Assembly (NCBI RefSeq): GCF_014201375.1 | Contig: NZ_JACHDZ010000009.1 | Coordinates: 1 to 64,000, forward strand | Length of the DNA stretch: 64,000 nt | From: Tunturiibacter empetritectus | GTDB lineage: Bacteria > Acidobacteriota > Terriglobia > Terriglobales > Acidobacteriaceae | Reading direction: 5' to 3' | Shown here: positions 1 to 64,000 of the stretch, piece by piece | How the letters are laid out: every line of letters starts with the position of its first letter | Numbering within the stretch: the stretch's first letter is position 1 | Made by a program: the position numbers and the translations under genes | Notes under the pieces: generated by a model | What the model was told of the DNA's origin: nothing | Database searches by the model: none | What the model saw: only the letters and a program-made list of their open reading frames with translations

Positions 1-42
1 GCGTGGAACTTCAGCGATGAGGTGCTGCGCTGGCTTCTTCAT
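1..42 (-). CDS. possible 5' end of a gene running off the left edge
   Basis: On the minus strand an ATG at position 42 opens a frame of 14 codons (beginning MKKPAQHLIAEVPR) that leaves the window. A good Shine-Dalgarno-like AAGGAGGAG lies about 12 bases upstream, inside a small hairpin (TCCTCC-TTC-GGAGGA on the + strand). Too little is present to recognise a family. It would be divergent from the ExbD-like gene that follows. It could equally be a chance frame. Confidence 0.25.
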   Translation of the reverse strand, partial: MKKPAQHLIAEVPR

Positions 43-175
43 GGGAATAGTCTGCTCCTCCTTCGGAGGACCTGCTCATCCCATTTATCGTTACTCACAT
101 TGTGACGCGCACTATGATTTCGGGAACATTCATCGTATAACCGGTGTCCAAAAAGTGGAAGTGAGGAGCTGCCCT

Positions 176-616
176 ATGGGTATGACATCAAGTAGTAGCA
201 AAGGGCCAACGGCCGATATCAACGTTACCCCTCTTATTGATGTTCTTCTTGTGCTGTTGATTATTTTCATGGTCATACAGCCCACTGCGGTTCGTGGCCT
301 TGATGCTCTAATACCGCAGCCGCCTAAATCCCTTGATCAGCCAGAGCCGAACCCACAACCGATTGTGGTTCAGGTCCTCGGCGACAACGAGCATGGCGTG
401 ACTTACAAGATAAATGAGGCTTTGTTGAGCCAAGCTAATATTGAGCCGAAGCTAGCCGAGATTTTTGCAACTAGAACTGACAAAGTGATGTTTATCGAGG
501 GCGGCGCTGATTTGGACTTCTCTTTGGTAGCCGACATCATCAATTCCGGGCATCAGGCTGGTGTCGCCAATATTGGGATCATTACCCCCAAAGCTGGCCG
601 TTTTCAAGAACCATAG
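176..616 (+). CDS. ExbD/TolR-type biopolymer transport protein
   Basis: Encodes about 146 residues, the usual size of ExbD/TolR. After a short serine-rich cytoplasmic stretch comes NVTPLIDVLLVLLIIFMV, the family's transmembrane helix with the conserved Asp that takes part in proton flow; the rest is the periplasmic domain. ExbD works with ExbB and TonB to energise outer-membrane transport. The ATG at 176 is chosen because GAGGAG lies 7 bases upstream; the frame stays open further upstream but without family sequence. No exbB or tonB gene is visible next to it, so the partners may lie left of the window or elsewhere. The downstream neighbour is convergent. Confidence 0.85.
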   Translation: MGMTSSSSKGPTADINVTPLIDVLLVLLIIFMVIQPTAVRGLDALIPQPPKSLDQPEPNPQPIVVQVLGDNEHGVTYKINEALLSQANIEPKLAEIFATRTDKVMFIEGGADLDFSLVADIINSGHQAGVANIGIITPKAGRFQEP

Positions 617-699
617 GTATTCAGGTTTGCCGTCATCAGGGTGGCCATCCTTTCGGAGTTCAACTCCACCTTCGCCCTCCGAATCTATGGAGCGAAGGC

Positions 700-1164
700 T
701 CAGCTCTCGCGCGCGGCAGCTTCCAACGCGGGCAGGTCCATCTTGATCATTCCCATCATGGCTTCCATCGCCTTGGGGTGACGGATCAACTCGCCGATAT
801 TGCGTGGCACAATCTGCCAGCACAGGCCGAAGCGGTCTGTCAGCCAGCCGCAGGCCATGGGTTTACCGCCTTCGATCAACTTGTCCCAGTAGCTGTCGAT
901 CTCTTCCTGGGAGTCGCAGCGCACGAAGAAGGAGAAGGCGGGGCTGAGCTGATGAGCGGGGCCGCCGTTGAGAAAGACCATCTCCTGTCCTTGAAGCTCG
1001 ATCGTGATCGTGGCAATCTTGCCCACGGGCCACGGACCAACGCCCTTCGAACGCAGCTCATCGAGCCGGCGCGCGTGCGGGAATACGCTGAGGTAAAACT
1101 CGGCGGCCTCTCCCGCGTTGTCATTGAACCAGAGGAATGGCGCAACTTTGTTCATGGCCGTCAT
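700..1164 (-). CDS. VOC-family (PhnB-like) protein
   Basis: A 154-residue protein that starts with MNKVAPFLWFNDNAGEAAEF and continues with FLNGGPAHQLSPAFSFFV and GWLTDRFGLCWQIVP, the pattern of the PhnB/3-demethylubiquinone-methyltransferase-like branch of the vicinal oxygen chelate superfamily. These are small beta-alpha-beta-beta-beta fold proteins; most in this branch have no proven activity. It lies convergent to the ExbD-like gene and upstream of the P450 gene on the same strand, with about 110 bases between. No clear Shine-Dalgarno precedes the ATG; an alternative start three codons in is possible. Confidence 0.8.
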   Translation of the reverse strand: MTAMNKVAPFLWFNDNAGEAAEFYLSVFPHARRLDELRSKGVGPWPVGKIATITIELQGQEMVFLNGGPAHQLSPAFSFFVRCDSQEEIDSYWDKLIEGGKPMACGWLTDRFGLCWQIVPRNIGELIRHPKAMEAMMGMIKMDLPALEAAARES

Positions 1165-1272
1165 GGTAGCAACGAGAGGTCCGTGACGACAAGCCGACCT
1201 ATCGGTACCGATCCAATGGCCCCTTTCGATACGTGCTGAATCAGGTGACGATACTTACGTGGCTGCAATCTC

Positions 1273-2358
1273 TTACAGAGAAGCGACGACAGGTAAAGAG
1301 GAGGGCGATCGGAAGCCATCGCCACCGCGCCAGCTTATGGGCGAGAGAAGGCGCACCTTTGGAAGACGCTCGACCAACGTGTAGGTGGCGGCAAGAGTGG
1401 CGGTGCGGATAAGTGGTGCCCCGACGCATGCATGTCGCCCAGCGCCAAGACTCACCTGTCCCAGGCTCCGACGCATGACAGACACCTCGTTTGGATTGGA
1501 AAAGCGATCAGGGTCTCGGTTCGCTGCGAAGATGCGTAGCGTAAGCCGCTCTCCATGGCGAATGCAGATTCCGTTGATCATCGTATCTGCCTGGGCTCGC
1601 CGATAGACAAATCGCGTCAATCCAGCAAAGCGCAACAACTCCTCTACCCCTCGTGCAATCAAAGCAGGTTGGCGATGAAGACGACTCCATTCTTCGGGAT
1701 GATTGATCAGCCCGAACCATACATTCCCCAGCAGGTGCACCATAGTCTGCGAAAGTGCCACAAAACCAGACTCACGCAAAGGCATTGGGCCTGAGGCAAA
1801 GTAAGGACACAACGCCACAGAGGCTGCCTTCGATCTTAATTTAAGTTTAGGCGCGAAAGGGTCGGCGGACGAAGCGGAGACCTGCCTGGCCAACTGATTG
1901 AGCGAGTCTATGTCCTTGCAGGAGGGTTGCGTCACTTGCAGCGCCAGCGCAAGGCAGACAGGCTCTGCGTAATCCCGGATCAGATCAACAGGCTGTCCCC
2001 AGTTGAGGATCGCAAGCTGCGCTCTGGCATCTTCGAACATCTGTCTTCGCACCGAGCGCAGCAGTTTTGACGAGAGTGCCTCGCGTGTCTCTAATCTCAT
2101 ACCAAGTCTGGCATCTTCATCGACGATCAGCTCGTCTTTCTTAGGCAAAGGGCCGACCAACGACAGCTCGGGAGAGTGAAGTGCTGCAATGACGTCGGCG
2201 TAACGGCTCAGGATCCAACAGTCGGCCTTCGAATCGAAATAAGCAGGCTGAACTTGTGGGTGACTGCGAGCCCCAACCCAATCATCTTCCAACGCAGACC
2301 GTCTCTCCGGCATTGGAGAGTTCATAGTTTCGTGCACGATTGGATCCGAGAGACTCAT
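1273..2358 (-). CDS. cytochrome P450, atypical I-helix
   Basis: About 361 residues, short for a bacterial P450 (usually near 400). The haem-binding loop SLGAGRHACVGAP is clear, with the thiolate Cys near residue 311, and the K-helix ExxR motif is visible as EELLR. The I-helix region reads ALSQTMVHLLGNVW and lacks the usual AGxDT/AGHETT oxygen-activation residues, so catalysis may differ from a normal monooxygenase. Start: the frame is open further upstream, but the ATG at 2358 has GGAGGA 9 bases before it. It is divergent from the B12-radical SAM gene with about 160 bases between, suggesting a shared control region and perhaps a shared small-molecule pathway (inference). Confidence 0.85.
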   Translation of the reverse strand: MSLSDPIVHETMNSPMPERRSALEDDWVGARSHPQVQPAYFDSKADCWILSRYADVIAALHSPELSLVGPLPKKDELIVDEDARLGMRLETREALSSKLLRSVRRQMFEDARAQLAILNWGQPVDLIRDYAEPVCLALALQVTQPSCKDIDSLNQLARQVSASSADPFAPKLKLRSKAASVALCPYFASGPMPLRESGFVALSQTMVHLLGNVWFGLINHPEEWSRLHRQPALIARGVEELLRFAGLTRFVYRRAQADTMINGICIRHGERLTLRIFAANRDPDRFSNPNEVSVMRRSLGQVSLGAGRHACVGAPLIRTATLAATYTLVERLPKVRLLSPISWRGGDGFRSPSSLPVVASL

Positions 2359-2515
2359 AACGAGTAGTCCTCCGCGAACAGATTGCGCCGATCGCTGGAG
2401 CGCATAACAGGACGCAAGCGTTAGAGCAGTCCTCGACACGCAACATGCTCCATGATTACAGCCGCAAACGCGATGCAGGAGACCGAAGACAATCTGCTTA
2501 CAACACGATGACAGT

Positions 2516-4084
2516 ATGCTGACACCTCTCTATACTTCGCGACCGATCCTAAGATGGGAAAGGGCGGCACCAATCGATCTGATGATGACACGTGGAAAGG
2601 TCGTCCTCTTCTATCCGCCCTACGACGGACCACCTCTTGGAGCGCCCCTTTCACTTCTTGCTCTAGCTGGTACCCTTCGAGCGGCGTCATTCGAAGTCGT
2701 CCTGATTGATGCGGCAATCGAGCCGAACTATCTGTTGCGGCTTGAAGAAGAATGCCAATTCGCTCTTTGCATGGGTATCTCTGTGCTAACCGGCCCAATG
2801 ATTCGCGGTGCGATCGAGGCAGCCCAACACATTAAAAAACATACGCCGGATGTCTGCGTCGTCTTTGGCGGCTGGCATCCTACGCTCTGTCCGGAGTCGA
2901 CTCTCCGAGAAGAGTTCGTCGATGTGGTGGTGCGTGGGCAAGGTGAAATCACGATCGTCGAGCTTGCACAGGCGCTTGCCGACAACAGGCCTCTGGACCT
3001 CATTCCGGGGTTGTCCTGGAAGAAGAACGGTCGCCTGATCGAAAACTTCGAACGGCGCGTTCAACCGATCGACACCTTTCCTCTTCCCGCCTACGAGCTA
3101 ATCGACTTTGATGCTTATGAAAAAGCCTCTGGCAAACGAGAGCTTGCCTATGCAACCAGCGTAGGGTGTCCGTACGCATGCAACTACTGCACCGACATGG
3201 TCGTCTATAAGCGTCGCTTCAATGCCTATTCAGCGGAGCATGTCGTTGGAGAGTTGACTGGGCTTGTCAGGCAGTATGGTATTTCCCACGTCGCGTTGCT
3301 CGACTCCAACTTTCCCGTCGATCTGCGGCGTGCGATTGCCATCGCTCAGGGCATTCGTGACTCGGGCGTAAAATTCACCTGGACCTTTCAGGCCTCTACG
3401 GATTTCATCTGCCGCATGAGTCAGGAAGAGGTTCAACTACTCGCTGATAGCGGTGTAACTCATATGGGCTTCGGTACAGAGTCCACATCGAAAGCCGTAC
3501 TGAAGTTGATGAATAAGCGCCACCAGCGCGTCGACGAGATGTACGAGACAGCGCGCAAGACGAGTCTGGCCGGCATTCGCGTCACCTTCAACCTCATCCT
3601 TGGATATCCTGGCGAAACCGATGAGGATCGGCTGATTACCTTCCGAACCATGAGCGATATCGGCAGAAGATTCGGCAACATGCGCTTCTCACCCAACATC
3701 TTCACCCCCTATCCTGGAATTCCCATTTGGCCTCAGCTTCGCGAACTGGGAGTAGTAGAACCGAAGACCCTGCAGGAATGGATGGATATGCCGCTCGGTG
3801 CGAATCTTTTACCGTGGCTCCAGGGGCCCGAGTTTAGCCACTTTGAGCGGGTACTCTCTTTTTTCCTTCTTCTAAATCAGCTGCGCAAGCACTCTGAGGA
3901 AGCGACGTTCACAAAACGAGTATTTAACCGCATGCTCGAAACGACCATTCGTTGGCGGCTTCAAGCGAGTCTTTTTTCCTTTCCTTGGGAGCTATGGCTC
4001 TCAAAGCTATCGGAGCATTTAGTCAGACGCCGCTCCCTCATTACAGGACAGGAGCTTCCGGTCGGGGCCGCGAAGGTCTGCTGA
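2516..4084 (+). CDS. B12-binding-domain radical SAM protein
   Basis: About 522 residues. The N-terminal third has the cobalamin-binding-type Rossmann fold pattern (VVLFYPPYDGPPLGAPLSLL, then VVFGGWHPTLCPE and VVVRGQGEITIVELA). The radical SAM core follows with CPYACNYC, that is Cys218-x3-Cys222-x2-Cys225 counted from this start, binding the 4Fe-4S cluster. The region LILGYPGETDEDRLITF is typical of the class. Such enzymes often methylate unreactive carbons or build natural products; the substrate here is unknown. The start is uncertain: ATG codons at 2582 and 2585 also fit, and none has a strong ribosome site. It is divergent from the P450 gene. A mosaic repeat begins just after the stop. Confidence 0.85.
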   Translation: MLTPLYTSRPILRWERAAPIDLMMTRGKVVLFYPPYDGPPLGAPLSLLALAGTLRAASFEVVLIDAAIEPNYLLRLEEECQFALCMGISVLTGPMIRGAIEAAQHIKKHTPDVCVVFGGWHPTLCPESTLREEFVDVVVRGQGEITIVELAQALADNRPLDLIPGLSWKKNGRLIENFERRVQPIDTFPLPAYELIDFDAYEKASGKRELAYATSVGCPYACNYCTDMVVYKRRFNAYSAEHVVGELTGLVRQYGISHVALLDSNFPVDLRRAIAIAQGIRDSGVKFTWTFQASTDFICRMSQEEVQLLADSGVTHMGFGTESTSKAVLKLMNKRHQRVDEMYETARKTSLAGIRVTFNLILGYPGETDEDRLITFRTMSDIGRRFGNMRFSPNIFTPYPGIPIWPQLRELGVVEPKTLQEWMDMPLGANLLPWLQGPEFSHFERVLSFFLLLNQLRKHSEEATFTKRVFNRMLETTIRWRLQASLFSFPWELWLSKLSEHLVRRRSLITGQELPVGAAKVC

Positions 4085-4088
4085 TCTC

Positions 4089-4198
4089 CGACTGGTCGGC
4101 ACAAGATCTTTCTTCGCGACCAACGGGGAGCGCCAACCGAAGGGGTATACAAGTCACGAAGTGACCGCCGCCCGCGCAGGGCGCCCGTCCGGCAGGAC
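4089..4198. repeat. mosaic intergenic repeat, copy 1 (right half)
   Basis: Contains the core GCGACCAACGGGGAGCGCC, a GGTATAC step, GTCACGAAGTGACCG (a hairpin with 5-bp arms) and the end sequence CCCGTCCGGCAGGAC. It is the right-hand half of the family whose fuller copies lie at 30799, 37079 and 53509. It fills the gap between the radical SAM gene and the convergent YjbR gene. Frames read across it are repeat shadows, not genes. Confidence 0.85.
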
Positions 4199-4211
4199 AG
4201 AGCTTCTAGGC

Positions 4212-4667
4212 TCACCGCCCTTTAGCAGCCTTAGCAGCCAACAACTTCCTCCGCTCAGCAATCAACCGCTTCTGCTGAGCCGCAGGCATCTCAAGCACCG
4301 CCCGAACCTTCGGCGGCAGCTTCGCCAGCGTAAGCGCATGCGCCGCACTCAGCTCCCGCTCCCACTCCGTCTTGCGAAACACATTCCAACCAGACACCGC
4401 GACCCAAAAAATACGAGCCGAGTAAGGAGCAGGAAAGATTCCATCAACCTCAATCAACTCCGAGTAGCGCTCCGGGCCTGCAGAATAAGAGATCACGCGG
4501 CTCTTCTCACTCCGCTCCAGGTTCTCGTTCTCGTCCAGCCGCATCATCGCAAACATCTTGCCGCCAATCGCCTTATCTCCCACCCAGAAGACAAGCCCAC
4601 CCCACTGCGCCGTCTCAAGCACATGCGGCAAACTCAGCAGATAGCTGCGAATCCGTTCAATATCCAT
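4212..4667 (-). CDS. MmcQ/YjbR family protein
   Basis: A 151-residue protein with the family pattern: N-terminal helix RIRSYLLSLPHVLETAQWG, a beta strand pair FWVGDKAIGGKMFAMMRLDE, and the middle motif PAPYSARIFWVAVSGWNV. YjbR-type proteins have a fold seen in some DNA-binding proteins, but their role is not established. The C-terminal Lys/Arg/Ala tail is longer than in many members. No Shine-Dalgarno is seen; instead TATACT lies 7 bases before the ATG, suggesting a leaderless transcript. The gene ends beside a mosaic repeat. Confidence 0.85.
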   Translation of the reverse strand: MDIERIRSYLLSLPHVLETAQWGGLVFWVGDKAIGGKMFAMMRLDENENLERSEKSRVISYSAGPERYSELIEVDGIFPAPYSARIFWVAVSGWNVFRKTEWERELSAAHALTLAKLPPKVRAVLEMPAAQQKRLIAERRKLLAAKAAKGR

Positions 4668-4674
4668 CCCACGC

Positions 4675-4680
4675 AGTATA
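4675..4680 (-). promoter_or_regulatory. -10 element close to start (leaderless)
   Basis: On the minus strand TATACT is followed by 7 bases and then the ATG of the YjbR-type gene. That spacing would place transcription start at or next to the start codon. No good -35 box is seen. The same arrangement recurs at 16726, 39241, 53710 and 57432. Confidence 0.45.
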
Positions 4681-4710
4681 AATCGACAAATTCACCGGCT
4701 CGCGATCGGC

Positions 4711-5097
4711 TCAACCCTTTCGCAACTTACTCGCAGCAGCAGCCATCGCGTCCGACTTCTTCTCCGCGCCACTCTGATGAGCCTTCGGCTTACAACTCCC
4801 CTTTTCACCGCGCTTGGTGCCAGGAACCGGTTCATAACCGGGCCAACAACGCGACTCCTGCTTCGCTGGCTGCTTCTTGGCCTTCCCCTGCCCGGTCGAA
4901 CTCTTGTGTTCAGAGTGTTGATCGGTCCATGCCTGCCCCCTCGCGGTATTCCTGCCCGTCTTATGCGCCTTCTCGCTGGAAGCGCCATGGGCAGCCGTGC
5001 TGCCCGTACGAGCAGATGCGCTATGCCGCGCACTGCCTTTTTTACTGGTGGACTTGGGAGACGCCGTCCGGATCGCTGATTTCTTCGCGGTTGTCAT
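4711..5097 (-). CDS. small basic Lys/Ala-rich protein
   Basis: A 128-residue, strongly basic, low-complexity protein rich in Lys, Ala, Ser and Thr at the N-terminus, followed by a conserved-looking segment CWPGYEPVPGTKRGEKGSC and a short tail rich in Ala and Lys. The WPGYEPVPG block recurs, as I recall, in small hypothetical proteins of soil bacteria, where the N-terminus is also histone-like in composition. No signal peptide or membrane segment is seen. Binding to nucleic acid is a guess from charge alone. It sits between the YjbR gene and the DUF2256 gene, all on the minus strand. Confidence 0.6.
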   Translation of the reverse strand: MTTAKKSAIRTASPKSTSKKGSARHSASARTGSTAAHGASSEKAHKTGRNTARGQAWTDQHSEHKSSTGQGKAKKQPAKQESRCWPGYEPVPGTKRGEKGSCKPKAHQSGAEKKSDAMAAAASKLRKG

Positions 5098-5170
5098 CAG
5101 ATGTTAGAAGCATCCCAACAAATCGCGCGAGTCGAGAAAGCCGGATTTTCCCCTCCCGACGCTGAGAATT

Positions 5171-5581
5171 TCAACGCAGTCGTAAACGAATAGCTCCCTT
5201 TGCAGTAGAAGGATCGACCACGTGCCCATGCTGCGTCACCAAGATCTTTCCCGCAGCCACCAGCCGCCTAGCCGCCGCCCGAGCCGGCTCCATCAGACCC
5301 TCCCAGTCCCGCCGCCTCTCCAGCCCACCCACCGCCTTCGCTGCCTCCGACGGACAGATCGTCTTATCCCGTCCCCGCTCCGCCAGCAGCTCAAGGATCG
5401 CCGCCTCAAGCTCAGCGTCCAACTCCCCCGGCTTATGCCCCCGGCACTCATCGCTGCAGTACTTGATCACATCCCAATCCTTTTCCCACTTCTTACGCCA
5501 CGCAAACGAGCGCCCACACGTCTTGCAGATCTTGTCCCTGTGCGGAGTCGTGCGTTCGGGTTTGCGTCTACGGTCCGGCAT
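5171..5581 (-). CDS. DUF2256-DUF3253 fusion protein
   Basis: About 136 residues. The N-terminal 45 residues match DUF2256: [11 protein letters not shown], then a zinc-ribbon-like [18 protein letters not shown] with a second cysteine pair YCSDEC. The C-terminal half matches the DUF3253 pattern ([35 protein letters not shown]), a winged-helix-like fold. Function is unknown; a zinc-binding nucleic-acid protein is plausible. Start: DUF2256 proteins begin at the MPxRRK block, so the ATG at 5581 is preferred although the frame opens at 5701 and no Shine-Dalgarno is seen; an ATG at 5638 is another option. Confidence 0.75.
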
Positions 5582-5718
5582 AAAGAAGAAGGAGCGGGGA
5601 TCCCATAAAAAATAAGATGCAGGGAGCCGCAGAGCCATCCCACCGGCCGGCACGGAACCCCTGAAAATCTTACAAAAAGTTGGCGCATTTTTTAGCCCCA
5701 AAAAAGTGACGGCTAAAA

Positions 5719-5785
5719 CACCACATCAGCCACGCAAATCACCACAACGTCACCACAAAAAACCACCACAAAACACACCAGAATT
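5719..5785. repeat. CACCAC/ACCACA-rich low-complexity array
   Basis: The short motif CACCACA or close variants appears about five times in 65 bases upstream of ddl (on the minus strand, TGTGGTG). Only A and C dominate one strand. No gene is supported here. It may be a simple-sequence element in the ddl upstream region. Confidence 0.5.
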
Positions 5786-5874
5786 CGCAAAACCCCCAGC
5801 AAAAGACCACTTCGATACCCAACAAATTTTTTCCCGCAGAACCCGCCAAATTTAGGAGAGACTTGTACCTACTC

Positions 5875-7077
5875 ATGACAAAAAACACGAAACAAAAGAA
5901 ACAGACCAAAAAGCAGACCAGCAAGCCCTCCCCCAAAAAACTCCGCGTCGGCATCCTCTTCGGTGGCCGCTCCGGCGAGCACGAGGTCTCCCTCCTCTCC
6001 GCCGCCTCCATCCTCAAATCCATCGACCAGTCAAAGTACGAAGTAATCCCCATAGGAATCACCAAACAAGGCCAGTGGCTCACCTCCACCGCCGCCCAGC
6101 ACCTCCTCGCGGGCAACACAAACCCCGCGCCAATCCAGAAGAAACGCACCGCCACCAAATCCATCGAACTCCATGACGGCGCCAGTCTCGCCCAGCAGAA
6201 CGGCTCCCTCGCCCAGTCCCTCGACGTCATCTTCCCCGTCCTCCACGGCACCTTCGGCGAAGACGGCACTATTCAGGGCCTCTTCGAACTAGCCGACATC
6301 GCCTATGTAGGCTCCGGAGTTCTCGGCTCCGCCACCGGCATGGACAAGTCCGCCATGAAGCAGCTCTTCGCTGCCGCCGGCCTCCCGCAAACCCCGCACG
6401 TCAACCTCCTCCGCAGCGAGTGGAAGGCAGACGCCAAACGCTGCATTAAGCGCATCGAAAAGAAACTCGACTACCCCGTCTTCGTAAAACCCGCCAATCT
6501 AGGCTCTTCCGTAGGCATCAGCAAAGTCCACGACCGCAGCGAGTTAGCCCCCGCGATGGATCTCGCCGCGAGCTACGACCGCAAGCTCATCATCGAACAG
6601 GGAGTAGGCGGCCCCGGCGCAAAGCCCCGCGAGCTCGAAGTAGCCGTCCTCGGCAACGACTCGCCCGAAGCCTCCGTGGTCGGCGAAATAGTCCCCGGCG
6701 CCGAGTTCTACGACTACAACGCCAAGTACCACTCCGACGCCTCCATCCCCATCATCCCCGCCAAGCTCTCGAAGTCCGAATCGAAACAGATCCGCGAGAT
6801 GGCCATCGCCGCCTTCCGCGCCTGCGACTGTGCCGGCCTCGCCCGCGTCGACTTTCTCATGGAACCAGCCGTAGTCAGCAAGAAGGGCAGGGAATCAAAA
6901 CCCGCCCGCATCTACCTCAACGAAATCAACACCATGCCCGGCTTCACCAGCATCAGCATGTACCCAAAGCTGTGGGAGGCCGCCGGCGTTCCCTACAGAC
7001 AACTCATTGACCGCCTCATAGCCCTTGCCGCCGAACGCCACGAAGAAAAACAACAGACCACCTTCACCCGCGTCTAA
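5875..7077 (+). CDS. ddl: D-alanine--D-alanine ligase
   Basis: ATP-grasp enzyme that joins two D-alanines for peptidoglycan precursors in the cytoplasm. About 400 residues, slightly long because of a Lys/Gln-rich start. Clear family blocks: GGRSGEHEVSLLSAASI, HGTFGEDGTIQGLFE, the ATP-binding YPVFVKPANLGSSVGISK, and the metal/substrate-binding NEINTMPGFTSISMYPKLW. The start is ambiguous: AGGAGAG at 5854 is 14 bases from this ATG and only 2-4 bases from a TTG at 5863 in the same frame. The next gene, TonB-like, follows on the same strand after about 55 bases. Third codon positions are very rich in C. Confidence 0.95.
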   Translation: MTKNTKQKKQTKKQTSKPSPKKLRVGILFGGRSGEHEVSLLSAASILKSIDQSKYEVIPIGITKQGQWLTSTAAQHLLAGNTNPAPIQKKRTATKSIELHDGASLAQQNGSLAQSLDVIFPVLHGTFGEDGTIQGLFELADIAYVGSGVLGSATGMDKSAMKQLFAAAGLPQTPHVNLLRSEWKADAKRCIKRIEKKLDYPVFVKPANLGSSVGISKVHDRSELAPAMDLAASYDRKLIIEQGVGGPGAKPRELEVAVLGNDSPEASVVGEIVPGAEFYDYNAKYHSDASIPIIPAKLSKSESKQIREMAIAAFRACDCAGLARVDFLMEPAVVSKKGRESKPARIYLNEINTMPGFTSISMYPKLWEAAGVPYRQLIDRLIALAAERHEEKQQTTFTRV

Positions 7078-7132
7078 TAACAATCGCGTCGCGGTCACAT
7101 GGCAGAGCCACATTGCAGAGAAAGGAGGAGGC

Positions 7133-7768
7133 ATGGATACCATCGGCAAACCCGTCACATCTCCATCCCGCACGCCGAACTACGCCCTGGCCTCCTCCCT
7201 TCTCCATCTGCTCCTCTTCGCCGCGCTCATCCACCAGCGCGCCTCCTGGATCGCGCCCATCCGCCTACCAGGCAGCCCCCACGGAACCAACCTCCTGCTG
7301 ACGTACTCCCCCGGCAAGGCCCCTCTACAAACCTCCGCGCCCAACCCCAAAACCCAGCCCAAACAGGCCCAATCCGCTATTCCGCTGCCAACTCCACCCA
7401 CGCAAAAGCCGAAAGACACCACCGCCTCTCCCAACACCAGCTCCCCAGCCTCCACCCAGCCAGACTCCGTCGCAGGCGCCGACTCCCTCGGCTCCGGCAA
7501 CATCAACATCGCCCTCGTCAGCTACTTTCCCACGCCCAAGCCCGACCTCTCCGCCCTTCCCCGTGGCACCAAAGGCGACGTCATCCTGGACATCGTCATC
7601 GACACCACAGGCAAGATCGCCGACATCAAGATGACCAGCGGTCTCGGTCACGGCATAGACGAAAACGTTATCGCAACTGTCCAGCAGTGGACCTTCCATC
7701 CCGCCACCAAGGACGGCCAGCCCGTAGCCAGCGAGCAGGAGCTTCACTTCCACTACGAAAAGGCCTGA
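7133..7768 (+). CDS. TonB C-terminal-domain protein
   Basis: About 211 residues. An N-terminal membrane anchor (YALASSLLHLLLFAALIHQ) is followed by a long Pro/Thr/Gln/Ser-rich linker that could span the periplasm, then a TonB-type C-terminal fold: GTKGDVILDIVIDTTGKIAD, followed by GLGHGIDENVIATVQQW and TFHPATKDGQPV. TonB-like proteins couple inner-membrane energy to outer-membrane receptors, but this stand-alone type is also found in proteins of other use. The start is fixed by AAAGGAGGAG immediately upstream. It follows ddl closely and may be cotranscribed. No exbB/exbD pair adjoins it; an ExbD-like gene lies at 176. Confidence 0.85.
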   Translation: MDTIGKPVTSPSRTPNYALASSLLHLLLFAALIHQRASWIAPIRLPGSPHGTNLLLTYSPGKAPLQTSAPNPKTQPKQAQSAIPLPTPPTQKPKDTTASPNTSSPASTQPDSVAGADSLGSGNINIALVSYFPTPKPDLSALPRGTKGDVILDIVIDTTGKIADIKMTSGLGHGIDENVIATVQQWTFHPATKDGQPVASEQELHFHYEKA

Positions 7769-7791
7769 CAGCAGAGCGCCGTCCCAGATTG

Positions 7792-9048
7792 CTAGACCAC
7801 CTGGCTGTACCTGTAACCGCCAGCCGTCATCGCAGCCAGCAACTCCTCCACCTGCTCCCGCCCGCGCGTCTCCAGCGTAATATCGATCGTCGTGTCGCCC
7901 AGGTTCACGCCGTAATACGCCCGGTTGTACAGCGTATCCACGATGTTCGCGCGATACCTCGCAATCAACATCGTCAGCTCCGCCAGCGCCCCCGGCTTAT
8001 CCAGCAGATGAATCCGTAGCCGGATCATTCTTCCATCCTGCACCAGACCGCGTTCAATGATCCGGCTCAGTAGCGTCACATCGATATTTCCGCCGCAAAC
8101 CATCACTGCTGTATGCGCCCCATTCAAGGTCGTCTTCTTCTGCAATAACGCCGCCAGCGCCGCGGCTCCCGCACCCTCGGCCAATGTCTTTTCGCGCTCG
8201 AGCAGAACAAGAATCGCCGAAGCAATCTCGTCTTCGTCGACCGTAACGATCTCATCGACATACCGCTCGACAACGGGAAACGTGGCATCTCCCGCACGCC
8301 GCACCGCGATACCATCCGCAATCGTGGTTGAGGCCTCCAGCGTTACCGGATGACCCACCGTCCGTGCCGCCACCATCGAAGGCAATCTGGACGTCTGCAC
8401 CCCGATCACGCGAATCTCGGGCCGCGAAGCCTGATGGCAAGCCTCTTTGATCGCGCAGGCGATCCCGCCAATCAGGCCGCCGCCGCCGATCGGCACCACC
8501 ACCGCCTCCAGCTGAGGTATCTGCTCCAGCAGCTCAAGCCCAATCGTGCCCTGCCCGGCCATCACCATCGCATCGTCGAACGGATGAATAAACGTCATTC
8601 CCTCCGCCTCGCAGAGTCGCGTTGCCTCTTCGCAAGCCTCGTCGTAGTTCGCCCCGTGCAGCACCACCTCCGCCCCAAATCCACGCGTCGCCGTAACCTT
8701 CACCAGCGGCGTCGCCAGCGGCATCACGATCAGTGCACGAATCCCTCGCTTCGTCGCATGGTAGGCAACGCCCTGCGCATGGTTCCCCGCACTCGCAGCA
8801 ACCACACCCCGCGCAGCCTGCTCCGGCGTCAGCAGTGCAATCCGGTTCAGCGCCCCGCGCTCTTTGAACGAGCCCGTCATCTGCAGGTTTTCCAGCTTCA
8901 AATACACCTGCTGCCCCGTCAGCGCAGACAGCATCTGCGAGTGCGGGCATGGCGAGTAGTAGATCGCCTCACGCACCCGCTCCCGCGCAGCGGCTACATC
9001 CGCAAGGCTGATACTCAGTTGGCTTATCGAATCTTTCACAGGCATCAT
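7792..9048 (-). CDS. ilvA: threonine ammonia-lyase (threonine dehydratase)
   Basis: PLP enzyme that converts threonine to 2-oxobutanoate, the first step to isoleucine. About 418 residues, the single-ACT-domain form. The PLP lysine lies in TGSFKERGALNRI, the phosphate-binding glycine loop is PIGGGGLIGGIA, and AASAGNHAQGVAYHA binds substrate. The C-terminal region from IRLRIHLLDKPGALAELT is an ACT-type regulatory domain. It is the last gene of the amino-acid operon, 52 bases after tyrA. GAGAGAGC lies just before tandem ATG codons; the second ATG could be used. The downstream TonB-like gene is convergent, with about 23 bases between stops. Confidence 0.95.
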   Translation of the reverse strand: MMPVKDSISQLSISLADVAAARERVREAIYYSPCPHSQMLSALTGQQVYLKLENLQMTGSFKERGALNRIALLTPEQAARGVVAASAGNHAQGVAYHATKRGIRALIVMPLATPLVKVTATRGFGAEVVLHGANYDEACEEATRLCEAEGMTFIHPFDDAMVMAGQGTIGLELLEQIPQLEAVVVPIGGGGLIGGIACAIKEACHQASRPEIRVIGVQTSRLPSMVAARTVGHPVTLEASTTIADGIAVRRAGDATFPVVERYVDEIVTVDEDEIASAILVLLEREKTLAEGAGAAALAALLQKKTTLNGAHTAVMVCGGNIDVTLLSRIIERGLVQDGRMIRLRIHLLDKPGALAELTMLIARYRANIVDTLYNRAYYGVNLGDTTIDITLETRGREQVEELLAAMTAGGYRYSQVV

Positions 9049-9100
9049 GCTCTCTCTTCAAACTCGCAAAACATCAATCTTCTAGCGTAAAAAAAACGAA

Positions 9101-9955
9101 TCACCGCCGCTGACGAAACCGGTTCGCCAGCGCAAACTCATCCCGCAACTCCGGCGTCCGCAGATTCTCCCGCACATGCTGCAACCGCTGCTCCAACGCC
9201 AGCAGCGTATCCGCGACCGGCCCCGCGTTGGTCATCGCGACATCCCGCCACATGCTGTACGGACTGGCTCCCAATCGCGTCGTCTCCCGCAGCGCACGGC
9301 CCCCGATCGCCGCAATCTCCGGAGCATCGCCAAACCTCTCTTCCAGCAGCGCCGACAGCGCAGTCGAGAGCATCTGCGGCAGATGACTCACCCAGGCGCA
9401 CATCTCGTCGTGCCGCGTCGCGTCCATGTCCAGCATCCGCGACCCGAAGCACCCAATCCATCCGCGCCACTCTCTCTCCATCGCGGTCATCTCGGGCCTG
9501 ATCGGCGTGAACAACCACATCGCGCCATCAAAAAGTCCAGCCTCCGCCAGCAAAGCTCCTCCAGACTCTTTGCCCGCCATCGGATGCCCAGGAAGAAAAA
9601 CAGCGGTAGTATCTCCAGCAAATAACTCCCGCGCCAACTCCACAATCTCGAGCTTCGTGCTCCCAACATCGGTCACCAGTTGTCCCGAACGCAGCACCGG
9701 CGCCAGCTGTTGCATCCAGTCTTTGATCGTAAGCACCGGCACCGCCAGCACAATTACATCCGCCAGCCTCGCCAACTCCAGAGCATTCTCGCGGCTCGCC
9801 GCCCTGCCGTCGATCGCACCCATCTGCACCGCGGACGCCATCTCGAGTTGGCTCGTATCCCATCCATCGATGCGCCCCCCAAAGCCGGCCGCACGCAGCG
9901 CCAGGCCCGTCGAAGCGCCAATCAATCCCGTTCCAATGATGAATACCCGCTCCAT
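9101..9955 (-). CDS. tyrA: prephenate dehydrogenase
   Basis: NAD(P)-dependent oxidative decarboxylation of prephenate to 4-hydroxyphenylpyruvate for tyrosine. About 284 residues. The Rossmann motif is VFIIGTGLIGASTGLALRAA; later blocks DVIVLAVPVLTIKDW, VTDVGSTK and FLPGHPMAGKESGG are classic TyrA, including the catalytic His. No ACT or chorismate mutase domain is fused; the mutase is the separate aroQ gene two positions upstream. It begins 18 bases after the aroF stop, so translation is probably coupled within one transcript. Confidence 0.95.
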   Translation of the reverse strand: MERVFIIGTGLIGASTGLALRAAGFGGRIDGWDTSQLEMASAVQMGAIDGRAASRENALELARLADVIVLAVPVLTIKDWMQQLAPVLRSGQLVTDVGSTKLEIVELARELFAGDTTAVFLPGHPMAGKESGGALLAEAGLFDGAMWLFTPIRPEMTAMEREWRGWIGCFGSRMLDMDATRHDEMCAWVSHLPQMLSTALSALLEERFGDAPEIAAIGGRALRETTRLGASPYSMWRDVAMTNAGPVADTLLALEQRLQHVRENLRTPELRDEFALANRFRQRR

Positions 9956-9973
9956 TATGCCCGAAACCTCGCC

Positions 9974-11023
9974 TTACGCCATTACCCTGTTCACCACTGG
10001 AGCCAGTAACTTTAGTTGTGTCATCAGCTTTTGTAACTGCTCAGGATACAAACTCTGTGCCCCATCGCTCATTGCTTTATCGGGGTTCGGATGCATCTCC
10101 ATCAGCAGTCCATCTGCCCCAGCCGCCACACTCGCCAGAGCCATCGGTGGCACAAGGTCGCGGATCCCAACGCCATGCGATGGATCGCCCAGAACAGGCA
10201 AATGCGTAAGCTTCTTCAGCACCGGAATCGCCGAGATATCCATCGTATTCCGCGTATAAGTCTCGTACGTCCGAATTCCCCGCTCACACAGCATCAAGTT
10301 GTAGTTGCCGCCCGAGAGAATGTACTCCGCGCTCAACAGCACCTCTTCAATCGTCGCCGAGATCCCGCGTTTCATCAGCACCGGCTTCCGCACATGCCCA
10401 AGCTCGCGCAGCAGATTGAAGTTCTGCATATTGCGCGCGCCCACCTGGAAGCAGTCGATAAAGGGGAGCATCAGCTCAATCTGCGAGATCTCCATCACCT
10501 CTGTGATCACCAGCAGCCCGGTCTCATCCGAGACCTCGCGCAACAGCTTCAACCCATCCAGCCCCATACCCTGAAAGCTGTAGGGCGAGCTTCTCGGCTT
10601 AAACGCGCCTCCCCGCAGAAACTTCGCGCCCGCAGCAGCAACCTGTTTCGCGCTGGTCAGGATCTGCTCCCGAGACTCCACCGAGCACGGCCCCGCCATC
10701 ACCACCACTTCCTTTCCGCCCACCACCACGCCGTTCGGAAACGTAACCGTGGTTCCCTCCGGCCGGAAGCTCCGCCCCGCCAGCTTGTATGGCGACGAGA
10801 TCCGATAAGCGTCATAGACGCCGGCCAGCACCTTGAACTCGGCGACGTCGAAGTGTTCCGGCGTCCCCACACCCGCCAGAATCGTCTGTACCGCGCCCGT
10901 TGTCCGGTGAACGTTGAAGCCAAGCTCCACCATCCGTTCAATCACCTGCTGAATATTCTCTTCCGTCGCCTGGTCATGCATCGCAACTATCATCGTCTTC
11001 GCTTCACTCTCTTTGTGTAACAT
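9974..11023 (-). CDS. aroF: 3-deoxy-7-phosphoheptulonate (DAHP) synthase
   Basis: First enzyme of the shikimate pathway, joining phosphoenolpyruvate and erythrose 4-phosphate. About 340-349 residues, type I-beta form: an N-terminal ferredoxin-like domain (MIVAMHDQATEENIQQVIER) for feedback control, then the TIM-barrel core with VMAGPCSVESREQI, FLRGGAFKPRSSPYSFQG, GARNMQNFNLL and LPVLGDPSHGVG. The start may be the ATG at 10993, where the family N-terminus usually begins; neither start has a good ribosome site. Between aroQ (56 bases upstream) and tyrA. End-product control by the N-terminal domain is expected from the family. Confidence 0.95.
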   Translation of the reverse strand: MLHKESEAKTMIVAMHDQATEENIQQVIERMVELGFNVHRTTGAVQTILAGVGTPEHFDVAEFKVLAGVYDAYRISSPYKLAGRSFRPEGTTVTFPNGVVVGGKEVVVMAGPCSVESREQILTSAKQVAAAGAKFLRGGAFKPRSSPYSFQGMGLDGLKLLREVSDETGLLVITEVMEISQIELMLPFIDCFQVGARNMQNFNLLRELGHVRKPVLMKRGISATIEEVLLSAEYILSGGNYNLMLCERGIRTYETYTRNTMDISAIPVLKKLTHLPVLGDPSHGVGIRDLVPPMALASVAAGADGLLMEMHPNPDKAMSDGAQSLYPEQLQKLMTQLKLLAPVVNRVMA

Positions 11024-11079
11024 AATTAGCTACAAATCGATCCGGCAGATTGCAAACTTCCGGCTCCCGTGCGGGCCAG

Positions 11080-11343
11080 CTATAGATCTCTTCGCTGCAG
11101 CGTCCGCATCACGTCGATGATCCGCTCGTACACATGCAGCAGCTCAGCATCCGCCAACGGTCCCGGATTCGCCTTGCGGACACGGTCGAAGACCTCCTGC
11201 TCCCGCCGAGGCTCATAGACCGGCAGGTCCGCGGTCTTTTTGAGCTCGCCAATCGCGCGTGCAGCCTCTGCCCGCTGGCTGATGAGTCGAACGATCTCAA
11301 CATCCAGCTCATCAATCTTCCGTCTCCAGTCGGAGATATCCAT
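11080..11343 (-). CDS. aroQ: chorismate mutase, AroQ type
   Basis: An 87-residue all-helical chorismate mutase, which rearranges chorismate to prephenate. Conserved pattern: WRRKIDELDVEIVRLISQRA (active-site Arg in helix 1), IGELKK, VYEPRREQEVFDRV (Lys/Arg region and RE-E motif) and a final helix. GAGG lies 7 bases before the ATG. Stand-alone and placed between trpA and aroF, so its product feeds the adjacent tyrA. This physical link of chorismate use for Trp, Phe and Tyr suggests common control of the whole operon. Confidence 0.92.
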   Translation of the reverse strand: MDISDWRRKIDELDVEIVRLISQRAEAARAIGELKKTADLPVYEPRREQEVFDRVRKANPGPLADAELLHVYERIIDVMRTLQRRDL

Positions 11344-11458
11344 CCATTCGCCTCGCAGTGCAGTCGAACACGCCTGAACGCAGCTCGCTGCAAAGTATTT
11401 TGTACAGACAATGATAAACGTCCCATTGCGCCGCTTTGGCCGGCCACCTCAGCGGTCC

Positions 11459-12220
11459 TCATGCTCTCAACTCCGCGATGAACTGGCCAACCGCAGCCGC
11501 GGCATCGGCAGGCTGAGTCTTTTCGATCAGAGCCACAATAGCGCTTCCGATAATGGCTGCGTCTGCAAACCCCCCCACCGCCTTCACATGCTCAGCATTC
11601 GAGATCCCAAACCCCACGGCAATCGGCAGCTTCGTAAACCGCCGCAGCCGCGTCACCAGCTCCGAAGCATCGCCGGCCACCTTCTGCTGCGTCCCGGTGA
11701 TTCCAACCCGCGAGATCGCATACACGAACCCCTGCGACACACCCGCAATCGCCTTCAACCGGGCATCCGGACTCGTAGGCGCAGCCAGAAAGATCGGTGC
11801 AAGCCCGTTGGCCTTCATCGCCTCCAGATACTCCGCCGCCTCTTCGACGATCATGTCCGTAAGCAGCACTCCATCCGCTCCAACCCCGGCCGCTCGCGCG
11901 CAAAACGCCCCCATCCCCATCCGCACCACAGGATTCAGATAAGAGAACAGAACGAGTCCCGCCGCCGGTCGCGCCACCCGCAGCTGCTTTGCCAGCTCCA
12001 GCACGTCGGTCAGCCTTACCCCTCGCGCCACGGCCCGCTCACTGGCTCGCTGAATCACCGGCCCATCCGCCAGCGGATCGCTAAACGGAACCCCAAGCTC
12101 AATCACATCCGCACCGTTATCAATCGCCGCCAGCGCAATATCGCGCGTCGTCGACAGATCGGGATCACCTGCGGTGAGATAGGCAACAATGCCGGGTTTG
12201 GTGCGGAAGCTTATCGACAT
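11459..12220 (-). CDS. trpA: tryptophan synthase alpha chain
   Basis: TIM-barrel subunit that cleaves indole-3-glycerol phosphate. About 253 residues. Key blocks: PGIVAYLTAGDPDLSTT, VIELGVPFSDPLADGPVIQ (catalytic Glu and Asp region), and near the end PIAVGFGISNAEHVKAV. The ATG at 12220 is selected by GGAGG a few bases upstream; a longer frame begins at 12262. Its start overlaps the end of the small upstream gene by 10 bases, pointing to translational coupling with trpB and that gene. Confidence 0.95.
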   Translation of the reverse strand: MSISFRTKPGIVAYLTAGDPDLSTTRDIALAAIDNGADVIELGVPFSDPLADGPVIQRASERAVARGVRLTDVLELAKQLRVARPAAGLVLFSYLNPVVRMGMGAFCARAAGVGADGVLLTDMIVEEAAEYLEAMKANGLAPIFLAAPTSPDARLKAIAGVSQGFVYAISRVGITGTQQKVAGDASELVTRLRRFTKLPIAVGFGISNAEHVKAVGGFADAAIIGSAIVALIEKTQPADAAAAVGQFIAELRA

Positions 12221-12489
12221 GAATCCTCCGGTATTGCTGACGTCGAAGAATTCCCCGAGCATACGATCGCGCCCATCTGCTGAGCCAACGAGCTGATCCG
12301 CTTGATGTCTGCACTCTCAACATTGATTGCGATGGGTGTGCGTTCGAGTACTTGGTCAGTCATGTTCTTCGCTACAGTCAGCGAGAAACCGAACTCGTGC
12401 TGGAGCATTTTGGTGAAGGCGACCTTGTTGAAACCTTTGTTCCACCCTTCAATTATTAGTGTGGTGCGATGCTCGATAGGCGCCGTCAT
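12211..12489 (-). CDS. small protein with bL12 C-terminal-domain-like pattern
   Basis: A 92-residue protein between trpB and trpA: it overlaps the trpB stop by 4 bases (ATGA) and overlaps the trpA start, so it is part of a tightly coupled operon. The middle reads [20 protein letters not shown], then [20 protein letters not shown] and LAQQMGAIV, which resembles the ribosomal protein bL12 C-terminal fold (helix, 'sL.eAk.lvd' turn, helix, 'G A.v' strand). No ribosomal N-terminal half is present. Function unknown; a regulator or partner of tryptophan synthase is an inference from position only. Confidence 0.7.
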
Positions 12490-13718
12490 GCCTTCACCTC
12501 CGACGCGCCTTCAAGTTGTAACTCCCGCGCCAGAATCCCCATATCTTTATCGCCACGTCCCGACAGATTCACCATCAACACATCCGTCTTCGCCATCGTC
12601 GGCGCCAGTCGAATAGCCTCCGCGACCGCATGAGCACTCTCAAGCGCAGGCAGAATCCCCTCCGTCCGCGACAGCGTCACCGTTGCCTTCAACGCAGCAT
12701 CATCCGAGCACGACACATAGGTCGCACGCCCGGAATCATGCAGCATTGCATGCTCGGGCCCCACACTCGCATAGTCCAGCCCGGCAGAGACCGAGTGCGT
12801 GCTGCTCACCTGGCCGGCATCATTTTGTAACACATACGAGTACGTACCCTGCAGCACACCCGGCAAGCCGCCACCGACCTTTTGAAACCGCGCCGCATGC
12901 TCTCCCAGCGCCGTCCCGCGCCCGCCAGCCTCGACGCCGATCAGTTGTACCTTCGCATCCGGCAGAAACTCATAGAACGCGCCAATAGCATTCGAGCCGC
13001 CGCCTACGCAGGCAACGATCGCCGTAGGCAGCTTTCCCTCCTGCTCCAACATCTGCGCCCGCGCTTCGCGACTGATCACACGATGAAAGTCCCGAACCAT
13101 CGTCGGGTAAGGATGCGCCCCCAGCGCGCTCCCAAGAATGTAATAAGTCGTCCGAACATTCGTCACCCAGTCCCGCATCGCCTCGTTGATGGCATCCTTC
13201 AACGTAGCCGACCCCGCCGAAACCCCGCGCACCTCCGCCCCCAGCAGCCGCATCCGGTAGACATTCAGCTCCTGCCGCCGCATATCCTCCTCGCCCATAT
13301 AGACGACGCACTCCAAACCTAGCAACGCGCAAACCGTCGCCGTCGCCACCCCATGCTGCCCCGCGCCCGTCTCCGCAATGATCCGTTGCTTCCCCATCCT
13401 CCGCGCCAGCAGCCCCTGGCCCAGCGCGTTGTTGATCTTGTGCGCGCCGGTATGCAGCAGGTCTTCGCGCTTCAGATAGATCTTCGCCCCACCCAGCTGC
13501 CCGGTCAGCCTCTTCGCAAAATAAAGCGGAGTAGGCCGCCCGCAGTAGTGGTGCAGCAGGTTATCCAGCTCAGCCTGAAACGCCGCATCCTTCTGAGCCA
13601 ACGCATACGCCTGTTCCAGCTCCTCCAGCGCCGCCATCAGCGTCTCTGGCACATACCTGCCGCCATAAGCACCAAACCGCCCCGCCACCGCCGCACCTAT
13701 CGTTGAACCTGCACTCAT
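12486..13718 (-). CDS. trpB: tryptophan synthase beta chain
   Basis: PLP enzyme that condenses indole with serine to tryptophan. About 410 residues, TrpB1 type. Conserved blocks: [16 protein letters not shown], the PLP lysine in [37 protein letters not shown], and the phosphate-binding [13 protein letters not shown]. Start at 13718 is preferred because AGGAGGG lies 4-5 bases upstream (the frame opens at 13745). First gene of the operon; a hairpin-plus-U-tract terminator lies about 30 bases upstream on the same strand, the position of an attenuator. Its stop overlaps the next gene's ATG. Confidence 0.96.
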
Positions 13719-13745
13719 CGGCCCTCCTGCAATCTCGCCTTGCAC

Positions 13746-13778
13746 AAAACAAAAGCCGCGACTCGGAAGGTCGCGGCT
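13746..13778 (-). terminator. terminator/attenuator in trpB leader
   Basis: On the minus strand a 9-bp perfect stem AGCCGCGAC / GTCGCGGCT with a 7-base loop is followed by TTTTGTTTT. It lies about 28 bases before the trpB start, downstream of another hairpin, so it would stop transcription before the operon unless prevented. This is the architecture of an attenuator. Confidence 0.75.
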
Positions 13779-13826
13779 CGTATGGATGTCGAATCAACTG
13801 AAGTTACAGATATCTCTCAGATGAAG

Positions 13827-13898
13827 CTACTCCGCCGAGGCCGCTATTGTGCGCCAATAGCGGAGAATAAACGAAATTCGGCTGTGCTGAATCATCAT
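13827..13898 (-). CDS. candidate leader peptide with Phe, Tyr and Trp codons
   Basis: A 23-codon frame beginning MMIQHSRISF and continuing ILRYWRTIAA, ending in TAG. Its Tyr-Trp codons fall inside the perfect hairpin at 13841-13863, and the frame stops about 50 bases before the terminator stem. A leader peptide sensing aromatic aminoacyl-tRNAs would fit an operon making all three aromatic amino acids. No strong ribosome site precedes it, and a second overlapping frame (33 codons from near 13914) competes, so this is an inference. Confidence 0.35.
   Translation of the reverse strand: MMIQHSRISFILRYWRTIAASAE
13841..13863 (-). promoter_or_regulatory. leader hairpin upstream of trpB terminator
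   Basis: Perfect 9-bp inverted repeat CCGCTATTG / CAATAGCGG with a 5-base loop. A neighbouring CTCCGC (13829-13834 region) can pair with GCGGAG at the hairpin's far side, giving an alternative fold. Together with the terminator this makes a two-state leader plausible. Confidence 0.5.
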
Positions 13899-13960
13899 CT
13901 TGGTATTCACAATACATTGTGCCAAGCAGCTCTGCAACTCTTCTCTAAACGAGGCATGTC

Positions 13961-14167
13961 TTAATTTGAGATGCCTGACTTAGATATGCCACGACGCATG
14001 GCCCAACGAAAACAAAGAATTGATAGGGCGATTTGAACGAGTAGCACGGTTGCACTAACTCGCAGGGACCAATACATGTGAGCCATGAGCACTCCGGCAG
14101 TTACCGCAGCACACAGAGTAAACAAGCTTCCGAGCGTAATTCCGATGACGAACTTGGATGTTTTCAC
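13961..14167 (-). CDS. small predicted membrane protein
   Basis: A 68-residue frame with two hydrophobic segments (KFVIGITLGSLFTLCAAV and ATVLLVQIALSILCFRWAM) and positive charges at both ends, consistent with a two-helix inner-membrane protein. No family is recognised and no clear Shine-Dalgarno is seen. It lies between the trp leader and relA/spoT in a locally AT-richer stretch. It could be a real small gene or a hydrophobic chance frame. Confidence 0.4.
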   Translation of the reverse strand: MKTSKFVIGITLGSLFTLCAAVTAGVLMAHMYWSLRVSATVLLVQIALSILCFRWAMRRGISKSGISN

Positions 14168-14242
14168 GGCGACGCGCCAATTCTACCAACGCTACTAATC
14201 TAAGTGCCGATGATGCATTTCTAAGATCATGCCTCGTCGCCT

Positions 14243-16720
14243 TTAGATCTTCTGCACCCTCTGCACATCCCGAACCCCCGGCACCTTGCGCAGATTCTGC
14301 ACCAGCTTATTCAAATGCCGCACATCCACCGTCTCCACCACAAAGTCCACCATCACCTGGCCATCCGGCAGCGGCTTTGTATCCACGCTGCGAATATTCG
14401 TCCCATCATCGGAGATGATCGCCGTAAACTCCTTCAGCATCCCCGCCCGATCATCACACAGCACCGTTAGCTTCACCGGATACGTCTGCGCCTTATTCGT
14501 CCCCGGCTCAGTCGGCGACGGCGACCACTCCACCTGAATCCTTCTATCCGACTCATACAACAAATTCTGCACATTCGGACAGCTTCTCGCATGTACCGCA
14601 ACGCCCTTGCCCCGCGTCACGTACCCCACAATCTCCTCGCCGCGAATCGGGTTACAACAACGCGCCCGGTACACCAGCAGATCGTCCTGCCCCTCCACCT
14701 GCAGCGAGTCCGACCCCTTCCCGAAGAAGACTCGCTTCACCGCCTCCGACATCTGCCCAATCGTGTTGCCGACCCCACCCTCCGGCGCCTGGGGCTCCGC
14801 CGACATCGTCGACCCTGGCTCCAGCTTATTCAGAACCTGCCGCGCCGAAAACTTCCCAAACCCAACACCCGCCAGCAGCTCCGCCTGCGTTCCCAGCCCA
14901 TACTCACTGGCCACCTTGTCGTAGTCGGCCTCATGAAACTTGCCCAGCGCCAGCTTGTACTTCCTCGCCTCGCGGTCCAGCAGCTTCTTGCCGATCTCGA
15001 TCGCGCGCTCCCGCTGATGTTCATTCAGCCAGTGCTTGATCTTGTTCCGCGCCCGCGAACTCTTCGTAAAGCTAAGCCAGTCGCGGCTCGGAGCATGTCC
15101 CGCCTGCGTCGAAATCTCGACGATATCCCCATTCCGCAGCTTCGTCCGCAGCGGCACGATCCGCCCATTCACCTTCGCACCCACCGTCGTATTGCCCACC
15201 TCGGTGTGAATCGCATAAGCAAAATCAATCGGGCTCGCATCCTTCGGCAGCACCACCACCTTGCCCTTCGGCGTAAAGGTGTAGACCTCCTCTGGATACA
15301 AATCGATCTTCAGCGTCGACATAAACTCATTGGGATCGGTCATCTCCCGCTGCCATTCCATCAACTGCCGCACCCAAGCCAGCCTCTGCTCGTCCTTCGC
15401 GCTTACGTTGTCCGACGCCTTGTACTTCCAGTGCGCCGCGATGCCCTCCTCCGCGACGCGATGCATATCCTCCGTCCGAATCTGCACCTCGAACTGATGC
15501 TCTCCCTCCGCAATCAGCGTCGTATGCAGCGACTGATAAAGATTCGGCCGCGGCATAGCGATAAAGTCCTTGATCCTTCCCGGCACGGGTCGCCAGATCG
15601 AGTGCAGCAACCCCAGCAGCGCATAGCAGTCCTGAACGGTATTGCAGATCACGCGAATCGCCAGCAGATCATAAACCTGATCAACCGGAATCTTCTGATC
15701 CACCAGCTTCTGCTGAATCGAATACAGCCGCTTGATCCGCGACTCCACCCGCCCCTGAATCTTGAACTCCTTCAGCTTCGCCTCAAGCTGCTTCACAATC
15801 TTCTGCAGAAACTCTTCGCCCTTCCCACGCAGCGCGTCTACCTCGGTCGACACCTGCTCATACGCATAAGGATCGGTATATCGAAACGCCAGATCCTCCA
15901 GCTCCCCACGCAGCTTGCCCATACCCAGCCGGTGCGCCAGCGGAGCGTAGATATCCAGCGTCTCCCGCGCAATCTTCTGCTGCTTTTCCGGCTTCAGGTG
16001 CTCAAGCGTCCGCATATTATGTAACCGATCCGCGAGCTTAATGATCACCACCCGAACATCGGTCACCATCGCCAGCAGCATCTTGCGAATATTCTCCGCC
16101 TGGTGATCCTCGCGATTGGCAAACTTGATCTTCTCCAGCTTCGTCACGCCCTCGACGATGTGCGCCACCTGGTCCCCAAACCGCTTGGCTATTTCAGCAG
16201 AGGTGACATCCGTGTCTTCCACTGCATCATGCAGCAACCCAGCCGCAATCGCAGTCGAATCCATCTTCAGCTCGGCCAGCACTTGCGCCACCTCCAGCGG
16301 ATGAATGATGTAAGGCTCGCCGCTGGCCCGCTTCTGCCCCTCATGCTGTTGCAGGCAGAACGCCCACGCCCCGCGAATAATCTCCAGATCATCCGCCGGC
16401 CGGTTCTCATGCACCGTCTCCAGCAGCCGATGAAACTTCGCATCCACCGCATGGATATCCTTCGCCGAACTACCCGCGAGATGGCTCGCCGAAGACTCCT
16501 CCACGCCCGCAATCACCAGCGCCGAGGCATCAGGCGCCGCAGGCTTCTTATTCTTCACGCGAGGGATCGTCTCCGATGCAACCGATGGTTCCGCGACCGG
16601 AAGAGCTGTTCCCAGCTCGATCCCCGTATCGGTATGGTTCCCATCCGGTTGACTCTTCGGTTCGTCGTGCGGCTTCGGCTGCGGGCCAGCCTGCGAAGCG
16701 GCCGGAGGAGCGATTGCCAT
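14243..16720 (-). CDS. bifunctional (p)ppGpp synthetase/hydrolase (RelA/SpoT, Rsh)
   Basis: Stringent-response enzyme of about 825 residues. After a roughly 85-residue Pro/Ala-rich N-terminal extension comes the hydrolase HD domain (HPLEVAQVLAELKM, GLLHDAVEDTDVT, IKLADRLHNMRTL with intact HD and ED), so hydrolysis is predicted. The synthetase domain follows (RVESRIKRLYSIQQKL, YDLLAIRVIC, RIKDFIAMPRPNLYQSLHTT; the usual NGYQSLH is NLYQSLH). Then a TGS domain (DLYPEEVYTFTPKGKVVVL) and a C-terminal ACT domain (LTVLCDDRAGMLKEFTAIIS). TATAAT lies 5 bases before the ATG and no Shine-Dalgarno is visible, which suggests a leaderless message. Confidence 0.95.
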   Translation of the reverse strand: MAIAPPAASQAGPQPKPHDEPKSQPDGNHTDTGIELGTALPVAEPSVASETIPRVKNKKPAAPDASALVIAGVEESSASHLAGSSAKDIHAVDAKFHRLLETVHENRPADDLEIIRGAWAFCLQQHEGQKRASGEPYIIHPLEVAQVLAELKMDSTAIAAGLLHDAVEDTDVTSAEIAKRFGDQVAHIVEGVTKLEKIKFANREDHQAENIRKMLLAMVTDVRVVIIKLADRLHNMRTLEHLKPEKQQKIARETLDIYAPLAHRLGMGKLRGELEDLAFRYTDPYAYEQVSTEVDALRGKGEEFLQKIVKQLEAKLKEFKIQGRVESRIKRLYSIQQKLVDQKIPVDQVYDLLAIRVICNTVQDCYALLGLLHSIWRPVPGRIKDFIAMPRPNLYQSLHTTLIAEGEHQFEVQIRTEDMHRVAEEGIAAHWKYKASDNVSAKDEQRLAWVRQLMEWQREMTDPNEFMSTLKIDLYPEEVYTFTPKGKVVVLPKDASPIDFAYAIHTEVGNTTVGAKVNGRIVPLRTKLRNGDIVEISTQAGHAPSRDWLSFTKSSRARNKIKHWLNEHQRERAIEIGKKLLDREARKYKLALGKFHEADYDKVASEYGLGTQAELLAGVGFGKFSARQVLNKLEPGSTMSAEPQAPEGGVGNTIGQMSEAVKRVFFGKGSDSLQVEGQDDLLVYRARCCNPIRGEEIVGYVTRGKGVAVHARSCPNVQNLLYESDRRIQVEWSPSPTEPGTNKAQTYPVKLTVLCDDRAGMLKEFTAIISDDGTNIRSVDTKPLPDGQVMVDFVVETVDVRHLNKLVQNLRKVPGVRDVQRVQKI

Positions 16721-16725
16721 AGTTC

Positions 16726-16731
16726 ATTATA
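16726..16731 (-). promoter_or_regulatory. -10 element close to relA/spoT start
   Basis: TATAAT on the minus strand ends 5 bases before the ATG at 16720. Transcription would begin at or just after the expected start codon region, so translation would be leaderless or use the very 5' end. No matching -35 at 16-18 bases is seen. Confidence 0.45.
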
Positions 16732-16777
16732 GGCCGAACCGTCAACCCCTTTGCCGCCATAACGAAAGAAGGCCATT

Positions 16778-17320
16778 GTGCCCGACCTCATCTTCAGCGA
16801 CCTCATCCAGTCGCCAGCAGCGAAGGAGAAACTCCGCAGCAATCCCATCCTCAAAGAGCAGGCAGACGCAATCAAACAAAAAACCGCCGGACGTCTTATC
16901 GAGATCGTCAACGCAGAGGACGGCGCCGTCCGTGCCCAGGTCGTGGTCGAGGTACCACTCACATACGAAGGCGTCGACGGCTTCTCCAGGCTCGGCGACC
17001 TCCTCTACCTCTCCACCGGCGACAACCGCACCATCGTCTACTCGCTCAAGACAGGCGTCCAACTCCGCCAGCTCTATGGATCTGTCGTCGCCGCCGATAC
17101 CGCCTCGCAGACCGTCTGCACCCACAACCGCCGCAACGAGACCACCGTCTTCGACCAGACCGGCGCTGAACTTCTGCACCTTACCCTCGACAGCCCCCTC
17201 CGCTTTGCCGAGCTCCGCAACCACGGAACCCAGCTCCTCGTACTCACCGCCGACCAGCGTGTCAGCAGTTACACCATCCCAAACGGGACGCACGTCACCA
17301 CAGCATCGAATGTTCAATGA
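16778..17320 (+). CDS. hypothetical protein, beta-propeller-like; possible remnant
   Basis: About 180 residues from a GTG start with AAGG 5 bases upstream. No signal peptide is seen. The second half has repeating short beta-strand patterns (GDLLYLSTGDNRTIVYSLKT, then TVFDQTGAELLHLTLDS and LLVLTADQRVSSYTIP) like WD40/PQQ-type propeller blades. Two to three blades are too few for a propeller, so it may be the C-terminal part of a longer ancestral protein or a divergent small protein. It is divergent from relA/spoT with about 57 bases between starts. Function not recognised. Confidence 0.55.
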   Translation: MPDLIFSDLIQSPAAKEKLRSNPILKEQADAIKQKTAGRLIEIVNAEDGAVRAQVVVEVPLTYEGVDGFSRLGDLLYLSTGDNRTIVYSLKTGVQLRQLYGSVVAADTASQTVCTHNRRNETTVFDQTGAELLHLTLDSPLRFAELRNHGTQLLVLTADQRVSSYTIPNGTHVTTASNVQ

Positions 17321-17471
17321 TTAGCGGAAGATTGTCTGTTCCTACCCACAAAAATCCTGTCAAGCCCCTAAGCTTCTCAAACGCCCACTAACCCACACAT
17401 AACAAACCAGATAGATTCTCCAAAACCTGGCACTTTAGTTTCACTCCATTCGTTACACTAGATACGGAGAC
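17321..17471. other. non-coding stretch after the propeller-like gene
   Basis: AT-richer sequence between the propeller-like gene and the aconitase terminator. No convincing frame, repeat or promoter is seen. With the terminator and G-run that follow, the gene-free gap is about 360 bases. Confidence 0.5.
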
Positions 17472-17520
17472 CAAAAACAAGTTAGCCCCGCAGGGACAAG
17501 ACTCCTCCGGGGCTAACTTG
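17472..17520 (-). terminator. terminator downstream of acnA
   Basis: Perfect 13-bp stem CAAGTTAGCCCCG / CGGGGCTAACTTG; on the minus strand it is followed by a run of T (AAAAA at 17473-17477 on the + strand). It lies about 160 bases after the acnA stop and could also slow transcription arriving from the + strand. Confidence 0.75.
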
Positions 17521-17622
17521 TTGATAACAAGGATTCTGTACACAACCCATTTATTATCTGGTTTTTACAGACACTAACCCTCTGCAAGTTGTTGAATATA
17601 AGCACTTTATGCCCCGGTAATA

Positions 17623-17642
17623 GGGGGGGGAGGGGTCCCCCC
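17623..17642. other. G-run/C-run inverted element
   Basis: Eight G, then A, four G, T and six C in a row. It can fold as a short GGGG/CCCC hairpin or form a G-rich structure on one strand. It sits between the acnA stop and its terminator, so it would be in the 3' untranslated part of the acnA message. Confidence 0.45.
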
Positions 17643-17681
17643 TTGGAGGTAGGAAGAAAGGAGAAGCGGTAGTACCGACAG

Positions 17682-20588
17682 CTAAACCGAGGCCGGAACC
17701 TTCCCCGCCAGTTGCCGCAGCACGTACTGCAGGATTCCACCGTTCTGGTAGTACAAAATCTCCTGCGGCGTATCGATGCGCACGGTAGCCGAGAACTCGA
17801 TTGTCTTCCCCAGATCGGACTCCGCGAAAACCGTCACCACCTTGCCCTCGGCGAACTTGCTGTCCAGCATCTCCTTCAGTTGTCCCGGCGCATCCCCGAT
17901 CGCAAACACCTCCTCGCCCGTCAGATGCAGCGACTCGACACTCTGACCCGGCAGGAACTGCAACGGCAGAATCCCCATCCCGACCAGGTTCGACCGGTGA
18001 ATCCGCTCATAGCTCTCCGCGATCACAAACTTGATCCCCAGCAACCGCGGCCCCTTCGCCGCCCAGTCGCGTGAAGACCCCGAGCCATACTCTTTGCCAG
18101 CAAGAATCGCCAGCGGAGTTCCACGCTTCGCATACTCCACGCTCGCATCGTAGATCGACATCGGCACATCCTCGGGCAGCAGCCGGGTCACACCGCCCTC
18201 GGTCCCCGGAGCCAGCTTGTTCCGCAGCCGAACATTGGCAAACGTGCCGCGCACCATCACCTCATGGTTGCCGCGCCGCGATCCATAGCTGTTGAAGTCC
18301 GAAGGCTTCACCCCATGCTCGATCAGGTACTTCCCCGCAGGCCCATTCAGCTTGATCGAACCCGCCGGCGAGATGTGGTCCGTTGTCACCGAATCGCCCA
18401 GCACCGCCAGCACCCGACCCCCATGAATATCTCCAACCGGAGCAGGCGTAGCCGGCATCCCATCGAAGTAGGGAGCCTTGCGAATATAGGTCGAATCCGG
18501 CTCCCACCCATACGTCTCGCCATCCGGAAACTTCAGGCTCTTCCAGTTGTTGTCGCCATCCGACACTGTGGAGTATTGCCTACGGAACATCTCCGAATCG
18601 ATCGACGAGTTCACCGCCGCCGAGACCTCTGCCTGCGTAGGCCAGATGTCGCGCAGGAAGACAGGCTTTCCATCCAGATCGCGACCCAGGGCCTCCGTCT
18701 CGAAGTTGTGCGCGATATGCCCCGCCAGTGCATAGGCCACCACCAGCGGAGGACTCATCAGGTAGTTTGCCCTCACCTCCGGCGAAATTCTCCCCTCGAA
18801 GTTACGATTTCCCGAGAGCACCGACACCGCGACCAGTCCATGATCCTCAATCGACTTCGAGACATCCGTTGGCAGCGGCCCGGAGTTTCCAATGCAGGTC
18901 GTGCATCCATATCCCACCACCTGAAACCGCAGCTGATCGAGATAAGGCATCAACCCAGCCTTCACGTAGTAGTCCGTCACCACGCGCGAACCTGGAGCCA
19001 GCGAGGTCTTCACCCACGGCGGCGTGCTCAATCCCTTCTCCACGGCCTTCTTCGCAAGCAGGCCCGCAGCCATCATCACGTAAGGATTCGAAGTATTCGT
19101 ACAGGAGGTGATAGCCGCAATCACAATCGACCCGTGATCGAGATACTGATCCGGATCCACGCCGAACCTGCTCCGAATCGACACATGCGGAGCCTCCAGC
19201 TGCGGGATGGTCTCATCACTGATCGTAATCACCGGCACCACCGGAGCCTCCACCACCGGAGCCGAAGCCCCGACACTGCTGCTCAGATCGCCCGACTCCG
19301 AAGCCGTTCCACCCTCACCCTCCCAGCGCACCATCTGCCGAATCACATGCTTGTTTCCATTCGGCCCCAGCAGCCCGGGCAGTTGCTCCTTGAAGCTCGC
19401 ACCCGCCTGCGACAGCGCAACCCGATCCTGCGGCCGCTTCGGCCCCGCAACACTAGGCTCAACCGTCGCAAGGTCCAGCGCAATCGTCGCGGAATAGACA
19501 GCCTCCTTCGCGTCCGCTGTATGAAAGAGTCCCTGCTCGCGGTAGTAAGCCTCGACCAGAGCAATCTGCTCCTCGCTGCGCCCAGTAAGCCGGAGATATC
19601 TGAGCGTCTCCGCATCCACCGGGAAGATCCCGCAAGTGGCTCCGTACTCCGGTGCCATATTCGCAATCGTCGCGCGATCAGCCAGCGGCAGCTCCGCGAT
19701 ACCGGAACCATAGAACTCCACGAACTTACCGACTACGCCGAGCTTCCGCAGCATCTCGGTCACGGTCAGCACCAGGTCGGTAGCGGTCGTGCCTTCCTTC
19801 AACTTGCCCGTCAGCTTGAACCCAACCACCTGAGGCACCAGCATGCTCACCGGCTGTCCCAGCATCGCGGCCTCGGCTTCAATCCCGCCCACGCCCCAGC
19901 CCAGTACGCCCAAGCCATTCACCATCGTCGTATGCGAGTCGGTCCCTACCAGCGTATCCGGATAAGCGAACACCTTCCCCTGTGCATCCGGCGTCGTCGT
20001 AAACACCACCCGCGCCAGATACTCCAGGTTCACCTGATGGCAGATCCCCATCCCCGGCGGCACCGCAGAGAAATTATTGAACGCAGTCTGCCCCCACTTC
20101 AGAAACGCATACCGCTCGCGATTCCTCTGAAACTCCAGCGCCGCATTCAGGTCATACGCTCGCTGCGTGCCAAACTCATCCACCTGCACCGAGTGGTCGA
20201 TCACCAGCTCTGCGGGCTGCAGCGGATTGATCTTCTCCGGATCGCCGCCCAGCGCCTTCATCGCATCTCGCATCGCAGCCAGATCGACAACCGCAGGCAC
20301 ACCGGTAAAGTCCTGCATCAGCACCCGCGCCGGCATGTACGCAATCTCTCGCGAAGGCTCCGCATTCGGATCCCAGCAAGCCAGAAACTGAATGTCTTCC
20401 GCAGTCACGGTGCGGCCATCTTCATGCCGCAGCAGGTTCTCCAGCAGAATCCGCAGCGAGAAGGGAAGCCGGCCAAGGTCGATGCCCGTCCCCTCTAGCG
20501 CCTTGAGTCGAAACAGGTCGTACGTGGTCTTCCCTACAGCGAGTGTGGACAAGCTCTTGAACGAATCAGGATGCGATTGGGTCGGCAT
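17682..20588 (-). CDS. acnA: aconitate hydratase A
   Basis: Cytoplasmic TCA-cycle enzyme that interconverts citrate and isocitrate through a 4Fe-4S cluster. About 968 residues, the AcnA/IRP-like form, slightly long owing to a low-complexity insert ([20 protein letters not shown]) around residue 450. Cluster ligands are seen in [14 protein letters not shown] and [14 protein letters not shown]; other blocks are [33 protein letters not shown] and [16 protein letters not shown]. The ATG at 20588 has GGAG 8 bases upstream; the frame opens at 20642. A hairpin lies in the 5' untranslated region. Monocistronic, with its own terminator. Confidence 0.97.
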
Positions 20589-20604
20589 GGTATCTTCTCC
20601 GAGG

Positions 20605-20622
20605 CGCGCTCTTCGAAGCGCG
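20605..20622 (-). promoter_or_regulatory. hairpin in acnA 5' untranslated region
   Basis: Inverted repeat CGCGCT / AGCGCG with a 6-base loop, about 15 bases upstream of the acnA start and next to its ribosome site. It could affect translation, but only the sequence supports it. Confidence 0.3.
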
Positions 20623-20987
20623 ATGGTTGGGGCCGTGGTCACATCTTCGAACCGCAGACGTCAACGGCTGAAGCCTATCAAGTTTTCAGGGGAGGGGTCG
20701 AGTTAGCAACGTCCGCGGTCAGGGCGACCGTGGCGAAAGCGCTTCGTATTGGGAAGACAGCTTGCCATCAACCTAATTTTACTGCGTTCGAGCCCGTTGC
20801 GGTAAAGCGCCTAGCTTCCCACCGAAGGGTGCTTGCAAATACGCACTCCCTCTTCCAAGTGCCACAACTATCAGACTCCACAGCACAACGCGCTGCATTG
20901 GCTATCGCGCAATTCACCGCAAAACTCGTAATAATTAGAAAAGTGCATCTCATTCAAGAAGTCCGTGTTTATACCCGCAGCAGGTAC
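20623..20987. other. divergent intergenic region acnA / lipoprotein
   Basis: About 365 bases between two divergent genes. It must hold promoters for both. An AT-rich patch near 20922-20945 (GTAATAATTAGAAAAG) is the likeliest promoter zone for the lipoprotein gene, but no clean -35/-10 pair is seen. A frame stays open through it in phase with the lipoprotein, without protein-like sequence. Confidence 0.4.
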
Positions 20988-21002
20988 GAGGAGACTGGCA
21001 GT

Positions 21003-22835
21003 ATGTACAAATCATTTCCCAGATTTTTTCTAGGTTTATCGCTTGGCATTGCAACACTCGCAGCGACCATGACCCTCTCAGGCTGTCACAAAGGTGTAGA
21101 GCCCGCGGCTATCCCCGACAACTCTGGTCCCGACCCTACCGATGCCAACACGGCGCCTGTAGATGGCAGTCAACCTCAGGCCGCACCCGCCTCGCAAGCT
21201 GCGCCAGCAAGAGTCCTCGGCATTCGCTCGCAAGAGGCTCCGCAGCAAAGCTCCGAACAGTACACTCCCCAGGCCGCGCCCCCGCAAAACGAGGCCTACA
21301 CCGCCGCCCAGAGCGCCCAGCCGTCTGATCAGAACTACGATCAGGACTACGACTACAACGCCCCCGGCAACTACGACGAGTCGCAGGTAGATGCCGGCCA
21401 GCAGGCTCTCGAAGAAGCCAATGAGCCACCCCCACCTCTCCCCGAATACCAGCAGCCAGAAGCCCCCGCGCCTAACTATCTCTGGACGCCGGGCTATTGG
21501 GGATACGCTCCCGTAGGCTACTACTGGATTCCTGGCGCCTGGTGCGCTCCGCCCTTCTACGGGGCTCTCTGGACCCCCGGCTACTGGGGCTTCTTTGGCG
21601 GCCGCTACATCCTTCATCGCGGCTTCTGGGGCCCGCACATTGGCTTCTACGGCGGCGTGAACTATGGTTTCGGATATACCGGCAGCGGATACCACGGCGG
21701 TTACTGGCAGGGCCGCAACTTCTACTACAACCGCTCGGTCAACAACATCAACACCACGCGGATCACCAACGTCTATAACCGCACGGTCATCGTCAACAAC
21801 ACCACCATCAACCGCGTCTCCTACAACGGCGGTCGCGGCGGCATCAATGTACGCCCCCAGCCTGCCGAGGTCGCAGCCAACCGCGGCCCCCGCGTCCCGC
21901 CCATGACCACGCAACTCCAGAACCAGCGCGAGGCCGCACAGAATCGCCAGCAGTTCTACAACGTGAACAAAGGCCGTCCCGCTATAGTCGCCTCGCCCCG
22001 ACCGATCGCCGCAGTCGCTCGTCCAGCCGTGCAACCGGCCCGTCCCAGCCAGCCAGAGAATCGTCCGGGCCAACCAGGCACTCGTCCCGGCGAAGTCAAC
22101 CGCCTCGTCCAGCCTGCCGTCCAGCCGGCTCGCCCTGGTCAGCCAGCAGTTCAACCCGGCCGGCCCGTCCAGCCTGAAACGCGACCCGGTCAGCCAAATG
22201 CCGGCCAGCCAAATATGCGACCCGGCGAAAATAGTCGGCCCGGCCAGCCATCTATACAACCTTCACGTCCTGGTAAGCCACCCGTCCAGCCAGGCCGCCC
22301 CACACAGCCTGAAACTCGTCCTGCTCAGCCAAACCCTGGTCAGCCCAATACGAGGCCCGGCGAAGTCAACCGTCCAGGCCAACCTCAAACTCGTCCCGTG
22401 CAACCCGAGACTCGTCCGGTTCAGCCACAGGTACGACCCGCTCAACCCGAAACCAGACCGGTCCAACCGCAGGTGCGACCAGTCCAGCCTGAAACCAAGC
22501 CGGTCCAACCGCAGGTGCGACCAGTCCAACCCCAAACCCGTCCTATCCAACCCCAACCGCAGCCCCAGGTTCGCCCTGCACCGCAGAGCAGACCTGAGCC
22601 AATCCCGCAGAACGTATCCCGTCCTCAGTATCAACCGCAACCCCGCCCTCAACCACAATCACGTCCGGCGCCTCAACCACAATCGCGCCCGGGACCTCAA
22701 CCTCAGCCGCGTCCGGCGCCTCAATCGCAATCGCGCCCCGCGCCTCAACCGCGTCCGGCACCTCAACCCAGGCAGCAGGCTGAATCAAGACCCGCTCCAC
22801 AATCCGGTCCACGCGGAGAGGGAAAGCCACACTAA
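21003..22835 (+). CDS. WxxGxW-repeat lipoprotein with long Pro/Gln/Arg tail
   Basis: About 610 residues. A signal peptide with lipobox (TLSGC, lipid Cys near residue 28) is followed by an Ala/Gln-rich linker, then repeats of the YXWGXW/WxxGxW type (YLWTPGYWGY, YYWIPGAWCAPP, ALWTPGYWGFF) and a Gly/Tyr-rich block, an Asn/Thr/Arg stretch (NNINTTRITNVYNRTVIVNN) and about 260 residues of Pro-Gln-Arg repeats (PARPGQP, PGEVNRP). Likely anchored in the outer envelope with a disordered tail. GAGGAG lies 9 bases before the ATG; a longer frame from 20571 is not supported. A strong terminator follows. Confidence 0.85.
   Translation: MYKSFPRFFLGLSLGIATLAATMTLSGCHKGVEPAAIPDNSGPDPTDANTAPVDGSQPQAAPASQAAPARVLGIRSQEAPQQSSEQYTPQAAPPQNEAYTAAQSAQPSDQNYDQDYDYNAPGNYDESQVDAGQQALEEANEPPPPLPEYQQPEAPAPNYLWTPGYWGYAPVGYYWIPGAWCAPPFYGALWTPGYWGFFGGRYILHRGFWGPHIGFYGGVNYGFGYTGSGYHGGYWQGRNFYYNRSVNNINTTRITNVYNRTVIVNNTTINRVSYNGGRGGINVRPQPAEVAANRGPRVPPMTTQLQNQREAAQNRQQFYNVNKGRPAIVASPRPIAAVARPAVQPARPSQPENRPGQPGTRPGEVNRLVQPAVQPARPGQPAVQPGRPVQPETRPGQPNAGQPNMRPGENSRPGQPSIQPSRPGKPPVQPGRPTQPETRPAQPNPGQPNTRPGEVNRPGQPQTRPVQPETRPVQPQVRPAQPETRPVQPQVRPVQPETKPVQPQVRPVQPQTRPIQPQPQPQVRPAPQSRPEPIPQNVSRPQYQPQPRPQPQSRPAPQPQSRPGPQPQPRPAPQSQSRPAPQPRPAPQPRQQAESRPAPQSGPRGEGKPH
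22020..22800 (+). repeat. internal Pro/Gln/Arg-coding repeats
   Basis: Degenerate tandem units coding for variants of QPxRPxQP, with blocks of CCGGTCCAACCGCAGGTGCG repeated nearly exactly around 22440-22530, then shorter CCTCAACCxCAATCGCG units to the end. The array codes for the C-terminal tail of the lipoprotein. Such arrays change length by slippage. Confidence 0.75.
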
Positions 22836-22860
22836 AGCTACTTTCTCCGTTGCACGTGAG

Positions 22861-22887
22861 AAGACCCGCCTGGCGCGGGTCTTTTTA
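22861..22887 (+). terminator. Rho-independent terminator
   Basis: Stem AAGACCCGC / GCGGGTCTT with a short CTGGC loop, followed by TTTTT. It lies 25 bases after the lipoprotein stop and ends that transcript. The next gene is convergent. Confidence 0.9.
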
Positions 22888-22905
22888 TTCCTCTCAATCA
22901 AAAAA

Positions 22906-23493
22906 TCACTCCCCCTCCAGCCAGTCATGATCGCAGTCATCGCATCGCCATCGATTTGCCGGCTCGACCGCCTCCAGCAGGGTCTCGTGGCTCCCGCATA
23001 TGGGGCAGGCCGGCAACATAAACTCTCCCGACGCGGACTCGTCAACCTCCGTCTTGAACCGCTCTGCCAACGGCTGCGACAACAATATCGCCGCGTCCTC
23101 CGCATTCTCCGGAGCCACCACAACACGAGGCCCCTGCACGTCCATCCGCGATCCGTCTCCTTGTAAAACGATAGACTCAATCCCTGCCTCTCGCAGCGCG
23201 AGCGAGGCAGCCACCGCACCGCGCCTGTCGGCGTATTCAAAGACGCACTCCGCCGGAGCCAGCGCGGCAAAGGCCCGCAGATCTGCCAGATCGTCATCAC
23301 TCAGCACTCTCGGCTCCGCGCGCTCCGGCGCCGACGAAGCCTTAAGCCCGCGCCGCGACAGCTCTCCGCGCAGCGCCTCCTGCGCCATATCTGTAAGGTC
23401 ACTCATTCCTCGAGCCAGCCCCAACAGTTCTTCATCCCCATAGCCTGCATAGAGCGTCACCAGCTCCTGATACTGCGCTGCATCGCCAATCAT
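22906..23493 (-). CDS. DUF2007-like protein with C-terminal zinc ribbon
   Basis: About 195 residues. An N-terminal helical part (AAQYQELVTLYAGYGDEELL) precedes a region like the 'putative signal transducing' DUF2007 fold (AASLALREAGIESIVLQGDG, then RVVVAPENAEDAAILLSQPL). The C-terminus is a zinc ribbon with CPICGSHE and CDDCDHDW. The role is unknown; such proteins are thought to bind small ligands. GGAGAAGAGA precedes the ATG, giving a good start. It is convergent with the lipoprotein gene and divergent from purD. Confidence 0.7.
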   Translation of the reverse strand: MIGDAAQYQELVTLYAGYGDEELLGLARGMSDLTDMAQEALRGELSRRGLKASSAPERAEPRVLSDDDLADLRAFAALAPAECVFEYADRRGAVAASLALREAGIESIVLQGDGSRMDVQGPRVVVAPENAEDAAILLSQPLAERFKTEVDESASGEFMLPACPICGSHETLLEAVEPANRWRCDDCDHDWLEGE

Positions 23494-23530
23494 TCTCTTC
23501 TCCAGGTCAATAGCTTACAGCCGACTCGGT

Positions 23531-23558
23531 TTGACTTCATCTCCGACGATGCTAGCCT
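23531..23558 (+). promoter_or_regulatory. possible purD promoter
   Basis: TTGACT and TAGCCT separated by 16 bases, with TG just upstream of the -10 (an extended -10 feature). The start of transcription would be near 23565, about 50 bases before purD. The -10 is a weak match. Confidence 0.35.
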
Positions 23559-23601
23559 CGAAGTTGCGGAGCAAATTCGCAGCACAGGAGCGCATCAGTA
23601 A

Positions 23602-23619
23602 ATGAAGGTCAACAAATGA
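23602..23619 (+). other. five-codon mini-frame overlapping purD start
   Basis: ATG-AAG-GTC-AAC-AAA-TGA overlaps the purD ATG (AAATGA). AGGAG at 23586-23590 lies 11 bases before the mini-frame, while only AAGG precedes purD. The first bases, ATGAAGGT, are the same as those of purD, so this may be a duplicated start or a short upstream frame that couples translation. Confidence 0.35.
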
Positions 23620-24908
23620 AGGTTCTGGTAATCGGCGGCGGTGGTCGCGAGCACGCTATCGTCTGGGCTCTCCTCAAATCCCCTCAAGTCACCGAGGTCC
23701 TCTGCGCTCCCGGCAACGGCGGCATCGCCGCGCTCGCCCGCTGCATCCCTTGCGACCCCGGCAATCTGCACGAGCTGGTCAACATCGTCGCCGTCGAGCA
23801 ACCCACTCTCACCGTCATCGGTCCCGAGCTCCCGCTCTCCATCGGCCTCGTCGACGAGCTTACCAAGCGCGGCCACCGCGTCTTCGGCCCCACTCAAGGC
23901 GCGGCCCAGCTCGAAACCAGCAAAGCTTTCGCCAAAGAGTTCATGCAGCGTCACGGCATTCCTACCGCGGAGTACGGCATCTGCACCACCCTGGATCAGG
24001 TCCGCGAAGAACTGCCCCGCTTCACTGTCCCCATCGTCGTCAAAGCCTCCGGCCTCGCTGCCGGCAAAGGCGTCGTTATCTGCGAGACCCACCTTCAGGC
24101 CGAAGCCGCAGCAGCCGAGATGTTCAGCGGCTCCCTCCTTGGCACGACGGAGGAGGCAGTTGTCCTCGAGGAGTTCCTCACCGGCGAAGAGCTCTCCTTC
24201 TTCGCTCTCTGCGACGGCACTCACGCCATCGAAATTGCCTCGGCGCAGGACCACAAGCGCATCGGCGAAGGCGACACCGGCCCTAACACTGGCGGCATGG
24301 GTGCCTACTCCACCGACGGCATCGCCACTCCCGCCATGCGCAGCTGGCTCCTCCACAACGTCGCGCAAAAGGTAGTCGACGGCATGCGCTCCGAAGGCGA
24401 ACCCTTCAAGGGCATCCTCTTTTGCGGCATCATGATGTCCCCGCGCGGTCCCATGGTCCTCGAGTTCAACACCCGCTTCGGCGATCCCGAGACCGAAACC
24501 ATCCTCCTCCGCCTCGAGACTGACATCCTCGACCTCTTCAACGCCTCGATCGACGGCACCGCCAATCAGCTCACCATCGCCATGCGCCCCGGAGCCAGCG
24601 TCTGCGTCATCGCGGCCAGCGGCGGCTATCCCGGCAAGTACGCCTCCGACAAGCCCATCTCGGGCCTGCCCGACAATCTGATACGGGACGAGGGAGACAA
24701 AGCCCAAGAGGACGACATAGTCATCTTCCACTCCGGCACAGCGATCAAAGACGGAAAGATCATCACCGCTGGAGGCCGCGTCCTCGCGATCTCCGCCGCC
24801 GCGCCCGATCTCCAAACTGCCCTCGACAAGGCTTACTCCGAACTCGCAAAGATCTCCTTCGAAGGCATGCAGTTCCGCCGCGACATCGGCCACCGCGCCC
24901 TGCGCTAG
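23616..24908 (+). CDS. purD: phosphoribosylamine--glycine ligase
   Basis: ATP-grasp enzyme for the second step of purine synthesis, adding glycine to phosphoribosylamine. About 430 residues. Blocks: MKVLVIGGGGREHAIVWALL, APGNGGIA, VIGPELPLSIGLVDELTKRG, the ATP-binding PIVVKASGLAAGKGVV, and GDTGPNTGGMGAYS plus VLEFNTRFGDPETETIL. The C-terminal domain ends at HRALR. The start is chosen by homology; a five-codon frame overlaps it. Other purine genes purF and purL lie 2-6 kb downstream but on the opposite strand. Confidence 0.96.
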   Translation: MKVLVIGGGGREHAIVWALLKSPQVTEVLCAPGNGGIAALARCIPCDPGNLHELVNIVAVEQPTLTVIGPELPLSIGLVDELTKRGHRVFGPTQGAAQLETSKAFAKEFMQRHGIPTAEYGICTTLDQVREELPRFTVPIVVKASGLAAGKGVVICETHLQAEAAAAEMFSGSLLGTTEEAVVLEEFLTGEELSFFALCDGTHAIEIASAQDHKRIGEGDTGPNTGGMGAYSTDGIATPAMRSWLLHNVAQKVVDGMRSEGEPFKGILFCGIMMSPRGPMVLEFNTRFGDPETETILLRLETDILDLFNASIDGTANQLTIAMRPGASVCVIAASGGYPGKYASDKPISGLPDNLIRDEGDKAQEDDIVIFHSGTAIKDGKIITAGGRVLAISAAAPDLQTALDKAYSELAKISFEGMQFRRDIGHRALR

Positions 24909-25084
24909 CTGCTGCTTGAACCCCTTCCTTCGTTGTCACTACGCCTTTGTTCTCCACCACAGCGTGGCGAAAGAATCTGCTTTTCGCTGCCCTAACCGAT
25001 TCTCAAAATCGCCGAAAATACCGAGAGCCCGTCGCGAACAACCCTTTGAGACAACTATTGCAAAATAGAACAGGGGGTGAAACC

Positions 25085-25582
25085 ATGACCGTACCTGCTC
25101 TCACTGCGAACGACCTGATCGACTGGGTGGAAAAAACGTCTACCGGATGGCGCAGCCTTCTAACCCGCCATCCTGAACTGCTTACCATCCCCTGCGACAT
25201 TATGGGAGTCCAGACCGTCGCCCAACTCCTTCAGCACATCGTAGCCGTTGAGCTTCGCTACGCCGAACGCCTCGCCAACCAGCCCGCGACCGACTACTCC
25301 AATATTCCCTACGATTCCATCGAAGCGATCTACGATACCCATGATCGTGCCCTCGCGCTCCTCCGCAAGCTTCTTCTCGACTCTGAAATGAATTGGGATG
25401 AGGCAATCGAGTTTTCCACCCGCACAATGGGCCCAGCTCGCTCTGCCCGCAAGACCATCCTCATTCACCTCCTCCTCCATGGGATTCGCCACTACGCGCA
25501 GCTCTCCACCCTCGTCCGTCAGCATGGGGTCAAGCCCGGCTGGCCCATGGACTATCTCTTCATGGATATCGAGCCCGTCTGA
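25085..25582 (+). CDS. DinB family protein
   Basis: About 165 residues of mainly helical sequence. The DinB/YfiT four-helix pattern is visible: TVAQLLQHIVAVELRYAERL (first His ligand region) and, near the end, ILIHLLLHGIRHYAQLSTLV, where the HxxHY-type motif supplies further metal ligands. DinB-like proteins include thiol transferases and many of unknown role. The ATG at 25085 has GGGGGT about 6 bases upstream; a longer frame begins at 24947. It lies 175 bases after purD. Confidence 0.85.
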   Translation: MTVPALTANDLIDWVEKTSTGWRSLLTRHPELLTIPCDIMGVQTVAQLLQHIVAVELRYAERLANQPATDYSNIPYDSIEAIYDTHDRALALLRKLLLDSEMNWDEAIEFSTRTMGPARSARKTILIHLLLHGIRHYAQLSTLVRQHGVKPGWPMDYLFMDIEPV

Positions 25583-25812
25583 TTTCGCTCCTACGCGAAA
25601 AGATCGGCTCGAAGACTATCCGCGCTGCAACACGACGACATCGAGCCCGGTGTTTTGACAAAGGTCTGACCAGCAACTAAAGTTTTTCTTTTATGCGCAG
25701 AGCCCGCTCGTATCGCTGCTCCCAATCCTTGGCAAGCACCTACCGAAGCTGAAAACCGCTGGACAGCTGGGCCGCTAACAACCGCAGCTCGAAGAACCCA
25801 GGAGCAACGATC

Positions 25813-26673
25813 ATGCCCACCCGCCGCGACTTCCTCCGTCTCTCTACCCTTGCCACCGCCGCTGGCTGTACCCTGGGTCGACTCCCCACCGCCTTCGCCG
25901 CCGACGCGCCCTTCGCCTACGGCGTCCAGCTCTACATGGTCCGGAAGGAGGCTCCGCAGGATCTCCCAGGCATCCTCCGCGCTATCCAACAGATCGGCTA
26001 CACCCAGATCGAACTCTTTCCCATTGTTTACACTCACCCCGCGCCCGAGCTGCGCCGCATTGTCTCCGACGCCGGGCTTGGAATGGTCTCCGCCCACTTC
26101 GACTACGCCAGCGTCCCCACCAAGATCGACTACGCCCACCAACTCGGCCTCGAGTACATGGTCTGCCCCATGATCCCGAAAGGGCAATGGAACCTCGAAG
26201 GCTTCCACAAAGCCGCCACCGACTTTAATACTTGGGCACAAAGCATCCACGGTACAGGCATGCAGTTCGCCTTTCATAACCACTGCTACGAGTTCGCCCC
26301 GCAAGGCCTCTCCACAGGCTTCGACGAACTCATGAAGCACACGGATCCTGCCTTCGTAAAACTCGAGCTGGACATGTACTGGCTCGCCCAGGCCAGCCAG
26401 GATCCACTCACCATGCTGACCCGCTACGCCAACCGCGTTCGTCTCCTTCACCTCAAAGACCGCATCGCGAACGCCCCCACCGGCTTCGTCATGGGACCCA
26501 CCGCCAAGCACATCACCGAGTTAGGCAAGGGAACTCTAAACTGGCCCGCCATCTTCGCTCAGGCCCACAAGCAGGGCATCCATTACGCCTATGTCGATCA
26601 GGACGACACCGCCCTTCCAATCCTCGACAGCCTCAAAGAAAACTTCGCCTACCTCCAGACCGTCAAGGCATAA
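25813..26673 (+). CDS. Tat-exported sugar phosphate isomerase/epimerase-like protein
   Basis: About 286 residues. The N-terminus MPTRRDFLRLSTLATAAG is a twin-arginine signal with a cleavage region near AFAAD. The mature part is an AP-endonuclease-2/xylose isomerase-like TIM barrel: YGVQLYMVRKEAPQDLPGIL, GYTQIELF, AFHNHCYEF (metal His), LELDMYWLAQA and RLLHLKD. The family isomerises or epimerises sugars; export to the periplasm is common for acidobacterial members. It is convergent with purF, about 50 bases away. The substrate cannot be told. Confidence 0.85.
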   Translation: MPTRRDFLRLSTLATAAGCTLGRLPTAFAADAPFAYGVQLYMVRKEAPQDLPGILRAIQQIGYTQIELFPIVYTHPAPELRRIVSDAGLGMVSAHFDYASVPTKIDYAHQLGLEYMVCPMIPKGQWNLEGFHKAATDFNTWAQSIHGTGMQFAFHNHCYEFAPQGLSTGFDELMKHTDPAFVKLELDMYWLAQASQDPLTMLTRYANRVRLLHLKDRIANAPTGFVMGPTAKHITELGKGTLNWPAIFAQAHKQGIHYAYVDQDDTALPILDSLKENFAYLQTVKA

Positions 26674-26725
26674 GGCAGTTCGAGAGGCGTCTTGTCCGAG
26701 TTCGAACACCGCCTGCACGCTTGCT

Positions 26726-28243
26726 TTACGCCGTAGTCACTGCTGGCAGAATCTCCGACACATCCACCCACTGCGTTGGGTAGTCCCCCGTATAGCAGGC
26801 CGTACAGAAGCTCCCTGGTGACAGCCCATCCACCGGCTCCCCCTTTGTACATGCGTGCGTCAGCCCCACCAGGCTCAAATACGCCAGCGAATCCGCCTCC
26901 ACGAATGCGCAGATCTCAGCAATCGACTTATTCGCGGCAATTAGATCTTTCTTCGAAGGCGTATCCACTCCATAAAAACAAGGCGAGATCGTCGGCGGGC
27001 AAGAGATTCGCAGATGCACCTCCGTCGCCCCGGCCGCCCGTACCATCCTCACAATCTTCCTCGACGTCGTTCCGCGAATGATCGAGTCATCGATCAACAC
27101 AACTCGTTTGCCTTCCAGCAGGTTTCGCATCGGATTAAGCTTCATCCTCACACCGAAGTCCCGCACCCGCTGTTCGGGCTGAATAAACGTGCGTCCCACA
27201 TAGTGATTTCGAATTAGTCCAAAATTAAACGGTATCCCTGACTCTGCGGCATACCCAATCGCCGCTGTCACGCCCGAGTCCGGCACCGGCACGATCAAAT
27301 CCGCTGGCACACCCGACTCCCGAGCCAGCTGCCGTCCCATCTCTTCGCGCGACTGCTGCACCCACCGCCCGTAGATCTTCGAGTCAGGGCGCGCAAAATA
27401 AACATGTTCGAACACGCAGCTCGCCTGCTCGGTCGTTGTGTTGAAGTAGCGGCTCGTCACGCCATCTTCGGACACCATCACCAGCTCGCCCGGCTTCACA
27501 TCGCGTTCGTACTTCGCATGCAGTAGATCGAACGCGCACGTCTCACTCGCGAAGACAAACGTGTCCGGTGCGCCGTCCTTGCCCTCAATCCGCCCCATAG
27601 CCAGCGGCCGAAATCCATGCGGATCTCTCGCTGCAAAGATGCGGTTTCGCGTCATCATCACAATCGAAAACGCGCCCTGCACCTGCGTCAGTGCCTCCGC
27701 CATGCAATCAATCAGCGTGTTCTTCGTGGAGTGCGCAATCAACTGAATGATGATCTCGGAGTCCGACGTGGTCTGGAAGATCGCGCCATCGCGCTCCAGC
27801 CTCTCCTTCGCCGTTCCCAGGTTGATCAGGTTGCCATTGTGCGCAATCGCAATCAGACCCTTCGTGCTCTCCACCGAGATAGGCTGCGCGTTCAGCAGCG
27901 CCGAGTCGCCCGTCGTCGAATAACGGGTATGCCCAATCGCAATGTGGCCCGGCAGCTTCGCCAGCACATCATCGGTAAAGATCTCCGACACCAGTCCCAT
28001 GCCTTTGATGTCGTTAACCTGCTGCCCATCCGCGGTGGCAATGCCCGCCGACTCCTGCCCACGGTGTTGCAGGGAGTAGAGCCCCCAGTATGTCATCCGG
28101 GCTGCATCGGGATGGTTATAGATCGCCATCACGCCACACTCTTCGCGCAGCTTGTCGTACGGCATACCTTCTTCTTCGTCTAGCTCTGCTGTTGCGACTT
28201 CTCGTTTTACCACCAACTCATCCTGAACCAGAAGATCGCTCAT
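26726..28243 (-). CDS. purF: amidophosphoribosyltransferase
   Basis: Committed step of purine synthesis: transfers amide nitrogen of glutamine to PRPP. About 505 residues. A propeptide of roughly 35 residues precedes the catalytic Cys in [13 protein letters not shown], typical of the precursor form. Glutaminase part: [18 protein letters not shown] and [13 protein letters not shown] site: [18 protein letters not shown]. Cysteines near the C-terminus ([33 protein letters not shown]) fit the 4Fe-4S type. The ATG overlaps the purL stop by 4 bases (ATGA), so the two are translated together. Confidence 0.96.
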
Positions 28244-30759
28244 GCCGTCACCACCTCTGCGGCCAACTGTTCTTCCAGAGCGCCCGTCCACGATCCCTTC
28301 AGCGCAGCGATTGGTTCATCAATCACTTTCTTCCCATTGATCACAACTTCAAAGTTCCCCGCGGTCACCTCGCCCAGCGGAGCCATCCACATCTTTGGAT
28401 GCGCTGCTAACTCGGTCCGGATCGCTTCTACCCGCTCGGGATCCGCGGAGACTATCACCGACGAGCTAATCTCGCTGAAGAATCGCTCCTTCAATGCGAA
28501 CGGCTCCGTCTCCGAGACGTTCATCGACACGCGTAGACCCAACTCGCGAGCGAAGCATGCCTTGGCTAACGTGACCGCCGAGCCACCATCCGAGATGTCT
28601 GTTGCCGAAACCAGCAAGCCCTTGGCCGCAAGCGCTGCAAGCGCCTTGTGCAACGCAGCCTCTTCGGTCAGGTCCAGCAACGGCGGGGCGCCCCAGAGCT
28701 CGTGCATCACGGTCTTCGCATACTCGGTCGATCCAAACTCCTGCTCGATCTTTCGTCCTTCACCTTGAAACGCCGAGAGGAAGAGGATCGCGTCTCCCGC
28801 TTTGCGAAAAGCGGAGGGTACAGCCTTCGTCACGTCGTCAATAATTCCGACGATGCCAAGCACGGGGGTCGGATAGATCCCCTCGCCCCTGGTCTCGTTG
28901 TAGAGCGAGACATTCCCGCCAGTGACCGGAGTTCCCAGCGCGATGCAAGCCGCCGCAATCCCATCAATCGCCTGCGAGAGCTGAGCCATAATCTCCGGCT
29001 TTTCGGGATTTCCGAAGTTCAGACAGTTGGTGGCCGACACCGGCATCGCGCCTGTGCAAGCGACCTTTCGTGCAGCCTCGGCCACCGCGTGCATCGCACC
29101 CAGCTTCGGATCGAGATAGGTCCAGCGCCCATTGCCCGCCAGCGCCATCGCCAATCCGCGATCGCCCTTCTCCGCTTCAGTAAACGCATGCGAGTCATCT
29201 GGCGAAACCACAGGATTCGTAGCATCCAGGCTATCGGTCGCAAGTGTTGCCTCACCCTTCGGAGTCGAGGAGGCCACCAGATCGGCTAACTTACCGAGCA
29301 ATCCCTGATGACGCGCTGCTCCTGCACTTTTGCCGGTGCCCTTGATCCGGATCACGCCGGCTTCCCCGCCGGGGCCCTGCACAGTGTTGGTCTGCACCAT
29401 TGAGTCGTACTGCTCGAAGACCCAGCGCTTGTCGCAGATGTTCGCGCTCGCCAGCAGCTTCTTCAAATCTGCTGTGTAGTCACTAGGCTTCTTCAACTCT
29501 TCGAGCACATGCGCCGGAGGATCGAGCGGCACGGGGGCCTCCCAGACGCCTACTGGCCGGTGATAGAGCGGAGCATCATCGGTCAGCGAGCGATTCGGAA
29601 TATCAGCCATCAGTTCGCCATGCTGCGTGATCACCATATTCGGCTTCTCGGTCACTACACCGACGATCGAAGCATCGAGACCCCACTTAGCGAAGACATC
29701 GAGAACCTCCTGCGCGCGGGGCTTGTCGGCCACCAGCAGCATTCGCTCCTGCGACTCGGACAACATAATCTCGTAGCTCGACATTGCTGTCTCGCGCTGC
29801 GGCACCAGATCCAGCTCTACGGTCAATCCAAGATCTCCACGAGCACCCATCTCGCAGGTTGAGCAGGTCAAACCAGCCGCGCCCATATCCTGAATCCCGA
29901 GCACTGCGCCGGTGGCCATTGCCTCAAGGCAGGCCTCGAGCAGCAGCTTCTCCAGGAACGGATCGCCCATCTGTACGTTGGGCCGCTTCTGCTCCGAGCC
30001 TTCGGTGAACTCTTCGCTCGCCATCGTGGCTCCGTGGATTCCATCGCGGCCTGTCTTGGCCCCGACGTAGATCACGGGATTGCCGACGCCGGTGGCCTTC
30101 GCATAGAAGATCTCATCGCTGCGCACCAACCCGAGGGCAAACGCATTCAGCAGCGGATTGCCGGAGTAGCAGGCTTCGAATCGCGTCTCACCGCCGACGT
30201 TCGGGACGCCAAAGCAGTTTCCATAGCCCGCGACGCCATGCACCACGCCGGTGGCGATCTGGTGATTTCTGCGGCGCAGAGCTTCATCCGGCTCTGCCTC
30301 ATCGAGTGGTCCGAAGCGCAGCGAATCCATCACAGCGAGGGGCCGCGCATTCATCGTGAAGATGTCGCGAAGGATCCCACCCACACCCGTGGCTGCACCT
30401 TGATACGGCTCGATGTAGCTGGGATGATTGTGCGATTCGATCTTGAACGCGCACGCCCACCCATCGCCTACATCGATGATCCCGGCGTTCTCTCCCGGGC
30501 CCTGCACTACGCTTCCTGGCCCGGTCTTGCGCTCGCCTTTGGTGGGCAACCGCCTAAGATGTACGCGCGAGGACTTGTAGGAGCAGTGCTCGGACCACAT
30601 CACAGAAAAGATCCCCAACTCGGTCAGGGAGGGGGTGCGTCCAAGCGCTGCTTCGATGCGCGTGTACTCCTCCGGGGTGATACTGTGCTGCTTGAGCAGC
30701 GCCGGAGTAATGGTAGCTGGGGAGGGGGCTTTGTCTTGCTGGGCTTGCAGATTTGGCAT
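28240..30759 (-). CDS. purL: phosphoribosylformylglycinamidine synthase, PurL subunit
   Basis: Converts FGAR to FGAM with ammonia from PurQ. About 839 residues, some 80-100 longer than most small PurL proteins; extra sequence sits in the middle ([20 protein letters not shown]). Blocks: [70 protein letters not shown] and [13 protein letters not shown]. No Shine-Dalgarno is obvious. It overlaps purF by 4 bases. purQ and purS are not in the window. A mosaic repeat lies just upstream. Confidence 0.96.
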
Positions 30760-30798
30760 GGCTCGCTACTTAAGATTGTCGCACGTTGGAAAGACGCT

Positions 30799-30978
30799 GT
30801 CCTGCCGGACGGGTCTCCTGCATGGAGGGCGGGCGTTCGCACGCCTTTTTAGAGCCTCGCGTGGTCCTCCCGCTGGTCGGAATGATCATCTTCCCCGCGA
30901 CCAACGGGAGCGCCAAGCGAAGCGGTATACCCACCACGAAGTGATCGTCCCACGCGAAGTAGGCCCGTCCGGCAGGAC
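30799..30978. repeat. mosaic intergenic repeat, copy 2
   Basis: Full element with both ends (GTCCTGCCGGACGGG ... CCCGTCCGGCAGGAC). The left arm has the GGGCGTTCGCACGCC module and CTCGCGTGGTCCTCCCG, the centre has TGGTCGGA ... GCGACCAACGGGAGCGCC, and the right arm has GGTATACCCACCACGAAGTGATCG. It fills the gap between purL and the DUF5996 gene. Confidence 0.9.
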
Positions 30979-30987
30979 AAGATCCAC

Positions 30988-31896
30988 TCAGCGTCGCTCG
31001 AGGGCAGCGCGATCCCACCTTGCCACATCGGCGGCTGCGCCGTAGGAGCTTTCGAGAAAGTCCATCACTGCCTTCTCCGGCGAGGCTAGTGCGCGTACTA
31101 CGTCGTACTTGAAGACAAACTCCCCTAATGCTTTATCCCATCCTGCTCCGTCAGGCCGGATCTTCGCGTCGGTGAGGCCGTCGGGCACCGGAGCCGCGTA
31201 GCAGTAGAACGCCGCTGCGCCGTAGCCGCCGTTTCCCGGCCAGAATCCGGCCGAGATGACCTCGTGCGAGTACGCCTCGCGCTGAATGCTGTCTGCTCCT
31301 GGCCTCGTCGGCGCTGTGCGGCCTGAGAACCGGGTCACGGCGAGGTCGAAGCTTCCCCAGAAGAAGTGCACCGGGCTCACCTTGCCCAGAAATCCTGTTC
31401 CCCAGGCACGAAACACCTTCCCCGCATGGGCTAACACCTGCCAGAAGCGGTGCGCGTACTCGGGATCGTAAGAGGCATGCTCGGTGTCGAGATCGAACCT
31501 GATGGGCGTGGCCAACTCGCAGGGCATGGGATCGATCTTCACCGTGACACCAAGCTCCTTCAGGCAGCCGAGATACTCTGCATAGAAGTCGGCGACGCTG
31601 CGGGGCTTCAGCTTCATCGTCTGGTTTGTACCGGAGCTCATGCGGAGATGGAGCTCATGCGCCACGAAGTCGAACTCGATGTCGAGCACGTCGTCTTCGT
31701 AGTCCATCGCCGAGGTGCCCAACCCGCGGGCAGTGACATAGAGGGGCACATTCCACCAGTGGTTCTGGAGCGGAGTGAGCGCCAGACGGGTCTTGCCGAC
31801 GATCTGGGTCCACATGTGCAGCGTCTCGGCGGTATCAGCCCAATCGTTCCAGGCCAGCTCAGGCCACTGCATCCTGCTTCCGTCAACTGCGCTCAT
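30988..31896 (-). CDS. DUF5996 family protein
   Basis: About 302 residues matching the DUF5996 pattern: WPELAWNDWADTAETLHMWT, KTRLALTPLQNHWWNVPLYV, TARGLGTSAM, LEIEFDF-type strand (DVLDIEFDFVAHELHL), and later FFWGSFDLAVTRFSGRTAP and GFWPGN. The family is widespread in soil bacteria and has no proven function. The ATG at 31896 has AGGAGG 5 bases upstream, so it is preferred over an earlier one at 31920. It ends within 10 bases of the mosaic repeat. Confidence 0.85.
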   Translation of the reverse strand: MSAVDGSRMQWPELAWNDWADTAETLHMWTQIVGKTRLALTPLQNHWWNVPLYVTARGLGTSAMDYEDDVLDIEFDFVAHELHLRMSSGTNQTMKLKPRSVADFYAEYLGCLKELGVTVKIDPMPCELATPIRFDLDTEHASYDPEYAHRFWQVLAHAGKVFRAWGTGFLGKVSPVHFFWGSFDLAVTRFSGRTAPTRPGADSIQREAYSHEVISAGFWPGNGGYGAAAFYCYAAPVPDGLTDAKIRPDGAGWDKALGEFVFKYDVVRALASPEKAVMDFLESSYGAAADVARWDRAALERR

Positions 31897-32077
31897 AACG
31901 CCTCCTGAGATTCGCCACACAGTAACCGCATCAGCCAGAGGATACTCCCCATGTCAAGAGAGAGAACACGTTGAACTTCCAATCCTCCGCACCTTGCGGA
32001 GACGAGTTTAGCGGAGTAGTATCCGCCGTGCTGTTCGTCGCTGTTTCAATCCACCAGGGTCGCGGCCGAGGAGGTGT

Positions 32078-32581
32078 ATGCGAAAGCGTCTGATCGTACT
32101 CACGGTGTTTTTAGCTGTGGCGTTGTCCGTGTTTGCGCAGGCCATGTTGGCGCAGACGACAGGTCCGGGCTCCCATTCAGAGGGCTCCCATCCCGATATC
32201 GATGCGTTCAATCGAAGTCTTGAAGATGCTACCTTCCGTATGGACAATGCAGCCACGGTCGCACTGTGGACTGAGGAGGGCGTCAGTCTGCTTCCCTCCA
32301 CCAAGCCGATCGTGGGAAAGGCAGCGATCGCCGCTTTTCTGGACCGCGTCACAGCACAGTTTCCCGGCGCCCGGATGGAAAAGTTCGAGTTGAAGTGCTT
32401 CGATATCGAGGTTTCGGGCGATCTGGCTTCAGAGTGGTGTACCGAACATCAGGTTGTTCACATGCCAGACGGCAAACCGCCATTCGACGGTCGCGGCAGG
32501 ATGCTTCTGGTCTTGCGGAAGAGCTCCGAAGGCAGATGGCGTCTGGAGCGAGAGATGTGGATTCCAGCGGAGGCAGACTGA
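32078..32581 (+). CDS. exported SnoaL-like/DUF4440 protein
   Basis: About 167 residues. A signal peptide (MRKRLIVLTVFLAVALSVFA, cleavage near AQA or AQT) precedes an NTF2-like cone fold: DIDAFNRSLEDATFRMDNAA, LWTEEGVSLLPSTKPIVGKA (the 'G..ai..f' pattern), and GRGRMLLVLRKSSEGRWRLE. Such domains bind small ligands or act as isomerases; the role here is unknown. GAGGAGG lies close upstream of the ATG. It is convergent with dut, with about 40 bases between stops. Confidence 0.75.
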   Translation: MRKRLIVLTVFLAVALSVFAQAMLAQTTGPGSHSEGSHPDIDAFNRSLEDATFRMDNAATVALWTEEGVSLLPSTKPIVGKAAIAAFLDRVTAQFPGARMEKFELKCFDIEVSGDLASEWCTEHQVVHMPDGKPPFDGRGRMLLVLRKSSEGRWRLEREMWIPAEAD

Positions 32582-32620
32582 TCCAGCGTTCTTCTCTCGA
32601 TTTTTTCTTCAGTGGTCGGG

Positions 32621-33073
32621 CTAGCTTCCGGTGCTGCCGAAACCTTTCACTCCACGTGGCGCTTCGACCAGCTTGCTTACCTCTTCGAAGACGGCTTCGA
32701 TTCTGCGGACAATACGGAGTTGAGCTACCCGGTCGCCTGCTTTGATCTCGACTGGCTTCGCGCTCAGGTTGGTCATCACGACCTTGATCTCCCCGCGATA
32801 TCCCGGATCGATGACGCCTGCCAGTGTGGTAACTCCCTTCACTGCGAGTCCGGAGCGGTCTTCGACCAGCGCTCCATGGGTTGCGGGAAACTCCATCGCA
32901 ACGCCTGTGGCTATCGGCATCGTGGTTCCGGCGTCGAGGGTTGCGGCTGCGACGGCGTAGAGATCGGCTGCGAGGTCGCCATACTCTCCGGTGTGCGCGT
33001 ACTTCGGCAGCTGAGCCTCCGGATGCAACTTCACTACGCGAATCCGCACGATCTCTTCCGACTCCAACGCCAT
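32621..33073 (-). CDS. dut: dUTP diphosphatase
   Basis: Hydrolyses dUTP to dUMP, keeping uracil out of DNA. About 150 residues, the trimeric type. The five motifs are recognisable: motif 1 GDLAADLYA, motif 2 near EDRSGLAVKG, motif 3 LAGVIDPGYRGEIKVV, motif 4 GDRVAQLRIV, motif 5 RGVKGFGSTGS. The ATG at 33073 has GGAGGG about 6 bases upstream; another ATG at 33097 in frame lacks one. A perfect DnaA-box sequence lies about 65 bases upstream of it. Confidence 0.93.
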   Translation of the reverse strand: MALESEEIVRIRVVKLHPEAQLPKYAHTGEYGDLAADLYAVAAATLDAGTTMPIATGVAMEFPATHGALVEDRSGLAVKGVTTLAGVIDPGYRGEIKVVMTNLSAKPVEIKAGDRVAQLRIVRRIEAVFEEVSKLVEAPRGVKGFGSTGS

Positions 33074-33135
33074 CAAAACCCTCCGAAAAACTTCCATCGA
33101 ACTCTATTCTTACCCGAACCGGAGTTACTGCCTGT

Positions 33136-33144
33136 TTATCCACA
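33136..33144 (+). promoter_or_regulatory. perfect DnaA-box sequence
   Basis: TTATCCACA, the consensus DnaA box, in the gap between dut and the next + strand gene. It is a single box; no cluster or AT-rich unwinding element is seen beside it. It falls in the zone where strand composition changes sign. Confidence 0.3.
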
Positions 33145-33198
33145 TCCTGCGCAGCATCTTAGGTTTTGGTATCCCACCTTTGGGGGAGAACCACGCGC

Positions 33199-34323
33199 TC
33201 ATTTTTCGGCTTTTCCTCGCTCTCCGGGCGTCCAATCAATAGCGAGGGACGTCTTGATATGCAGTGCCCGAAACAACAGGAGAGTCGTATCGTGGCCATC
33301 AACGCCGAACAGCTGACTGCACCTGCTTTGCGCGGAACAACTGACCCTTCGCCGGTTATCTGGCTGAAACGGCTCATCGACAGCGGCACCCTTTATATCC
33401 CGCAGAACCTGAACCCCAGTCAGTTCGCTACGCTGCAGGCGATCACGCTGCTTCTGTCGCATCCGGGCTCGCGTTATGCGGCTTGCCGTTTGGACGCCAG
33501 CCTTACTTCGAGCGCCGGCGAGGCCGAGGTCGATGCTCCGGCTCCGCCGATCGCCTTCGACTACCGCCTGGGCCTGGACGAGCTTGAGACGATCACCCGC
33601 ACCCGTACGGGCTACTCCTTCACGGAGCTTCACACCGACCTGCAGGACGCTATCCTGAGCCTGATCGCCACCCGCGATTTGACCAGCCGGAAGCTCGACC
33701 TTGCCCGCTGGCTGGCAGAGCTCCACACCCATACGCTCGCGCTGGCTGCCTGAGGGTTCATTTGCACTCGAGGGTTCGGTTTCACTCGATGGTTCGTTTT
33801 CACTCGAGCCGTGCAGATCGAGGCTGGCAAGCCTGCTCATAACATCATCATCGTCTTCGTCCTCCTCTTCGTCTTCGTCCAGGGCTAAGTCGGCGTTGGG
33901 GTCATAGTCTTCGGAGACCTCGATGGTGGCTCCGGGCTGGGCGAGATCGAGGCCGTCGGGGCCGGGCTCTACGTCGCGGACGACTTTGGGGGCGTAGGGT
34001 TTGGTGTTGAGGCTGGCGGCGTTGTTGGAGGCTAGTTGCAGGCCGTAGAGGAGAGCAGTGGCGCGGCGGGTGTCGAGATTGCCGGTGGCCAGGGCGTTGA
34101 TGACGACGGAGAGGGCTACCTGGACGGATTCGCGGTCCTCGAGGGTGTTGAGCTCGATATGCTGGCCGGGGATGAGGTAGCCGCGGGTGGCGTCGTTGTG
34201 GCGGAAGCGCTTGTGGCTCTGGTGGAGGCGGGAGTGGAAGTAACACCAGATTCCGTCGGTGAGAGATGGGGCCTGGCAGCGCGTGCCGTTGGTCTTGATG
34301 TGGCGGCAGAGTGTGTATTTCAT
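33199..34323 (-). CDS. conserved-looking zinc-type N-terminus, C-terminal part antisense
   Basis: The first about 190 residues look real: MKYTLCRHIKTNGTRCQAPS then WCYFHSRLHQSHKRFRH (a Cys/His pattern that may bind zinc), ESVQVALSVVINALATGNLD and RATALLYGLQLASNN, then an acidic stretch (DEDEEEDEDDDD). AGGAGG lies 6 bases before this ATG. The remaining about 185 residues are read from the strand opposite the gluconate-dehydrogenase-like gene and look like a shadow frame (Arg/Gln-rich, no pattern). The change falls at three 18-base repeats. I take the true gene as about 33750-34323, with the stop lost or the frame shifted. Confidence 0.6.
   Translation of the reverse strand: MKYTLCRHIKTNGTRCQAPSLTDGIWCYFHSRLHQSHKRFRHNDATRGYLIPGQHIELNTLEDRESVQVALSVVINALATGNLDTRRATALLYGLQLASNNAASLNTKPYAPKVVRDVEPGPDGLDLAQPGATIEVSEDYDPNADLALDEDEEEDEDDDDVMSRLASLDLHGSSENEPSSETEPSSANEPSGSQRERMGVELCQPAGKVELPAGQIAGGDQAQDSVLQVGVKLREGVARTGAGDRLKLVQAQAVVEGDRRSRSIDLGLAGARSKAGVQTASRITRARMRQKQRDRLQRSELTGVQVLRDIKGAAVDEPFQPDNRRRVSCSAQSRCSQLFGVDGHDTTLLLFRALHIKTSLAIDWTPGERGKAEK
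33292..33753 (+). CDS. gluconate 2-dehydrogenase subunit 3-like protein
   Basis: About 153 residues. The sequence reads PQNLNPSQFATLQAITLLLS and later DYRLGLDELETITRTRTGYS followed by FTELHTDLQDAILSLIATRD, the arrangement of the small subunit of GMC-type/gluconate 2-dehydrogenases (helical domain with 'GL..L...a...G..F..L....qda.L'). The twin-Arg signal of many members is absent. The GTG at 33292 has AGGAGAG 8 bases upstream; an ATG at 33259 is also possible. No large flavoprotein subunit is next to it. Its whole length is overlapped on the other strand by the C-terminal part of the next entry. Confidence 0.6.
   Translation: MAINAEQLTAPALRGTTDPSPVIWLKRLIDSGTLYIPQNLNPSQFATLQAITLLLSHPGSRYAACRLDASLTSSAGEAEVDAPAPPIAFDYRLGLDELETITRTRTGYSFTELHTDLQDAILSLIATRDLTSRKLDLARWLAELHTHTLALAA
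33752..33805. repeat. 18-bp tandem repeat, three units
   Basis: Units GAGGGTTCATTTGCACTC, GAGGGTTCGGTTTCACTC and GATGGTTCGTTTTCACTC follow each other exactly. In the minus frame they code for SSxxEP units. The first unit overlaps the stop of the + strand gene. Confidence 0.85.
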
Positions 34324-34467
34324 TGACATCCTCCTGGGGTCCCCCCTTATTACCGTTGTGTAAGCCATTTTATTTCAGAGAGATGGCGGAAGTTGAGTCC
34401 GCTAAATACTTACAAGCAAAAGGGTTGCCTGCAGATTCTTCTTTCTAAAGGGTTTAGATTAAAACAG
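34324..34467 (+). ncRNA. possible small RNA upstream of an orphan terminator
   Basis: Between two divergent genes a strong terminator (34468-34499) has no gene before it on the + strand. The 140 bases in front could be a small RNA of up to about 130 nt. No clear promoter can be named; the AT-rich stretch near 34365-34380 is a candidate. No protein-like frame is seen (a 60-codon frame from 34393 runs through the terminator). Confidence 0.3.
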
Positions 34468-34499
34468 AAGCCCCGGCCGGTTGGCTCGGGGCTTTTTTT
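34468..34499 (+). terminator. orphan Rho-independent terminator
   Basis: Stem AAGCCCCG / CGGGGCTT around an 11-base loop, followed by seven T on the + strand. No coding gene ends here. A shorter T run on the other side makes some two-way activity possible. The rest of the gap to 34804 holds a degenerate short repeat near 34641-34669 and no gene. Confidence 0.8.
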
Positions 34500-34804
34500 G
34501 AATCTCACCTTCTATTTTATGGGATGGAGCGAAACTAATACGCCAGGTCGATCTATTTTGTTTTGTGATGGTTAGATGACTTTGGGGGTTGACATGTGAT
34601 TTTTCGGGCATATTCGCATGGGTGAAGGTAAAAGGGGTTCTTCGCTGCACTTCGGCGGAATGACGACGGGTACGCAGTTTGGCGAAGTAAAGATGTTTGG
34701 AGTTCGTTCGCCAGGTGTAGTCAGAGCGAAGTGCGCTTCGGTATAAGGATTTGAAACGGAGCTGTCGATTGAGAGACGGTGGTCGTTCGGGCAGGAGGCT
34801 GACG

Positions 34805-35389
34805 ATGCGGCCTAAGGGTTTTCTGGTAGTCGTAGTGGTGCTGGGCGCCGTACTGCTGACAGGGTGCAGGCGGGTGGCGCCGATGAGGATGGATTCTTCG
34901 ACTCCGGTGTCGGTGGTTATCTCGCCGAATGTGGGATCGGCACAGAGGCTTACGGCAGTCTTTCAAGACCCTAAGGGTGGGGCGCATATCCGCGAGGTAA
35001 CGGTGTCGGTGATGTCGGGGGGGCTGCGTCCGGGGGATCAACGGCAGTGGTCGGCGAAGCAGTGCCTGATGCGGTATGACGTACGGGCGCAGGAGATCAA
35101 TCTGGTTCCGAATATGGGTGGGGTATGGGGGACGCATCCGGCGAAGGTGGGGAGTTCGGCGATGGTGAAGAACTCGCAGTGCACGGTGATGGCGGCGGGG
35201 GCTTCGTCGCAGGTTGAGGGGAAGAGTCTGACGGTGAGTCTTGTGGTGGAGTTTGCGCCGGAGTTTGCCGGGCAGAAGCGGGTTTATCTGCAGAGCGAGG
35301 ATGCGGAGGGGGTTTGGAGCGCTAATTATCAGCAGGCGTTTGGTAGTTTGACGGTGGCTGATTTGAAGATGCCCCTAGAACCTGTCTAA
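34805..35389 (+). CDS. lipoprotein carrying one acidobacterial surface-type beta domain
   Basis: About 194 residues. Lipoprotein signal with VVVVLGAVLLTGC (lipid Cys near residue 21). The mature part reads RLTAVFQDPKGGAHIREVTV, then CLMRYDVRAQEINLV, NSQCTVMAAGASSQVEGKSL and FAGQKRVYLQSEDAEG. This is, as I recall, the same pattern as a domain repeated in very large acidobacterial secreted proteins (Phe-x-Asp-Pro-x-Gly, 'NSQCTV', 'Y..A.D..G'); here it stands alone. AGGAGG lies about 7 bases before this ATG; an earlier ATG at 34751 is not supported. Function unknown. Confidence 0.75.
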   Translation: MRPKGFLVVVVVLGAVLLTGCRRVAPMRMDSSTPVSVVISPNVGSAQRLTAVFQDPKGGAHIREVTVSVMSGGLRPGDQRQWSAKQCLMRYDVRAQEINLVPNMGGVWGTHPAKVGSSAMVKNSQCTVMAAGASSQVEGKSLTVSLVVEFAPEFAGQKRVYLQSEDAEGVWSANYQQAFGSLTVADLKMPLEPV

Positions 35390-35571
35390 AAAACTACGGG
35401 CTGATTCAGACAGACAACGACAACGGCCAGATATGGGGTCTCTCCACTGCGCGGACGGTGAGACTGTCCGCCGCTCCGGTCGAGATGACGATTCTTTGAG
35501 GTTTGGATTAGATCGAGAAAACTGCAAGAGCAAGAGAACACGTCAGGTTGGGAAGAGTTCTACATTCCCAC

Positions 35572-35592
35572 CCATCGCATAGAGCGCGATGG
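35572..35592. repeat. short hairpin CCATCGC/GCGATGG
   Basis: Inverted 7-bp arms with a 7-base loop inside sequence (ATTCCCACCCATCGC ... GATGGGGCACCC) that I recall as a recurrent intergenic motif in acidobacterial genomes. It lies in a 370-base gene-free gap. A frame of 61 codons through it is not credible. Confidence 0.4.
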
Positions 35593-35667
35593 ATGGGGCA
35601 CCCTGGGTGTTTGCCTGGGCTGGGGAATACAAAAGCAGATCCCTACCGGATGACAACAAAAGAACAA

Positions 35668-35710
35668 ACAACTGCAAAAGGGACAACTGCAAAAGGGACA
35701 ACTGCAAACG
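35668..35710. repeat. 15-bp tandem repeat, about three units
   Basis: Unit GACAACTGCAAAAGG repeated, the last ending GACAACTGCAAACG. It lies in the gap before the rhomboid-like gene. The end ACTGCAAACGCAG also appears near 61227. Confidence 0.8.
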
Positions 35711-35761
35711 CAGTAGTCTGATTGCCAAGGAGAGGTGGATTAGTTTTTGTACGGCGTTGTC

Positions 35762-36589
35762 TTAGTTCATCCAGCGTTTGTCGTTTGGGTTCTTGCGGAG
35801 TTCGTCGGGGTCTACGTAGCGGCCGTCCTTGTCGAAGTGGACCTCGCGGTTCTGCTTCTTCATGTAGACCTCGAACTTTCGGGCGGCGCGGCGGCGCTTC
35901 CAGCGGTAGTAGCGGTTGCGGACGCCGAAGTACTGCTCGGAGGCGGCGAAGGCGAGGCCGCGGCGGGGGGCGAACTTGACGAAGAGCGCGCCGCAGAGAG
36001 CGCCCGAGAGCTGGATGAGGGCGTTGAAGCTGTCGGCCTGCTTGAGCAGGATGGCGATGGCGATGAGGATGTAGATCGCGACCATGTACTTGGCCTTGAT
36101 GCGGAGGACAAACCAGAGGAGGAACTCCTGGTCGCCGAAGATCATGGCGATGGCGACCATGAGGCCGAAGATGCCGGACCAGGCGCCGGCGGCGACGATG
36201 TCGGGACGCAGGCCGAGGACGTGGGTGAAGGAGATGGCAGAGGCGATGATGGCTCCGCCGATGACGGAGGTGAGGTAGAGCTCGGCTAACCAGCGGCCGC
36301 CGAAGGAGGGCTCGAGGAGGGAGCCGGTGAACCAGAGGGTGAGCATGCCGAAGAGGATGCCGAGGATGCCCTGTTCGACGAAGGAGTAGGTGAGGAGCTG
36401 CCAGAGTTCGCCGTGGAGGACGGCGATGGGTTCGAGGATGAGATGGGCTAGGAGGACAGCCTGGAGCTGTGGGGCGAGCCAGCGGAGGAGGAGCAGGCCG
36501 AAGAAGGTTCCGACGTTCAGAAGGATGAGCTTGCGGGTGGTGCCTTCGAAGGCGGGGAGAGCGAGCGAGATGGGGCCGGAACGGGGCAT
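35762..36589 (-). CDS. rhomboid-like membrane protein, incomplete catalytic dyad
   Basis: About 275 residues with six predicted helices, in the order of rhomboid proteases: KLILLNVGTFFGLLLL, HGELWQLLTYSFVEQG (the WR-like loop and TM2), TLWFTGSLLEPSFGGRW, GAWSGIFGLMVAIA (catalytic Ser in GxSG-like context) and a last helix FNALIQLSGALCGALF, where rhomboids have the catalytic His before GG. Here that position is Gln/Leu, so the dyad looks incomplete. The C-terminal basic and acidic tail (KRRRAARKFEV and KDGRYVDPDEL) is cytoplasmic and typical of acidobacterial relatives. Start has no Shine-Dalgarno. Confidence 0.75.
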   Translation of the reverse strand: MPRSGPISLALPAFEGTTRKLILLNVGTFFGLLLLRWLAPQLQAVLLAHLILEPIAVLHGELWQLLTYSFVEQGILGILFGMLTLWFTGSLLEPSFGGRWLAELYLTSVIGGAIIASAISFTHVLGLRPDIVAAGAWSGIFGLMVAIAMIFGDQEFLLWFVLRIKAKYMVAIYILIAIAILLKQADSFNALIQLSGALCGALFVKFAPRRGLAFAASEQYFGVRNRYYRWKRRRAARKFEVYMKKQNREVHFDKDGRYVDPDELRKNPNDKRWMN

Positions 36590-36727
36590 GGGCGCTTTTC
36601 TTATTTCATCATAGGTTCTCCGGTTCGGCGGTGGGGAGGGTTTGCGCCGATTTGCGCGGACGGCGTCGATTTTTTCATCAAAATGGACCGGATTGCTGTT
36701 TGGCCTTATTCGATGCGATCTTCGGAT

Positions 36728-36997
36728 TTACTGGATGCGATCTTCGAGGTGCACCTTGACCTGGTCGCCGGTCTGCTTGCCGATTGCTTTGCGGATGTCT
36801 GCTTTTACGGGAAGTTTGTGGGTGCCGTCGCCAAGGGCCATGAAGGAGCTGCGGAAGGGGTGGCCGTCGATCTTTCCGGTGACCTTGACAAGGCCTCGGG
36901 TGCCGAAGAATTTGACGGAGTCGGGCCAGACTACGTAGGTCCAACCACCCTTGGCGGGGCTTTTTTGCAGGGTTGCGTTGAAGGTTTTGTTCAGCAT
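36728..36997 (-). CDS. DUF1905 domain protein
   Basis: An 89-residue protein with the DUF1905 pattern: [60 protein letters not shown] and [13 protein letters not shown]. It forms a small beta barrel; the function is unknown. GGAGG lies 9 bases before the ATG, giving a secure start. The mosaic repeat at 37079 lies about 80 bases upstream. Confidence 0.85.
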
Positions 36998-37078
36998 TGG
37001 GTGTGACCTCCGTTTGCCTGGAGCAATACTAGTCCAGGAGTGTCGGCAGGTGCGATAGAAGCTGTTTTCGAAGGTTCT

Positions 37079-37299
37079 GTCCTGCCGGACGGGCCCACTG
37101 TGCTAGGCCACCCCGCAAACGAAGACCTGTTTGCGGGGACCCCGGTTCGGGCGATCACTTCGTGATGGGTATACCCCTTCGGTTGGCGCTCCCGTTGGTC
37201 GCGAGCGAAGATCTGTGCCGACCAACGGGAGGACCACGCGAAGCTCTAGAAAGGCGTGCGAACGCCCGGCCCACGCGCAGTGGGTCCGTCCGGTAGGAC
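37079..37299. repeat. mosaic intergenic repeat, copy 3 (longest)
   Basis: Starts GTCCTGCCGGACGGGCCC and ends GGGTCCGTCCGGTAGGAC. The left arm has an extra hairpin module (CCCCGCAAAC / GTTTGCGGGG) found again in the copy at 62977, then GATCACTTCGTGAT and GGTATACC; the centre has GCTCCCGTTGGTCG ... CGACCAACGGGAGGACC; the right arm has the reverse of the CGTTCGCACGCC module. Two arm types are thus joined in one element. It fills most of the 306-base gap between the DUF1905 and M28 genes. Confidence 0.9.
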
Positions 37300-37303
37300 A
37301 GCG

Positions 37304-38842
37304 TTATTTTGCGGCGCGCTGTGGGGTGGGTAGGACGGCTGTGCTGCGATGGCCGGCGGGGTCGACGGAGCGGACGGCGAAGACTACGTTGTCCTTGGAG
37401 ATGGCCAGCTTGAGGCTTAGGGCGGAGCCGGCGGACTCGGAGTCGGTCCAGACGGGCTGGTCGGTCTCGCGAAAGACGACCTCGTAGGTGGTGTTGGCGG
37501 GGGCACCGGCGGGGGGCTGCCAGATGAGCTCGGTGTTGTTGTCGAGGGCGGTGGTGAGGATGCGGACGTTTTGCGGCTGGCCGGGGGCGGAGGCGAGGGT
37601 GGCGAGGGTGGCGGCGTTGAGGCGGGCTACGTTGGCGACGTAGTTGAAGTCGACGTATTGGAGGAGGTCGCCGTATTGGGTGCCGTTTTCGGTGCGGACG
37701 TTCTGGTGCTGGTGGTCGAAGTTCTCGGTCCACTCGGTGAAGCGGACGGCGGCGAAGCCCTCCTGGTTGAAGCTGGTGTGGTCGCCGCCGCGGAGGAAGC
37801 GGTCGCGACGGAAGATGAGGACGGGGTGGAAGGCCGGGATCATGCGCATGAGGTTGTTGTGGACGCGGCTGCCGGGGGCGCTGGGCGCGTGCTGGGATGT
37901 CGGGCGGAAGTAGGTGGCGCCGACGTCGACGATGGCGCGGGCTAGCTCGCGGGAGGGGGAGTCGCCTTCGGCGCCGAGGGTTTCGATGGCGCGGAGTTGG
38001 TCGGGGGTGGCGTTGGCGGGGATGCCTTCGGAGAAGACGCGGACTGCGGTCTTGTCCTGGATGTTGGGGGTCGTGGTGTTGTTGGGGGTGGTGTCGCCGC
38101 CGACGATGTCGTTGTTGAGGACGGCTTCGAGCTGCCAGTTTTCTTCGCGGGCGAGTTTGGCAAGGTGGGCGCTGCCGTTGAGGCCCTGCTCTTCGCCGGC
38201 TACGGCTACGAAGACGATAGTGCTGGGGAATTTGAGTTTGGAGAGGACGCGGGCGGATTCGAGGGAGACGGCTACTCCGCTGGCGTCGTCGTTGGCTCCT
38301 GGGGCTGGGTCGTGGGTGTTTTCGTTTTTGGAGTTGCGTGAGTCGTAGTGGCCGGTTACGAGGACCATGCGGGCGGCCTGGGCGGGGTCGGTGCCGCGGA
38401 GGATGGCGTAGACGTTGCTGATTTTGGTGGGCTTGGTGATGCGGGCGTTGGGTGCGGTGCTGGCGGGTTCGGTGAAGGTGTCGCGCTTTACTTCTAGGCA
38501 GTTGCTGCAGGCGGCGGAGATGGCTTTGAACTCGGACTCGATCCAGTCGGCGGCGGCGTTGACGCCGGTGTTGGGGGCGAGGTCGGTGTCCATGCTGGAG
38601 AGGGTGCTGCGGTTGTTGAAGGAGACGAGCTTGGTGATGGTGGCTTTGATGTGGTCGGGGGAGACCTGGGCGATGGCGGCGGCGATGGCGGGGTCGGCTG
38701 GTGAGGGGGTGATGGGCTTGCCGGTGGGGAGGGGTTGTTGCGCGGGAAGGGGGGTGGAGGGGAGCAGGGTGCAGGCGAGGGCAGAGGTTGCGAGGAGGCG
38801 GGAGAGGGCCGGGCGTGCGGATGAGGCGGATCGAGCGATCAC
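37304..38842 (-). CDS. secreted M28-family zinc aminopeptidase
   Basis: About 512 residues. The signal peptide spans LSRLLATSALACTLLPSTPL with cleavage near LPAQ. The M28 zinc ligands are visible in VTGHYDSRNSKNEN (His), GANDDASGVAV (bridging Asp), VAGEEQGLNGSAHL (catalytic Glu and ligand Glu), NNDIVGG (Asp) and HTSFNQEGF (His). A C-terminal fibronectin-III-like part ends the protein (PAGAPANTTYEVVFRETDQP). The start is a GTG at 38842 with AAGGAG 8 bases upstream; the frame is open to 38953. Expected role: release of N-terminal residues from external peptides. Confidence 0.9.
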   Translation of the reverse strand: MIARSASSARPALSRLLATSALACTLLPSTPLPAQQPLPTGKPITPSPADPAIAAAIAQVSPDHIKATITKLVSFNNRSTLSSMDTDLAPNTGVNAAADWIESEFKAISAACSNCLEVKRDTFTEPASTAPNARITKPTKISNVYAILRGTDPAQAARMVLVTGHYDSRNSKNENTHDPAPGANDDASGVAVSLESARVLSKLKFPSTIVFVAVAGEEQGLNGSAHLAKLAREENWQLEAVLNNDIVGGDTTPNNTTTPNIQDKTAVRVFSEGIPANATPDQLRAIETLGAEGDSPSRELARAIVDVGATYFRPTSQHAPSAPGSRVHNNLMRMIPAFHPVLIFRRDRFLRGGDHTSFNQEGFAAVRFTEWTENFDHQHQNVRTENGTQYGDLLQYVDFNYVANVARLNAATLATLASAPGQPQNVRILTTALDNNTELIWQPPAGAPANTTYEVVFRETDQPVWTDSESAGSALSLKLAISKDNVVFAVRSVDPAGHRSTAVLPTPQRAAK

Positions 38843-38892
38843 GGAATCTTCTCCTTGTGCAAAAAAACCGTTGTGCCGGGTAAATCGTATGC

Positions 38893-38922
38893 TTGACGTG
38901 GGAGCGGGAGGGCCGCTAAATA
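38893..38922 (+). promoter_or_regulatory. promoter for the LysW-like gene
   Basis: TTGACG and TAAATA with an 18-base spacer on the + strand, giving a leader of about 85 bases before the ATG at 39015. The gap is divergent with the M28 gene. Confidence 0.45.
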
Positions 38923-39014
38923 AATAACAAGGATAAATAGCCAGGACGTCCACGGGGATGTTCCTGTAATCCTATAGACGGGCGAGTGGGCCCAAAGACC
39001 CTGGAGGCACGATC

Positions 39015-39215
39015 ATGGCTGTTGTTTGTCCGGAATGCGATAACCCGATTGTGGTTGACGTCGATGAAGTGGAAGAGGGAGAGATGGTCCAGTGCGATGA
39101 GTGCGGCGTCGACCTCGAGGTGGTTTCGGTGGACCCACTGGAGTTGGCGGCTATCGACGATGCGGGTTATGACGATGAAGATGTGACGCATACCGACGAA
39201 GAGGAAGAGGAGTAA
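39015..39215 (+). CDS. orphan LysW/ArgW-like carrier protein
   Basis: A 66-residue acidic protein. Two CxxC knuckles, [20 protein letters not shown] and [16 protein letters not shown], with DPLELA following, match the zinc ribbon of LysW, the amino-group carrier protein of lysine/arginine synthesis. LysW ends in EDWGE and its last Glu carries the substrate; this one has a longer acidic tail ending in five Glu, so a C-terminal Glu is kept but the EDWGE motif is lost. GGAGG lies 7 bases before the ATG. No lysX, lysZ or lysY partner is near. It may be a carrier for another pathway, or only a zinc-ribbon protein. Confidence 0.75.
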
Positions 39216-39240
39216 CGGCTGATCTGGATGGGGATAGCCG

Positions 39241-39246
39241 TATACT
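39241..39246 (+). promoter_or_regulatory. -10 element close to start (leaderless)
   Basis: TATACT, then 7 bases, then the ATG at 39254. No Shine-Dalgarno lies between. Spacing is identical to that before ligA and the YjbR gene. Confidence 0.45.
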
Positions 39247-39253
39247 GAAAGCT

Positions 39254-39640
39254 ATGAAGCGTACTGATCTCTTGCTCCGTTCGTTTGCTGGTAAGGTGAT
39301 TCTCGCCTCTTGTGCGATGGTGGCTGTCGCGGGTGCTGTGCGGTCGGTCTCTGCGGTTGCGGAGCAGCGGGGGCCTGTGCAACGGGTCGTGCAGGGCAAG
39401 GTTACCGATAGCAGCGGCGCGATTGTGAAGGGCGCGGTGGTGTATCTGAAGGATGGCCATAGCCTGTCGGTGAAGAGCTTTTTTTCCGATGACGAGGGCG
39501 GCTATCGGTTTGGGCAGCTGGCGCAGAATACGGACTATGAGATCTGGGCGGAGAGTAACGGGAAGAAGAGCGCCGTGAAGACGATCAGCTCATTCGATAA
39601 CAAGAATCAGTTTTATATCGATTTGAAGATCGGAAAGTAG
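39254..39640 (+). CDS. exported carboxypeptidase-regulatory-like domain protein
   Basis: About 128 residues. Signal peptide: basic MKRTDLLLRSFAGK, hydrophobic VILASCAMVAVAGAV. The mature part is one beta-sandwich of the carboxypeptidase regulatory/CarboxypepD_reg type: VVQGKVTDSSGAIVKGAVVY, then DDEGGYRFGQLAQNTDYEIW and NQFYIDLKIG. This domain is abundant in acidobacterial TonB-dependent receptors; here it is free-standing. It follows the LysW-like gene by 38 bases but seems to have its own -10. No partner is evident. Confidence 0.8.
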   Translation: MKRTDLLLRSFAGKVILASCAMVAVAGAVRSVSAVAEQRGPVQRVVQGKVTDSSGAIVKGAVVYLKDGHSLSVKSFFSDDEGGYRFGQLAQNTDYEIWAESNGKKSAVKTISSFDNKNQFYIDLKIGK

Positions 39641-39642
39641 CC

Positions 39643-39795
39643 GTCCTGACGGACGGCCCACTTCGCTTATAGACAAAAGATGTGTCCTGCCTGACGGGCC
39701 CACTTCGCGTGGGGCGGTCACTTCGTGACGCGTGTACCTTTTCTGGGTGGGATGAGCCTCGTTGGGTCCTCCCGTTGGTCGGAAGGAGGACTACA
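39643..39795. repeat. mosaic intergenic repeat, copy 4 (left half, doubled end)
   Basis: Begins 2 bases after a stop codon with one end sequence (GTCCTGACGGACGGCCC), then repeats it at 39684 (GTCCTGCCTGACGGGCCC), followed by GGTCACTTCGTGACGCGTG and GGTCCTCCCGTTGGTCGG. The right half is missing. Confidence 0.85.
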
Positions 39796-39816
39796 GGCTC
39801 GTTGCGGGGAACGGGT

Positions 39817-40296
39817 CTAATCGGCGATGCCTGGGTTGGGTGGGTCTACGCCGAGGGCTGTGGCCAGGGCGATGAGGTGGTCCTGCTCCTGCATGAGGAT
39901 CTCGCGGATGGACTCGCCGATGGCGAACTCGTTGAGCTCATCGCACTGGCGGATGCGGCGGCGATAGTTGGCGATAGTCACCTTCTCGTTTTCGAGATCG
40001 AAGCGGAGCATGTCCTCATTTTTCTCAGAGGTCTTGACGGGTTTCGGGGTGACGGAGGGCATGCCGCCGAGATAGTCGATGTGGTTGGAGAGGGCGATAG
40101 CGTGGGCGAGCTCTTCGGTTGCGTGGACGGCGAGCTCGTCGGCGATATTCATGTACTGCGCGCCCTTGAGGACCTGCGAGTAGTTGACGTAGGAGATGAT
40201 GGCTTGATATTCGCGGGAGAGATCTTCGTTGAGGAGGTCGATTAGTTTTTCGCGGGTGATGGCGGTGGTCGGTTCGCTTGCTTTTTGTCCGGACAT
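39817..40296 (-). CDS. ferritin-like/bacterioferritin-type protein
   Basis: About 159 residues, a four-helix ferritin-like domain. Di-iron ligands appear in LLNEDLSREYQAIISYVNYS (Glu), HATEELAHAIALSNHI (ExxH) and the second half ENEKVTIANYRRRI and REILMQEQDHLIALA (ExxH). Such proteins store iron or act as oxidases/Dps-like protectants. The ATG at 40296 has GGAGAAG 5 bases upstream; the frame opens at 40389. It ends next to a mosaic repeat. The N-terminus lacks a signal peptide. Confidence 0.85.
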   Translation of the reverse strand: MSGQKASEPTTAITREKLIDLLNEDLSREYQAIISYVNYSQVLKGAQYMNIADELAVHATEELAHAIALSNHIDYLGGMPSVTPKPVKTSEKNEDMLRFDLENEKVTIANYRRRIRQCDELNEFAIGESIREILMQEQDHLIALATALGVDPPNPGIAD

Positions 40297-40488
40297 GTCT
40301 TCTCCAATGTTTTTCTGCGGTGCTTGGTCTTTGGGGTGAGATGCAGGAATGGAAGTACACGTTGGGGCGGTGAGTAAACGAATCGACATTGCTGCATTAA
40401 TAGCCGCGACAGCGGATTCCTTCGCTTTTGCTGCGGAATGACGTCAAGGACATCAGGGCTAAAACAGCAATGCCAGCAGAGGAGGAAG

Positions 40489-41394
40489 CTACAGAGGGTA
40501 GGACTTTAGCCAGGTGCGGAAGGCGGGGCCGAGGTCCTTGTGCTTGAGGGCGAGCTCTACGGTGGCGCGGAGGAAGCCTTGCTTGTCGCCTGCGTCGTGG
40601 CGCTTGCCTTCGTAGACGAAGCCGTAGACTTTTTCGTGTTGGAGGAGAGCTTTGATACCGTCGGTGAGCTGGAGTTCGCCGCCTGCGCCGGGGGTGATGT
40701 GCTCGAGCATGTCGAAGATGCGCGGGGTGAGAATGTAGCGGCCGATGATGGCGTTCTGCGAGGGCGCGTCTTTGGGTTTGGGTTTTTCGACGAGGTCTTT
40801 GACGGTGAGCAGGCGCGGGTTTTTGGGGTCGGGGGTGCAGTCGAGGCAGCCGTAGTTCTGGATGGCTGCGCCTTCGACGATCTCGGAGCCGAGGATGCTG
40901 GACATCTCTCCGTTCGCGGCCTGGGCTTCGTTGAAGGCTTCGACCATCTGCTTCATGCAGGGGATGGTGGCGTCGACGATGTCGTCGGGGAGCAGGACGG
41001 CGAAGGGTTCGTTGCCGACGAGCTCTTTGGCCATGAGGACGGCGTGGCCGAGGCCGAGGGGGTGGGGCTGTCGGGTGTAGGTGATCTTGGCGAGCTTCGA
41101 GACCGAGCGCGCTAGTTCGAGGAGTGCGGTTTTGTGTTTCGCGGCGAGGGAGGCTTCGAGCTCGGGGCTGGAGTCGAAGTGATCTTCCATGGTGGACTTG
41201 CCGCGGCCGGTGACGATGATGATCTCGGTGCAGCCGGCGGCTACGGCCTCTTCGACGCCGTACTGGATGAGCGGCTTATCGACGAGGCAGAGCATCTCTT
41301 TGGGCATGGCCTTGGTGGCGGGGAGAAAGCGGGTGCCCATTCCTGCGGCGGGGAAGACTGCTTTGCGGATTTTCTGGGTCATGGTTGGTGTCAT
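40489..41394 (-). CDS. galU: UTP--glucose-1-phosphate uridylyltransferase
   Basis: Makes UDP-glucose for polysaccharide and envelope synthesis. About 301 residues. Motifs: KAVFPAAGMGTRFLPATKAM (nucleotide-binding GxGTRxLP), PKEMLCLVDKPLIQYGVEEA, IIIVTGRGKSTMEDHFD, PLGLGHAVLMAKELVGNEPF and AVLLPDDI. The ATG at 41394 has no good ribosome site; another ATG at 41382 and a TTG at 41397 are in frame. It is not in an obvious operon. A short degenerate repeat (GGATTCC ... GGAATGAC) lies just downstream at 40410-40443. Confidence 0.95.
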   Translation of the reverse strand: MTPTMTQKIRKAVFPAAGMGTRFLPATKAMPKEMLCLVDKPLIQYGVEEAVAAGCTEIIIVTGRGKSTMEDHFDSSPELEASLAAKHKTALLELARSVSKLAKITYTRQPHPLGLGHAVLMAKELVGNEPFAVLLPDDIVDATIPCMKQMVEAFNEAQAANGEMSSILGSEIVEGAAIQNYGCLDCTPDPKNPRLLTVKDLVEKPKPKDAPSQNAIIGRYILTPRIFDMLEHITPGAGGELQLTDGIKALLQHEKVYGFVYEGKRHDAGDKQGFLRATVELALKHKDLGPAFRTWLKSYPL

Positions 41395-41491
41395 CAATTT
41401 CTTGGATGCAGGTTTGACTTCGAAAATGCTAACAGGGCTGGAGGATGGGTGGGATAGCCCGATCGGGTTGGGAAGAAAGTTGGATGCTTCG

Positions 41492-42133
41492 TCAAGGCTC
41501 CACGATTGGATTCCAGGATAAGGCAGGAAGTCCTGCCACGTGCCGATCGCGAGCGTCTCTGGTGAGTCTGATCGCTTTCAATACGGGGTCTTCCGGGAAG
41601 GATCCAATTTGATTCATAATTTCCGCAAAGATATCCATGAGCCTCGCATTAGGAACACTTGATACATCGACACCGTATATTTCGCCAATTCGCAAATACA
41701 TGGCGTCGTTGTCATTCTCAGTATGAAAATCCCAAAGGGTCGAAAAGTCGGAGATCCACGCCCACTGCAAATTCAGAACCTTGTGAATGAAGTCGTCGCT
41801 GAGTTCAGGATAGCGAGTGGGAGTTTCCTTGGCGGCAAAGACAATTCCAGGCCCTGTGCCAGGCCGCCACATCTTCTCGCCACTTGTCTTCCAATCGGCA
41901 AATTTCTGCTTTGCATCCGCTAAGGCAGCTTCTTTGCTGTCACCCAAACCAGAGACGGCGTACCAATTGACTAAATCTGCGCGCCACCGCTTGTGCTGAA
42001 GGCGTCCGGGCAGATTGGGCGGGCATTCTCCCTGGTCGATGTAATCGAGTGGATAATCTTCGAAGCGCCAAGAGGTCTTAGAGAAAGATTTAATCCAAGC
42101 CAGCCGTGATCGATTTTGTCTCGACAGCTTCAT
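41492..42133 (-). CDS. hypothetical protein, low-GC orphan
   Basis: About 213 residues, no family recognised. Visible parts: LPGRLQHKRWRADLVNWYAV, GDSKEAALADAKQKFADWKT, TRYPELSDDFIHKVLNLQWA and PNARLMDIFAEIMNQIGSF. It looks soluble, alpha-helical, without signal peptide. Base composition is clearly lower in GC than its neighbours, and codon endings are mixed, which suggests acquisition. It starts 3 bases after the DUF885 stop, with no ribosome site, so it might be read together with that gene or from the end of its message. Confidence 0.6.
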   Translation of the reverse strand: MKLSRQNRSRLAWIKSFSKTSWRFEDYPLDYIDQGECPPNLPGRLQHKRWRADLVNWYAVSGLGDSKEAALADAKQKFADWKTSGEKMWRPGTGPGIVFAAKETPTRYPELSDDFIHKVLNLQWAWISDFSTLWDFHTENDNDAMYLRIGEIYGVDVSSVPNARLMDIFAEIMNQIGSFPEDPVLKAIRLTRDARDRHVAGLPALSWNPIVEP

Positions 42134-42136
42134 TAG

Positions 42137-43912
42137 CTAGAGGACAGGCGAGTCGTCGTGGAGCATGGCTTTGCGGACGATTTTGATGGGGGCGAATCCC
42201 TGGCGCATGAAGTTGTCGTGGAAGTCCTGGAGGTTGAAGGCTGCGCCTTGTTTCTTCATCATGTCGGCGCGGAGCTTCATGATCTGTAGCTTGCCGAGGG
42301 TGTAGTAGAGGTAGGTGGCGTCGGCGGTGCCGCGCTTGGTTTCGACGAGGCCGACGGAGTGGGACTGGTAGCCGTCGGTGACGAAGAAGTTGACGGCCTG
42401 ATCGAAGGTGAATTGACCGGTGTGGAGCTTGATGGAGTTGACGAAGCGGGCGTCGCGGAGGAGGGCGTCCTGGATCTGGCCGAGGCGGATGAGTTTGGCT
42501 TCGCGCTCGTTCTGCGCGCCGGTGCCGGGTTGGCCGTAACCCTGGTCGAGCATCATCTGTTCGGTGTAGTGGGCCCAACCTTCGATGTTGGTGTTGGCGC
42601 CGAGGACCTTGCGAATGGTGGAGGGGAACTGCGGGGTCCAGAGGAACTGGACGTAGTGGCCGGGGTAGGCTTCGTGGACGCTGGTGCTGATGACGGTTCC
42701 GACGTTGAAGGCGGCCATGTGCTCGGCGATGTGCTCGGGTGTCCAGGATTTTTCAGGCAGGGTTACGTTGAAGTAGGCCTTGGTGGAGTGGGTTTCGAAG
42801 GGGCCGGGAGGGTCCATCGATGCTTGCGTGGTGGCGCGCATGAAGGGCGGGGTTTCTTCTAAGGTGGGCTCGACCTTGGAGGGGATGGTGATGATGTGGT
42901 GGGTGTTGATGAAGTCGATGAGGCTGGCAAAGGTTTCGTTGAAGGTGCTGAGGAGTTTGTCGGGTGCGGGGTGGATGGTGGCCAGTTCGGCGAGGACCTG
43001 CTGCGGGGTTTTGGCGGGGTCGACCTCTTTGGCTACGCGGGCGAACTCGGCTTGATTTTTGTGCAGGTCGGCGTAGGCGATCTCGAGGAGGTGGTCGAGG
43101 GGGATGTCTACCATTTCGTCGTAGCTGAGTTTTTTTGCGAAGGTGTCGGCGCCGAACTTGAAGTCGCCGTTGGAGCGGGGGAGGAGGTCGGATTTGAGCC
43201 AGGCGGCGTAGGACTTGAGGGCTTCGATGACGGCGGCGTTGGACTTGGCGAAGGCGGCTTTGGTGTCGGCGTCGGTGGCGTCTGTGAATGCGGAGGGGAC
43301 GTCGGTCTGGAAGAAGCCAATGATGTCGTCGATCTGCTCGAGGGCTATTTCGGTGTAGATGTGCGGGGGATTCTTGAGGTTCTTGCGGGCTTCGAGGAGG
43401 ACCTGCGGCATCTGGTTTTCGCGGGCTATGAGGGCTTTGAGGCGGATGTCGGCGGAGGCGTAGGGGCGCTCCATGATGACGAAGGCGGAGTTGGTGATGC
43501 CGGAAGAGTAGTTGTCGGGGTTCTTTTCCCAGGGGCGGATGACCTCGAGGGTGAGGAGGGTGCTGCGGATGCTGTTGAGGAGGATGGCGCGGTCGCCGGC
43601 TACGGAGGCGTCGAGGGCGGAGGGGTCGATGGCTTCGACTTTTTTCTCGTAGGTGTGGAGGGCGGCGATTTGTTTCTGGATGCTTTGGGTGGAGTAGTCC
43701 TCGAGCTTGTCGTCGTACTGGTGGAGGCCGGCGGAGGTGCCTGCAGTGGGCCCGAAGTGGAAGTAGACGTCGGAGAAGTATTGGTCGGCGAGGTAGTTGA
43801 AGGTCTGAACGCCGCCGTCGGCGGAGAGGTGCTGGGCGCGGACGGGTTGGATGCAAGCGAAGGCGAGAGCGGCGACGAGGAGGGCTTTGGAGGCGAAGAT
43901 GCGGCTGGTCAT
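42137..43912 (-). CDS. exported DUF885 family metallopeptidase-like protein
   Basis: About 591 residues. A signal peptide (ASKALLVAALAFACIQPVRA, cleaved near VRAQ) precedes a large helical DUF885 fold. The zinc site is visible as SVHEAYPGHYVQFL (HExxxGH), with NTNIEGWAHYTEQMML supplying the third ligand. Related proteins are treated as carboxypeptidase-like but most are uncharacterised. No Shine-Dalgarno is found. It is followed at once by the low-GC gene; the cupin gene lies 14 bases upstream on the same strand, so the three may be cotranscribed. Confidence 0.88.
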   Translation of the reverse strand: MTSRIFASKALLVAALAFACIQPVRAQHLSADGGVQTFNYLADQYFSDVYFHFGPTAGTSAGLHQYDDKLEDYSTQSIQKQIAALHTYEKKVEAIDPSALDASVAGDRAILLNSIRSTLLTLEVIRPWEKNPDNYSSGITNSAFVIMERPYASADIRLKALIARENQMPQVLLEARKNLKNPPHIYTEIALEQIDDIIGFFQTDVPSAFTDATDADTKAAFAKSNAAVIEALKSYAAWLKSDLLPRSNGDFKFGADTFAKKLSYDEMVDIPLDHLLEIAYADLHKNQAEFARVAKEVDPAKTPQQVLAELATIHPAPDKLLSTFNETFASLIDFINTHHIITIPSKVEPTLEETPPFMRATTQASMDPPGPFETHSTKAYFNVTLPEKSWTPEHIAEHMAAFNVGTVISTSVHEAYPGHYVQFLWTPQFPSTIRKVLGANTNIEGWAHYTEQMMLDQGYGQPGTGAQNEREAKLIRLGQIQDALLRDARFVNSIKLHTGQFTFDQAVNFFVTDGYQSHSVGLVETKRGTADATYLYYTLGKLQIMKLRADMMKKQGAAFNLQDFHDNFMRQGFAPIKIVRKAMLHDDSPVL

Positions 43913-43926
43913 GAGATGCGACCAGT

Positions 43927-44400
43927 TTACGGCAGAGTGAGGATGGGTGGGCCGTGATCATGAACGGGCGGGGACGGGAGGCCCGCTGGGATGACGTCGT
44001 AGTGGGCCATGACGCTGCCGATGTCGGCTAGGTTGGGTGGATCTTCGGCTTTGAGAATGCGGGAGAGCTCGCGGAAGTACTCGGGACCGAGGAGGCCGGG
44101 GGTGAGCAGGCAGATGACGCGCGCGGTTTGCTGGTGGTCGTTGAGGTAGGAGTGGATGGTGCCCCGTGGTATGTGGAGTTGCTGGCCCGGGTGGAGGGTG
44201 ATGCGGCGCTGGTCGACGATCCAGGTGGTGATGCCGTTCCTGGCAAAGATGGTCTCGTCGGAGAGGCGGTGAAGGTGGGGAATGTTGAGGTGAGCGTGGG
44301 GCGGGATGAGGAGCTCGAAGACGTCCGCGGCACCTTGGGTCTCATGGCGGCTTTGAAGGAAGGTGATGGTGAGTTTGCCGATCTGGATGGGCTGATGCAT
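43927..44400 (-). CDS. cupin-domain protein
   Basis: About 157 residues with one cupin barrel: PPHAHLNIPHLHRLSDETIF (cupin motif 1, HxH and a Glu), followed by VDQRRITLHPGQQLHIPRGT and HSYLNDH (motif 2, PxGxxHxY-like). The metal ligands appear intact. It resembles cupins annotated as 2,4'-dihydroxyacetophenone dioxygenase-like or sugar-binding regulators, but no reaction can be named. AAAGGGG precedes the ATG. Just upstream of DUF885 on the same strand. Confidence 0.8.
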   Translation of the reverse strand: MHQPIQIGKLTITFLQSRHETQGAADVFELLIPPHAHLNIPHLHRLSDETIFARNGITTWIVDQRRITLHPGQQLHIPRGTIHSYLNDHQQTARVICLLTPGLLGPEYFRELSRILKAEDPPNLADIGSVMAHYDVIPAGLPSPPVHDHGPPILTLP

Positions 44401-44514
44401 AAGGCCCCTTTCCCGTCTCGATACAGGGGAGGACGGCTTCGGTGACTACTTATTAATAGGACACCGAGTGGAGGAAAAGGTTACGGAGAGCAGGGAGGAG
44501 CTGCGTTAAGGGCG

Positions 44515-44955
44515 CTACGGCAGAGTGTATTCAAAGTCGTAGGAGTGGTTGCCTTCGACGATATTGATGGACATTTTGCCGGCGAGGCCGGTGAGCTGAC
44601 CGGTGCCTGAATCTGGGACTACGGTGACGCTGAGGGTTGGCGTGCCGTGTGTCATGGTGCCGGTGCGCTGGAGGAGGAAGGTGCCGGTGCGGCCTTTGAG
44701 GGTTTCGGTGACGATCTCGAGGGCTACGTAGCCTCCTGAGGAGCCTTTGGCTCCGGAGCCAGCGGCGAGCATGGTGCCTTTGCTGGTGGCTTCGAGGTCG
44801 TGGAAGTGCTTGTCGAGGAGCATGCGGGCGATGGAGGGTGAGCCGGCGGTTTCGTCGGCGGGCAGGGTCGCTCCTTTGGCGGTGTGAGTGGAGACTGCCG
44901 TGTTGAATGCGAGTACAAAGCAGATGGTCCAGAGGACGCGGATGGCGGTTTTCAT
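44515..44955 (-). CDS. exported DUF3224 family protein
   Basis: About 146 residues. A signal peptide (AIRVLWTICFVLAFNTAVST) precedes a DUF3224 beta-barrel: KGTMLAAGSGAKGSSGGYVA, LEIVTETLKGRTGTFLLQRT, GTLTLSVTVVPDSGTG-type strand (TPTLSVTVVPDSGTGQLTGL) and SYDFEYTLP at the end. DUF3224 proteins are related to allene-oxide-cyclase-like barrels; role unknown. Most family members are cytoplasmic, so the signal peptide is a detail to note. No Shine-Dalgarno is seen. Confidence 0.82.
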   Translation of the reverse strand: MKTAIRVLWTICFVLAFNTAVSTHTAKGATLPADETAGSPSIARMLLDKHFHDLEATSKGTMLAAGSGAKGSSGGYVALEIVTETLKGRTGTFLLQRTGTMTHGTPTLSVTVVPDSGTGQLTGLAGKMSINIVEGNHSYDFEYTLP

Positions 44956-45079
44956 TGGTGATTGGAATCATCGCCGATTGTCTCGACGCGGTCTATCTCG
45001 AAACCCAATAGACAGCAGCCCCGCAAGGAGACGCAATTCTGCGGGTGTGCATCTATACCGACTGACTGTAAGGAGCGAT

Positions 45080-45280
45080 ATGAGGCAAATGGAGTTTGGG
45101 CGAATGGGGAGAGCTGGTACGACGATTGGCGTGCTGGTATTAGCGCTTGTTTCGTGCTCGATGATGACAGGATGCCTGGTGATGGGTACCACGAGTCGCG
45201 GCGGATTTTTTATTTGGCCGGGAAGTATAGGGTTATTGGTGCTGCTCCTGATTCTATTTCTGGTGATGAGGCGCAGATAA
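45080..45280 (+). CDS. small membrane lipoprotein
   Basis: A 66-residue protein with AGGAG 4 bases before the ATG. The first hydrophobic segment ends in a lipobox (LVSCSMMTGC), followed by a short GGFFIWPG loop and a second hydrophobic helix (GSIGLLVLLLILFLVMRRR) with a basic end. It may be a lipoprotein with a C-terminal anchor, or a two-helix membrane protein. Family not recognised. An upstream extension of the frame to 44888 is not protein-like. Confidence 0.6.
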   Translation: MRQMEFGRMGRAGTTIGVLVLALVSCSMMTGCLVMGTTSRGGFFIWPGSIGLLVLLLILFLVMRRR

Positions 45281-45379
45281 GGAGGGACATATAACAGTCG
45301 CGTGCTGGCTGAGTTTTTTTCTACAGATCTCTTTGTGTACCAGAAGGCACTCATAAGAAGCGCGATGGTTAAGTGCGCG

Positions 45380-48300
45380 TCAGTTGGGGAGGGTGGTGTC
45401 GAGGGCGTCGAGGAGTGCTCGGGTTTCGGAGAGGACTTCTTCGGATTTTGCGGAGGGGAGGGGCCAGCGCAGGGTGCCCTGGGGGGTGAACTGGGCGCCG
45501 CGTTTGGTGTTGCGGCTGACTAGCTTCATGAGCGTGGCGGGGTCTACGGTTTTGTTGTTGTCGTTGGTGAAGTGTGAGGGGTCGGCGTTGACGGCGGCGA
45601 ATTTTACGTGGAGCATCTCGACGAAGGTCTTGATGGGGGCCTTCTTGTTGCCGTTGGGGTTGGGGAGTTCGACTTGCGTGCGCTTGCGGTCCAGTTGGGA
45701 GATGCCGAGTTGTTCGCAGTGGAGGCGGATCTCGCCTGCGGCTAAGAGGTTGAGGACAGTTTCGGGTGGGGTGCCGTAGCGGTCTTGCAGCTCGGCGCGG
45801 ACGTCTGCGAGGTCGGCCTGGGTTTGGGCTCCGGCGATGCGCTTGTACATGCGGAGGCGCTGATTTTCTTCGGGGATGTAGTCGGAGTCGATGCGGACGG
45901 AGATGCCTAGATTGATGACCGTGTTGGCGTGGGCGGGTTTTTCCTCTTCGCCCTTCATCTTGCGGACGGCCTCTTCGAGCAGGGTGGTGTACATCTCGAA
46001 GCCGATGGCTTCGATGTGGCCGGACTGTTCGCCGCCGAGCATGTTGCCTGCGCCGCGGAGCTCGAGGTCGAGGGCGGCGATCTTGAAGCCTGTGCCGAGG
46101 TCGGAGAACTCTTTGAGTGCGGCCAGGCGGCGGCGGGCGACTTCGGTGAGTTCGGTTTCGGGTGGGATTAATAAGTACGAATACGCGCGGCGGTTGCTTC
46201 GGCCTACGCGGCCGCGGAGCTGGTAGAGCTCGGAGAGGCCGTGGCGGTCGGCGCGGTTGATGATGATGGTGTTGGCGAGGGGGATGTCGAGGCCGTTTTC
46301 GATGATGCTGGTGGCGACGAGGACGTCGTACTCGTGGTTCATGAAGGCGAGCATGACGCGCTCGAGCTCGGCTTCGGGGAGCTGGCCGTGGCCAATGACG
46401 ATGCGGGCTTGCGGGACCAGCTCGCGGATCTTTGAGGCGAGGTCGTAGATGGTTTCGACGCGGTTGTGGACGAAGTAGACTTGGCCGCCGCGCTCGAGCT
46501 CCATCTCGATTGCAGTGCGGATTAGTTTTTCGTCGAACTTGGCGACGATGGTCTGGATGGCCATGCGGTCTTTGGGGGGAGTTTCGATGACCGACATATC
46601 ACGTAACCCAATCAGTGACATATGCAGAGTACGCGGGATGGGCGTGGCGGACATGGAGAGCACGTCGATTTGAGCGCGCATCTGCTTGAGGCGCTCTTTG
46701 TGGCGGACGCCGAAGCGCTGCTCTTCGTCGACTACGAGGAGGCCGAGGTCCTGGAACTTTAAATCTTTGGAGAGGACGGCGTGGGTGCCGATGAGGATGT
46801 CGATCTTTCCTGCTTCGGCTTTTTCGAGGATGATCTTTTTTTCTTTGGCAGTGCGGAAGCGGGAGATCATCTCGATGTTGACGGGGAAGTTGGCGAAGCG
46901 TTTTTTGAAGGACTCGAAGTGCTGGAAGCTGAGGACTGTTGTTGGGGTTAAGACGGCTACTTGTTTGCTGTCTTGTACTGCTTTGAAGGCGGCTCGCATG
47001 GCTACTTCGGTTTTGCCGTAGCCGACGTCGCCGCAGAGGAGGCGGTCCATGGGGCGGGTTGACTCCATGTCGGCCTTGATGTCGGCGATGGCGGTGAGCT
47101 GGTCGTCGGTCTCGTTGAAGTCGAAGGCGTCTTCGAACTCGTGCTGCATGTTGGTGTCGGGCGAGAAGGGCGTGCCGACGGCGGCCTGACGCTGCGCGTA
47201 GAGCTTGAGCAGCTCGGCGGTCATGTCGGCCATCGCCTTTTTTACGCGGGCTTTGGTCTTTTGCCAGGCTTGGGTGCCTAGTTTGTTTAACTCGGGCGGT
47301 GGGCCGGTCTCGCTGGAGCGGTACTTCTGGATGAGGTCGAGGCGGGTGAGGGGGACGTAGAGTTTGGCTTCGTCGGCGAACTCGAGGATCATGAGTTCGA
47401 GTGGCGGGGCGTCGTTTTCTTCGATTACTCGCAGGCCGCAGTAGCGGGAGATGCCGTGCTCTACGTGAACGACGTAGTCGCCTACGGCGAGGTCGCGGAA
47501 GTCGGAGATGAAGGCGGCGGCTTTGGATTTGCCGCGGCGGACGGGGCGAGTGGTTACGTCGGCGTCGTCGGTTAGGTCTTGCGCGCCGAAGATTACGATC
47601 TGGCCGTGGGCGGTGCCTTTGTCGAGGGCTCGTTCACGAAGTTCGAGGATCTGCACGCCTGCGGCGATGGGGGTTTTGACGATGACGGGGGTGCGGAGGT
47701 CGATGGTGTTGCCGCCGAGGTAGCTGGACTCGGTGTAGATGGTGGAGCTGCCGGGGCTCTCGTTGCGCGAGCCGAGGCGATAGGGGAGCTGGTACTCCTG
47801 CAGGAGGCCGGCGAGGCGCTCGACTTCGCCTTGATTGGGGGCGGTGAGGAGGATGCGGGCTTCCTGTTTGATGAGGGCGTTGATGGCGTCGATCATGGCT
47901 GGGATGGAGCCGTGAAAGCGCATGGTGGGACGGGTGGCGAAGTCGACTTCGGAGAGGTCGCTGCGGTCGGCGTCGAGGATGTCGACTGCGCCTAGCTGGT
48001 CGAGTTCGATGCCGGGGAACTTGTGGAGGCGGTCGTCGAGGTCCCAGGGGGAGAGGTAGATGTCTTCGGGGCGGACGAGGTTGCCGATGCCGGAGCGCTC
48101 GTGGCGCTGCTCGATCTTGTTCCACCAGCGCTCGCCCTGGTTTTTGATCATGGCGGGCTCTTCGAGGAAGACGCGCGGGGCGGTGGGGCTGGAGGCGCTG
48201 AGGAGGTCGAGGAGGGTGAGGTTGGCTCCGGCTACTGGGGCGAAGAACTCCCAGCCGGGGAAGATGGTGGCCTCACCGGTTCTTGTACTGACATGGGTCA

Positions 48301-49120
48301 GGAGCTCGGCGGGCTCTTCTCCGCCTTCGATTGCGGCTCCGGCTTTGCCTGCGCGGGTGAGGCGGGCGTTGATGGCGGTGAGGAGCTTGTCGGTGACGGG
48401 AGTTTCAGTGAGGGGGAGGAGTAGCGCGTGGTCGAGGGTGGAGGCGGAGCGCTGGGTGTCGGGGTCGAAGCGGCGGATGGATTCGATCTCGTCGCCGAAA
48501 AAGTCGATGCGGACGGGGCGGTCCATCTCGGGGGAGTAGATGTCGAGGATGCCGCCGCGGAGGGTGACCTGGCCGGGCATCTCGACTACGTCTACCTTCG
48601 TATAACCAACCGACAGGAGGTGCTCGACGAGCATGTCGGGCATGTACTCTTCGCCGACTTTGAGATGGAGGGTGAGGGCGCGGTAGTAGTCGCGGGGGAA
48701 GAGACGCATGCAGGCGGCTTCTACTGGCGCGATGACGAGGCGTGCCTGATTGGTTGCGATCTTCCAGAGGGTGGCGGCGCGGGTCTCTTGAATTTCGGGG
48801 TGGGGTGAGAGGTTTTCGAAGGGGAGGACGTCGTGTGCGGGGAGACGGAGGACGGATTCGGGCGCGAGGGCACCGGTGAGTTCGCAGGCGCTGAGGACGG
48901 CGGCCTGGAGGGCTTCGGCGGCTTTGTTGTCGGCGACGATGATGACGCAGGGGGCCTGGGCGGCGCGGACGAAGAAGGGGAGGTAGAGGGCGCGGGCGGT
49001 GAAGGTGAGTCCGGAGACACGTCTGCGCCCCGTGCCTCCGCTGAGGTGGCGGCGTACACGCTCAAAAGCTTCAGAGTGCTCCAGGTCTGCGAGGAGCTCG
49101 CGGACGAAGGGTAGGACCAT
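45380..49120 (-). CDS. mfd: transcription-repair coupling factor
   Basis: Removes RNA polymerase stalled at DNA lesions and recruits UvrA. About 1246 residues, slightly longer than E. coli Mfd. Order: UvrB-homology modules (LPAHDVLPFENLSPHPE, LRGGILDIYSPEMDRPVR), RNA-polymerase interaction domain (LAVGDYVVHVEHGISRYCGL), helicase motifs (DRLLCGDVGYGKTEVAMRAA Walker A, LVVDEEQRFGVRHKERLK Walker B DEEQ, LSMSATPIPRTL, TSIIENGLDIPLANTIII, QLRGRVGRSNRRAYSYLL) and the C-terminal TRCF domain. The ATG has only weak upstream signals; TAAACT lies 9 bases before it. Confidence 0.97.
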   Translation of the reverse strand: MVLPFVRELLADLEHSEAFERVRRHLSGGTGRRRVSGLTFTARALYLPFFVRAAQAPCVIIVADNKAAEALQAAVLSACELTGALAPESVLRLPAHDVLPFENLSPHPEIQETRAATLWKIATNQARLVIAPVEAACMRLFPRDYYRALTLHLKVGEEYMPDMLVEHLLSVGYTKVDVVEMPGQVTLRGGILDIYSPEMDRPVRIDFFGDEIESIRRFDPDTQRSASTLDHALLLPLTETPVTDKLLTAINARLTRAGKAGAAIEGGEEPAELLTHVSTRTGEATIFPGWEFFAPVAGANLTLLDLLSASSPTAPRVFLEEPAMIKNQGERWWNKIEQRHERSGIGNLVRPEDIYLSPWDLDDRLHKFPGIELDQLGAVDILDADRSDLSEVDFATRPTMRFHGSIPAMIDAINALIKQEARILLTAPNQGEVERLAGLLQEYQLPYRLGSRNESPGSSTIYTESSYLGGNTIDLRTPVIVKTPIAAGVQILELRERALDKGTAHGQIVIFGAQDLTDDADVTTRPVRRGKSKAAAFISDFRDLAVGDYVVHVEHGISRYCGLRVIEENDAPPLELMILEFADEAKLYVPLTRLDLIQKYRSSETGPPPELNKLGTQAWQKTKARVKKAMADMTAELLKLYAQRQAAVGTPFSPDTNMQHEFEDAFDFNETDDQLTAIADIKADMESTRPMDRLLCGDVGYGKTEVAMRAAFKAVQDSKQVAVLTPTTVLSFQHFESFKKRFANFPVNIEMISRFRTAKEKKIILEKAEAGKIDILIGTHAVLSKDLKFQDLGLLVVDEEQRFGVRHKERLKQMRAQIDVLSMSATPIPRTLHMSLIGLRDMSVIETPPKDRMAIQTIVAKFDEKLIRTAIEMELERGGQVYFVHNRVETIYDLASKIRELVPQARIVIGHGQLPEAELERVMLAFMNHEYDVLVATSIIENGLDIPLANTIIINRADRHGLSELYQLRGRVGRSNRRAYSYLLIPPETELTEVARRRLAALKEFSDLGTGFKIAALDLELRGAGNMLGGEQSGHIEAIGFEMYTTLLEEAVRKMKGEEEKPAHANTVINLGISVRIDSDYIPEENQRLRMYKRIAGAQTQADLADVRAELQDRYGTPPETVLNLLAAGEIRLHCEQLGISQLDRKRTQVELPNPNGNKKAPIKTFVEMLHVKFAAVNADPSHFTNDNNKTVDPATLMKLVSRNTKRGAQFTPQGTLRWPLPSAKSEEVLSETRALLDALDTTLPN

Positions 49121-49287
49121 GCTGTATGGAGTTTATCAAGTGGAGTTATCAGGCGGAGTCTGCACGGGTTTACTCCGCAGAGTGATTTGGAGTAGTATCT
49201 GGCTCCCGCAGGGAAATAGAGCCTGCGCTGCTGTCCGATTTCGACATTTTTTTCGGCTTCGGACAGAGATACTGCCGGAGGATGGAC

Positions 49288-50280
49288 ATGAATACTTTGA
49301 GGAAGCGGTATCTTTTTGCGCTTTTAGCGGTGGTGCTTCCACTGATTGCAGGATGCACCCGTCACAGCAAGAGTGAGCAATACTACCTGATCGCCACAAA
49401 TACGGCTTTGCCATATTGGAAGGTGGCCGCGAGTGGATTTGCTGCAGCGGGGGCCGAGTATGGGGTTTCGGTCGATACGCGCGGGCCGGCGGGGTTGAAC
49501 GCGCAGGCAGAGGTGGATGAGTTCAAGGCGATGGTGGCGAGGAAGCCTGCGGGGATTTTGGTCCAGGTTGTGAACTCCCAGCTGATGCAGCCGGAGATCG
49601 ATGCGGCGATTGCGGCGGGCATCCCGGTGATTACGATCGACTCGGATTCGCCGGAGAGCAAGCGGTTGTACTTTATCGGGACCAACAACTTCGAGGCGGG
49701 CAAGCTGGGCGGGAGGCGCGCGGCGGCGCAACTGAATGGGAAAGGAAATGTAGTGTTCTTCACGAATCCGGGGCAGCCGAACCTGGATGAGCGGTTGAAG
49801 GGCTATCAGGATATCTTAGAGGATTATCACGGGATCAAGATCGTGGAGGTGTTCGATATCAAGACGGATCCGGGGACGGCGATGGATAAGGCGGGTGAGT
49901 ACCTTGAGCGGAAGGGGCCGGCGAGGATCGACGCGTTTATCTGCCTGGACTCCCGGTCGGGTGCGAACGTAGCGGAGGCCTTCAAACGGAGAAATGCTAC
50001 GGACCGCTTGTTGATCGCGATGGATGTGGACTCGGACACGTTGAAGCTGGTGGGCGATGGAACGATCGATTCGACGATTTCTCAAAAGCCGTACGCGATG
50101 GCGTTTCTGGGATTGAAGGCGCTGGACGATATTCATCACTATCCCGTGAAACCGCTTGACCAGGACTACGCGCTGGATCCTTATTCTCCGTTTCCGACCT
50201 TCGTCAATACGGGAGTTGCGCTGGTGGATAAGACGAATCTGGACGCTGTTATGAAGAAGCAGAGATCGGTGAACCAGTAG
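49288..50280 (+). CDS. sugar-binding lipoprotein (RbsB-like), paralogue 1
   Basis: About 330 residues. A lipoprotein signal (FALLAVVLPLIAGCTRHSKS, lipid Cys in the AGC box) anchors a type I periplasmic-binding fold: LPYWKVAASGFAAAGAEYGV, AGIPVITIDSDSPESKRLYF, GNVVFFTNPGQPNLDERLKG. The ATG at 49288 is preferred because GGAGG lies 6 bases before it; the ATG at 49282 would touch the GGAGG. No permease or ATPase gene is near. A second copy follows 205 bases downstream. The 5' leader can fold (TGTCCGA ... TCGGACA). Confidence 0.88.
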   Translation: MNTLRKRYLFALLAVVLPLIAGCTRHSKSEQYYLIATNTALPYWKVAASGFAAAGAEYGVSVDTRGPAGLNAQAEVDEFKAMVARKPAGILVQVVNSQLMQPEIDAAIAAGIPVITIDSDSPESKRLYFIGTNNFEAGKLGGRRAAAQLNGKGNVVFFTNPGQPNLDERLKGYQDILEDYHGIKIVEVFDIKTDPGTAMDKAGEYLERKGPARIDAFICLDSRSGANVAEAFKRRNATDRLLIAMDVDSDTLKLVGDGTIDSTISQKPYAMAFLGLKALDDIHHYPVKPLDQDYALDPYSPFPTFVNTGVALVDKTNLDAVMKKQRSVNQ

Positions 50281-50485
50281 ATTTTTTTGCGGTGGTATCT
50301 GGCGATTTCTCTGAGAGTTTTCCGGTTGAAGCAAAGAGATGGACTCATTCGGCGGCGCGGAGATTTCGGGACGGTTCCTTCGTTCCGTGGTTTGGATTTT
50401 GTGTCAGGGCCCGCGAGATGTGATCTGAGCCGATGCCTGATTCAATGTTTTTGGCTTCGGACAGAAGTTTTGCCAGAGGATGACG

Positions 50486-51478
50486 ATGAACTCTTTTATG
50501 AGACGACCTCTTTTTGTGCTCTTGGCTATGTTTCTTCCAGTGCTTGCGGGATGCACCCGACACAGCAAAGACGAGCATTATTATCTGATTGCTACCAACA
50601 TCAACCTGCCCTACTGGAAGGCGGCGAATGCCGGGTTTCAGAAGGCGGCGGGTCAGTATGGGGTTTCGGCCGAGATGCGCGGGACGACTACGTTCGATCC
50701 GCAGGGCGAGGTCGCGGAGTTTCGTACGGTGGTGGCACGCAAGCCTGCGGGGATCCTGGTTTCGGTGGCGAGCGCGGAGTTGATGGGTCCGGAGATCACG
50801 GCTGCGCTGGGTGCGGGGATTCCGGTGATCACGATGGACTCGGACGCTCCAGCGAGTGGACGGCTGTACTTCATCGGAACGAATAATCTGCAGGCAGGGC
50901 GACTGGGTGGACAGCGGGTTGCGGCGAAGCTTAATGGCAAGGGGAACGTGGCTTTCTTTTCGATTCCTGGGCAGCCGAACATTGATGAGCGGTTGAAGGG
51001 TTACAAGGATGCGTTGTCGCACTATCCGGGGATCAAGATTGTTGATGTGTTCGACATGAAGGGCGACTCGGGTCTGGCGATGGATCAGACGCGGGATTAT
51101 CTTTCGCGAACGGGAGCGAACCGGGTGGATGCGATCGTGTGCCTGGAGGCGGCGTCGGGTAGAGATGTGGCCGAGGCGTTTCGGCGGGCGAACGTGAAGG
51201 ATCGGTTGCTGGTGGCGATGGACACGGACCAAACCGTGCTGCAGGGGGTGAAGGATGGGACGATCGATTCGACCATCTCGCAGAAGCCCTTTACGATGGC
51301 GCTGGTGGGGCTGAAGGCGCTGGACGATATTCATCACTATCCCTTGAAGCCGCTGGCGCAGGACTACTCGTTGAATTCCTTTGCGCCGATTCCTACGTTT
51401 ATCGATACCGGAGTTTCGTTGATCGATAAAAGCAACGTGGATACGATGCTGAACATCGGTGAGGATAAGGCGCCGTAG
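50486..51478 (+). CDS. sugar-binding lipoprotein (RbsB-like), paralogue 2
   Basis: About 330 residues, alignable along its full length to the preceding gene (about two thirds identical through the first half by eye: YYLIATN, VVARKPAGILV, AGIPVIT, RLYFIGTNN, KALDDIHHYP). Lipobox LAGCTRHSKD. Upstream sequence is also related (GGCTTCGGACAGA then AGAGGATG, with a second ATG 6 bases on), so the unit copied included the control region. It is likely a tandem duplication with later divergence. Binding specificity may differ. No transport partners are seen. Confidence 0.88.
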   Translation: MNSFMRRPLFVLLAMFLPVLAGCTRHSKDEHYYLIATNINLPYWKAANAGFQKAAGQYGVSAEMRGTTTFDPQGEVAEFRTVVARKPAGILVSVASAELMGPEITAALGAGIPVITMDSDAPASGRLYFIGTNNLQAGRLGGQRVAAKLNGKGNVAFFSIPGQPNIDERLKGYKDALSHYPGIKIVDVFDMKGDSGLAMDQTRDYLSRTGANRVDAIVCLEAASGRDVAEAFRRANVKDRLLVAMDTDQTVLQGVKDGTIDSTISQKPFTMALVGLKALDDIHHYPLKPLAQDYSLNSFAPIPTFIDTGVSLIDKSNVDTMLNIGEDKAP

Positions 51479-51502
51479 GTTTGGGATGGAAGCTCGCGAG
51501 GG

Positions 51503-52501
51503 CTAAAGGGTTACTACGATCTTGCCAATCTGCGCGTTTGATTCCATGTAGCGGTGGGCTTCGACGATCTGTGCGAAGGGGAAGGTCCTGTCGATGCGGG
51601 GTTTGAAGTTGCCGGCGACGAGGTTGTCGAAGACGTACTTCTTCGCATCTTGCGACTTGACTGGATCGGCGAGGATGTCGCGCAGGGTGTAGCCCTGGAT
51701 AATGAGACGCTTGCTGAGTGCGGTGAACAGGGGGTAGGGGGTTGGCTCCATGGCCAGCGCGCCGTACTCGAAGATGGTGCCCTGGACTGCGGTGGCGCTG
51801 GCGAGGGCTTCGATGCCTTTGCCGCCGATGGGATCGAAGACGATGCGCGCGCCCTGGTTGGCGGTGATCTGGTTGACGCGGGCGACGAGGTCCTCTTCGT
51901 CGGTGACGATGACGTGGTCGGCGCCTAAGGCGAGGAGTTCGGCTTTTTTGGCTGAGGTGCGCGTGGTGGCGATGCTGGTGGCGCCTTCGGCTTTGGCGAT
52001 CTCGATAGCGGCTAGTCCGACGCTGCTGCTGGCGGCGGTGATGATGACGTAGTCGCCCCTGGTGAGATGGCCGTAGTAGATGAGGGCTCCGTAGGCGGTG
52101 ATGTACTGCATCCAGATGCTGGTGCCTTCTTCGTAGGAGAGCTTGGAAGGGTACTCAGCGACTGCGTGGATCGGGACGATGGCGACCTCTCCATAGACGC
52201 CGTAGTGATTGAGCGAGAAGGCCGGGGTGGTGCTGGCCTTTTTGCCTATCCAGCTGGTGTCGACGCCGGGACCGACCGCTTCGACGATACCGGAGGCTTC
52301 GTAGCCGTTGGTGGAGGGGAGGACGGGCGTTTCGAGGTAGCGGTCGTGAAGGAACATGCTCTCGGCGCGGTTGAGGCCGATGGCTCTGACGCGGAGGCGG
52401 ACTTCGCCCTTGCGTGGTTCGGGGAGGGGGAGGTCGTCGAACTGGAGGACTTCGGGGCCGCCGATTTTGTGAAAGCGGACCATCTTTACTGTGTCGGGCA
52501 T
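51503..52501 (-). CDS. zinc-less MDR (quinone oxidoreductase-type) alcohol dehydrogenase
   Basis: About 332 residues of the medium-chain dehydrogenase/reductase family. GroES-like N-terminus (PEVLQFDDLPLPEPRKGEVR, AIGLNRAESMFLHDRY) and a Rossmann domain (DYVIITAASSSVGLAAIEIA, GADHVIVTDEEDL, VFDPIGGKGIE). The Cys/His zinc ligands of true alcohol dehydrogenases are missing, placing it with NADPH:quinone reductases. AGGAG lies 8 bases before the ATG. It is convergent with the binding-protein genes and about 80 bases downstream of the channel gene. Substrate unknown. Confidence 0.88.
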   Translation of the reverse strand: MPDTVKMVRFHKIGGPEVLQFDDLPLPEPRKGEVRLRVRAIGLNRAESMFLHDRYLETPVLPSTNGYEASGIVEAVGPGVDTSWIGKKASTTPAFSLNHYGVYGEVAIVPIHAVAEYPSKLSYEEGTSIWMQYITAYGALIYYGHLTRGDYVIITAASSSVGLAAIEIAKAEGATSIATTRTSAKKAELLALGADHVIVTDEEDLVARVNQITANQGARIVFDPIGGKGIEALASATAVQGTIFEYGALAMEPTPYPLFTALSKRLIIQGYTLRDILADPVKSQDAKKYVFDNLVAGNFKPRIDRTFPFAQIVEAHRYMESNAQIGKIVVTL

Positions 52502-52581
52502 GTTGAGTACTCCTGCAATCCTGCTGCGTGAGTCTTGGATGAGGAAGTGGGCGAAAGGTCGCGGATTTCGGAGAGAGGGGC

Positions 52582-53487
52582 TCAGGCTTTTGCAGACTCT
52601 TCGGTCTTGGTCTCTTCTTTCTGATGGGGGGCGATGGCTTCGGCGTCGGCGTCGCCACCGTAGATGACCTGGCCGTACTCGAGGAGGGTGACCATGCCGA
52701 CGCCGCCGCAGATGTTGCCGGCTACGGCGGGGAGGAGCCAGGTGAAGTAGCTGGTCCAGGCGGCTTTGCCGATGAGGACGGCGGCGAGGATCTCGCCGCT
52801 GGTGGCGATGCAGTGGGCGAAGTTGCCGAGGCCGACGACGAAGGTGAGCATCCAGATGATCATGACGGAGCCGGTGATGGAGTGTGATCCGGAGACGAGC
52901 CAGGCGACGGTGGCGATGATCCAGCCGCCCATGACGCCGCTCCAGAAGATGGTGGCGGCGGGGTTGTGGATGGCCTCGAGGCCGAGGCCTGCGAGGGCTT
53001 GCACGACGCTTGGATTGACGGCGTTGGTGAGGGCGGCGAGGGCCGCGAAGGTGAGAGCGCCGAGGACGTTGGCGGGAAGGACGGTGGCCCAGAGACGCAG
53101 GGTCTTCCAGAAGTGTTTCTTTTCGGCGAGGACGAGGGCTACGGGGTAGAGGGTGTTTTCGGTGAAGAGCTGGGAGCGGCCGAGGATGACGACGATGAAG
53201 CCGAGGGGGTAGAACATCTTGCCGACGAAGAAGATGGTGTGGGAGGGAACGGTGCCGGGGGTGGTGAGGAGAGCGATCGCGATGCCATTGCCGAGGGCGG
53301 AGAGGCCCATGAAGATTCCGCCGGCGAGGCCGGAGATGGCGAGGGAGACGCTGGAGCGGCCGAGCTCCTGACGGGCGTTGTTGGCGACCTGTTCGTAGAT
53401 GTCCTGGGCGCTGGGGCGTTCGAGATTCTTTTGCGCGTCTTGATTGGCGAGTGGGGCGGGCGGGTAGCGGCGGAGGCGGTAGGGCAT
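52582..53487 (-). CDS. formate/nitrite transporter family channel
   Basis: About 301 residues. Six membrane segments in FNT order, including GIFMGLSALGNGIAIALL, KMFYPLGFIVVILGRSQLFT (the omega-loop-like FTEN), NVLGALTFAALAAL, WLVSGSHSITGSVMIIWMLT, GLGNFAHCIATSGEILAAVL (the conserved NxxH pore histidine) and LPAVAGNICGGVGMVTLLEY. FNT proteins pass formate, nitrite or hydrosulfide as anion/proton. No formate lyase or nitrite reductase is nearby, so the substrate is open. The charged N- and C-terminal tails are long. A mosaic repeat lies just upstream. Confidence 0.88.
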   Translation of the reverse strand: MPYRLRRYPPAPLANQDAQKNLERPSAQDIYEQVANNARQELGRSSVSLAISGLAGGIFMGLSALGNGIAIALLTTPGTVPSHTIFFVGKMFYPLGFIVVILGRSQLFTENTLYPVALVLAEKKHFWKTLRLWATVLPANVLGALTFAALAALTNAVNPSVVQALAGLGLEAIHNPAATIFWSGVMGGWIIATVAWLVSGSHSITGSVMIIWMLTFVVGLGNFAHCIATSGEILAAVLIGKAAWTSYFTWLLPAVAGNICGGVGMVTLLEYGQVIYGGDADAEAIAPHQKEETKTEESAKA

Positions 53488-53508
53488 GGAGTGTGAGATG
53501 CAGATTTT

Positions 53509-55858
<2,350 letters not shown>

Positions 55859-55861
55859 TGC

Positions 55862-55962
55862 GTCCTGCCGGACGGGCCCGCTGCGCGTGGGGCGGTCACT
55901 TCGAGGGGCGTATACCGGTCTTTGTGGATTAGGTGCGCGGGCCCTCCCTTCGGTCGGGAGGA
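55862..55962. repeat. mosaic intergenic repeat, copy 6 (degraded)
   Basis: Starts 3 bases after the ligA stop with GTCCTGCCGGACGGGCCCG, then GGTCACTTCG (hairpin arm cut short) and GCGTATACC. The core is reduced to GGGCCCTCCCTTCGGTCGG. The right half is absent. Confidence 0.8.
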
Positions 55963-55972
55963 TTGCTCTCGG

Positions 55973-57424
55973 CTAGTGCTGGTCTACTAGTTTCGGGGAG
56001 ATGATGTTTGGTGGGCGGTTGGTGCTTGGAGCTACAGGCTGGTCGGAGCTCGGGATCGCGGTGGGCTTTGGCTCGGAGGGGTTGATGGGCTGGCGAGCGC
56101 TGTGGAAGCCGCAGGCCTTCATGGCGGCGACCGGTTCGGGGTTCTGCATGAAGATGTCCCAGACGAAGGCGCTGCGAAGATTCTCTGCCATGAGGACGCT
56201 GATGCCGAGGTCGATACCGAGGACGTCGGGGTCGTACCAGTGGAGGTCGGGGTGGAAGGCGTCGCAGAATCCGTAGCGTCCCCAGGCGTCTTTGCCGAAG
56301 TTGTCGCGGAGGGCGCGGAGGACGCGGACGCAGTCGTGGGGGAGGAAGGGCAGTGAACCGGCAGTGGCGCAGGGGACGACGGACCCATCGACTGGACCCA
56401 TGAGGGGAGGGCCGCCCCAGGCGGTGTAGCCGTGCTCCCAATCGGAGGCGGAGACGCCCCAGTAGTCGTCGGTGTAGCCGCGTTTGAGGCCGAGGCAGAA
56501 GGCCTTGTGTGCGCGGGTGGCGGTGATGGAGTTGGAGAAGTAGTTGGCGAAGGCGTCGCGTTTGCCGGCGAAGTCGAACCAGGCGTGGGAGAACTGGTGG
56601 ATGAAGAGGGGATCGCGTCCGCTGATGTAGGAGTAGGGGCCGAAGGTCATGGGAGGGCGGGTGAAGGCGCTCCAGGATTCGGCGGAGATGGGGTGGGTAG
56701 GTGAGCCGATGGCGAGGAGGTAGAGCATCATCAGTTCGGAGTAGTGATCCCAGCGGGTCGAGAGAAAGCCGGTCTCGGGAAACCAGCCCATGGAGAAGGT
56801 CTTGCCGCCGTTGAGCATCCAGGGCCAGTCGACGCGGTTGTAGAGCTGGGTGGCGAGGTCGGTGATTTTGGGATCGTTGAAGTAGGCGCGAACGGTGAGG
56901 ACGCCGCAGAGGAAGATGGCGGTGTCCATGGAGGAGACTTCGACGTTGATGAGGGGCCTGCCGGTTCTGACGTCGCTGAAGTGATAGAAGAAGCCGTGCT
57001 CGTGCGGCATCTTGTTGAGATGGAAGTCGAGCGTGGTGATGACCTGCTTTTTGATGCGAGCGGTGTCTTGATAGCCGCGCTTGTCGGAGATGCAGAGTGC
57101 AGTGAGACCGAAGCCGGTGGCGGCGATGCTGGCGGCGAAGTGCTGGTCGAACTCGCCGGTGGCGGTCTTGTTGGTGGCGCGGTCGAGGACCTGTCCTGTG
57201 GCTGGGTCAGCCTGCTCGGTGAAGTAGAGGCAGCCGGCGCGCTCCATCTCTTCGAGGAAGGCGATGTCTTCGTCGGTGAGCAGCCGAGTGTAGGCGGGTG
57301 TTGCGGGGGCGGCCTGCTGAGCTTCGAGAGGGGCTGCTGCAAAACTGGACAGGATGGCTCCGCCGAGGAGTTTGGTCGCGCTGCGTCGCGTGATCTTAGG
57401 CGGAGTCGAGGTGCTGAAACTCAT
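55973..57424 (-). CDS. Tat-exported glucoamylase-like protein
   Basis: About 483 residues. Twin-arginine-type N-terminus (KITRRSATKLLGGAILSSFA) with cleavage near LEAQ. The mature protein is an alpha/alpha toroid with the 'glucoamylase family' pattern (Pfam PF10091): LTDEDIAFLEEMERAGCLYF, GFGLTALCISDKRGY, MGWFPETGFLSTRWDHYSEL, SGRDPLFIHQFSHAWFDFAG and PDVLGIDLGISVLMAENLRS. Members act on beta-linked oligosaccharides or remain undefined. TACGAT lies 7 bases before the ATG. It is divergent from a LacI-type regulator, which may control it. Confidence 0.88.
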   Translation of the reverse strand: MSFSTSTPPKITRRSATKLLGGAILSSFAAAPLEAQQAAPATPAYTRLLTDEDIAFLEEMERAGCLYFTEQADPATGQVLDRATNKTATGEFDQHFAASIAATGFGLTALCISDKRGYQDTARIKKQVITTLDFHLNKMPHEHGFFYHFSDVRTGRPLINVEVSSMDTAIFLCGVLTVRAYFNDPKITDLATQLYNRVDWPWMLNGGKTFSMGWFPETGFLSTRWDHYSELMMLYLLAIGSPTHPISAESWSAFTRPPMTFGPYSYISGRDPLFIHQFSHAWFDFAGKRDAFANYFSNSITATRAHKAFCLGLKRGYTDDYWGVSASDWEHGYTAWGGPPLMGPVDGSVVPCATAGSLPFLPHDCVRVLRALRDNFGKDAWGRYGFCDAFHPDLHWYDPDVLGIDLGISVLMAENLRSAFVWDIFMQNPEPVAAMKACGFHSARQPINPSEPKPTAIPSSDQPVAPSTNRPPNIISPKLVDQH

Positions 57425-57431
57425 TCTGTCT

Positions 57432-57437
57432 ATCGTA
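57432..57437 (-). promoter_or_regulatory. possible -10 close to glucoamylase start
   Basis: TACGAT (a TAnnnT match) on the minus strand, then 7 bases, then the ATG. A weaker member of the leaderless set. No -35 is evident. Confidence 0.35.
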
Positions 57438-57657
57438 CGTTCCTGCCGGGAGTGCAGACGTGTCTGACTTTGTGAATCGTGGAAAAGTAACGCGGAGGTT
57501 GTAGAAACGTCGTCGGATTTCGACGGTCGTTCGTGTAGGAGGCCTCAGGGGTTTGATGCCGCGACTGCGCAGGGCGATGCCGGTGTGATGTTCTGAGTCG
57601 AGGGGTTGCTGGGCAGGGGCGTGCTGGGGGTGGACGTATGTCGGGGCTAATAAGAGA

Positions 57658-57680
57658 GTCACAAAGAGCGTACTTGTGAC
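57658..57680. promoter_or_regulatory. possible operator before the LacI-type gene
   Basis: Inverted repeat GTCACAA / TTGTGAC with a 9-base spacer, 11 bases before the regulator start. It may be an autoregulatory site. A smaller inverted pair (CGTCGG / TCGACG region near 57510-57525) lies nearer the glucoamylase gene. Confidence 0.4.
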
Positions 57681-57691
57681 AGACTGCATGA

Positions 57692-58762
57692 ATGCGTGGA
57701 CGCACGAAAAAATCTGCGACGCCAGAGTCGAAGGCGCAGGAGCATAAACCGGCAGGCCTGAAGGTTTTGTCGGATCACCTTGGATTGTCGATGGCGGCCA
57801 TCTCGCGGGTCCTGAGTGGGGCGCCGGCGGCGCGATCGATTCCGAAGGCGACGCAGGACCGGATCTTGAAGGCGGCCGAGGAGCTGAACTATCGGCCGAA
57901 TCTGTTTGCCCGGTCGCTGCGTAATCGGCGGAGCCAGACGGTGGGAGTGATTGTGCCGGAGGTGAGTGAGGGGTACGCGACGCTGGTGCTGAGCGGGATC
58001 GAACAGGAGCTGATGCAGGCGGATTATTTTTACTTTTTGATAAGCCATCATCATCGCGAGGAGATGATTCAGAGGAGCGAGCGGCTGTTTCGGGATCGGG
58101 CGGTGGAGGGAGTGATCGCTGTGGACACGCTGCTGCGGGACCGGTGGGCGATTCCGACGGTGACGGTCTCGGGCCATCATGAGCCGAAGGGTGTGACCAA
58201 CATTGTGTTGAACCATCGGCTGGCTGCGGAGCTTGCGATCGATCACCTGAGCGGGCTGGGGCATAGGCGGCTGGCGTTTATCAAGGGGCAGAGGTTCAGC
58301 TCGGATACGGAGTCGCGGTGGCGGGGGATTCGTCATGTGATGGAGAAGCGAGGGCTGAAGATTCTTCCGCAACTGGTGGCGCAGCTGGAGGGAGAGCAGC
58401 CGACGCATGAGCCGGGTTATCTGGCGACGCAGAGGCTGCTGGCATGTGGCGAGAGCTTTACAGCGTTGTTTGCATTCAATGATGTGTCGGCTATTGGTGC
58501 GATCAAGGCGCTGCGGGAGGCTGGGCTGAGGGTGCCGCAGGATGTTTCGGTGGTGGGGTTTGACGATGTGCAGTCGGCGGCGTTTCAGAATCCTGCACTG
58601 ACGACGGTGCGGCAGCCGCTGCGGACGATGGGAATGCTGGCGGCCCAGACGGTGTTGCTGCAGATTGGGGCGGCGGCTGGAGGGAACCATGCACAGGAGA
58701 TTGTGGTCGATCCGGAGTTGGTGGTGCGGGAGTCGACCTGCCCTCCGGCAGGCAAGAGATAG
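57692..58762 (+). CDS. LacI-family transcriptional regulator
   Basis: About 356 residues. A basic Lys/Glu lead (KKSATPESKAQEHKPAG) is followed by the LacI helix-turn-helix (KVLSDHLGLSMAAISRVLSG, then hinge ILKAAEELNYRPNLFARSLR). The ligand domain has QTVGVIVPEVSEGYATLVLS, AIDHLSGLGHRRLAFIKGQR, FAFNDVSAIGAIKALREAGL and DVSVVGFDDVQSAAF. A short insert (APAARSIPKATQ) sits between helix 2 and the hinge, a usual acidobacterial variant. It is divergent from the glucoamylase-like gene, about 270 bases away, so sugar control of that gene is likely. No Shine-Dalgarno is visible. Confidence 0.9.
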   Translation: MRGRTKKSATPESKAQEHKPAGLKVLSDHLGLSMAAISRVLSGAPAARSIPKATQDRILKAAEELNYRPNLFARSLRNRRSQTVGVIVPEVSEGYATLVLSGIEQELMQADYFYFLISHHHREEMIQRSERLFRDRAVEGVIAVDTLLRDRWAIPTVTVSGHHEPKGVTNIVLNHRLAAELAIDHLSGLGHRRLAFIKGQRFSSDTESRWRGIRHVMEKRGLKILPQLVAQLEGEQPTHEPGYLATQRLLACGESFTALFAFNDVSAIGAIKALREAGLRVPQDVSVVGFDDVQSAAFQNPALTTVRQPLRTMGMLAAQTVLLQIGAAAGGNHAQEIVVDPELVVRESTCPPAGKR

Positions 58763-58806
58763 CGGTGCGAGGCTAACCTTTTTATTTCAGAGGCAGTCTG
58801 GCCTGG

Positions 58807-58916
58807 CCGCTTCCGGCCCAAATTAGGGGGAAGCGGAAAGCCTGTTTGTGATAGCATCCCTGCTCCTCGAGATAGCGGTCCCTGCGGGGGCTGAACTCGA
58901 GGTCCACTTTCAGTGG
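58807..58916 (+). promoter_or_regulatory. structured leader before the EF-G paralogue
   Basis: Three stem-loops in a row: CCGCTTCC / GGAAGCGG (58807-58836), CCTCGAG / CTCGAGG (58865-58902) and CCACT / AGTGG (58904-58916). None has a T tract, so they are not simple terminators. They lie 100-210 bases before the ATG and may form a regulatory 5' region. Confidence 0.4.
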
Positions 58917-59017
58917 TCGATGTTTGGCGGAGACTGTTCGGACCGATAACCCATACAGTGAGGTTTTATTTGTAACCGACGGAGATTTATCAGCTCTGAT
59001 TTGAAGGAGAGTCTGAC

Positions 59018-61171
59018 ATGAAGGTCTATCTGGGAGACGACATTCGTAATGTGGCCGTGGTGGGCCACGCGCATAGTGGAAAGACGACGTTGATCTGCGC
59101 GATGCTGCATGCGGCGAAGATGACGGCGACTCGCGGCCGGATCGAGGATGGGTCGGCGGTTACGGCGTATGACGAAGAAGAGGTGGCGCGGCGGACGACG
59201 ATGTCGAACGCGGTGGCGTTTGCGGAGTGGAGCGGGATCAAGATCAATCTGATCGATACGCCTGGATTTCATATGTTTGTGCACGAGACGCGCGCAGCGA
59301 TGCTGCCGGTGGAGGTGGCGCTGGTGGTGGTGAACGCGCAGTGCGGTGCGGAGGCGGTCACTGATCGTGTGTGGAAGTATGCTGCCGAGGTGACGCTGCC
59401 GCGCGTGATCGCGATCAACCAGGTGGACCATACGAAGGCCGATAGCAGGATGGGCCGGCAGCGGATGATCGAACAGTTGCAGGAGAAGTGGGGGCGGCAG
59501 GTGGTGCCGGTGCAGCTGCCGATTGTGGATCAGCATGGGTTTCATGGGGTGGTGGATCTGGTGACGATGAAGGCTTATCTGTATAAGCCGGATGGTGATG
59601 GGCGGGGTGAGGTGGGGGTGATTCCGGAGGCGGTGAAGGCGGATGCGAAGGCTGCGCATGAGGCGCTGGTGGAGCTTGTCGCCGAGGGGAAGGACGAGTT
59701 GATGGAGGAGTTCTTTCGCGAGGGAACGATTCCGGAGCAGCATCTGATCGTCGCGCTGCATGAGGCGATTCGCGAGGACAGGATCTTCCCGGTGCTGTAT
59801 GTGAGCGGGCTGCGGAATGTTGGGACGGACCATCTTCTCGATTTTCTGAAGGTGTATGCGCCGGCGCCGACGGAGAGGGAGCCGGTGGCTACGCGGGGGA
59901 TTCTGCACTCGGCTGCGAACGGTGTGAATGGGAGCGGTGCGGGGGGCGATCAGGACGAGATTGTGATGCGCAGGGTGGATGATAAGGAGCCGCTTGCGCT
60001 CTATGTGTATAAGACGATGACCGATCCGTTTGCGGGAAGGATCTCGTTCTTCAAGGTTGTCAGCGGGATGATGACGACGGACAAGACGGTGCAGAACTTT
60101 ACGCGGCATGAGTCGGAGAGGCTGGCGCATCTTTCGATCATGCAGGGGCGGAAGGCGGTTGAGGTTTCGGAGCTGCATGCGGGAGATATTGGAGCGGTGG
60201 CCAAACTGCGGGTGACGTTGACGGGAGATACGCTGGGCGATAAAGCCCATGAGGTTTATCTGGAGCCGGTGCCGATGCCGGAGCCGGCGATGACCTATGC
60301 GATTGAACCGAAGTCTCGCGCGGATGAGGACAAGCTTGGGCCTGCGCTGCATAAGGTGATGGAAGAGGATCCGATGGTGAAGTTCTTCCGCGATCCGCAG
60401 ACGAATGAGTTTCTGGTAGCCGGGGCGGGACAGCAGCATATTGAGGCGGTGGTCTCGAAGCTGAAGCGGCGATACCACACGGACGTGACGTTGAAGGCTC
60501 CGAAGATACCCTATCGCGAGACGGTGCTGGGGCGGGCAGAGGCGCAGGGACGGTATAAGAAGCAGACGGGCGGCCATGGGCAGTATGGGGACTGCAAGGT
60601 TCGCATGGAGGCGATGCCACGGGGAAGCGGCGTGGTGTTTGGGAACGAGATCTTTGGCGGGGCGATTCCGCGGCAGTATGTCCCGGCGGTGGAGAAGGGA
60701 GTTCGCGAGTCGGCTGCGCGTGGATTTCTGGCGGGGTATCCGGTGGTGGATTTGAAGGTGACGGTGTTCGATGGCAGCTACCACGATGTGGACTCGAGCG
60801 AGATGTCGTTCAAGATGGCGGCGCGGCTGGCGTTTCGCAAGTGCATGGAGCAGGCGAAGCCGGTGCTGCTGGAGCCGGTGATGCGGGTGGAGATCGAGGC
60901 GCCGGAGGACTTTGCCGGGGCGTTGCTTGGCGATCTGAATGGGCGTCGCGGTCGCGTGCAGGGGATGGAGAGCGGCGGGGCGGGGACGACGGTGCGGGCT
61001 GAGGTTCCGATGGCGGAGATGCTGAGCTATGGGACGACTCTGACCTCGATTACGCAGGGGCGGGGGAGTTTTCGAATGGAGATGGATCACTATGAGGTGG
61101 TTCCGGCGTTGCTGGCGCAGAAGATTCTGGCGGCTTCGAAGCAGCCGGTTCATGACGATGGCGACGAGTAA
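59018..61171 (+). CDS. elongation factor G paralogue (EF-G-2 type)
   Basis: Translational GTPase of about 717 residues with all EF-G domains. G motifs: VAVVGHAHSGKTTLICAML (P loop, GHAHSGKT instead of GHVDHGKT type), RRTTMSN (switch I), LIDTPGFHMF (DTPG then Phe-His instead of His) and INQVD (usual NKxD). Domains IV-V include GHGQYGDCKVRMEAMPRGSG and SGGAGTTVRAEVPMAEMLSY. The altered G motifs mark the fusA2-like subgroup, whose role (slow elongation factor or recycling) differs from true EF-G. AAGGAG lies 8 bases before the ATG. The usual fusA/rpsL cluster is not adjacent. Confidence 0.92.
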   Translation: MKVYLGDDIRNVAVVGHAHSGKTTLICAMLHAAKMTATRGRIEDGSAVTAYDEEEVARRTTMSNAVAFAEWSGIKINLIDTPGFHMFVHETRAAMLPVEVALVVVNAQCGAEAVTDRVWKYAAEVTLPRVIAINQVDHTKADSRMGRQRMIEQLQEKWGRQVVPVQLPIVDQHGFHGVVDLVTMKAYLYKPDGDGRGEVGVIPEAVKADAKAAHEALVELVAEGKDELMEEFFREGTIPEQHLIVALHEAIREDRIFPVLYVSGLRNVGTDHLLDFLKVYAPAPTEREPVATRGILHSAANGVNGSGAGGDQDEIVMRRVDDKEPLALYVYKTMTDPFAGRISFFKVVSGMMTTDKTVQNFTRHESERLAHLSIMQGRKAVEVSELHAGDIGAVAKLRVTLTGDTLGDKAHEVYLEPVPMPEPAMTYAIEPKSRADEDKLGPALHKVMEEDPMVKFFRDPQTNEFLVAGAGQQHIEAVVSKLKRRYHTDVTLKAPKIPYRETVLGRAEAQGRYKKQTGGHGQYGDCKVRMEAMPRGSGVVFGNEIFGGAIPRQYVPAVEKGVRESAARGFLAGYPVVDLKVTVFDGSYHDVDSSEMSFKMAARLAFRKCMEQAKPVLLEPVMRVEIEAPEDFAGALLGDLNGRRGRVQGMESGGAGTTVRAEVPMAEMLSYGTTLTSITQGRGSFRMEMDHYEVVPALLAQKILAASKQPVHDDGDE

Positions 61172-61338
61172 AAAGCTGACGCAAGGCTGTTTGGCGCTAT
61201 GACAATTTCCCTGATGGTGTAGGTACTGCAAACGCAGATTTCCTTCGGGAATGACAAACAAAAAGGCCAAGACGGCTCTTCACCAAGTGCGGCGTTGCTC
61301 TAGTATAAAGATTCGATGAATTTTTCGGATCAGGTGTT

Positions 61339-62109
61339 ATGAGCGCGAGTGCAGCCAGTGCGTTGGATTTTTCCGGGCCGGAGCGGCCAGGGGCTGCGGG
61401 GTGGAGACGGCGGACGCTGGTTGATCTGGCAGTGGGATACGGGCTGATCCTGATTGTGATCTGGACTCCGGCGCCGCTCAGAACTGTACTTTATTTCGTT
61501 ACGCTGGGGTGGATTGGGTACGCGACGTGGAGCTCCTTTAGCGGGTGGGACGCGATGGGAGTGCGGGTCGCTGGATTCTTCCGTTCGATGTGGGTTGTGG
61601 GGATTGCTCTTTGTCTTGCGGTGGGAGCGGTGATCTTTGCGTTGCGGGAGCAGACGCTGCATGGGCCGCATAGCGCGCTGCGGCTGGTGCAGGGGTTCTG
61701 GGGCTATACGGTCTGGTCTTTCTTTCAGCAGTTTCTGTTGAATGATTTTGTGATGCGGCGGTTGTTGAAGCTGACCAATGACCGGCGGGTCGCGGTGATC
61801 GGCGCGGCTGGTTTGTTTGCGCTGGCGCATCTGCCGAATCCTGTGCTGACGGTGATGACGCTGGTGTGGGGCGTGGCGGCTTGTCTGGTTTTTCTGCGGT
61901 ATCGGAACCTGTTTACGCTGGGGATGGCGCATGCGGTTCTCGGGATCTGCGTTGCGGTTACTTTGCCAGCGTCGGTGCAGCACAATATGCGGGTGGGGCT
62001 TGGTTATCTGCGGTATCGGCCGCATGTGCAGCATCATCTGAACCAGATGGACCATAGGGTGTCGACGGTGGTGTGGGTGATGGCTGAGGCTCCGACGCGT
62101 CGGTCGTGA
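61339..62109 (+). CDS. CPBP-like membrane protein, degraded active site
   Basis: About 256 residues with seven or eight hydrophobic helices. The CPBP/CAAX protease pattern is partly kept: GLFALAHLPNPVLTVMTLVW (His of motif 2) and TLGMAHAVLGICVAVTLP (His of motif 3). At motif 1, where EExxxR is expected, the sequence is VWSFFQQFLLNDFVMRRLL, with both Glu replaced by Gln or absent. It may be a non-protease member or use another residue. Its 3' end overlaps the convergent CPBP gene by 76 bases. Weak ribosome site. Confidence 0.75.
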   Translation: MSASAASALDFSGPERPGAAGWRRRTLVDLAVGYGLILIVIWTPAPLRTVLYFVTLGWIGYATWSSFSGWDAMGVRVAGFFRSMWVVGIALCLAVGAVIFALREQTLHGPHSALRLVQGFWGYTVWSFFQQFLLNDFVMRRLLKLTNDRRVAVIGAAGLFALAHLPNPVLTVMTLVWGVAACLVFLRYRNLFTLGMAHAVLGICVAVTLPASVQHNMRVGLGYLRYRPHVQHHLNQMDHRVSTVVWVMAEAPTRRS

Positions 62110-62903
62110 CGCCAGGCTCTGCCATAGAAGATGCCGGCGATGGCGGCGAGCAGGACGTAACGCCAGTTGAAGTGCAGGGCGCGCTTGTTGAAGTGGGAGA
62201 GGCCGAAGAGGGCGCTGGTCAGGAGCAGGGCTTGGGTGCGGGCCAGGCGGCGTTCGAGCAGGTTTTGCAGCCAGCCGCGAAAGAAGAGCTCCTCCGGGAC
62301 CGCGATGAAGAGGAAGGTGAAGAAGGCCCCGGCGAGTTGGGAGAGGCGCGGCCAGTGGGGGTGGAAGTGGAGAAAGCTGAGGCTGAGACCTAGGCCGATG
62401 GCGATGGGGGTGTAGAGGGCCCACTCGCGCAGGCCGATCGCGAGGTCGCGTCGACGAAGGCGGAGATCGAAGCCGATGCCGTTCAAGTCACGGATGAGGA
62501 AGCCGTAGATTCCGGCGTTGAGCACGATCATCTTATTGAAGACGGCCAGGTGCGGTGGCCACGCGGGCTCGAACCAGCGGAGGTCGACTGCCAGGCCGAG
62601 GGTGATGAGGACGAGGTAGTCTCGCCAGTTGCCAGTTTGATTTGGATCGGCTTCTCGGGCTTGATGCAGGAGGAGCGTGACTGCGATTGGGAGGAGTGCG
62701 TAGAGAGCGAACCAAACCCAATGGAAGCTGGATGTAGCCAAGGTGACCAGGAGATAAGGAAGGCAGAGTGTCGAGGGGAGTAGCAGTCTGATTGCGATTG
62801 GCAGGGACTGGATTCGTTTGCGGAGCGCGTCGCCAAAGAAGGCTGCAGAGAGAAAGGGGATCAGCGTGAAGATGGCTGCGAACAGATTGGGGAGCGTGAA
62901 CAT
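62034..62903 (-). CDS. CPBP family intramembrane metalloprotease
   Basis: About 289 residues, eight predicted helices. Catalytic motifs are complete: FIAVPEELFFRGWLQNLL (EExxxRG), LFGLSHFNKRAL (FxxxH) and SAITHTTVDTLWSIWF (HxxxD/N type). CPBP proteases process prenylated or bacteriocin-related substrates; the local target is unknown. The last 25 codons, holding the third motif, are antisense to the end of the neighbouring CPBP-like gene. TATACT lies 12 bases before the ATG, leaving only a very short leader. Confidence 0.85.
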   Translation of the reverse strand: MFTLPNLFAAIFTLIPFLSAAFFGDALRKRIQSLPIAIRLLLPSTLCLPYLLVTLATSSFHWVWFALYALLPIAVTLLLHQAREADPNQTGNWRDYLVLITLGLAVDLRWFEPAWPPHLAVFNKMIVLNAGIYGFLIRDLNGIGFDLRLRRRDLAIGLREWALYTPIAIGLGLSLSFLHFHPHWPRLSQLAGAFFTFLFIAVPEELFFRGWLQNLLERRLARTQALLLTSALFGLSHFNKRALHFNWRYVLLAAIAGIFYGRAWRHDRRVGASAITHTTVDTLWSIWFR

Positions 62904-62976
62904 TTGCTGGGCTTCAGTATAGGGAGGAGAAAGTGACTAAGGCGTATCTCTTTTTTCGTGAAGAGCGGAAGAGCGC

Positions 62977-63115
62977 GTCCTGCCGGACGAGCCCACTGCG
63001 CTTGCCATCCCACGAACGAAGACCTGTTCGCGGGGACCCCGATTCGGGCGGTCACTTCGTGTCTGTATCCCTTGTTTGGGAGAGGCTCACTTCTTCGGTC
63101 CTCCCGTTGGTCGGA
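62977..63115. repeat. mosaic intergenic repeat, copy 7
   Basis: Starts GTCCTGCCGGACGAGCCC, followed by the hairpin module also found in copy 3 (CACGAACGAAGACCTGTTCG and GGGGACCCCGATTCGGG), GGTCACTTCGTGTCTG and CGGTCCTCCCGTTGGTCGG. The right half is missing. It lies in a 337-base gap between the CPBP protease and ku; the rest of the gap shows no gene. Confidence 0.88.
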
Positions 63116-63240
63116 GAAGGGCGATAAGAGATGGCAAAGTCGAGCTGTTTTGGTTTTAAGGCTTGTATTTGCGGGGTTTATAGTGATAAAAGCATCTTCC
63201 GGGCCTTTGTTTGCTTCCAATCTACTCTGGAGAACCCCTT

Positions 63241-64000
63241 ATGCCGCGTCCGTACTGGTCAGGTCAGATACAGATCTCACTCGTTTCGTTTGGAGTCAAG
63301 CTGTTTACGGCGACCGAGTCGAAGAGCGAGATTCGTTTTCATCAGCTTAGCCGGAAGACCGGCGAGCGGATCAAACACCAGAAGGTCTCGGGCGATGAGG
63401 GCAAGGTGGAGAGCTCCGATATCGTGAAGGGCTACGAGTATCGCAAGGGCGAGTACGTCATGGTCGAGCCGGAGGAGATCGAACAGATTCGCATTCCTTC
63501 GAAGCACACGATTGAGGTGACGCAGTTCGTCGATGAGGGCGAGCTTGATCCTGAGTTCTTCGAGAAGCCCTATTTTGTGGTGCCGGAGAATGATGTTCAG
63601 GCAGAGGCGTTCGCGGTGGTTCGGAAGGCGCTGCAGACTACGAAGAAGATTGCGCTGGGGAAGATTGCGTTTAGTGGGCGCGAGCACCTAGTTGCGGTTT
63701 CGGCTGGTACGGACGATAAGCTGCCGGGCATGATGGCTTACACGATGCGCTATGCGGAGGAGCTTCGCGATCCCAAGGAGTTCTTCGAAGACATCAAGAA
63801 GGTGGCGGTGGATGAGGATCAACTGTCGCTGGCGAAGGAGCTGATCAAGCGCAAGGCGTCGAAGTTTGAGCCGGAGAAGTTCAAGGACGAGTACGAGGCT
63901 GCGTTGCGCGAGATGGTTGAGGCGAAGGTGAAGCATGCGCCGATTCCGAAGGATGAGCCTGCACCTGCTTCGGGCAAGGTGATCAATTTGATGGATGCTC
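63241..64000 (+). CDS. ku: Ku protein (non-homologous end joining), 3' end beyond window
   Basis: At least 253 residues are present, nearly a full bacterial Ku (usually 260-310). The Ku core is clear: MPRPYWSGQIQISLVSFGVK, RFHQLSRKTGERIKHQKVSG, EYVMVEPEEIEQIRIPSKHT, YFVVPENDVQAEAFAVVRKA and KKIALGKIAFSGREHLVAVS. GGAG lies 8 bases before the ATG. Ku binds DNA ends and recruits LigD; no ligD is in the window, but it could follow. The gene continues past base 64000, and no stop is seen. Confidence 0.95.
   Translation, partial: MPRPYWSGQIQISLVSFGVKLFTATESKSEIRFHQLSRKTGERIKHQKVSGDEGKVESSDIVKGYEYRKGEYVMVEPEEIEQIRIPSKHTIEVTQFVDEGELDPEFFEKPYFVVPENDVQAEAFAVVRKALQTTKKIALGKIAFSGREHLVAVSAGTDDKLPGMMAYTMRYAEELRDPKEFFEDIKKVAVDEDQLSLAKELIKRKASKFEPEKFKDEYEAALREMVEAKVKHAPIPKDEPAPASGKVINLMDA

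Follow-up and report, generated by a model that had tools for sequence, protein, structure and literature searches.

A LysW-like zinc-ribbon protein with an acidic tail in Acidobacteriota, possibly exapted after loss of its carrier pathway

LysW-type carriers have been recruited outside primary lysine and arginine synthesis, as in the AmCPs of Streptomyces secondary metabolism, which keep the terminal Glu and a LysX-type ligase of their own. Two other families of small zinc-ribbon proteins can be set beside them. The first is FYDLN_acid (PF09538; TIGR02300 is presumably the same family), for which we know of no function; the second is the Mycobacterium protein Ruc (Rv0991c), the ribbon of which we take to belong to PF09723. 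Among the matches listed, no literature was found on the function of FYDLN_acid or on LysW relatives with an acidic tail. In PMC10433800, the GSWGR element of LysX/ArgX is described as recognising the EDWGE end of the carrier, the last Glu of which is the attachment site.

The window, that is, the whole stretch of 64,000 nucleotides of Tunturiibacter empetritectus analysed here, carries a gene for a protein that shares with LysW/ArgW (TIGR01206, NF041070, PF21344) a four-Cys zinc ribbon, the core motif, the LysW fold and an acidic C-terminus. However, it has neither EDWGE nor a conserved terminal Glu nor a LysX/ArgX near the cut-off, and its tail is longer and polyacidic. The conserved terminal Glu and the LysX-type ligase also distinguish the Streptomyces AmCPs from it. 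With FYDLN_acid it has in common a small four-Cys ribbon followed by an Asp/Glu-rich tail, but those proteins carry their own FYDLN motif, which is absent from the window protein, and several of them a basic linker. Ruc resembles it in joining a zinc ribbon of about 50 residues to a variable, disordered, hydrophilic tail; it appears to differ in its ribbon family and in its chaperone-linked genes. The features of the locus are as follows.

39015–39215, + strand: LysW-like protein with acidic tail, 66 amino acids and stop (ORF reading, profile searches)
39003–39007, + strand: GGAGG ribosome-binding site, 7 nt before the ATG (direct sequence reading)
39015–39146, + strand: LysW-fold zinc ribbon, residues 1–44 (PF21344, AlphaFold2 pLDDT, PDB matches)
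39027–39038, + strand: first CxxC (Cys5, Cys8; putative zinc ligands), no variation among 36 selected diverse rows
39093–39104, + strand: second CxxC (Cys27, Cys30), presumed zinc ligands, invariant in the same 36 rows
39165–39182, + strand: GYDDED block, residues 51–56, at the site of canonical EDWGE (alignment; pN/pS 0.058 in 24 orthologues)
39183–39197, + strand: variable linker, residues 57–61 (pN/pS 0.79)
39198–39212, + strand: acidic end, residues 62–66, EEEEE in the window protein (pN/pS 0.19 in 24 orthologues)
39254–39640, + strand: CarboxypepD_reg-like (CPreg) protein (PF13620, 4e-11; found by tblastn at 28 of 28 loci)
35762–36589, − strand: rhomboid-family membrane protein, a divergent neighbour given for context (PF01694; 26 of 28 loci)

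Family assignment and distribution

The open reading frame is a real gene. A chance reading frame is ruled out by 28 orthologues in Acidobacteriota with 61–97% identity, the nearest matches being from Edaphobacter lichenicola, and by a pN/pS of 0.16 in the ribbon of the 24 ungapped sequences. A phage origin is unsupported, the best PHROG match having a value of 0.0012 (a Lar-like family). Promoter and terminator patterns were sought and none was found, against a chance expectation of 0.5–0.6.

The globular domain profile PF21344 recognises the window protein with an E value of 1.8e-13 and 50.3 bits (cut-off 27), and the protein is the sole match over the cut-off in the host genome, which is 99.3% complete and 4.83 Mb in size. 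The solved structures closest by sequence are one Thermus LysW and one Thermococcus LysW. The AlphaFold2 model has a pLDDT of 82–88 for residues 1–40 and of about 50 for residues 51–66; its best structural matches are five LysW entries (Z 6.3–7.0), with the next family at Z 3.5, and they include 3wwn and 5eio, chain C of which superimposes with an rmsd of 1.3 over 46 residues. The protein therefore has the LysW fold, and the preliminary description, which had recognised a LysW-type zinc ribbon from the cysteine pattern, was right in this respect. It is, however, not a standard LysW: EDWGE is missing, and the score falls below the cut-offs of both the LysW family TIGR01206 (41.6 versus 53.2 bits) and the archaeal LysW/ArgW family NF041070 (36.7 versus 75 bits). 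We infer that it descends from a LysW/ArgW carrier by decay of the gene cluster. Annotation by homology would likely label such genes as lysine biosynthesis, which would be wrong here and could lead to errors when pathways are reconstructed for this common soil phylum.

Relatives of the protein are widespread. PF21344 has matches at E≤0.001 in 199 of 396 genomes of the phylum and over the cut-off in 168, counts that include canonical LysW and some weak matches inside larger proteins. An HMM of the ribbon, built from 36 acidic-tail relatives, matches 168 of the 396 phylum genomes and 254 of 299 genomes of the class (211 of the 240 of good quality); canonical LysW is still included, for example in families f93 and f48, and accounts for at least 13 of the class matches. 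In f1, the family of the window, 72 of 74 sampled genomes have a ribbon match, one each. One genome (G103) has two PF21344 matches and one match to the ribbon HMM.

The acidic tail and the search for a ligase

The preliminary description had seen an acidic tail of five Glu in place of EDWGE. The replacement is borne out by sequence and alignment, and the EEEEE end is present; the tail itself is longer than described and consists of the GYDDED block, the linker and then the acidic end. The three parts are under different selection (pN/pS values in the list above). GYDDED, which aligns with the EDWGE region, is near-invariant and more tightly constrained than the ribbon, the linker is nearly free, and each of the last five residues is acidic in 96–100% of the 24 orthologues, Asp and Glu being interchanged. 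Taken as a whole the tail is less conserved than the ribbon. Twelve of its 22 residues are acidic in the window protein, and among the relatives the Asp/Glu content reaches 90% and the length ranges from 5 to 47 residues. A chance acidic repeat is ruled out, as Asp and Glu exchange while acidity stays at 96–100% despite near-saturated synonymous sites.

The identity of the last residue is less constant. The 55 tails of the family type (f1-type) end in Glu (44), Asp (6), Ala (2), Ser (2) or Tyr (1); elsewhere in the phylum, terminal Glu is missing from 33 of 53 rows, and within the class 13 of 17 acidic-tail rows outside the family lack it and four have it. Trp, Tyr, Lys and Ala are among the last residues of the tails without Glu. 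The exchange between Asp and Glu, the retained acidity and the varying last residue together indicate that composition is kept and not the terminal Glu. On a tree of the ribbon (41 columns), acidic tails require four changes on the best tree and one change in 22% of 200 bootstrap trees, so that a single origin may be assumed as well as several.

Not all LysW-like ribbons that were encountered carry such a tail. The Anaerolineae bacterium Bin_81R has one with a long basic tail, KKNRYRKADKLPTKSRKSRG (L048); three loci of family f40 (L147, L149 and L248) hold a second copy of about 50 residues that is almost tail-less, the first two with neighbours in common; and two short proteins of family f28 have the variant ends CAEDFGI and CAEDFGL (L176, L182).

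The canonical end is closely associated with the ligase. In the phylum sample, a LysW-like gene lies within 6 kb of 41 of the 44 LysX loci over the cut-off (the other three are in G032, on contig 11 of G301 and in G330), and 36 of these 41 proteins end in EDWGE and five in EDWGQ. In a hand-picked subset of the class, LysX is over the cut-off in 13 of 53 genomes, each with a neighbouring LysW that has the EDWGE end. An EDWG(E/Q) end is thus present in 54 of 54 LysX-adjacent proteins and in 0 of 108 relatives that are not beside LysX, the latter being distinct sequences that come in part from closely related genomes, so that the rows are not independent; for L002–L029 LysX was sought within the locus only, and three of the 108 rows are from genomes with a LysX over the cut-off on another contig (G041, G253 and G063). 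The 108 rows comprise the window, 28 Acidobacteriota loci, all 60 regions L093–L152, and 19 of 30 further loci from hand-picked genomes. The 60 regions were chosen by hand, with their tails still unread, from PF21344 rows outside the first 30 loci taken from that search. Dropped from the set were L153, L170 and L173, which lie beside LysX and were moved to the LysX-adjacent group, L168, L174, L177, L178, L180 and L181, which are parts of other proteins, and the short relatives L176 and L182 ending in EDFGI and EDFGL. In G330, a genome with 8% contamination, LysX is over the cut-off and has no adjoining LysW, and an acidic-tail protein is located on another contig.

The EDWGQ end beside LysX occurs at L153, L170, L231, L233 and L237 (families f68, f8, f12 and f5); L238 has it as well, on a different contig from its LysX. 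Terminal Gln has no free gamma-carboxylate, and loading of these proteins must therefore differ or need deamidation.

In the host genome no LysX near the cut-off was found, either within the window or elsewhere, and with the LysX_arch profile neither it nor any of the 44 f1 genomes searched yields a match at E≤1e-20. The RimK profile has four matches in the host genome. The one inside the window is purD, and two others resemble, by eye, biotin carboxylase and carbamoyl-phosphate synthase. The fourth (L059; 339–351 amino acids, contig 5 of the host assembly at about 56.4 kb) is a diverged RimK-like ATP-grasp protein that passes the PF08443 cut-off (29.0 bits, cut-off 21) and lies far below those of RimK (TIGR00768, 69.9 versus 143.4) and LysX (TIGR02144, 47.3 versus 275.6). 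It is encoded on a different contig from the lysW-like gene, next to what looks by eye like a luciferase-like monooxygenase gene, and has GGSGSG at the position of GSWGR in the LysX of family f94. As judged from its sequence, it may be a candidate ligase.

Because of this protein, a carrier for another product is kept among the alternatives: a divergent ligase would attach amino groups, or a glutamate chain, to carboxylates of the acidic end, either the terminal one or those of side chains. The weakly LysX-like candidate and the 44 of 55 family-type tails that end in Glu would fit this scheme. Yet terminal Glu is wanting in many relatives, 11 of the family-type tails among them, and the ATP-grasp protein scores far below the ligase families, is unlinked to the gene and lacks GSWGR. 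We regard such a carrier as very improbable, and with no LysX near the cut-off and an unconserved terminal Glu it was rejected as the best reading.

The preliminary description had left the choice between an amino-group carrier for a different product and a non-carrier relative. The same two observations speak against the former and for the latter. Its view of the gene as an orphan holds for the window and for the host genome alike, the search for LysX-type ATP-grasp ligases that it proposed having returned the diverged RimK-like protein and nothing near the LysX cut-off. A second, canonical LysW, which it had considered, is not present; the window gene is the only LysW-like gene of the genome, and no canonical partner was found elsewhere, the combination of an only LysW with such partners having been named there as evidence against its proposal. 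It had also named homologues whose tails do not end in Glu as such evidence, and the retention of terminal Glu that it assumed fails in the 11 family-type tails.

Intact and reduced gene clusters

Family f94 contains both forms of the locus. In genome G401 the gene order is DAHP synthase, prephenate dehydratase, lysW-lysX-lysY-CPreg-DUF421-like-lysZ and a dipeptidase-like gene, the DUF421-like label being our own reading. The loci of genomes G408 and G415 share these flanks and have kept lysW, with lysX, lysY and lysZ absent; the flanks of G401 and G408 are 62–84% identical over the four pairs compared. NCBIfam names the genes of G401 that are missing from the other two as LysX (357 bits, cut-off 276), ArgC/LysY (386, cut-off 234) and [LysW]-aminoadipate kinase (435, cut-off 223), and it also names the prephenate dehydratase and the DAHP synthase of G408. 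The f94 LysX carries GSWGR. No traces of lysX, lysY or lysZ were detected by tblastn at the G408 and G415 loci, and LysX was not found anywhere in these two genomes. From the first Cys to ELAP, 38 of 43 residues of their LysW are identical to that of G401, but the end is ELAPEEEEDWGE in G401 versus ELAPGDED(E/D)EEWEG in G408 and G415. The direction, loss of the three genes rather than gain, appears the likelier one from these gene orders. Over 57 codons, lysW of G408 and G415 differs by 10 synonymous and one nonsynonymous change, with none falling in codons 1–47. This pattern indicates that lysW was protected after pathway loss.

The neighbour downstream of lysW connects family f94 with the window. 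The CPreg gene of the window begins 38 bp downstream of the lysW-like ORF and encodes a small protein, secreted judging by eye from its N-terminus. A relative lies on the same strand, 188–399 bp from the lysW start, at all 28 loci searched by tblastn, and the corresponding gene cluster is called in 35 of 49 f1-type loci, the gene calls being simple ORF choices and the remainder distant genera or mis-called. The rhomboid neighbour is missed at two of the 28 loci, one of which is a short locus. Four f1 genera have two CPreg genes behind lysW, c31 and then c2, and the same order is found in G415 of f94 (CP16, then CP17). The c31 HMM matches CP16 at 3.5e-27 in G415 and at 4.2e-26 in G401, where lysY immediately precedes it. 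With the c2 HMM, of which the CPreg gene of the window is a member, CP17 near lysW in f94 loci is matched at 2.8e-24 and 2.6e-22. The two groups match each other less well (c2 3.6e-7 to 1.3e-5; c31 1.8e-6 to 4.1e-6; overall about 1e-5 to 1e-10). The CPreg neighbours of f1 and f94 are likely orthologous by profile similarity, although CarboxypepD_reg domains are common. In family f93, in which lysX is intact, a c2-like gene (6e-14 to 2e-11) is situated behind lysY; in the locus with a called lysZ, it precedes that gene. The gene orders of f94, f93 and f1 together show CPreg following lysY in complete clusters and adjoining lysW on its downstream side in loci that lack the cluster. No remnants of lysX, lysY or lysZ near the f1 genes were matched at 0.01 in 61 targets (the window and 60 related loci). 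The closely spaced lysW-CPreg pair of the window looks like the leftover of such a deletion, as far as gene order can tell.

If a lone lysW is what remains of a cluster, as the f94 comparison suggests, it could be a decaying relic without function. This is extremely improbable: purifying selection is strong in the ribbon, in GYDDED and in the acidic end, and in f94 also after pathway loss, and ribbon relatives persist in nearly every sampled f1 genome. The LysW-like relatives are under strong purifying selection, and the f94 loci appear to provide a case of exaptation in which a carrier that lost its ligase, kinase and reductase was retained and its end altered, the complete and the reduced locus both occurring within one family.

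The host genome contains lysA and argJ, both over the cut-off, and lysine and arginine therefore have other routes. The presence of argJ, and with it the acetylated arginine route, brings up a further alternative, in which the LysW domain would act as a regulator or decoy and dock, without substrate, on the classical enzymes of the ArgB, ArgC and ArgD type. LysZ and LysY score as members of the ArgB and ArgC families, both are contacted by LysW in solved complexes (two entries, 3wwn and 5eio, match the window protein among the best by structure), and the ribbon is better conserved than the tail as a whole. Against this, the genes identified beside the window gene include none for arginine or lysine biosynthesis, and the conserved polyacidic tail would be left unexplained; by analogy with the known complexes such a role is conceivable and quite unlikely.

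Outside f1 the neighbours vary by family and include, by eye from translations, LarE-like, VWFA-type, Pal-like and response-regulator genes. Since they differ between families, no universal partner emerged. At seven loci from several other families (L121, L123, L132, L134, L137, L138 and L143) a gene that appears by eye to encode a LarE-like sacrificial sulfur transferase lies behind the acidic-tail gene, in most cases as its immediate neighbour.

A polyanionic zinc ribbon and its counterparts

The explanation we favour, with a confidence slightly better than even, is that a LysW amino-group carrier was exapted after the loss of its own pathway and is now a non-carrier with a new role. The window gene would have arisen by deletion within a lysW-lysX-lysY-CPreg-lysZ cluster, which left lysW beside the CPreg gene. 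The absence of a recognisable ligase and attachment motif, together with a tail held for its charge, makes a non-carrier most likely, and no amino acid would then be attached to the protein. Acidic disordered tails commonly serve electrostatic binding or screening of basic partners. In the window protein, docking would fall to the zinc ribbon as a small folded module, and the tail, disordered and polyanionic with GYDDED and the acidic end, would bind or screen basic protein surfaces, with nucleic-acid-binding or ribosomal proteins as candidate partners. If true, this would make small acidic-tailed zinc-ribbon proteins, FYDLN_acid among them, more accessible to study.

The same architecture invites comparison with Ruc. 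The part of PMC7448276 that was available describes Ruc homologues as a four-Cys ribbon of about 50 residues that is joined to a hydrophilic tail varying in length from 7 to 61 residues. By analogy, the window protein could be a redox-switched holdase chaperone, in which oxidation would release zinc and form disulfides and the disordered hydrophilic tail would hold unfolded proteins; the invariance of the four Cys agrees with this, and one relative weakly matches Zn_ribbon_8 (PF09723, 2.8e-4, 21.3 bits, below the cut-off of 34.4). The family profile, however, is that of LysW and not PF09723, which is absent from the best 25 of the 33 profile matches of the window protein, and no chaperone gene was recognised among the named neighbours. 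Polyacidic character does not belong to the tail description in that part of the source, and its table gives Ruc in 100% of nine Acidobacteria, in which the role may already be filled. On these grounds we consider a Ruc-like chaperone unlikely.

A more far-reaching form of the favoured explanation concerns FYDLN_acid. It supposes that in Acidobacteriota an amino-acid carrier has become a polyanionic zinc-ribbon factor with a housekeeping role, the one that FYDLN_acid has elsewhere, the design of a ribbon with an acidic tail having been reached twice and the two proteins replacing each other. PF09538 is present in 59 of the 396 phylum genomes, none of which belongs to f1, and none of the 59 has a match to the LysW-like ribbon HMM, against 168 of 396 overall (Fisher 1.9e-16 per genome, ignoring phylogeny). 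Counted per family, with labels assigned by hand and the class families read later left out, none of 13 FYDLN families overlaps the 23 acidic-tail families among 87 (Fisher p 0.017, ignoring phylogeny). The pattern does not extend to families with canonical EDWGE LysW, two of which are shared with FYDLN families (p 1.0). The exclusion may reflect clade structure. A profile comparison of the two ribbons did not establish homology, ten columns being aligned with 52% probability. Nine of 18 FYDLN_acid proteins end in Tyr or Phe. Five gene clusters are shared between the neighbourhoods of the two proteins, with one to three loci per side and none consistent. Judged from these patterns, mutual replacement is a tentative proposal and rather doubtful.

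Canonical and acidic-tail forms are found side by side in four genomes, as L150 and L065 (G041), L151 and L064 (G253), L209 and L068 (G107), and L210 and L069 (G391). The occurrence of both paralogues in one genome indicates that the presence of the pathway does not preclude the second role.
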